From a virus: DNA of 22,126 bases. Numbering within the stretch: position 1 is the first letter of the stretch; every line of letters starts with the position of its first letter. The DNA is taken from IMG/VR virus record IMGVR_UViG_3300021519_000081, positions 1-22,126 of that record. One strand, 5' to 3'. This document shows, one piece after another, positions 1 through 22,126 of this stretch. Position numbers and translations under genes: made by a program. Under the pieces are notes generated by a model. That model did no database searches and had not been told where the DNA came from. It saw only the letters and a program-made list of their open reading frames with translations.

Positions 1-8
1 GATAGGGC

Positions 9-1241
9 ATGAGTATTTTTCGCCGCGGTGTCGGCGATGTAACTGGTCGCTATCCGCAGTTCAACAATTATGTTGCGCCGCTTTCTCAGCTGTACGGTCA
101 AACAACTATCACTTCAAGTGCTGGCGAACGCATTGATGAGTGGACTGCTCTTGGTGTTTCCTCGGTGTTATCTGCTGTCACTTTGCTTTCCGATTCGGTT
201 GCTTCGCTTCCGCTTCGTGCTTACAAGGTTGACCCTGCCGGTGGTCGCACTGGTGTTCCTGTTCCTGAAATCTTGGCGAACCCTGACCCTGCCTCTGGAA
301 CTGATTCATTCGAGTTCATTCATACAACGATGGCTTCGCTTGTCCTTCATGGCAACGCTTACATTCACATTGACCGCGACCGTTCGGGCAAGGCGATTGG
401 CCTTGTGCCTTTGCATCCGTATCAGATGCAGGTTCTGCCTAGTGGCGACCAGACTGGCCGTTCCTATTTACATCTCGGCAATGAGATGGATGCTGAGAAC
501 ATCCTTCACATTCGCACTTTCACACCGCCACAATCGTTGGTTGGTGTGTCACCACTGATTCAATCTCGCAACCTTGTCGGGTTGTCGCTGGCAATGGATC
601 GTCACCTGTCGCAGTTCTACGCAGAAGGCGGAACGCCTAGTGGCGTTCTTTCGACTGATGGCAAGTTAACTCTTGACCAGGCTCGCACTATTCAGGGAAC
701 TTGGGAAGCAACTCACCGCCGCCACCGCCGACCAGCGGTTCTCTCTGACGGTATGAAGTTCAGTCCAATTACTACTTCGGCAGCTGATGCGCAGATGATT
801 CAATCTCGCGAACAGTTGATTCGCGACATTGCTCGAATCTATCGAATCCCTTCACACTTAATCGGCGCGACTGGCGATAACCAGACTTATCAGAATGTTG
901 AACAGGCTTCACTCAACTTCTTGATTTTCACAATCACTCCTTGGATTCGCAGACTCGAGATTGCGTTGTCTAAGATTCTCGGCCCTGACATGGATGTTGT
1001 TTTCGACTTCTCATCGTTGTTGCGTTCTGATGCTTTGACTCGTGCGCGTGTAAACACGATGAGCATTCAGGCTGGCGCAATGTCACCGAATGAGGCTCGT
1101 CAAACTTTTGGTCTTGAACCTTATGATGGCGGAGATGTATTCCATCAGGCTCTTGCTGGTACTGCTCTTGCTGGTGGCGACTTGCCTGCTCTTGGCGAGG
1201 ATGCTGATCCGAGTGCGCCGGTCATGGGAGTCCTTGACTAA
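9..1241 (+). CDS. HK97-family phage portal protein
   Basis: A 410-aa protein expected to form the dodecameric ring at one capsid vertex, through which DNA is packaged and to which the tail attaches. It has the family's order of segments. An N-terminal helix (ALGVSSVLSAVTLLSDSVAS, about residues 47-66) comes first, followed by the strand LHGNAYIHIDRD (about 113-124) and the VGVSPLIQSRNLVGLSLA helix. The core ends with a RDIARIYRIPSHLIG...QASLNFLIFTITPWIRRLE segment near 270-315. Length is typical for HK97 gp3-like portals (about 380-450 aa). The ATG at 9 follows an AGGG motif with short spacing. Its TAA overlaps the ATG of the protease fusion (TAATG at 1239-1243), giving the usual portal-protease-capsid order. 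Confident from sequence pattern and context; a terminase should lie just upstream. Confidence 0.93.
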   Translation: MSIFRRGVGDVTGRYPQFNNYVAPLSQLYGQTTITSSAGERIDEWTALGVSSVLSAVTLLSDSVASLPLRAYKVDPAGGRTGVPVPEILANPDPASGTDSFEFIHTTMASLVLHGNAYIHIDRDRSGKAIGLVPLHPYQMQVLPSGDQTGRSYLHLGNEMDAENILHIRTFTPPQSLVGVSPLIQSRNLVGLSLAMDRHLSQFYAEGGTPSGVLSTDGKLTLDQARTIQGTWEATHRRHRRPAVLSDGMKFSPITTSAADAQMIQSREQLIRDIARIYRIPSHLIGATGDNQTYQNVEQASLNFLIFTITPWIRRLEIALSKILGPDMDVVFDFSSLLRSDALTRARVNTMSIQAGAMSPNEARQTFGLEPYDGGDVFHQALAGTALAGGDLPALGEDADPSAPVMGVLD

Positions 1242-2821
1242 TGGCTGAAACTTTTCGACCACCGCAAGGGGTTCGCGATGAGGCTGCTCGCGCTTTGGCG
1301 TGGATTGCTGATGGCAAGGCTGGTGCTGGTTTCACTGACACTGGTCGCGCTCGCGCTGCGCAACTTGCTCGCGGTGATGCGGTTTCGGGTGACACGATTT
1401 TGCGAATGTATTCATTCCTTGCTCGCCATGTTGGCGATAAGCAAGGGCAGGGTTTCAATGTTGGTGATGAAGGTTATCCAAGCGCAGGTCGAGTGGCTTG
1501 GGCTGCCTGGGGTGGCGATGCAGGATTCTCTTGGTCGTCAAAGATTCGTGAACAATTATCTGCCCGAGTGGCTCAACTGGAAGGCGAAAGCATGGAATCT
1601 CGCGACATCGAGGGAACTGAAACAGTTTCGAACTTGCCCGAGGAATTGACGGAACTTCTTGGAACTGCGGTTCAGTTCTACTTCCGCGCACATGGCGCAC
1701 ACTGGAATGTCAAAGGTGCTGACTTCAGCGAGTACCACAAACTGTTTCAAAAGATTTATGAAACCGCTTATGAACTCATTGACCCGATTGCGGAGAACTT
1801 GCGCAAGATTGGCGCAGTTGCCTGTTCGACTTTGACAGAGTTCGCTTCATACGGTTATTTAGAGGATGCAAATGTTGGGCAAGACCCAATGACTTTGGCT
1901 CGCGACTTACGCGATGCCAATGATGTGTTCCTTGATCAACTAGCTGATGTGTTTGATTGTGCTTCGAACTACAACCAACAAGGCATTGCGAACTTCATCG
2001 CTGGTGCGATTGACGGTCAGCAGTTCTACAAGTGGCAGTTGACGGCTTCGCTTGGCGAGGAAGTAACTGAGCCAGCGGTTGACCCTGTCGATGACATGGG
2101 TGTGGATGTTGACGATGCTGAGGCAATGATGCCTTCAATGGAAATGAACTCGGCTGACATTGAGGCTGAAGTTGTTGAGCAAACTGAAACACCTGAACCA
2201 CGAAATGAGGACATCGACATGGAATCACGCAAGTCACGCATGGCATCAGCTGAGCGAGTAACAATGGATTGCGAAGTTCGCGCCATTGCAACCGATTCAA
2301 CTTCCCTGCGAATCGGTGGCTATGCCGCACAATTCAACAAAGAAGCCACTGGCTTATCATTCCGCGAAGTAATTGCGCCAGGCGCATTCACTCGCACATT
2401 GCAGTCAGGCGAACCGGTGTTCCTACTGGTCAACCATGACACTGACAGTTTGCCTTTGGCTTCAACACAGTCCGGCACGATGGCACTTCGCCAAGATGAA
2501 ACTGGCCTTTACATGGAAGCCGACCTTGATCCGAACAATCCTCGCGCACAGGAATTGGCTTCGGCTGTTTCTCGCGGTGATGTTTCGAAAATGTCTTTCG
2601 CTTTCACTGTCGAACCTGGTGGCGATACTCGCGAGGCTGGACTTCGGACTTTAGAGGACTTGAACTTGTTTGAAGTTTCTGTTGTCACTTGGCCTGCCTA
2701 TGATGCGACCACTGTCGGAATGCGTACCGCATCGGATGAGGATGCTGAGGCTGAGGCTTTAGAACTTCGCAAGCGGATGTTGGACTTGAAACAAAAGTTC
2801 AGCAATTCAAAAAACCGATAA
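1241..2821 (+). CDS. Three-domain fusion: N-terminal phage head domain, Dps/ferritin-like domain, HK97 prohead protease
   Basis: A continuous 526-aa reading frame with three parts. Residues about 5-105 carry a pattern I recall from other phage head proteins but whose function I do not know (GRARAAQLARGD, RMYSFLARH, GYPSAGRVAWAAWGGDAG). Residues about 132-272 match the Dps ferritin fold. The ferroxidase ligands H154, H166, D181 and E185 sit at the spacing of E. coli Dps H51, H63, D78 and E82, in FRAHGAHWNVKG and DPIAEN; Q170 replaces the fifth ligand, D67. An acidic linker (about 273-330) follows. Residues about 340-500 form an HK97/U35-type prohead protease with a likely catalytic pair: H399 in LLVNHD and S452 in KMSFAF. 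Prohead proteases are packaged in the procapsid, process scaffold and capsid termini, and self-cleave. The gene sits between portal and capsid genes, as expected. ATGs at 1592 and 2219 have Shine-Dalgarno-like sequences and could start shorter products. Confidence 0.9.
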   Translation: MAETFRPPQGVRDEAARALAWIADGKAGAGFTDTGRARAAQLARGDAVSGDTILRMYSFLARHVGDKQGQGFNVGDEGYPSAGRVAWAAWGGDAGFSWSSKIREQLSARVAQLEGESMESRDIEGTETVSNLPEELTELLGTAVQFYFRAHGAHWNVKGADFSEYHKLFQKIYETAYELIDPIAENLRKIGAVACSTLTEFASYGYLEDANVGQDPMTLARDLRDANDVFLDQLADVFDCASNYNQQGIANFIAGAIDGQQFYKWQLTASLGEEVTEPAVDPVDDMGVDVDDAEAMMPSMEMNSADIEAEVVEQTETPEPRNEDIDMESRKSRMASAERVTMDCEVRAIATDSTSLRIGGYAAQFNKEATGLSFREVIAPGAFTRTLQSGEPVFLLVNHDTDSLPLASTQSGTMALRQDETGLYMEADLDPNNPRAQELASAVSRGDVSKMSFAFTVEPGGDTREAGLRTLEDLNLFEVSVVTWPAYDATTVGMRTASDEDAEAEALELRKRMLDLKQKFSNSKNR

Positions 2822-2893
2822 CCCTAGATTTCCCCTGGCGCAACAATGCCCCGGCGGATTGCAATAACCCAACTATTCTCACAAGGAGAAACT

Positions 2894-4246
2894 ATGTCAT
2901 TACTTGACAACCTCAAAGAGGCTCGTTCAGCTGCTGCTGCCGATGCCGAGGCTTTACTTGCTGGCGAAGCAACCGCAGAATCACTTGATGCTGTTGAAGC
3001 GCGCCAGTCAGAGATTGCCGACCTAGATAGCAAGATTGAAAGCGCAACCGCGCTTGAGGCTCGCACTGCTTCCATCAAAGAGGCTCGCGCTGCTGAAGGC
3101 ATCAAGGCTTTCGGTTCTGCAGTAGTTACTCGCGAAGCCATGACCTACGACAAGGGCAGCGACAACTCATTCGTTCGTGACATGATTGGCGCAACCCTTC
3201 GCAACGACTCACAGTCATGGGAACGCTTAAACCGCCATCAGTCTGAAATGGCTGTTGAACTTCGCGACATCAACCGCACCGACACAAGCGGTGGCGACAT
3301 GGTTCCGCCTTTGTACCTAATCAACGAATACGCAGAGTTTGCTCGCGCTGCTCGCGTAACTGCTGACCTTTGCACAAAGATGGCACTACCTGCTGGAACT
3401 GATTCAATCAACATTCCTGCAATCACCACTGGTTCACGCACTGGCTTCCAGGCTGCTGACAACTCAAGCACCTACGCACCAACAAGTCCTCGTGACCTTG
3501 TTACTGCAACCAACACTGGTCGCGTTGAAACAATCTCAGGTTTTGAGAATGTAAGCATTCAGCTTGTTGAGCAGTCACCAATCGCTGGCGGATTAGACAA
3601 ACTAATCTTTGGCGACCTAATGGCTGACTACGCACTTCAGTTGAACTCTGCTGTTGCTGGCAACGGTGCTGGAACTGCTGGAACACTAAAGGGCTTCGTC
3701 ACACTTGGCACCGATAGCACCAACGGCATTCCAACAACTTGGACTGAAGCAACACCGACCGCAACTGCTGGCCTTGCTGCAATCACAAAGGCAATCTCGC
3801 AGGTTGTAACAAACCGTTACAAGGCAGTCGAAGCCATCGTCATGGCACCGGCTACTTGGTACTGGTTAGCATCACAGGTTGACGGCTCAAGCCGCCCACT
3901 GATCGTGCCTACCGGCAACGGCCCATTCAACGCTGCTGGTGTAACAACCGCAGCAGGCGCACCTGCTGGCCTTGTTGGAAGTATCTACGGCGTTCCTGTG
4001 TATGTTGACGCAACACTAAAGAACACCGCTGGCGCATCAACGAACCAGTCACCAATCTTGGTTGGCAAGTTCTCTGATTCTTACTTGTTCGAATCAGGCG
4101 TTAAGACACGCGTACTAAATGATGTTTTATCTTCGAACTTGACCGTCCGTTTTCAGGTATATGGCTATGCAGCACTAATTCACCGCTACGCGAAGTCAGT
4201 TTCTGGCATCAGTGGCACTGGTACAGTAACGCCTTCAGGCTACTAA
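2894..4246 (+). CDS. Major capsid protein, HK97 fold
   Basis: A 450-aa protein expected to be the main shell subunit. I chose the ATG at 2894 because AAGGAG at 2883-2888 precedes it by five bases; an in-frame ATG at 2846 would add residues with no such signal. Residues about 1-72 are helical, charged and Ala/Glu-rich, like the scaffolding delta domain that the prohead protease removes. The rest has HK97-family features: DTSGGDMVPPLYLINEY, the INIPAITTGSRTGFQAAD strand region, an E-loop-like stretch, KAVEAIVMAPATWYWLA, and a C-terminal end LTVRFQVYGYAALIHRYAKS. It directly follows the protease gene and is followed by a hairpin at 4262-4289. The strong ribosome-binding site fits high expression. 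Confidence 0.93.
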   Translation: MSLLDNLKEARSAAAADAEALLAGEATAESLDAVEARQSEIADLDSKIESATALEARTASIKEARAAEGIKAFGSAVVTREAMTYDKGSDNSFVRDMIGATLRNDSQSWERLNRHQSEMAVELRDINRTDTSGGDMVPPLYLINEYAEFARAARVTADLCTKMALPAGTDSINIPAITTGSRTGFQAADNSSTYAPTSPRDLVTATNTGRVETISGFENVSIQLVEQSPIAGGLDKLIFGDLMADYALQLNSAVAGNGAGTAGTLKGFVTLGTDSTNGIPTTWTEATPTATAGLAAITKAISQVVTNRYKAVEAIVMAPATWYWLASQVDGSSRPLIVPTGNGPFNAAGVTTAAGAPAGLVGSIYGVPVYVDATLKNTAGASTNQSPILVGKFSDSYLFESGVKTRVLNDVLSSNLTVRFQVYGYAALIHRYAKSVSGISGTGTVTPSGY

Positions 4247-4261
4247 TCCAAACTAATGACG

Positions 4262-4289
4262 GTGGCGACCTTGGCAACAGGGTCGCCAC
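4262..4289 (+). terminator. Hairpin after the capsid gene, possible terminator
   Basis: A perfect 9-bp G+C-rich inverted repeat (GTGGCGACC at 4262-4270, GGTCGCCAC at 4281-4289) with a 10-base loop, 15 bases after the capsid stop codon. No run of T follows, so it is not a classic intrinsic terminator. It may cause partial termination or protect the 3' end of the capsid mRNA. Confidence 0.55.
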
Positions 4290-4326
4290 TGCCATTTCCA
4301 AAACTTAAAACTTTGTAGGGGTACAA

Positions 4327-4473
4327 ATGGCAGGGATGAAAACTATTTTGCTTGAGGCAGTTGTCGCTTTGCAGAATGTGATTGATAACAACGGCACTAT
4401 TGAACAGGTGCTGGAATTACTTGATCACACTCAAGATTTCAAACTCGATAACTTCGAGCGTGAAACTCGATGA
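4327..4473 (+). CDS. Small hypothetical protein, 48 aa
   Basis: A short open frame from ATG 4327 to TGA 4473, preceded by AGGGG at 4317-4321 with five bases of spacing. It encodes a mildly acidic, probably helical peptide: MAGMKTILLEAVVALQNVID, then NNGTIEQVLELLDHTQDFKL and a charged end. The stop overlaps the ATG of the glycosyltransferase gene (ATGA at 4470-4473), which suggests translational coupling. I do not recognise a family. Its place between capsid and glycosyltransferase suggests a role in virion assembly or a leader-like coupling role, but the sequence does not show a function. Confidence 0.6.
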   Translation: MAGMKTILLEAVVALQNVIDNNGTIEQVLELLDHTQDFKLDNFERETR

Positions 4474-5162
4474 GGTCACGCGAAACTGTTTGCATCGCAA
4501 TTCCACATGATGGCAACATCGATGCTCAAATGACTTTGGATTTGGTTTCGCTTATGCGTGACCGCCGAACAAGGATTGACTCACTTCAGTTGGCGCATGG
4601 CACTGGCCTTCTTGCTCGGACTCGCAATCTGATTGTGAAAAACTTTCTTGATGATTCGAATGCCGACTGGCTGTTGATGGTTGATTCTGACCAGTCGTTG
4701 CCAATCTCGGCTTTTGATTTGTTGATTGAGTCTGCGCATAAGGATGACCGACCTGTTGTTGCTGGCTTGGTGTTCGCCGCTTTCTATGACAATCAAGTCT
4801 TGCGACCTGTGCCGGCAATCTACAACATCTCAGCTGATGGCGCGATGCTTCCGATTGACGACTATTCAAAGAACTCACTCGTTCAAATTGATGGTTCTGG
4901 CACTGGTTGCATTCTGATTCACCGCGATGTTCTTGTGGCTATTCGCGCGAAGGCGACACCGAACCAGGGAACTGACTGGTGTTGGTTCTTTGATGGCGCG
5001 ATTGAAGGTCGCTGGTTCAGCGAGGACTTGTTGTTCTGTCGCAAGATTCTCGCACTTGGCTTTCCTATCTTTTGTCACACTGGCGCAATTCTCGGCCATC
5101 ACAAACAGTTCTGGCTTGATGAGCGCCAGCACGATCAGTGGAAATCTGAAAACAAAATCTAA
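4470..5162 (+). CDS. GT-A type glycosyltransferase (GT2-like)
   Basis: A 230-aa protein resembling small phage and bacterial GT2-type glycosyltransferases, which move a sugar from a nucleotide donor to an acceptor. An N-terminal strand VCIAIP is followed by GLLARTRNLIVKNFLDDS and WLLMVDSDQSLP. D72-S73-D74 is a DxD motif that would hold the metal and nucleotide-sugar. GTGCILIHRDVL follows, then S184-E185-D186 in WFSEDLLFCRK, where an acidic residue would be the catalytic base, and finally GHHK (209-212). It starts inside the stop of the 48-aa gene and is followed by a strong hairpin. Lying between the capsid gene and a Thr/Ser-rich fibre gene, it could glycosylate a virion protein; that target is inference. 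The enzyme class is fairly secure, donor and acceptor are not. Confidence 0.82.
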   Translation: MRSRETVCIAIPHDGNIDAQMTLDLVSLMRDRRTRIDSLQLAHGTGLLARTRNLIVKNFLDDSNADWLLMVDSDQSLPISAFDLLIESAHKDDRPVVAGLVFAAFYDNQVLRPVPAIYNISADGAMLPIDDYSKNSLVQIDGSGTGCILIHRDVLVAIRAKATPNQGTDWCWFFDGAIEGRWFSEDLLFCRKILALGFPIFCHTGAILGHHKQFWLDERQHDQWKSENKI

Positions 5163-5165
5163 TCT

Positions 5166-5209
5166 CTCGGGGGCAATGAACACCCCTGCCATTGTCCCCG
5201 AGTCCCTTT
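5166..5209 (+). terminator. Strong hairpin with short T tract after the glycosyltransferase gene
   Basis: A 13-bp inverted repeat with one G-U pair (CTCGGGGGCAATG at 5166-5178, CATTGTCCCCGAG at 5190-5202) and an 11-base loop, followed by TCCCTTTT. It lies directly between the glycosyltransferase stop and the ribosome-binding site of the fibre gene, so it probably acts as a partial terminator or mRNA boundary. Confidence 0.72.
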
Positions 5210-5222
5210 TGAAGGAGTGTTG

Positions 5223-7109
5223 ATGTCAACAAGTTATCCTGGCGCATTGGATTCATTCGTGAACCCAACTGCAACTGACACGCTTGACAGCGCAACTGTT
5301 CCTCACGCTGCCCAGCATGACAACATCAATGATGCAATGTCGGCTGTTCAGGTCACTCTTGGTGTGAATCCTCAAGGCGGTTCGGCAACTGTTGTTGCTC
5401 GGTTGACTGCTCTTGATTCAACTGTTGCTGGCAAGGCTTCACTTTCAGCTGCGAACACTTTCACGACTGGCGCACAAACAATCCGCACTGGTGCTGATGC
5501 GACCAAGGCTTTGATTTTGCAACGCAACAGCGCAACACAGTCGGCAAACATTGTCAGTGTTGTTCAGTCTGATGGCACAACCGAACTTGCTCGCGTTCGA
5601 CCTATCGGCCAAATCGGTGTTGGCACTCTAATCACTAACACTGCTCTTGGTATCAACACCGACCTTGTTGGCGATAACCGCGCCATTGTTATCAAGGCAG
5701 GTCAGACAACGCCGACCAACAATGCGATTGAACTTTTGCCTTTGGCTAACAATACGCCTGTGATGAAGGTTGATTTTGCTGGAAACATTACTGCGCCGAC
5801 TTTTGTCGGAGCATTGACCGGCAACGCAACAACTGCCACCTCAGCGACAACGGCAGGTTCAGCAACTACGGCTGGCAACTTGTCTGGCACTCAGACTGCA
5901 AAGTTTGTTTATGCTGCGCCAAATAGTGCTGATGGAACTGCCTCGTTTAGGGCTTTGCTTGCAACCGACATTCCAACCTTGAATCAGGATACGACTGGCA
6001 ACGCTGGAACTGTCACAAATGGTGTTTATACAACCGACACTGGCACTGTGACTTCAACAATGATTCTTGACGGAACTATTCTCAATGCTGACATCAATGC
6101 TTCAGCTGCTATTGCGGACACGAAACTTGCGCAGATCACAACGGCAAATAAAGTTTCTGGCACTGCTATCACTAGCGGAAACATAAGCACCAGCGGAAGC
6201 ATTACAACTTCAAGCAACATCAGCACCACTGGTGGCGGTTCGATTACTGCGGCAGGAAATGTGACTGCTGCTGGTTTCACTGCAACTGGCACATCGGCAG
6301 TTTTGTTGGGAAGTTCTGGCTCAACTGGTGGCAACCTTGTGTTCGCTACTACTGGCGGAACGCAGTCTTTGATTGCCGGCACTGGTGCAACTGGCAACCA
6401 GACTTTACCTGCTACGGCTGGCACATTGTTGAACAATGCAACAACTTCAATTCCGAATGTGACCACTGCCAACGGCTTGACCAGCGCATCGAGTTTGGCA
6501 ACGGTTGGCACGATTACTTCAGGCACTTGGAACGCAACTGCGATTGACCCTGCCAAAGGTGGCACTGGCAACACTTATGGTTCAATTCTGGTTGGCCATA
6601 GCCAGTTGAATGCTGATGTTACAAAGAACGCAAATGACACAACGCCTGAATCAGTTTTCAGAACAGGCACAGCGTTCTCAAGTATTCAATACTTCAATGT
6701 CGATGCAAACACGACTTACTTTTTTGAAGGAACAATTCGCCTTCTTAAAACAACTACCTCTTCGACAGTGAACAACAGCATGATTTATTATGCCACTGGT
6801 GGCACAACACCATTGACTGAACAAAGTGCATTCATAAGCACCAGCAACTTTTCAACAACTGGAACTCTTGGCTTTGGTTCAGCGACAGCAACTGCAACTG
6901 CCGCGACTTCTACAGCCTCAACTGGAACTTCAGTTGTGACTGTTTTCAGGGGTCAGATCACAACCCATGCTTCAACTGCTGGCAGGTTCAACATTGCTTC
7001 TTGGCTGACAAGCGCAGGCGCAAGCGCACCGCAGTTCCTTGCTGGTTCTTACATCAACCTTTACAAGGTTGGAACTGGTTCAGTTCAGACTTTCGGAAAC
7101 TGGTCTTAA
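5223..7109 (+). CDS. Thr/Ser/Gly/Ala-rich fibre-like virion protein
   Basis: A 628-aa protein; start at ATG 5223 because AAGGAG at 5212-5217 precedes it by five bases. The N-terminus (STSYPGALDSFVNP, HAAQHDNINDAMSAVQVTLG) looks like the attachment segment seen in phage fibre or appendage proteins. The middle, about residues 60-460, is low-complexity and strand-rich, with short degenerate repeats of Thr, Ser, Ala and Gly such as TATSATTAGSATTAG and NISTSGSITTSSNISTTGGG, typical of trimeric fibre shafts. The final 150 or so residues (from about FRTGTAFSSIQYFNV) are more aromatic and look like a globular beta-rich tip. The position between capsid and connector genes suggests a head fibre or capsid-attached appendage, but a tail fibre is possible. 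The many Thr and Ser are possible acceptors for the adjacent glycosyltransferase. Confidence 0.75.
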   Translation: MSTSYPGALDSFVNPTATDTLDSATVPHAAQHDNINDAMSAVQVTLGVNPQGGSATVVARLTALDSTVAGKASLSAANTFTTGAQTIRTGADATKALILQRNSATQSANIVSVVQSDGTTELARVRPIGQIGVGTLITNTALGINTDLVGDNRAIVIKAGQTTPTNNAIELLPLANNTPVMKVDFAGNITAPTFVGALTGNATTATSATTAGSATTAGNLSGTQTAKFVYAAPNSADGTASFRALLATDIPTLNQDTTGNAGTVTNGVYTTDTGTVTSTMILDGTILNADINASAAIADTKLAQITTANKVSGTAITSGNISTSGSITTSSNISTTGGGSITAAGNVTAAGFTATGTSAVLLGSSGSTGGNLVFATTGGTQSLIAGTGATGNQTLPATAGTLLNNATTSIPNVTTANGLTSASSLATVGTITSGTWNATAIDPAKGGTGNTYGSILVGHSQLNADVTKNANDTTPESVFRTGTAFSSIQYFNVDANTTYFFEGTIRLLKTTTSSTVNNSMIYYATGGTTPLTEQSAFISTSNFSTTGTLGFGSATATATAATSTASTGTSVVTVFRGQITTHASTAGRFNIASWLTSAGASAPQFLAGSYINLYKVGTGSVQTFGNWS

Positions 7110-7216
7110 TGTCGGTTTGCCGTTCGGGTTGCCCGACTCAAGATCATGAGTCTTATGGCGATTGCCTTCAGTCTGCGAACATCGCGATTGACAAAACATC
7201 TTTGAAAGTGAAGTGA
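7109..7216 (+). CDS. Cys-containing miniprotein, 35 aa
   Basis: A tiny gene starting in TAATG at the fibre stop (7107-7111) and ending with TGA at 7216. It encodes MSVCRSGCPTQDHESYGDC followed by LQSANIAIDKTSLKVK. Cys4, Cys8 and Cys19 plus His13 could bind one zinc ion. I recall similar C..(G)CPTQDHxSYxxC peptides in actinophage structural regions, which supports it as a real gene. Role unknown; overlap with the fibre gene suggests coupled translation. Confidence 0.65.
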   Translation: MSVCRSGCPTQDHESYGDCLQSANIAIDKTSLKVK

Positions 7217-7220
7217 CATT

Positions 7221-7427
7221 GTGGTTGCGCAAACTTCGATAACCCCTCGCACTGTCACCGCAACATTGTCGCAAGGCACGACCTACAATCAGCAGTCAAC
7301 TGCCTACAATTCAAGCCTTGCCTACAACCAGCCGACTGCCACTAACGGCAACGCGGCTTCGCGTGTTGTGTCAGCTGCTGCAATTAGTTCCCGAACACCT
7401 TCGAGCGCATCCATGAAAGCGAGATAA
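7221..7427 (+). CDS. Small hypothetical protein, 68 aa, GTG start
   Basis: An open frame from GTG 7221, five bases after the miniprotein stop, to TAA 7427, four bases before the connector gene. The peptide is rich in Thr, Ser, Gln, Asn and Tyr (TLSQGTTYNQQSTAYNSSLAYNQ) and ends in a basic stretch, so it may be disordered. No clear Shine-Dalgarno precedes it. I do not recognise a family. It fills the only gap between two well-supported genes and is in phase with the compact gene order, which is the main argument that it is translated. Confidence 0.55.
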   Translation: MVAQTSITPRTVTATLSQGTTYNQQSTAYNSSLAYNQPTATNGNAASRVVSAAAISSRTPSSASMKAR

Positions 7428-7430
7428 CCA

Positions 7431-8273
7431 ATGGCTTCTTTTGACCTTGGCGATGTTGTTGCCCTTGGCATAACAATCACCAACAGTGCTGGCACTGCGC
7501 AGAATGCAACGGCGGTTGTCTGCACTGTGACTTTGCCTGATGGCACTAGCACAACGCCGACTGTCACTAACTCTGGTGCTGGCCTTTATGCCATTGCTTA
7601 TTCGCCAACCTTGTCGGGTCGCCATGTTGTGCGTTGGGTTGCTACTGGCACGAATGCTAGTGCGTTCACTGACGAGTTCACTGTTCGGGATTTGACGACT
7701 TTGCCGGTGGTGTCTTATGACATGGCGCTTGAGCATCTCAACATTCCAGCGGCTTCAGCTAATCAGGAAGAGATTCGCCGCTTCATCGATGCTGCGCAGG
7801 ACTTGGCCGAGAACTATATTGGCGCAGTACTTGGTCGCCGAACAATTACTTCGGAAAACTATGACGGCAACACAGACATTCTGCGCCTTCGTAATCCTCG
7901 CGCTATTAGCATCACGAGCGTTTATGAGAATGGCGATTTATTAGATTCGAGCCAGTACCTTCTCGATCCGACAGGTCAGCGACTCTATCGCTTGACTACT
8001 TCGAGCCTGTCATCGACAACTTATGGTGCGTATGGCTATTGGGCAGCAGGGGTAAGTTCTGTGTCGGTGACTTATGTCGCAGGCTACACAGTTACACCGC
8101 CAGCAGTTCAGCAAGGTGTGTTGGAAATCCTTCGCCACCTTTGGCAGACTCAGCGTGGTTCTGCAAATGTTCTTGCTCGTAATGGTGACGAATGGGTAAC
8201 AAGTTCAACTTATTCGTTGCCTCGTAGGGCGATGGAACTTCTTGACCCTGCAAGTCTGCCTGGGTTGGCGTAA
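7431..8273 (+). CDS. Head-tail connector (gp6-like) with N-terminal Ig-like domain
   Basis: A 280-aa protein. Residues about 1-85 look like an Ig-like beta-sandwich (LGDVVALGITITNSAGTAQN, GAGLYAIAYSPTLSGRHVVRW, FTVRD). Residues about 90-275 look like the gp6-type connector that binds under the portal. Helices occur in VSYDMALEHLNIP and EEIRRFIDAAQDLAENYIGAVLG, followed by RRTITSENYDG, RLRNPRAISITSVYENG, SVTYVAGYTVTPPAVQQGVLEILRHLWQ and a hydrophobic end (RRAMELLDPASLPG). Plain gp6-like connectors are about 100-200 aa, so the extra N-terminal domain explains the length. Its TAA overlaps the ATG of the next tail gene (TAATG at 8271-8275). The connector part is well supported by motif order and location; the Ig-like part is inferred from strand pattern. 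Confidence 0.82.
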   Translation: MASFDLGDVVALGITITNSAGTAQNATAVVCTVTLPDGTSTTPTVTNSGAGLYAIAYSPTLSGRHVVRWVATGTNASAFTDEFTVRDLTTLPVVSYDMALEHLNIPAASANQEEIRRFIDAAQDLAENYIGAVLGRRTITSENYDGNTDILRLRNPRAISITSVYENGDLLDSSQYLLDPTGQRLYRLTTSSLSSTTYGAYGYWAAGVSSVSVTYVAGYTVTPPAVQQGVLEILRHLWQTQRGSANVLARNGDEWVTSSTYSLPRRAMELLDPASLPGLA

Positions 8274-8731
8274 TGGCTACCACTGCCCTGCCACAGGTCA
8301 TCAACGGCATTCTAACGGCTTTCAACGCTAGTGCCGACCTTTCGGGTGTCCGTATCTTTGACGGCCCTGAGATTGACGAGAGTTACCCAGGCGATGCCAT
8401 TGCTGTCGGACATGATGGCACAGATGACGGCGAAGTTATTGCTGGCAATGTTCGCCAAAATCCAACCCAACTTGGCAACCAGAAACTGATGGAATCAGGA
8501 ACTGTCGATTGCTTCATGTGGGCTTGGGATGGTGGCAGCAGTTTAGCCAATCGGCGGACTCGTGCCTTCCAACTTCTTTCCGCAGCTGACACTGCTATTC
8601 GTGCCGACTCAAGTTTTGCTGGTGTTTGTTTATACTCATACATTGACACTCACACAACCTCTTATCGACAAAACTCCGCAGGAACTGCGGTTGTAATCAA
8701 TTTTACGATTGCCTATACGGCGAGAACATAA
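8273..8731 (+). CDS. Putative tail terminator / tail completion protein
   Basis: A 152-aa protein directly after the connector and two genes before the tail tube protein, where siphophages normally place the tail terminator that caps the tube and joins it to the head. Visible segments are a helical N-terminus (LPQVINGILTAFNASADL), the strand GVRIFDGPEIDESYPGDAIAVGHD, a helix NRRTRAFQLLSAADTAIRAD, and the C-terminal strands AVVINFTIAYTART. This alpha/beta layout and length fit gpU/gp17-like terminators, but sequence similarity across that group is weak. Assignment rests mainly on gene order. Confidence 0.62.
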   Translation: MATTALPQVINGILTAFNASADLSGVRIFDGPEIDESYPGDAIAVGHDGTDDGEVIAGNVRQNPTQLGNQKLMESGTVDCFMWAWDGGSSLANRRTRAFQLLSAADTAIRADSSFAGVCLYSYIDTHTTSYRQNSAGTAVVINFTIAYTART

Positions 8732-8741
8732 GGAGAAACAA

Positions 8742-8984
8742 ATGGCAAAAGTCAAAAACATTTCAACACAGGGTGACTTGGATGTTCCTGTTTTGAATCG
8801 TGTCATCGCTTACGGCGAAACCGTAGAAGTTCCAGACGACATTGCTGCCAGCATGCTTGAGCAGATTGAAGTTTGGACTTCAGGCGATGACAGCAAGGCT
8901 GGGGCAAAATCATCCAAATCGACCCCTGCATCTGACCCAGTTGCAGATTCATCAACCACCGACCCAGCAAACGCTGAAAAGTAA
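8742..8984 (+). CDS. Small conserved phage protein with disordered acidic tail, 80 aa
   Basis: Start at ATG 8742 because AAGGAG at 8730-8735 precedes it by six bases; an ATG at 8709 in the same frame would overlap the upstream gene and lacks such a signal. Residues 1-45 (MAKVKNISTQGDLDVPVLNR, then VIAYGETVEVPDDIAASMLEQ) form a compact domain that I recall from small actinophage structural-region proteins, with a strand-turn-strand followed by a helix. Residues about 50-80 are rich in Ser, Asp, Ala, Thr and Pro and look disordered. It lies between the tail terminator candidate and the tail tube gene and shares an 18-base translation-start block with the latter, which suggests similar strong expression. 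Function unknown. Confidence 0.72.
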   Translation: MAKVKNISTQGDLDVPVLNRVIAYGETVEVPDDIAASMLEQIEVWTSGDDSKAGAKSSKSTPASDPVADSSTTDPANAEK

Positions 8985-8997
8985 CTAGGAGAAACAA

Positions 8998-9975
8998 ATG
9001 GCAATTGGTGCAGGTATTGGCGCATCCCTCGGGGTCGCGACTGAATCAGTGTTCGGAACTGGCGTGACTGTTACGCGCTTTTACGAATTCAACAGCGAGA
9101 ATCTTGCATTCCGCAAAAAGACTGCTGAAGGCATGGGACTTCGCGCTGGTGGCCAGTTGCCACGATCACAACGCCGCGTTGTCACAACAAAGGATGCTGG
9201 CGGTGACTTGGACATTGACCTTCCAACTCGCGGTCTTGGTTTGCTTTTGTCTTATGCAACGGGAACAACACCATCAGCAACAACTGTTGCTTCCGGTGTT
9301 TATTCCTACACCTTCACATTGGGCGACACTTACGGCAGGAGTTTCACAACTCAGGTCGGCGTTCCTCAATACGGTGGCACTGTAACTCCAAAAACTTTAA
9401 GCGGTTGCAAGATCAACAACTTTGAACTTTCAGTTGCTAACGGCGAAATCGCAAAGGGTAAGTTCGGCATCGATGCTCAGGCATTAACAACCGCTACTGC
9501 ACTTGCAACGGTTTCCTACCCAGCCACTGGTTCTGTGTTCAACTTCTCGCAAGGTGCAATCACACTGAACGGCTCAGCTGTTGCAAACATCAAAGACTTC
9601 ACAGTCACTGTTGACAATGCAATCAAGAATGACCGTTTCAACTTAGGTGCTTTTGGTTTGAAGTCTGAACAGAACATCTCTGGCTTCCGTAAAGTTTCGG
9701 GCAAGATTACAGCTGAGTTCACTGACACAGTTCTGTTGGCTGCTTTCCTAGCAGACACAACAGCATCTTTGGCATTAACTTTCACCGGTGACACAATCTC
9801 GTCAACTTACAAAGACACTTTGAGCATCACACTTCCTGCTTGCAAGTTCGATGCTGACACACCAAATGTTTCTGGCCCTGGCGTTGTTGACTTGTCAATG
9901 TCGTTCACTGTTTACGATGACGGCACAAACCAGCCAATGACAATCGTCTATCAGACCAGCGAATCTGCTCTCTAA
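8998..9975 (+). CDS. Major tail (tube) protein
   Basis: A 325-aa protein expected to polymerise into the tail tube. The start (MAIGAGIGASLGVATESVFG) resembles tail tube proteins of actinophages and of the TTP family. It is followed by repeated beta-strand pairs, e.g. YSYTFTLGDTYGRSFTTQVG, GCKINNFELSVANGEIAKGK and NISGFRKVSGKITAEF, and a Ser/Thr-rich C-terminal end. A strong AGGAG (8987-8991) sits six bases before the ATG. It is followed by the frameshifting chaperone gene and the tape measure, which is the usual order in siphophages and strongly supports the call. Confidence 0.87.
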   Translation: MAIGAGIGASLGVATESVFGTGVTVTRFYEFNSENLAFRKKTAEGMGLRAGGQLPRSQRRVVTTKDAGGDLDIDLPTRGLGLLLSYATGTTPSATTVASGVYSYTFTLGDTYGRSFTTQVGVPQYGGTVTPKTLSGCKINNFELSVANGEIAKGKFGIDAQALTTATALATVSYPATGSVFNFSQGAITLNGSAVANIKDFTVTVDNAIKNDRFNLGAFGLKSEQNISGFRKVSGKITAEFTDTVLLAAFLADTTASLALTFTGDTISSTYKDTLSITLPACKFDADTPNVSGPGVVDLSMSFTVYDDGTNQPMTIVYQTSESAL

Positions 9976-9998
9976 CTAACAACCAATAAGGGGTAATC

Positions 9999-10415
9999 AT
10001 GACGACAAGAATCGAACTATCAGAAAGCGGCTGGGCCGAACTACGCGACCCAGCCGCTGTTCCTGTCCGACTACGCCGACCAGTGGAAAAAATGCTGTTC
10101 GAAATTAGTCAGGCAAACGGCGTGGATGCCTTGGCAAACAATGCTGGCAATGAGGTTGAGGCAGCAGCTGAAATTGTCGCCAACATTGACCTTGATTTGT
10201 TTTCGAAATTCAATGACTTGAATGATTTGCTTATCCTTGCCCGGATAGCGGCGTGGAGTTACGACTTGCCAATCACTTTGGATTCTGTTCTTGAGTTGCC
10301 TTCTGGCGATTATCAAATTTTGCAAGAAGTCACTGCCAAGGACATCACTGAAATGATGCCAAACTTTGCGCAGGACAATGACCCAAGTTCCCCCACGCTG
10401 CCCTCAAACGCTTAG
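9999..10415 (+). CDS. Tail assembly chaperone, unshifted product
   Basis: A 138-aa protein read in the first frame to TAG 10413-10415. Siphophages make two chaperones, a short one and a frameshifted longer one, which coat the tape measure protein and guide tube assembly; neither is in the finished virion. This one has a conserved-looking start (IELSESGWAELRDPAAVPVR), a helical core (KFNDLNDLLILARIAAWSYD, LELPSGDYQILQEVTAKDIT) and a low-complexity end (DNDPSSPTLPSNA) that lies at the slip site. AAGGGG upstream of the ATG supports the start. It sits between the tube protein and the tape measure, as in phage lambda G/GT. Confidence 0.85.
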   Translation: MTTRIELSESGWAELRDPAAVPVRLRRPVEKMLFEISQANGVDALANNAGNEVEAAAEIVANIDLDLFSKFNDLNDLLILARIAAWSYDLPITLDSVLELPSGDYQILQEVTAKDITEMMPNFAQDNDPSSPTLPSNA

Positions 10416-10600
10416 AGCGTGCGCTTGAGGGTGGAACAGTTCGTGGCGCACTGCCAGAACAGTTGAGAACTTATCGCCTTTGCACTTTGCTTCATGTGAC
10501 TCCAAGTCAACTTGAAAATGAATCCGCTTCAATGCTCGATTGGCTTTTGCAAATTGACGACACATTCACGCGAGTTAAGAACAAACACTCTGAGGAGTAA
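9999..10600 (+). CDS. Tail assembly chaperone, -1 frameshift product (G-T type)
   Basis: The second frame is open from 10382 to TAA 10600 and has no good start of its own. A -1 slip at 10388-10394, modelled as 9999..10394 joined to 10394..10600, gives about 200 aa. The joined sequence runs DPSS-PHAALKRLERALEGG, followed by TVRGALPEQLRTYRLCTLL and an acidic-basic C-terminus. The downstream part, with its RALEGGTVRG and LDWLLQIDDTF segments, looks like the T domain that contacts the tape measure. The gene that follows starts two bases after this stop. Frameshift evidence is the open second frame, the slippery run and the universal gene order. Confidence 0.8.
10388..10394 (+). other. Slippery site for -1 frameshift
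   Basis: The heptamer T-TCC-CCC lies in the last third of the chaperone frame. The tRNAs on TCC and CCC could re-pair one base back on TTC and CCC. The 0-frame stop is 19 bases downstream and the -1 frame is open across it. The C run makes this the best site in the overlap of the two frames. Confidence 0.68.
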
Positions 10601-10602
10601 TT

Positions 10603-11091
10603 GTGGGATATTCACCAATTCAAGTTTTTGTTAAAGGTGCAAAAAGTGCCATGAAAGAAACTGAGGAAATGGATCTCAGGGTTCAAAAAGCAACTTGGCT
10701 TGCAGTCAAGGAAAATCAACGAATTTTGAAACTCGCTATTCGCCGCAATCTACGCGGTGCGCCTCGTTGGAATCAGCGCGGTGCGTGGGAGAAAGTTCCT
10801 GCGGTCAAACTTGATGGCCCAACTAATGCACCTCGATCTGGTGGCCCAGGCAAATTCACTGGTGCTTTATATCGCGGTGTTGGTGGCAAAAAGCGGCCAA
10901 TGATTATGCCCAACGGAACTGTTGTGGGTGGTGTTGGTATTGGTGGCAATATCAACAATCTTAAAAAAAGACCACTTGAGGAAAAGTTTCCTTATTTCAA
11001 GCCAGCAGTGAAAGCAACTGAGCCAAAAATGGCGCAAGGTTATCAAAAGGGCTGGGACAAAGCAGTGAAAAAGATGGGTGGAATTATTTAA
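10603..11091 (+). CDS. Basic tail-module protein of unknown role
   Basis: A 162-aa, Lys/Arg-rich protein. The GTG start at 10603 is preceded by GAGGAG (10592-10597) with five bases of spacing, which lies at the end of the frameshifted chaperone gene. The N-terminal 50 residues are helical (VFVKGAKSAMKETEEMDLRV, LAVKENQRILKLAIRRNLRG). The middle is Gly/Pro-rich (APRSGGPGKFTGALYRGVGG), and the C-terminus is Lys-rich (GYQKGWDKAVKKMGG). The shape recalls HK97 gp10-like neck/tail completion proteins, but those usually lie upstream of the tube gene. Its stop overlaps the tape measure start (TAATG). Likely a minor tail or neck protein; confidence in the exact role is low. Confidence 0.65.
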   Translation: MGYSPIQVFVKGAKSAMKETEEMDLRVQKATWLAVKENQRILKLAIRRNLRGAPRWNQRGAWEKVPAVKLDGPTNAPRSGGPGKFTGALYRGVGGKKRPMIMPNGTVVGGVGIGGNINNLKKRPLEEKFPYFKPAVKATEPKMAQGYQKGWDKAVKKMGGII

Positions 11092-12968
11092 TGAGCATGC
11101 TCCCACCTGTATTTATTGAACTTCGCGCAAACATTGGCGAATTCAAAACCGCTATGGGCGAAGCGAGAACTGAAATTGCTTTGCTTGAAAAAAAGTCTGC
11201 AACCAGTTTCACTAAAGTTGCTGCTGCCGGTAAGGCTGCGCTTCTTGGGTTGAGCGTTGTTGCAATTGGTGTTGGTGTTGCTTCGGTCAAGATGGCTGAT
11301 GAGTTTGAGGTTTCTCACGCGAAACTTGAAACGGCGTTGAAAAACGCTGGTTCTAGTTATGAGGATTACAAAGACCAAATTGCTTCTGTTTCTAAACAAC
11401 AAGAGGCTTTGGGTTTTAGCAATACTGAAGTTGAGGGTGCGCTTGCCAACTTGACAACTGCCCTTGGTGATCCCAAAAAGGCTTTGGCCGACATGGGACT
11501 TGCAGCTGATGTTGCCAAATTTAAGCACATTGATTTGGCTTCGGCTGCGACCTTGGTTGCAAAGGCTTCTGAGGGCAATCAACGAGCTTTGAAAGCAATG
11601 GGAATTGACTTGCCAGTTGTTGCTGGCAGCGCATTAAAGTTGAAACAAGCGCACGACAAACTTTCTGATGCTCAATTAAAATACAAGGCCCTGTTGGAAG
11701 CATCGCAAGACCCGGCAAACAAGGGCAAAATCAGCAACGAGAAGTTGGCTGCTGCTGCTGACAAAGTTGAGAAGGCTCAAGCAAAAGTTAATGCCCAGGC
11801 AAGTGCTGGCACTGACATCATGAAGGCTCTTAACGACAGGGTCGGCGGTCAGGCTGCTGCTGCTTCTAAGACTTTGGGTGGGCAAGTTCATGTTCTTGGA
11901 ACAGAGATGCAAAACCTTTTCATTCGTATTGGCATGAAACTGATTCCAATTTTGCAAAAAATGCTTGAACACATCATCTCGGCAATTCACTGGTTCGGCA
12001 AACACAAAGCTGCTGCGCAGATTCTTGGCACTTTTATTGGTGTTGTTTTGGTTGGCTTAATTGGCGCATACATTTCATCACTCATCAAGGCTGGCTATGC
12101 TCAGTTGAAAACTTTTGCAACCGACATTGCCAAAGGCGTTATTTGGGTTGCGACCAAAATCGCGCAATACTCATTGGTCGCCGCTGCCGCTATTGCTTCA
12201 GCTGCTGCAACTGCTGCTGCCTGGATTTTGGCAAACCTGGCAATGATCCTTGCAACTGGTGGAATCATTCTTGCAATTGGTTTGCTCGTTGCAGCTGTGG
12301 TTTATCTAAAAGACCATTGGCGCGAAGTTCTTGAAAAGATTAAACAATTCTTGAAAAAGGCAGTCGATTGGATTAAAGACAAATTCAAACAACTCATTGA
12401 CTTCTATCGCACCATTTGGGACACACTGGTTGGCATTGTCAAAAAGGTGTTTGAATTTGTTGGCAAAGTAATTTCAGGGTATGTCAACATTTGGAAAGGA
12501 ATCTTCAAAACAATTGGAGATGCTTTCAGTGCTGTTTGGAATGGTTTATCAACTGGAGTAAAAACTGCGTTTGATTTTGTTGGCGGAATTATCAAGGGAT
12601 ACATCAACATTTGGATTGGTTTGATTAACTTCATCATTCGAGCAATTGACACAATCAAATTCAAGATTCCTGACTATGTTCCAGTCGTTGGCGGTCAAGA
12701 ATTTGGAATCAACATTTCGGAAATTCCGGCACTTGCCAAAGGTGGTATTGTTAGCCGACCAACGCTTGCTCTTATTGGCGAGGCTGGCCCAGAGGCAATC
12801 GTGCCATTGTCGAAGTTCAATGGTGGAATGGGTGGCGGCTCCATCAATGTTGTCGTCAATGTTGCTGGCTCTGTCACTGCTGAAAAAGATTTGGCTGTTA
12901 CTGTTCGCGACAACATCGCTCAGCTGATGCGCCGCCGAGGACTCAACCCTTCAATTCTTGGGGTTTAA
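11091..12968 (+). CDS. Tape measure protein
   Basis: A 625-aa protein expected to fill the tail tube, set its length and aid DNA entry. The N-terminal 120 residues are helical and typical (FIELRANIGEFKTAMGEART...KVAAAGKAALLGLSVVAIGV). Residues about 180-240 form a Lys/Ala-rich coiled coil. Long hydrophobic segments occur at about 312-335 and 360-405. The C-terminus has the common tape measure motif ALAKGGIVSRPTLALIGEAG followed by PEAIVPLSKF. At roughly 1.5 angstroms per residue this predicts a tail near 90 nm, a rule-of-thumb estimate. Two similar segments near residues 447-475 and 489-515 look like an internal repeat. It follows the chaperone genes, as expected. Confidence 0.92.
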   Translation: MSMLPPVFIELRANIGEFKTAMGEARTEIALLEKKSATSFTKVAAAGKAALLGLSVVAIGVGVASVKMADEFEVSHAKLETALKNAGSSYEDYKDQIASVSKQQEALGFSNTEVEGALANLTTALGDPKKALADMGLAADVAKFKHIDLASAATLVAKASEGNQRALKAMGIDLPVVAGSALKLKQAHDKLSDAQLKYKALLEASQDPANKGKISNEKLAAAADKVEKAQAKVNAQASAGTDIMKALNDRVGGQAAAASKTLGGQVHVLGTEMQNLFIRIGMKLIPILQKMLEHIISAIHWFGKHKAAAQILGTFIGVVLVGLIGAYISSLIKAGYAQLKTFATDIAKGVIWVATKIAQYSLVAAAAIASAAATAAAWILANLAMILATGGIILAIGLLVAAVVYLKDHWREVLEKIKQFLKKAVDWIKDKFKQLIDFYRTIWDTLVGIVKKVFEFVGKVISGYVNIWKGIFKTIGDAFSAVWNGLSTGVKTAFDFVGGIIKGYINIWIGLINFIIRAIDTIKFKIPDYVPVVGGQEFGINISEIPALAKGGIVSRPTLALIGEAGPEAIVPLSKFNGGMGGGSINVVVNVAGSVTAEKDLAVTVRDNIAQLMRRRGLNPSILGV

Positions 12969-12971
12969 TTT

Positions 12972-14441
12972 ATGGCACTTTATGACGGCACGAATGCGCC
13001 ACTGATTAAGGTCTACCTCGATACCGGCAACCGAACTTCGGGCTTGTTCACTTTGAGTTGGTCGCAACTCGGTGGCACTGATGTTCTTGGAGAGTACACG
13101 CCTTTTACAACCTTGACTCAAATGCCAACTACGGATGTCAAAAGCATTGCTATTCGCCGAGGTCGAACTCGTGAGGATCAAGCAATTCAGGCTGGCAGTT
13201 TGACCCTAACGATGGACAACACTTCGGGAAGTTATGACCCTGAGTATGCCAAAGGGGCAACTGTTACCGCAGCCAGTGGCGCTTCTGGCACTGTCACCTA
13301 TACATCGAGCAACGATTTTAAGGTTGGCGAGATTGTTAGCATTCGCAACTTGTCTGTTTCGGCTTTGAATCTAACTTTGCAAACTATCGTTTCAGCTAGT
13401 TCGACCCAGTTCACTGTTTCAAACCCAGCGACTGGTTCTTGTTCTGGTCAGTCTGCAACCGCAAACACTGGTTATGTTTATTGGGACACAACAACTTTAA
13501 CCGTCAACAGTTTGCTTGTTGCTGGCACTGGTGTTCGAGTGACCGCAAGCATCACCCGTTCTGGTGGTGTCAGTGAAGTTCCGTTGTACACAGGTTTTAT
13601 TGAGCAGGTTGACAAAGACATGTCTTTGCAACCAGTAACAACCATCACTTGTGTTGATGGCTTGGGCATAATGGCAAAACTATTTTCAAGCATTGACACA
13701 ACCAATTTGGGCGATGCCACTGCAATTGGTCGAGTCTTGGATTCGGCTGGTTGGAATCAAAACTTTTATTACAGCAGTGACAGTTGCAGAGTTAGCGCAA
13801 TTCCAACTGGCGATGTGCTGACAATGGTTCAACCAATTGTTTCAACTCAGGCAAATGCAATGTTTTTTTGTAGTGCAAGTGGCGATGCCGTTTATTACGG
13901 TTATGCCGCTTTTGCTCCAGGTGTATGGGCTGGCAAGACTAAGCAGTTCACAATGACTGACACTCGCGCCAGCACTGATGTTGTTGAATACGACTCCATT
14001 AGTGTTATTGGTGGCGAGAAGTATCGGCGCAACCAAGTGACTATCAACAACACCAATCCTGATGGCAGTACTGGAACGCGCACAAAGTTCAATCAAGTAA
14101 GCGTTGCAAGATACGGCACAATCGCTGCGCAAATTTCAACATTTTATTCAGACATTTTTTATGCTCCAGGAGTTTTGGCAACCATCACTCAGCGATTAGC
14201 TGACCAGTTTGCTGATAGTCAGTATCGCGTAGACAGTATCGGGTTTGAATGTGTTGGCTTCTCGGCTGAACTTTGGTACAACATCATTACTTCAGATTTG
14301 AGTTCGGCTGTGATTGTTAGTAGAACGCCTATCTATTCTGACGGTTATGCGTTCGACTATCAGTGCTACATCCAAGAACTCAATCACGACATCAAGCCAG
14401 ACTCATGGCGAATGTCTTTAACACTTAGCCCAGGAACTTAG
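12972..14441 (+). CDS. Minor tail protein, hub/distal-tail-like, with inserted beta-domain
   Basis: A 489-aa protein immediately after the tape measure, where the distal tail and baseplate-hub proteins lie. The first 90 residues (IKVYLDTGNRTSGLFTLSWS, VKSIAIRRGRTREDQAIQAG, SLTLTMDNTSGSYDPEY) match the start of actinophage minor tail proteins. Residues about 95-168 appear to be an inserted beta-module (VTYTSSNDFKVGEIVSI, STQFTVSNPATG) of a kind repeated in other phage fibres. The chain then resumes at WDTTTLTVNSLLVAGTGVRV and goes through YTGFIEQVDKDMSLQPVTTI, a typical hub segment. The C-terminus is beta-rich (YQCYIQELNHDIKPDSWRMS). The minor tail assignment is solid; which hub homologue is less so. 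Confidence 0.8.
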   Translation: MALYDGTNAPLIKVYLDTGNRTSGLFTLSWSQLGGTDVLGEYTPFTTLTQMPTTDVKSIAIRRGRTREDQAIQAGSLTLTMDNTSGSYDPEYAKGATVTAASGASGTVTYTSSNDFKVGEIVSIRNLSVSALNLTLQTIVSASSTQFTVSNPATGSCSGQSATANTGYVYWDTTTLTVNSLLVAGTGVRVTASITRSGGVSEVPLYTGFIEQVDKDMSLQPVTTITCVDGLGIMAKLFSSIDTTNLGDATAIGRVLDSAGWNQNFYYSSDSCRVSAIPTGDVLTMVQPIVSTQANAMFFCSASGDAVYYGYAAFAPGVWAGKTKQFTMTDTRASTDVVEYDSISVIGGEKYRRNQVTINNTNPDGSTGTRTKFNQVSVARYGTIAAQISTFYSDIFYAPGVLATITQRLADQFADSQYRVDSIGFECVGFSAELWYNIITSDLSSAVIVSRTPIYSDGYAFDYQCYIQELNHDIKPDSWRMSLTLSPGT

Positions 14442-14449
14442 GAGCAAAA

Positions 14450-14911
14450 ATGGCCGCAGGCTTTCCAGCAAAAACATCATTCACTGACGGTTCGGTTTTA
14501 CCGGCATCGGACTTGAACGATCTTGGCGGAACAATAAACAAGGTCTACAACGCTGGCACTTACCCGAACCAACTTTCCTACACTGCGACAGACTCGGTGC
14601 TTCGACCTATTCCGTTCGCAACCTCGACTAACAAAGTTGCGTTCACAACCAATGTGAGCGCTCAGGCTGGCACTGGTGCAACAATCACTTTTGCAAGTTC
14701 GACACGATTCACACAGATTCCGATTATCACAATCAGTGCCGAAACATTACCTTCGACCGCTTATGCTGCAACAAATGTTTCAACAGTAACAACTTCAGGT
14801 TTCACTTGGAGAATCTTCAATGTTGCGCCAAGTGGTGGAACTGCAATCACGAGTTACTTTATTTGCTACCACGCTATTCAAATGACTTCAGCAGCAGCTG
14901 ACAACAACTAA
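14450..14911 (+). CDS. Tail tip/fibre protein with H-type-lectin-like domain
   Basis: A 153-aa protein. The N-terminus (FPAKTSFTDGSVLPASDLND, LGGTINKVYNAG) is a short attachment-like segment common in small phage fibre proteins. From about residue 55 a beta-rich domain resembles the H-type lectin fold: VAFTTNVSAQAGTGATITFA, FTQIPIITISAETLPS, then VTTSGFTWRIFNVAPSGG and ending SYFICYHAIQM. H-type lectins bind carbohydrate as trimers or hexamers, so it could be a receptor-binding tip protein that recognises host surface glycans. It follows the minor tail gene. The lectin assignment is by pattern only. Confidence 0.65.
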   Translation: MAAGFPAKTSFTDGSVLPASDLNDLGGTINKVYNAGTYPNQLSYTATDSVLRPIPFATSTNKVAFTTNVSAQAGTGATITFASSTRFTQIPIITISAETLPSTAYAATNVSTVTTSGFTWRIFNVAPSGGTAITSYFICYHAIQMTSAAADNN

Positions 14912-14919
14912 GGGAAATG

Positions 14920-15066
14920 ATGAACTTCAATCTGACTTGCCACACTGACGGTTGCCCGAATCAAGATTTCGTTGTTGTGTTTCCTGACCCCGAGGAACTC
15001 GTGATTTGTGGCGGATGCCATAACGAAATCACAGACAAAACACCGACTGAAACCAAGGAGTCTTAA
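14920..15066 (+). CDS. Zinc-ribbon miniprotein, 48 aa
   Basis: Two adjacent ATGs lie at 14917 and 14920; AAGGG at 14910-14914 is better spaced (five bases) for 14920. The peptide MNFNLTCHTDGCPNQDFVVV, FPDPEELVICGGCHNEITDK ends at TAA 15066, which overlaps the next ATG. Cys7, Cys12, Cys30 and Cys33 form a likely four-cysteine zinc ribbon. Similar miniproteins occur among actinophage tail and lysis genes as I recall; their role is unknown. The ordered cysteines and overlapping stop support it as a real gene. Confidence 0.72.
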   Translation: MNFNLTCHTDGCPNQDFVVVFPDPEELVICGGCHNEITDKTPTETKES

Positions 15067-15320
15067 TGGCTATCACTTCCGCACAATACACAATCACGAC
15101 AACTGCGAGTCAGATTGTTGCTGACTCTGTCGCAGCTGAGGAAGTTCACCTGCACACAAGTGGTGGTTTGCTTTATGTTGGCGGTGCTGATGTTACAACC
15201 TCGAACGGCTTGCGCCTAGATTCTGGCGACAAGATAACTTTCAACACTCATGTTGGCGCAATGTACGCAGTGACCAACACTGGCACGACCACTGTTTATG
15301 TCGCGGTGATTGAAAAGTAA
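15066..15320 (+). CDS. Small beta-rich virion-associated protein, 84 aa
   Basis: Linked to both neighbours by TAATG overlaps (15064-15068 and 15318-15322). The sequence is a chain of short strands (YTITTTASQIVADSVAAEEV, GGLLYVGGADVTTSNGLRLD, YAVTNTGTTTVYVAVIEK). This resembles small phage structural beta-domains in which a quantity is given 'VYVGGxxVTTxNG', found as capsid- or tail-associated decorations. It may be a small tail tip or decoration protein. I cannot name a precise family; beta-rich fold and location are what can be seen. Confidence 0.68.
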   Translation: MAITSAQYTITTTASQIVADSVAAEEVHLHTSGGLLYVGGADVTTSNGLRLDSGDKITFNTHVGAMYAVTNTGTTTVYVAVIEK

Positions 15321-15664
15321 TGGGCAGCATCTCGATTCCTGATTGGGTTTCAACTGTTGCCAGTGGTCTGGCGATTGCTGGTGTATTTGGGGCAATCGTT
15401 TCTCGCCTAGTTAAGTCCTGGCTTCATGATGCGATGGTGGAACTTCGGCCCAATGGTGGCGGTTCAACTTATGACCTAGTACGCAAGGCCGCCAAGGATG
15501 CAGAACGCGCAGCGTTCGCAGCTGAACGCGCCTGCGATCAGGCGATGAATGTTCGCGAACAAGTGGACACAATGATTGAACGGGTTTCGAACCTTGAACA
15601 AACGGTGATTTCGTGGACACCGAAAAAGACTGCGACCAGATTACCCAACAAAGAAACTCGATAG
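15320..15664 (+). CDS. Single-span membrane protein with coiled coil (DUF2746-like), possible lysis accessory
   Basis: A 114-aa protein with one hydrophobic span at about residues 11-28 (VASGLAIAGVFGAIVSRLV). An Ala/Arg/Glu-rich helical segment at about 50-95 (VRKAAKDAERAAFAAERACD, VREQVDTMIERVSNLEQTVI) likely forms a coiled coil, and the tail is basic. This layout resembles the DUF2746 membrane proteins found next to actinophage lysins. It precedes the endolysin and holin genes, so it may be a second holin-like or spanin-like protein. Its start overlaps the preceding stop. Membrane topology is clear; function is inference. Confidence 0.68.
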   Translation: MGSISIPDWVSTVASGLAIAGVFGAIVSRLVKSWLHDAMVELRPNGGGSTYDLVRKAAKDAERAAFAAERACDQAMNVREQVDTMIERVSNLEQTVISWTPKKTATRLPNKETR

Positions 15665-15673
15665 GAGTCGGCT

Positions 15674-16090
15674 ATGTCGAAAAGTAAGTTCACAGGACTT
15701 CAAGCCTATGGTCACATGAAGCACCTAATGTTGAACCACATCAGCGGTGTTCAGGGTCGTTGCCATGCAACTTGTCAGAATGCTTGGGGTTTGCCGGTGA
15801 AGTATGCCAGCGCAATCGACGCTTGGAATCATGTTCCTGCAAAGGCTCGCCACACTGACCCAACGAAAGCACCAGTTGGCGCACCGCACTTCTTTGATGG
15901 CGGTCAATATGGCCATGTTGTTTTGCAGTCTGGCACTAAAGGCATGGTCATTGGTACGGATGCACCGACCAACAACTATGTCGGCGAAGTTCCATTGACT
16001 TGGTTCGCTACTCATTGGGGCAAAAAGTATCTCGGTTGGGCGAGTGTCTACAACGACACAGTCCTTCAACTCGACAATATGCCCAAGTAA
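15674..16090 (+). CDS. Endolysin candidate, Cys/His peptidase type
   Basis: A 138-aa protein with a likely papain-like (NlpC/CHAP-type) arrangement. Cys30 lies in GRCHATCQNAWGLP, with the Gly nine residues on as in the family. The segment APVGAPHFFDGGQYGHVVLQ holds a probable catalytic His81, and MVIGTDAPTNNYVGEVPLTW, WGKKYLGWASVYN follow. Such enzymes cut peptidoglycan stem or cross-bridge peptides at lysis. Cys34 is an alternative nucleophile. No signal peptide or separate wall-binding domain is visible, so export would depend on the holin gene ten bases downstream. AGGAG before the ATG supports the start. Enzyme class is likely but not proven; position in the lysis cassette supports it. 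Confidence 0.75.
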   Translation: MSKSKFTGLQAYGHMKHLMLNHISGVQGRCHATCQNAWGLPVKYASAIDAWNHVPAKARHTDPTKAPVGAPHFFDGGQYGHVVLQSGTKGMVIGTDAPTNNYVGEVPLTWFATHWGKKYLGWASVYNDTVLQLDNMPK

Positions 16091-16099
16091 GGATTCGTT

Positions 16100-16342
16100 A
16101 TGAAAACAAAGATGCTCATCAGTTACTTGCAATCACTTCTTGCAACCGCATTGACTGCGACTCTTGCCATTGGTAAGTCGCCACTAGATTTCACCAGCGC
16201 CGACCTCAAGATGATTGCAAACTCTGTTTGGGTTGCTTTCATTCCTGTTGTTATTCGCGCACTATCAAAGAACGACCACGCGTTCGGAGTGAATGCGCAA
16301 TCTGACAATCACTTGGATGTTGTAGTTTCAGAACAGCACTAA
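16100..16342 (+). CDS. Holin
   Basis: An 80-aa protein with two hydrophobic spans, about residues 6-25 (LISYLQSLLATALTATLAIG) and 37-54 (MIANSVWVAFIPVVIRAL), a short linker, and a polar tail after RALSKNDHAFGVN. This matches the two-span actinophage holins with 'SYLxSxLA ... PxxxRALxxxDxAFG', which make holes in the inner membrane to release endolysin. AAGGA precedes the ATG and the endolysin gene ends just upstream. Strong match by pattern and context. Confidence 0.85.
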   Translation: MKTKMLISYLQSLLATALTATLAIGKSPLDFTSADLKMIANSVWVAFIPVVIRALSKNDHAFGVNAQSDNHLDVVVSEQH

Positions 16343-16368
16343 CTCTCAAGTAAAGGATGAGCAGGGGC

Positions 16369-16617
16369 ATGAGTTTAAGCAACGACCTTTTGACACTAGC
16401 TGACAAACCTTCGCCAAGGCATTCGTGCCTAGTGCGAACTATTCTCGGCAACCTCGATGACATCGATCGTGAAGCCTTGCTGGCGACTCTAAACAATCGC
16501 ACAATCAGCAATGCCGAAATCAGTCGCACACTTATTGCGAACAACATCATTGCCAAGACTGGCGTGATTGGTAAGCACCGCAACCAGGATTGTTCCTGCA
16601 ATGTCCTTGAGCGATGA
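16369..16617 (+). CDS. Small HTH-like protein, 82 aa
   Basis: Starts are possible at 16357 (MSRG) and 16369. I favour 16369 because AAAGGA at 16352-16357 is too close to the first ATG, and because MSLSNDLLTLAD then aligns with the start of the next protein. Residues about 35-75 (LDDIDREALLATLNNRTISN, AEISRTLIANNIIAKTGVIG) look like a helix-turn-helix that ends in a basic KHRNQDCSC. I recall a family of actinophage HTH proteins ending with HR..CxC, and this fits. It may bind DNA, for example at packaging or replication sites. It overlaps the phosphoesterase gene by 17 bases. Confidence 0.75.
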   Translation: MSLSNDLLTLADKPSPRHSCLVRTILGNLDDIDREALLATLNNRTISNAEISRTLIANNIIAKTGVIGKHRNQDCSCNVLER

Positions 16618-17791
16618 CCTTGAAACCCTAGCCAAGGCTGGGGCATCAGGTTCAGACATTCGAGCATTGAACACGCCTGAAGGCTGGCGACCTCGACTAG
16701 AGGTTGATGCCGATGGCGGTTTCCTAATCTCAACACCACGAAGCGCAGGCGAACTGCCTGATGCTGCCGACCTATTGGCAGACTTCGACCTTGACCCGAG
16801 CCAGTGGATTGTCACTGCGGTTCGGCGTTCGCGTTGGCAACGCTATGACGGCGAGTGGCTTGAGGCGGCAAGGGTTTCCCTTGCGCCTGCCAAGGCCATC
16901 AGCACTGCCCTAGCGCAGGACACTGAACAGTTAATTCTTGCCCTGAATAAGTGGCGACCTAGCACCCGACAGAAGCCTCACACAGGCTCGCTGTCGGGTT
17001 TGTTTTGCGTTGGTGACACTCAGTATGGAAAAGATGCTGGCGATGGCACAGGTGGCACTCTGAGGCGCATGAGCGATGGGCTTGAGGCTTCGGTTGCTAG
17101 GTTCAAGGAACTTGTGAAATCGGGCAGGGACATTGGGCAGATTGTTTTGCCACAACTCGGGGACTGTATCGAGGGAAGCACCAGCCAGCGAGGCGGTGTC
17201 CTTGGCCGTTCAGACTTGTCGGTCACTGAGCAGGTGCGAATTGGTCGCAGGGTTCTCTTGAATTGGATTAAGACATTCGCACCACTAACCGAGTCATTGC
17301 TCGTGCCGGTCGTGCCAGGCAACCATGACGAAGTTCATCGCATTGTTCTCACTGATCCGATTGACTCGTGGCAGATTGAAGTCGTGTCAGCTGTGCAAGA
17401 TGCCTGCGCTGAGAATCCTGCCCTTGCTCATGTTGCGTTCAGATACCCTGAGCGCGATGCGCTGGCACTGGCAATGAACTTGTCAGGTTCGATGGTGGGT
17501 TTCGTGCATGGGCATCAGGCAAGGGACATGACGAAGTGGTGGGAAGGTCAGGCAACTGGTCGAACGCCAGTCGGCGGTTGCGATGTTCTAATCTCGGCGC
17601 ATTATCACCACTACAAAGTCAGCCAAGTTGGCCCGAGGTTGGCTGTCCAGATTCCAGCGATGGATGGCGGAAGTCCTTGGTTCAGGAACACCCGAGGACT
17701 GGAATCGCCGACCGGCATTGTGTCACTCGTTGTTGGTCAGGATTATGACCCGAGGCGTGACCTCGTAGTTCTAGCAGGAGAAAACAGATGA
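16601..17791 (+). CDS. Calcineurin-like metallophosphoesterase
   Basis: A 396-aa protein; ATG 16601 chosen because it starts with MSLSDDLETLAK, like the preceding protein, while an upstream TTG at 16568 has no support. Residues about 130-385 hold all metal-binding motifs of the family: GDTQYGK (138-144), GDC (187-189), PGNHDE (239-244), HGH (303-305) and SAHYHH (332-337). Two metal ions at these sites hydrolyse phosphate esters; relatives include nucleases such as Mre11/SbcD and cyclic-nucleotide phosphatases. The first 115 residues are a phage-specific extension (QWIVTAVRRSRWQRYDGEWL). An actinophage DNA-metabolism or nuclease role is plausible, substrate unknown. Its stop overlaps the next ATG (ATGA). 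Confidence 0.9.
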   Translation: MSLSDDLETLAKAGASGSDIRALNTPEGWRPRLEVDADGGFLISTPRSAGELPDAADLLADFDLDPSQWIVTAVRRSRWQRYDGEWLEAARVSLAPAKAISTALAQDTEQLILALNKWRPSTRQKPHTGSLSGLFCVGDTQYGKDAGDGTGGTLRRMSDGLEASVARFKELVKSGRDIGQIVLPQLGDCIEGSTSQRGGVLGRSDLSVTEQVRIGRRVLLNWIKTFAPLTESLLVPVVPGNHDEVHRIVLTDPIDSWQIEVVSAVQDACAENPALAHVAFRYPERDALALAMNLSGSMVGFVHGHQARDMTKWWEGQATGRTPVGGCDVLISAHYHHYKVSQVGPRLAVQIPAMDGGSPWFRNTRGLESPTGIVSLVVGQDYDPRRDLVVLAGENR

Positions 17792-17904
17792 ACGAACTGA
17801 TTGCCAATGTTTGCGTTCTTGGCTACACAATCCTAATGACCTGCATGGGGTTGACTTTATTCATTTGGCTTTGGCAAGACATGAAAGACAGGGGCAAGAA
17901 GTGA
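17788..17904 (+). CDS. Single-span membrane peptide, 38 aa
   Basis: ATG 17788 overlaps the phosphoesterase stop and TGA 17902-17904 overlaps the next GTG. It encodes MNELIANVCVLGYTILMTCM followed by GLTLFIWLWQDMKDRGKK: one hydrophobic helix of about 24 residues with a positive C-terminal end, so the C-terminus probably faces the cytoplasm. AGGAG at 17776-17780 supports translation. Function unknown; similar tiny membrane genes recur in this module. Confidence 0.68.
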   Translation: MNELIANVCVLGYTILMTCMGLTLFIWLWQDMKDRGKK

Positions 17905-18176
17905 ACCGAATCGACATCCTTAACGAAGCAATCGAGCTGACAGGTGGCGACCGCAACCGCAAGGCTGGCGACTTCGTCACCAACCATTCAAACATTGCCA
18001 AAATCTGGTCAGTAATTCTTGGCATCGAAGTCCAACCGCATCAGGTGGCACTGTGTATGGCAGGCGTGAAACTTGCCAGGTGTGTTGCGAGTTTAGATCG
18101 CGACCATTTCGTTGATGGCGCAGCCTACTTCGCAGGCGCTTTCGAATGCACCCAACCTGATGAGGATTCAATCTGA
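17901..18176 (+). CDS. DUF6378-like phage protein, 91 aa
   Basis: GTG 17901 overlaps the upstream stop (GTGA). The peptide (ILNEAIELTGGDRNRKAGDF, VTNHSNIAKIWSVILGIEVQ, PHQVALCMAGVKLARC, DHFVDGAAYFAGAFEC) matches what I recall of DUF6378, a helical family common in phages of many hosts. Conserved-looking points are the TGGDR, the NH.NIAK.W and the L..VK.AR segments. Function is not established for the family. Length is usual. The call rests on motif order. Confidence 0.8.
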   Translation: MNRIDILNEAIELTGGDRNRKAGDFVTNHSNIAKIWSVILGIEVQPHQVALCMAGVKLARCVASLDRDHFVDGAAYFAGAFECTQPDEDSI

Positions 18177-18306
18177 CAATCGCACCCATGCCCTAGGCTG
18201 GAACTGTCGCAAAGGTCTGCTGTATGCCTACGCGAAAGCAATCCAATCTGGTGAGGCTGGCGGTTATTTCCTTTCCTGCCAGCCTCGCCAGTCCATAACT
18301 GAATAG
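18160..18306 (+). CDS. Possible small protein, 48 aa, before the terminator
   Basis: ATG 18160 lies inside the end of the DUF6378-like gene in another frame, and TAG 18304-18306 is one base before a strong terminator. The product (MRIQSDNRTHALGWNCRKGL, LYAYAKAIQSGEAGGYFLSC, QPRQSITE) has sensible composition and codon use resembling its neighbours. No Shine-Dalgarno sequence is evident, so coupling to the upstream gene would be needed. A hairpin at 18250-18289 lies within it. It could be a real gene or a structured 3' UTR. Confidence 0.42.
   Translation: MRIQSDNRTHALGWNCRKGLLYAYAKAIQSGEAGGYFLSCQPRQSITE
18250..18289 (+). other. Hairpin upstream of the terminator
   Basis: A 12-bp inverted repeat with one G-U pair: GGTGAGGCTGGC at 18250-18261 and GCCAGCCTCGCC at 18278-18289, with a 16-base pyrimidine-rich loop. 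It precedes the terminator hairpin by 18 bases. No T tract follows it directly. It may stabilise mRNA or be part of a small structured RNA. Confidence 0.6.
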
Positions 18307-18307
18307 A

Positions 18308-18350
18308 AATCCCCTGAAATCGTAATGGTTTCAGGGGATTATTTTTTTTT
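18308..18350 (+). terminator. Rho-independent terminator
   Basis: A perfect 12-bp stem (AATCCCCTGAAA at 18308-18319, TTTCAGGGGATT at 18329-18340) with a 9-base loop, then A and nine T at 18342-18350. This is the clearest intrinsic terminator in the window and ends the structural/lysis/phosphoesterase transcription block. Confidence 0.95.
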
Positions 18351-18444
18351 ATTTATTTTGGCGAGTCGCTTGCGCTTTCGATTTGACAGGCACTAAGTTA
18401 AGGGATGTGGCCAAGGGGTCGCGCTTTAAGCAAAGGAAACCGAA
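18351..18444 (+). promoter_or_regulatory. Intergenic leader with possible promoter
   Basis: Noncoding stretch between the terminator and the next gene. It contains a perfect -35-like TTGACA at 18383-18388, but no convincing -10 hexamer at 16-18 bases; GATGTG at 18404-18409 is a poor candidate at 15. AAAGGA at 18432-18437 is the ribosome-binding site for the gene at 18445. A promoter here is expected from the strong upstream terminator, but the sequence alone gives only partial support. Confidence 0.45.
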
Positions 18445-18651
18445 ATGAAAAACACCATCATTGAATGCGCCTGCAAAGGTTGCGAAATTAAGGCAACCGA
18501 ACTTGGCAAGGCATTCCCACTGCAAGCAATCGTCACCGAAGCATTGGCGAAAGTTATCGGCAAGAATACTCACGCAACAATCGAATTGGCTCATCATCCT
18601 GTCCTTGCGTTATCAGCAGGAAAGCAATCAGGAATCTGGACGGTGGCGTAA
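18445..18651 (+). CDS. Small hypothetical protein, 68 aa
   Basis: First gene after the terminator; ATG 18445 has AAAGGA seven bases upstream. The N-terminus MKNTIIECACKGCEIKATEL has Cys8, Cys10 and Cys13, close enough to bind a metal together with His residues later in the chain (THATIELAHH). The rest is helical with a hydrophobic end. It is linked to the next gene by TAATG at 18649-18653. No family recognised. Being first in this block, it may be early expressed. Confidence 0.7.
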   Translation: MKNTIIECACKGCEIKATELGKAFPLQAIVTEALAKVIGKNTHATIELAHHPVLALSAGKQSGIWTVA

Positions 18652-18905
18652 TGAGTGCCATGTCAACCATCGAACTTGCATTGAAAGAACACAACATCCC
18701 TGAAGGCTTGCCAACCGAACAATTCATCTCGCTTGTCGCTATGCACAAAACAAGTTTCAACAGCAATCTTGACTCAGCGATTGAGTGGGTCGTTGCCAAC
18801 AATCCGCAACTAACCTCATCGCCTGAACTCTGTGGCGACTGCCTAACACCAGCACAATGGAATGAAACTCTTAACCGCTACACCTGCGACAGGTGCGGTG
18901 CGTAA
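18651..18905 (+). CDS. Small zinc-finger-like protein, 84 aa
   Basis: ATG 18651 overlaps the previous stop; a second ATG at 18660 is an alternative. A helical N-terminal part (IELALKEHNIPEGLPTEQFI, NLDSAIEWVVANNPQL) is followed by a C-terminal four-cysteine zinc ribbon: CGDC at 61-64 and CDRC at 79-82. Such small phage proteins may bind DNA or RNA, but no partner can be inferred. Stop overlaps the next ATG (TAATG at 18903-18907). Confidence 0.75.
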   Translation: MSAMSTIELALKEHNIPEGLPTEQFISLVAMHKTSFNSNLDSAIEWVVANNPQLTSSPELCGDCLTPAQWNETLNRYTCDRCGA

Positions 18906-19114
18906 TGAGTAACTACGCCGAACTCTTGATTCGAAGCCTGCTCGCATTCGTAGCCATCTGGGCGATTTGCAGTGCGTTCCATTACTCGCAAAAAGAAAAG
19001 ATGCAAAAGCATTACCGCAAAACCCTGAGCCACTACCTGCAAGAGAATCGCAGACTGCGCCAATACAACGCCGAACTGTCCTATGAACTTTCAAAGCTGA
19101 AGGACAAGAAGTGA
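18905..19114 (+). CDS. Membrane-anchored coiled-coil protein, 69 aa
   Basis: ATG 18905 overlaps the previous stop; an upstream GTG in frame would lie inside the zinc-finger gene and is less likely. A hydrophobic span at about residues 7-24 (LIRSLLAFVAIWAICSAF) is followed by a charged helical tail (KEKMQKHYRKTLSHYLQENR, RLRQYNAELSYELSKLKDKK) with heptad spacing of Leu and Tyr that could dimerise. Function unknown. TGA overlaps the GTG of the next gene. Confidence 0.72.
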   Translation: MSNYAELLIRSLLAFVAIWAICSAFHYSQKEKMQKHYRKTLSHYLQENRRLRQYNAELSYELSKLKDKK

Positions 19115-19446
19115 GCAAGCAACGCGCCAAAGGAACTGCTGCGGAAACTGCGGTCGTCAACTATCTCAAAGCCAACGGCTTTCCTGATGCTGACCGTTCG
19201 CCACTGCGCGGAGTCCTAGACAAAGGCGATGTCACAGGCATTCGCAATGTTGTCATCGAGATCAAGAACCAACGAACCTACGCAATTCCGGCATGGCTTC
19301 GCGAACTTGAAGTTGAGGCAACGAACGCTCAGGCAAGCAAGGCGTTCCTAGTGGTCAAGCCAAACGGCGTTGGCGCAACCAGAGTCGGCGACTGGTGGGC
19401 AGTGATGCCTCTCTGGCGCATGGCAGAACTGTTGAGGGGTCGATGA
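19111..19446 (+). CDS. PD-(D/E)XK nuclease, Holliday-junction-resolvase-like
   Basis: A 111-aa protein with a GTG start overlapping the upstream stop. It has the fold's signature: E12 in KGTAAETAVVNYLK, D40 in LDKGDVTG, and E50-x-K52 in NVVIEIKNQ, where D40, E50 and K52 are the catalytic residues. The following WLRELEVEATNAQASKAFLV, VVKP is the usual helix-strand end. Length and motif order match small archaeal/phage Holliday junction resolvases of the Hjc-like group. It would resolve branched DNA before packaging or aid recombination. The resolvase role is inferred; the nuclease fold is well supported. Confidence 0.82.
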   Translation: MSKQRAKGTAAETAVVNYLKANGFPDADRSPLRGVLDKGDVTGIRNVVIEIKNQRTYAIPAWLRELEVEATNAQASKAFLVVKPNGVGATRVGDWWAVMPLWRMAELLRGR

Positions 19447-19922
19447 GCAGTGACCCATTCACACAGTTCAGCCTCGACATCCCAAACTTCCCCGAAGCCA
19501 AATGCGCCAGCAGTGACTTTGACCCTGACACCTGGTTTCCCGAAGCAGTTAGAAACCAAGAAGTTCGAGCAGAGGACACCTTCATTGCCCGAACTCTCTG
19601 TGGCAGTTGTGTCCATAAAGTGGACTGTCTGCAATTCGCCTTGGACAACGGCATTGGTGACGGAATCTGGGGCGGTTTACTGCCCGAGGAACGCCGACAA
19701 GCTGACCAGTCGAAGTCGCAAGTTCGCCAAGCGAAGTTGGATGCGGTTCGTGCGCTACTGGCGCGAGGAATGAACCTCGACCGCGCTTGCGCTGATGTCG
19801 GACTATCAACCAAGACATTCGACCGGTATAGACACTTTGAAAAACATGGTTGGCCGCCACAAGTTTCAAACCAAAGAACAAACAGAGCAAACAAACAAAA
19901 AGAAAAGGACAAAACCAAATGA
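19443..19922 (+). CDS. WhiB-like Fe-S transcriptional regulator with C-terminal extension
   Basis: A 159-aa protein; ATG 19443 overlaps the upstream stop (ATGA). It has the WhiB set: C21 in AKCASSDFDPDTWFP, C53-x2-C56-x5-C62 in TLCGSCVHKVDC, and the GIWGG turn (74-78), followed by LLPEERR. The four cysteines would hold a [4Fe-4S] cluster and the region after the turn would bind DNA or sigma factor. The family is found only in Actinobacteria and their phages, so it identifies the host phylum. Beyond the usual end (about residue 90) lies an extra 70 residues. These include a possible HTH (LARGMNLDRACADVGLSTKT, FDRYRHFEKHGWPP) and a Lys-rich tail. It may alter host transcription. Confidence 0.92.
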   Translation: MSSDPFTQFSLDIPNFPEAKCASSDFDPDTWFPEAVRNQEVRAEDTFIARTLCGSCVHKVDCLQFALDNGIGDGIWGGLLPEERRQADQSKSQVRQAKLDAVRALLARGMNLDRACADVGLSTKTFDRYRHFEKHGWPPQVSNQRTNRANKQKEKDKTK

Positions 19923-20083
19923 CACTAATCGCATGGATCACAACAGTGGTCATCGCCTACTGCCTCGGCAGGTGGCAGGTCGTGAACGAGCGCAAGAAAG
20001 CGCAACAGCAGTGGGCAACCGACTCGTTCGATGAAACCCCTATCGGCACACAGTTAGCCAAAGAAATGGGGATTCAACTATGA
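19919..20083 (+). CDS. Small membrane-anchored protein, 54 aa
   Basis: ATG 19919 overlaps the WhiB stop (ATGA) and TGA 20081-20083 overlaps the next ATG. The first 18 residues (MTLIAWITTVVIAYCLGRWQ) are hydrophobic with a following basic run (NERKKAQQQ), giving an N-terminal anchor with a cytoplasmic soluble tail. No family recognised. Confidence 0.7.
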   Translation: MTLIAWITTVVIAYCLGRWQVVNERKKAQQQWATDSFDETPIGTQLAKEMGIQL

Positions 20084-20403
20084 GCCTTCAAATCAACCCC
20101 GAGGAAATCGACTTCGACCCAGGCGTTGCCGACCTACTTTCACGACTACGCCGCCTTAAAGCTGAGATTGGCGAGATGCAAGAACAGGCAGACATTCTCA
20201 CCGAGCAAGTGAAGTCCGCGATGGGTGATGCACTCATTGGCACTGTCAACGGTGCGCCAGCAGTTCGCTGGACAACAGTCGAATCAACTCGCTTCGATGT
20301 CAAGAAGGCTCGCGAAGTGCTACCACAACAAGTCATTGACTTGCTCGAAGTGAAGTCACAGTCACGCCGATTCCAGTTGCTTGACGGCGGTGAGCAGTGG
20401 TGA
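20080..20403 (+). CDS. Coiled-coil protein resembling the partner domain of YqaJ/lambda-type exonucleases
   Basis: A 107-aa protein. Residues about 15-50 form a heptad coiled coil (LLSRLRRLKAEIGEMQEQAD, ILTEQVKSAMGDA). The second half (GTVNGAPAVRWTTVESTRFD, VKKAREVLPQQVIDLLEVKS, QSRRFQLL) matches the small domain that often accompanies or ends phage YqaJ/lambda-exonuclease-type proteins, with an R.D.K.L..P......Y.....S.RF.. pattern. It lies two genes before a Cas4-like nuclease, so it may assist that enzyme in end-processing or recombination. That partnership is inference. Confidence 0.72.
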   Translation: MSLQINPEEIDFDPGVADLLSRLRRLKAEIGEMQEQADILTEQVKSAMGDALIGTVNGAPAVRWTTVESTRFDVKKAREVLPQQVIDLLEVKSQSRRFQLLDGGEQW

Positions 20404-20489
20404 CTGTTATGCCCTGCGAACCGTTGACAGTTGACCAGCCAACAATTCCCGACATCGAGGAATGGCAAGTTGAGGATGACAATGCCTGA
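20400..20489 (+). CDS. Possible 29-aa peptide
   Basis: GTG 20400 overlaps the preceding stop (GTGA) and TGA 20487-20489 lies inside the start of the nuclease gene. The peptide (MTVMPCEPLTVDQPTIPDIE, EWQVEDDNA) is acidic. It fills an otherwise empty 78-base gap and would place ribosomes at the nuclease start, consistent with the coupling seen throughout this block. Real expression is uncertain. Confidence 0.48.
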   Translation: MTVMPCEPLTVDQPTIPDIEEWQVEDDNA

Positions 20490-21216
20490 GTTCAAAGCAC
20501 CAGCGACACCGGCGAAACAACTTGAGCAGCGCATTGCTCGAATCATTCGCAACAGTGATTCCAACAAGCCACGCAGTCTGCAAGTCAACATCGGCCCTAG
20601 TGAAGTCGGCGAACCTTGCCTTCGAAAACTGGCATACAAGCTGATTCAAGTTCCGAAGGTCAATTCATTCTCTGACCCTTGGCCAGCGATTAGCGGAACG
20701 GCAATTCACGAATGGCTGGCGACAGCGTTTGGGGAAACCGATGAAGGCGACTTCTTGGTTGAACACCGAGTCACTGCCCGACCTGGACTATCGGGAACGG
20801 TTGACCTGTTCGATGTAGCGAACGGCATTGTTATCGATCACAAGTGCGTTGGCGCAACATCGATGAAGGCTCGCAAGTTAGACGGCCCAACACATCAGCA
20901 GATTGTTCAGCTGCACATCTACGCCTATGGACTCGAACAGCAAGGTCACACAGTCAAGCAAGTGGCATTGGCGTTCTATCCCCTAGGCGGAATGCTCTCA
21001 GGGCTTCATGTCTGGGTCGGCGACTACAACGAGCAGATTGCCCTTGATGCGATGAGTCGCATGGATGACCTAATCACACTACTGACCGCGGTCGATGTTG
21101 AGGACAACCCAGAGAACTGGTCAATCATCCCGATTGAACCTTCACGCTTATGCAGTTACTGCCCTTGGTACACGCCAGACAGTGACGACCTAACCAAAGG
21201 ATGTGCCGGCAAATGA
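20482..21216 (+). CDS. Cas4/RecB-like PD-(D/E)XK exonuclease with likely Fe-S cluster
   Basis: A 244-aa protein. ATG 20482 is chosen because GAGGA (20472-20476) lies five bases upstream. Motifs in order: C46 in GEPCLRKLAY; H76 in SGTAIHEWL; D108 in LSGTVDLFD; D119 and K121 in GIVIDHKCVG; Q139/Q140/Q143 in HQQIVQLHIYAYG; and C224, C227 and C241 near the end. C46 with the three C-terminal cysteines is the [4Fe-4S] pattern of Cas4 and AddB nucleases. H76, D108, D119 and K121 form the nuclease site. Phage Cas4-like nucleases process DNA ends for recombination or replication; no Cas1, Cas2 or array is near, so a CRISPR role is not indicated. Confidence 0.88.
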   Translation: MPEFKAPATPAKQLEQRIARIIRNSDSNKPRSLQVNIGPSEVGEPCLRKLAYKLIQVPKVNSFSDPWPAISGTAIHEWLATAFGETDEGDFLVEHRVTARPGLSGTVDLFDVANGIVIDHKCVGATSMKARKLDGPTHQQIVQLHIYAYGLEQQGHTVKQVALAFYPLGGMLSGLHVWVGDYNEQIALDAMSRMDDLITLLTAVDVEDNPENWSIIPIEPSRLCSYCPWYTPDSDDLTKGCAGK

Positions 21217-21485
21217 AAGTTGTTTCATTCCTACTCGGCGCATTCACTGGAGTCTGGGCAACCGTTGGCTTCTTTATGTCAGTTGAAGTGGTTCGCGCCT
21301 ACCGCGAGAACACCGATAACGACCCTTGGAACGAATACGCCAGCGAGGAAAAGCCAGCAATCGAACCCTTCGACTGGGAACGCTGGAAATCAGCTGACGA
21401 AATCAACCAAGAACGCAAAGCAAAGAACGAGTTCTATTCACGCGAGGAAGTCGAATCCGACACTCACGATGACGAGGAACTTTAA
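21213..21485 (+). CDS. Membrane-anchored acidic protein, 90 aa
   Basis: ATG 21213 overlaps the nuclease stop (ATGA) and is about 12 bases after AAAGG; ATG 21201 is too close to that motif. The N-terminal 25 residues (MKVVSFLLGAFTGVWATVGF, FMSVEVV) form a membrane span. The remainder is strongly acidic (DNDPWNEYASEEKPAIEPFD, ESDTHDDEEL). The layout resembles the other small membrane genes here. No family recognised. Confidence 0.72.
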   Translation: MKVVSFLLGAFTGVWATVGFFMSVEVVRAYRENTDNDPWNEYASEEKPAIEPFDWERWKSADEINQERKAKNEFYSREEVESDTHDDEEL

Positions 21486-21496
21486 CCCACAAACCA

Positions 21497-21517
21497 CCAC
21501 TAGCAAATCGCTAGTGG
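21497..21517 (+). other. Perfect short hairpin before the last gene
   Basis: CCACTAGC at 21497-21504 and GCTAGTGG at 21510-21517 form an 8-bp perfect stem with loop AAATC, in a 65-base gap. The flanks are A/C-rich and no T tract follows. It could be an mRNA-stabilising or attenuating structure, or an inverted-repeat binding site upstream of a gene with a strong ribosome-binding site. Confidence 0.6.
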
Positions 21518-21550
21518 CACAACCAAACACAACACAAAGGAGAAGTCGCA

Positions 21551-22057
21551 ATGACTTTCACACCACCAGCCACCAACAGTGGCGATTATGTGAAAATGGC
21601 AGACCTAAACGGTCACCTATGCATTTTCACACCAGTCGAGTTCATTGACTCGATCACAACTGCAATGGGCGAAACCCAAGCAATCAAGGCAACAGTCGTT
21701 GACCTAGACACCAACGAGGAACATGAGGATGTATTGTTGTTCAACAAGGCAATCATCACCAGCCTCAAGGCCAACATCGGTGCGCAGGTATTGGCACGAG
21801 TCGGGCAAGGAATCGCCAAGCCAGGCAAATCCGCACCTTGGATTCTTAACGATGCGACCACCGACAGCGTGGCAGTTACCAAGGCCACCACCTACCTCGC
21901 CGCCAAGGCAACCGCAGGGCTTGTCATTCCGAGCGCAACACCAGCACCAACCGCCGGTGGGCTATCGGCAGAGGCACTGTCAGCACTTGCTGGCGTAGCT
22001 GATGTGAACGACCCAGCCATTGCCGCTGCCCTGGCGCAGTTGGCTGCCAAGAAGTAA
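21551..22057 (+). CDS. Conserved phage protein, possible OB-fold ssDNA-binding protein
   Basis: A 168-aa protein; AAAGGAG at 21536-21542 gives a strong start at ATG 21551. The first 110 residues are beta-rich with an OB-like order (DYVKMADLNGHLCIFTPVEF, AIKATVVDLDTNEEHEDVLL, LKANIGAQVLARVGQGIAKP, GKSAPWILNDAT). A helix and an Ala/Pro-rich linker follow (PSATPAPTAGGLSAEALSAL). I recall close relatives next to Cas4-like nucleases in actinophages, some labelled ssDNA-binding. The C-terminus ends AQLAAKK, not the acidic tip of classical SSB, so it is not a typical SSB. It would fit the recombination/replication set here. Family conservation is likely, function is tentative. Confidence 0.72.
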   Translation: MTFTPPATNSGDYVKMADLNGHLCIFTPVEFIDSITTAMGETQAIKATVVDLDTNEEHEDVLLFNKAIITSLKANIGAQVLARVGQGIAKPGKSAPWILNDATTDSVAVTKATTYLAAKATAGLVIPSATPAPTAGGLSAEALSALAGVADVNDPAIAAALAQLAAKK

Positions 22058-22063
22058 CCGACT

Positions 22064-22095
22064 TGCCCACACCTCTAGGGGTGGCGGTGTGGGCA
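22064..22095 (+). terminator. Hairpin after the last gene, possible terminator
   Basis: A perfect 10-bp stem (TGCCCACACC at 22064-22073, GGTGTGGGCA at 22086-22095) with a 12-base loop, seven bases after the stop codon. No T tract follows, so it may be a weak terminator or mRNA end-stabiliser. The remaining 31 bases of the window contain only a 6-bp GGTGGT/GCCACC pairing at its very end. Confidence 0.6.
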
Positions 22096-22126
22096 TCCCG
22101 ACTGGCGGTGGTTCTCCATAGCCACC

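Follow-up and report, generated by a model that had tools for sequence, protein, structure and literature searches.

The window analysed here is a 22-kb virus fragment, positions 1-22,126 of IMG/VR record IMGVR_UViG_3300021519_000081, in which the head genes run in the order portal, fusion protease and HK97-fold major capsid protein (MCP). The portal protein gene (9-1241, + strand; PF04860, E = 6e-79) is followed by a single open frame at 1241-2821 (+), which codes for 526 aa arranged as three modules and is unbroken, as an earlier note on this DNA had read it. The HK97-type MCP gene (2846-4246, +) matches PF05065 over residues 167-438 (E = 1e-15), and the ~165 residues N-terminal to this capsid domain are room enough for a scaffold domain. 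Directly after the capsid gene lies a glycosyltransferase-like gene (4470-5162; phrog_34859, E = 3e-29); glycosyltransferases likewise occupy the place after the capsid gene in Pontimonas phage phiPsal1. Farther on in the structural region, 5217-7109 encodes a 630-aa Thr/Ala/Ser-rich protein with no PHROGs match at E <= 0.01.

The three modules of the fusion gene are interspersed with translation start signals. The full-length product would begin at ATG 1241, which overlaps the portal stop codon and is preceded by GGGAG at 1226-1230 (together 1226-1243, +); an SD 4-mer stands before this start in 64 of 75 relatives. The N-module (residues 6-101; 1256-1543, +) matches phrog_2859 (E = 7e-35). 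Because the same module is also found at the C-terminal end of portal proteins in other phages (for example L065:3645-5951 and L076:3447-5645), it may be a general head-associated module. A second start, GGAAGG at 1579-1584 with ATG 1592 (M118; 1579-1594, +), precedes a Dps/ferritin-like domain (residues 135-272; 1643-2056, +; Pfam Ferritin, PF00210, E = 4.7e-11), the one ferritin match in the record; residues 129-272 match phrog_3636, Dps-like DNA binding protein (E = 4e-20). An acidic linker of about residues 276-326 (2066-2218, +), with pLDDT below 50 and dN/dS of 0.27-0.46, then leads to a third start, GAGGA at 2207-2211 with ATG 2219 (M327; 2207-2221, +). Beyond it lies the prohead protease domain (residues 344-498; 2270-2734, +; Peptidase_S78, PF04586, E = 2.6e-38), which also matches phrog_80, head maturation protease (E = 3e-48). 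H399, S452 and E478 are invariant in the alignment of relatives, bearing out the HK97 protease motifs claimed for the C-terminal end. In a full-length AF2 model based on 18 sequences, the N-module and Dps domain are confident and the protease part has pLDDT of about 25-48, so we make no claim on how the domains pack.

Fold and ferroxidase site of the middle domain

The best PDB sequence matches to the middle part are all Dps-type proteins (3iq1, E = 4e-12). Structure prediction, which the earlier note had proposed as a check on this region, returned the Dps fold: an AF2 model of residues 125-285 reaches pLDDT 89, and its helices (8-32, 38-65, 74-80, 92-119 and 123-146 of the model) follow the A, B, BC, C, D order of Dps. 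Foldseek and VIA-align comparisons placed Dps proteins on top, with TM-scores of 0.84/0.93 to B. brevis Dps 1n1q and a best Z of 22.4. A Z of about 22 is far above that of unrelated helical bundles, and by this model the middle domain is a true Dps fold.

The four ferroxidase ligands claimed at E. coli Dps spacing are spaced as described. H154, H166 (+12), D181 (+27) and E185 (+31) correspond to H51, H63, D78 and E82 in E. coli Dps numbering, and all four are invariant in 96 of 96 distinct fused sequences, which differ widely outside them, and in 31 of 31 distinct standalone viral homologues. Fold (Z 22) and ligand invariance together rule out a chance ligand match in some helical bundle. The fifth-ligand position, equivalent to D67 and occupied here by Q170 (+16), varies among the fused sequences (Q in 48, L in 27, N in 12). 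It is not strictly defining for Dps, since the solved Dps-family protein CAIP (H. cinaedi, 5lbh) also aligns a Q there. Q246, Q247, G248 and N251 are nearly invariant among fused sequences and belong to the segment that lines the threefold pore in Dps; Q246 and N251 align with two acidic (Asp) residues near the pore of B. subtilis MrgA (2chp).

Charge sets limits on what the domain may do. Its net charge is -13 (family median -14) and that of the segment before it -5; a Lys-rich basic tail, looked for on the Dps domain, is absent, and the preceding residues are acidic. DNA binding is therefore not expected, and an association of this domain with DNA appears unlikely from its composition. The suggestion that Dps sits with the genome thus finds no support, and we set aside a genome-binding protein as a candidate role. 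Not all Dps proteins bind DNA, so the missing tail does not remove the domain from Dps at large. Compared with the mini-ferritins (PF00210) named above, the window's domain shares helix order and the four ligands but sits between two other domains, is acidic without a basic DNA-binding tail, belongs to a family with mostly Q, L or N at the fifth-ligand position, and has Gln and Asn in place of the pore-region Asp residues of MrgA.

Conservation of the fusion and exchange of its middle module

A first IMG/VR search gave 78 loci, about 60 of which share this fusion in whole or in part. Across all scans, the Dps of close relatives is always in frame with the protease, or the contig ends first; unfused Dps was not found among close relatives in these scans. 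Standalone Dps homologues, likewise with all four ligands, also occur in viruses and are more distant from the window's Dps. Relatives show the order N-module-Dps-S78, or carry a TUDOR-like module (PF11160), a ~130-aa module or both between Dps and protease, and some fused relatives lack the N-module. Each of eight longer records (31-64 kb) has exactly one ferritin match, within the fusion. Among 50,697 isolate phage records, none had a place covering most of the fusion.

The earlier note had taken absence of the fusion from relatives as the mark of a chimera; instead, the same module order and junctions recur in dozens of independent contigs from many samples. This recurrence, with the ligands invariant in 96/96 fused relatives, led us to reject chimeric assembly. 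Dps has a dN/dS ratio of 0.083 and the protease one of 0.086, while the linker reaches 0.27 (0.46 against the window), and Dps is under purifying selection as strong as that on the protease. The fusion itself is thus confirmed as real: Dps and a prohead protease form one covalent chain, which is kept in relatives across a large group of uncultured phages.

A WhiB-family gene at 19395-19922, together with similarity to the Pontimonas phage protease, suggests that this phage group probably has an actinobacterial host. The C-terminus of the WhiB-family protein contains a helix-turn-helix-like stretch (HTH_29, below cut-off). The single close match in a bacterial genome is L204 (RFVZ01000193.1), a contig 4.7 kb long that was binned in a Betaproteobacteria MAG. 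It bears the same N-module-Dps-S78 gene with 91% identity in Dps; we took it to be a probably mis-binned phage contig and did not adopt Betaproteobacteria as host.

Scanning with the protease only uncovered relatives with a different helical segment at the Dps position (AADASIDAAQ...QAYYLICAADLALDPVIDALGL). This alternative module follows the pattern AADAxxDAAQxLL...QAYYLICAADxALxxVIxALGL (for example L355:2157-4097, L345:2592-4100 and L315:2673-4094). Of the 107 rows of a protease tree, Dps is present in 92 and the alternative, unrelated helical module in 14, and the distribution needs 8-9 exchanges between the two, at least 4 of them forced by supported branches. On this tree, Dps is a swappable cassette in a slot that has been exchanged repeatedly, and the ferroxidase is not obligatory for the gene, since 14 relatives carry another helical module in its place.

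The protease of phiPsal1, an isolate actinophage (AUV61415.1; L278:3809-5263), is 47% identical to that of the window over 135 aa, the highest among the matches listed. At 484 aa, it has an N-terminal extension with an N-module, like the window gene, but lacks Dps; a Cys-rich HiPIP-like segment is found instead (a weak Pfam match to PF01355 that falls below cut-off, E = 0.0013). It may be another case of a head protease bearing a metal or redox module. In an actinophage-like contig with WhiB (L228:3523-5828), dps stands as a gene of its own; its neighbours are Hsp20, a HiPIP-like CxxC gene, a gene combining N-module and TUDOR, and a small gene that resembles the first part of the phiPsal1 protease. 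Modules fused on prohead proteases elsewhere thus stand unfused there.

Nested start signals within one frame

The two internal starts of the window have the spacing GGAAGG-7-ATG before Dps and GAGGA-7-ATG before the protease. By inspection, a start codon occupies the matching pre-protease place in 83 of 83 non-redundant ORFs, mostly as ATG, with TTG in 7 and GTG in 1; where the residue is Leu the codon is always TTG, and where it is Val, GTG, so that only start-capable codons are used. The SD Glu codon before the protease is GAG in 63 of 66 cases, against 33% overall in these genes, and the two SD Glu columns rank 1-2 of 30 for GAG (100% and 98.6%, against a median of 24%). We also compared the sites with 300 trials of synonymous-codon resampling, and the observed counts exceeded every trial at both. 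An SD with a start precedes the protease in 91 of 105 ORFs (resampled 38.1 +/- 4.5, maximum 57) and an SD with ATG precedes Dps in 87 of 88 relatives (68.4 +/- 2.9, maximum 74), though these ORFs are related by descent and the counts are not independent trials; for this reason, the GAG column comparison and the changing residues weigh more. The SD before Dps is kept while the residues that it encodes change by lineage (LEGESM, EEGDM, EENDM, IIGETM, SKEDDM). An SD-type motif accompanies 10.4% of other internal ATGs. Most of 34 further ORFs, some with the alternative module, have the same two internal sites, and in some family members the SD before the protease is weak or absent. The two extra modules that lie between Dps and protease in some relatives were checked for starts of their own as well, and these are not conserved (SD in 12/35 and 7/38).

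Since the frame keeps a conserved ribosome-binding site and start codon at two more places, the predicted products are the full-length protein of 526 aa from M1, a Dps-protease of 409 aa from M118 and a protease-only form of 200 aa from M327. The phage probably makes its protease both with and without the iron module, to judge from these signals, which, like the module exchange, make it less likely that Dps is present on all copies of the protease. The earlier interpretation is supported in part: it stands as to the Dps fold, its conserved site and the fusion, is plausible as to capsid targeting and autocleavage, and finds no support as to genome association; internal starts and module exchange had been overlooked.

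Relative to HK97 gp4-type prohead proteases (PF04586; phrog_80), the window gene has the same catalytic domain, invariant H/S/E residues and location between portal and MCP, but adds an N-terminal extension of about 330 residues (N-module and Dps) and two internal starts. In the C/Nu3 arrangement of phage lambda, the genes of the gpC protease and the Nu3 scaffold are likewise nested: they share one frame, with a second start inside the protease region. The inner product of lambda is the scaffold (for the roles of gpC and Nu3, see PMC3224144), whereas in the window gene the protease would be made as the inner product, with Dps in the outer part.

Proposed packaging of a ferroxidase and its alternatives

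The reading that we favour, tentatively and at slightly less than even confidence, is that Dps travels into the procapsid as cargo of the protease, in a dose set by the nested starts, and that a cut in the linker leaves it in the head. We infer each of the steps involved: start use, packaging, cleavage, caging and iron chemistry. The locus would be a modular protease gene whose N-terminal extension holds an exchangeable accessory module, here a Dps-type ferroxidase. Its three nested ribosome-binding sites in one frame would yield N-module-Dps-protease, Dps-protease and protease alone; the protease domain would carry Dps into the procapsid in limited copy number, and unfused protease would do most of the maturation. 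The flexible acidic linker would be cut during maturation, and Dps, possibly as a cage, would stay in the head. It could then oxidise and store Fe(II) or use up peroxide, either within the virion or within a cell just infected. Measuring about 9 nm, a Dps cage should not pass the head pores, so that, in contrast to small fragments, it could stay inside once the linker is cleaved.

Packing into the procapsid, with cutting of both MCP and the protease itself, is known for the HK97/D3 prohead protease, of which HK97 Prohead 1 holds ~60 copies and D3 about 90 (PMC12749128). Some 60 fused copies would make at most five 12-mers, and fewer if most protease comes from M327. Purified D3 Prohead 2 shows a cleaved MCP band only (PMC12749128), so the protease and its fused parts may leave the head; nor need the fusion be the packaged form, since the internal start supplies unfused protease. 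Two further points count against this reading: most fused members have Q, L or N rather than D at the fifth-ligand position, and in 14 relatives the slot holds the other helical module. Protein cargo likewise enters the heads of T4, whose internal proteins have a capsid targeting sequence, and of P1, with DarA and DarB (PMC9024508). Such cargo bears a short targeting sequence, whereas here the protease would be the carrier and a ferroxidase the cargo. In preparations of Vi01-like phage, a predicted ferritin (Phyre2) was detected by mass spectrometry, and no dependence on iron uptake was seen in the host tested (PMC10892097).

The main rival, which we consider unlikely, places Dps in the cytoplasm of the infected cell, where, like standalone phage Dps, the full-length and Dps-protease forms would bind iron and lessen peroxide stress while only the internal-start protease enters the procapsid. 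The conserved start before the protease would separate these two jobs, freeing the protease from Dps. Standalone viral homologues carry the same four ligands, and a role against host-cell oxidative stress was proposed by the authors who described Dps in gut phages (PMC8008677). Such standalone genes, found in Bacteroides gut phages ('Gratiaviridae'), in Lactobacillus phages (PMC6669764) and in phrog_3636, share fold family and ligands with the window's Dps but, unlike it, are not attached to a head protein. Yet the fusion gene never yields Dps without the protease domain unless the product is cleaved, close relatives furnish no unfused Dps, and a cytoplasmic role leaves the repeated retention of the fusion unexplained. 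Distinctly unlikely, in our view, is that Dps serves for oligomerisation or assembly, its dodecamer clustering proteases or forming an inner core of the procapsid with iron chemistry incidental. The unrelated helical module that fills the slot in 14 relatives, with its 8-9 exchanges (at least 4 forced), would suit such a role, as would the near-invariance of Q246, Q247, G248 and N251 in the pore-lining segment. Pure scaffolding, however, would not demand four ligands invariant in 96/96 fused sequences, and the ~165 residues before the MCP capsid domain suffice for a scaffold of its own.

We regard it as very unlikely that the internal SD/start pairs are relics of formerly separate genes, or SD-like pause sites, and that only the full-length protein is made. 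The modules do occur as separate neighbouring genes in L228 (dps, HiPIP-like, N-module with TUDOR), and the SD before the protease is weak or absent in some members. Relics would nonetheless decay over this divergence, whereas the SD persists through residue change (LEGESM, EEGDM, EENDM, IIGETM) and the codons switch among ATG, TTG and GTG only. To a chimeric assembly or a chance resemblance to Dps we give next to no probability; both are refuted by the same junctions in dozens of contigs and the fold match at Z 22.

Broader than the packaging of Dps by its protease is the idea that the head slot is a general cargo port for Dps, alternative helical, TUDOR-like and HiPIP-like modules, through which virions of a widespread group would pass iron or redox proteins on to the host infected next, in doses set by nested starts; we hold this to be possible, if somewhat unlikely. 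The full-text literature searched yielded no description of a prohead protease fused to Dps, and the two terms co-occur there as whole words only in a Xenorhabdus OxyR paper. The most secure of the new facts are that the fusion is conserved, that all four ligands of its ferroxidase site are in place, that the middle module has been exchanged repeatedly and that the nested start signals are kept. Should Dps enter the head, the fusion would bring an iron-oxidising protein straight into the virion, and a single operon would be enough to test the question of iron in phage particles. Should it stay in the cell instead, the nested starts and exchangeable slot still show that, in a large group of phages, a capsid protease gene can serve as an anchor point for accessory domains.
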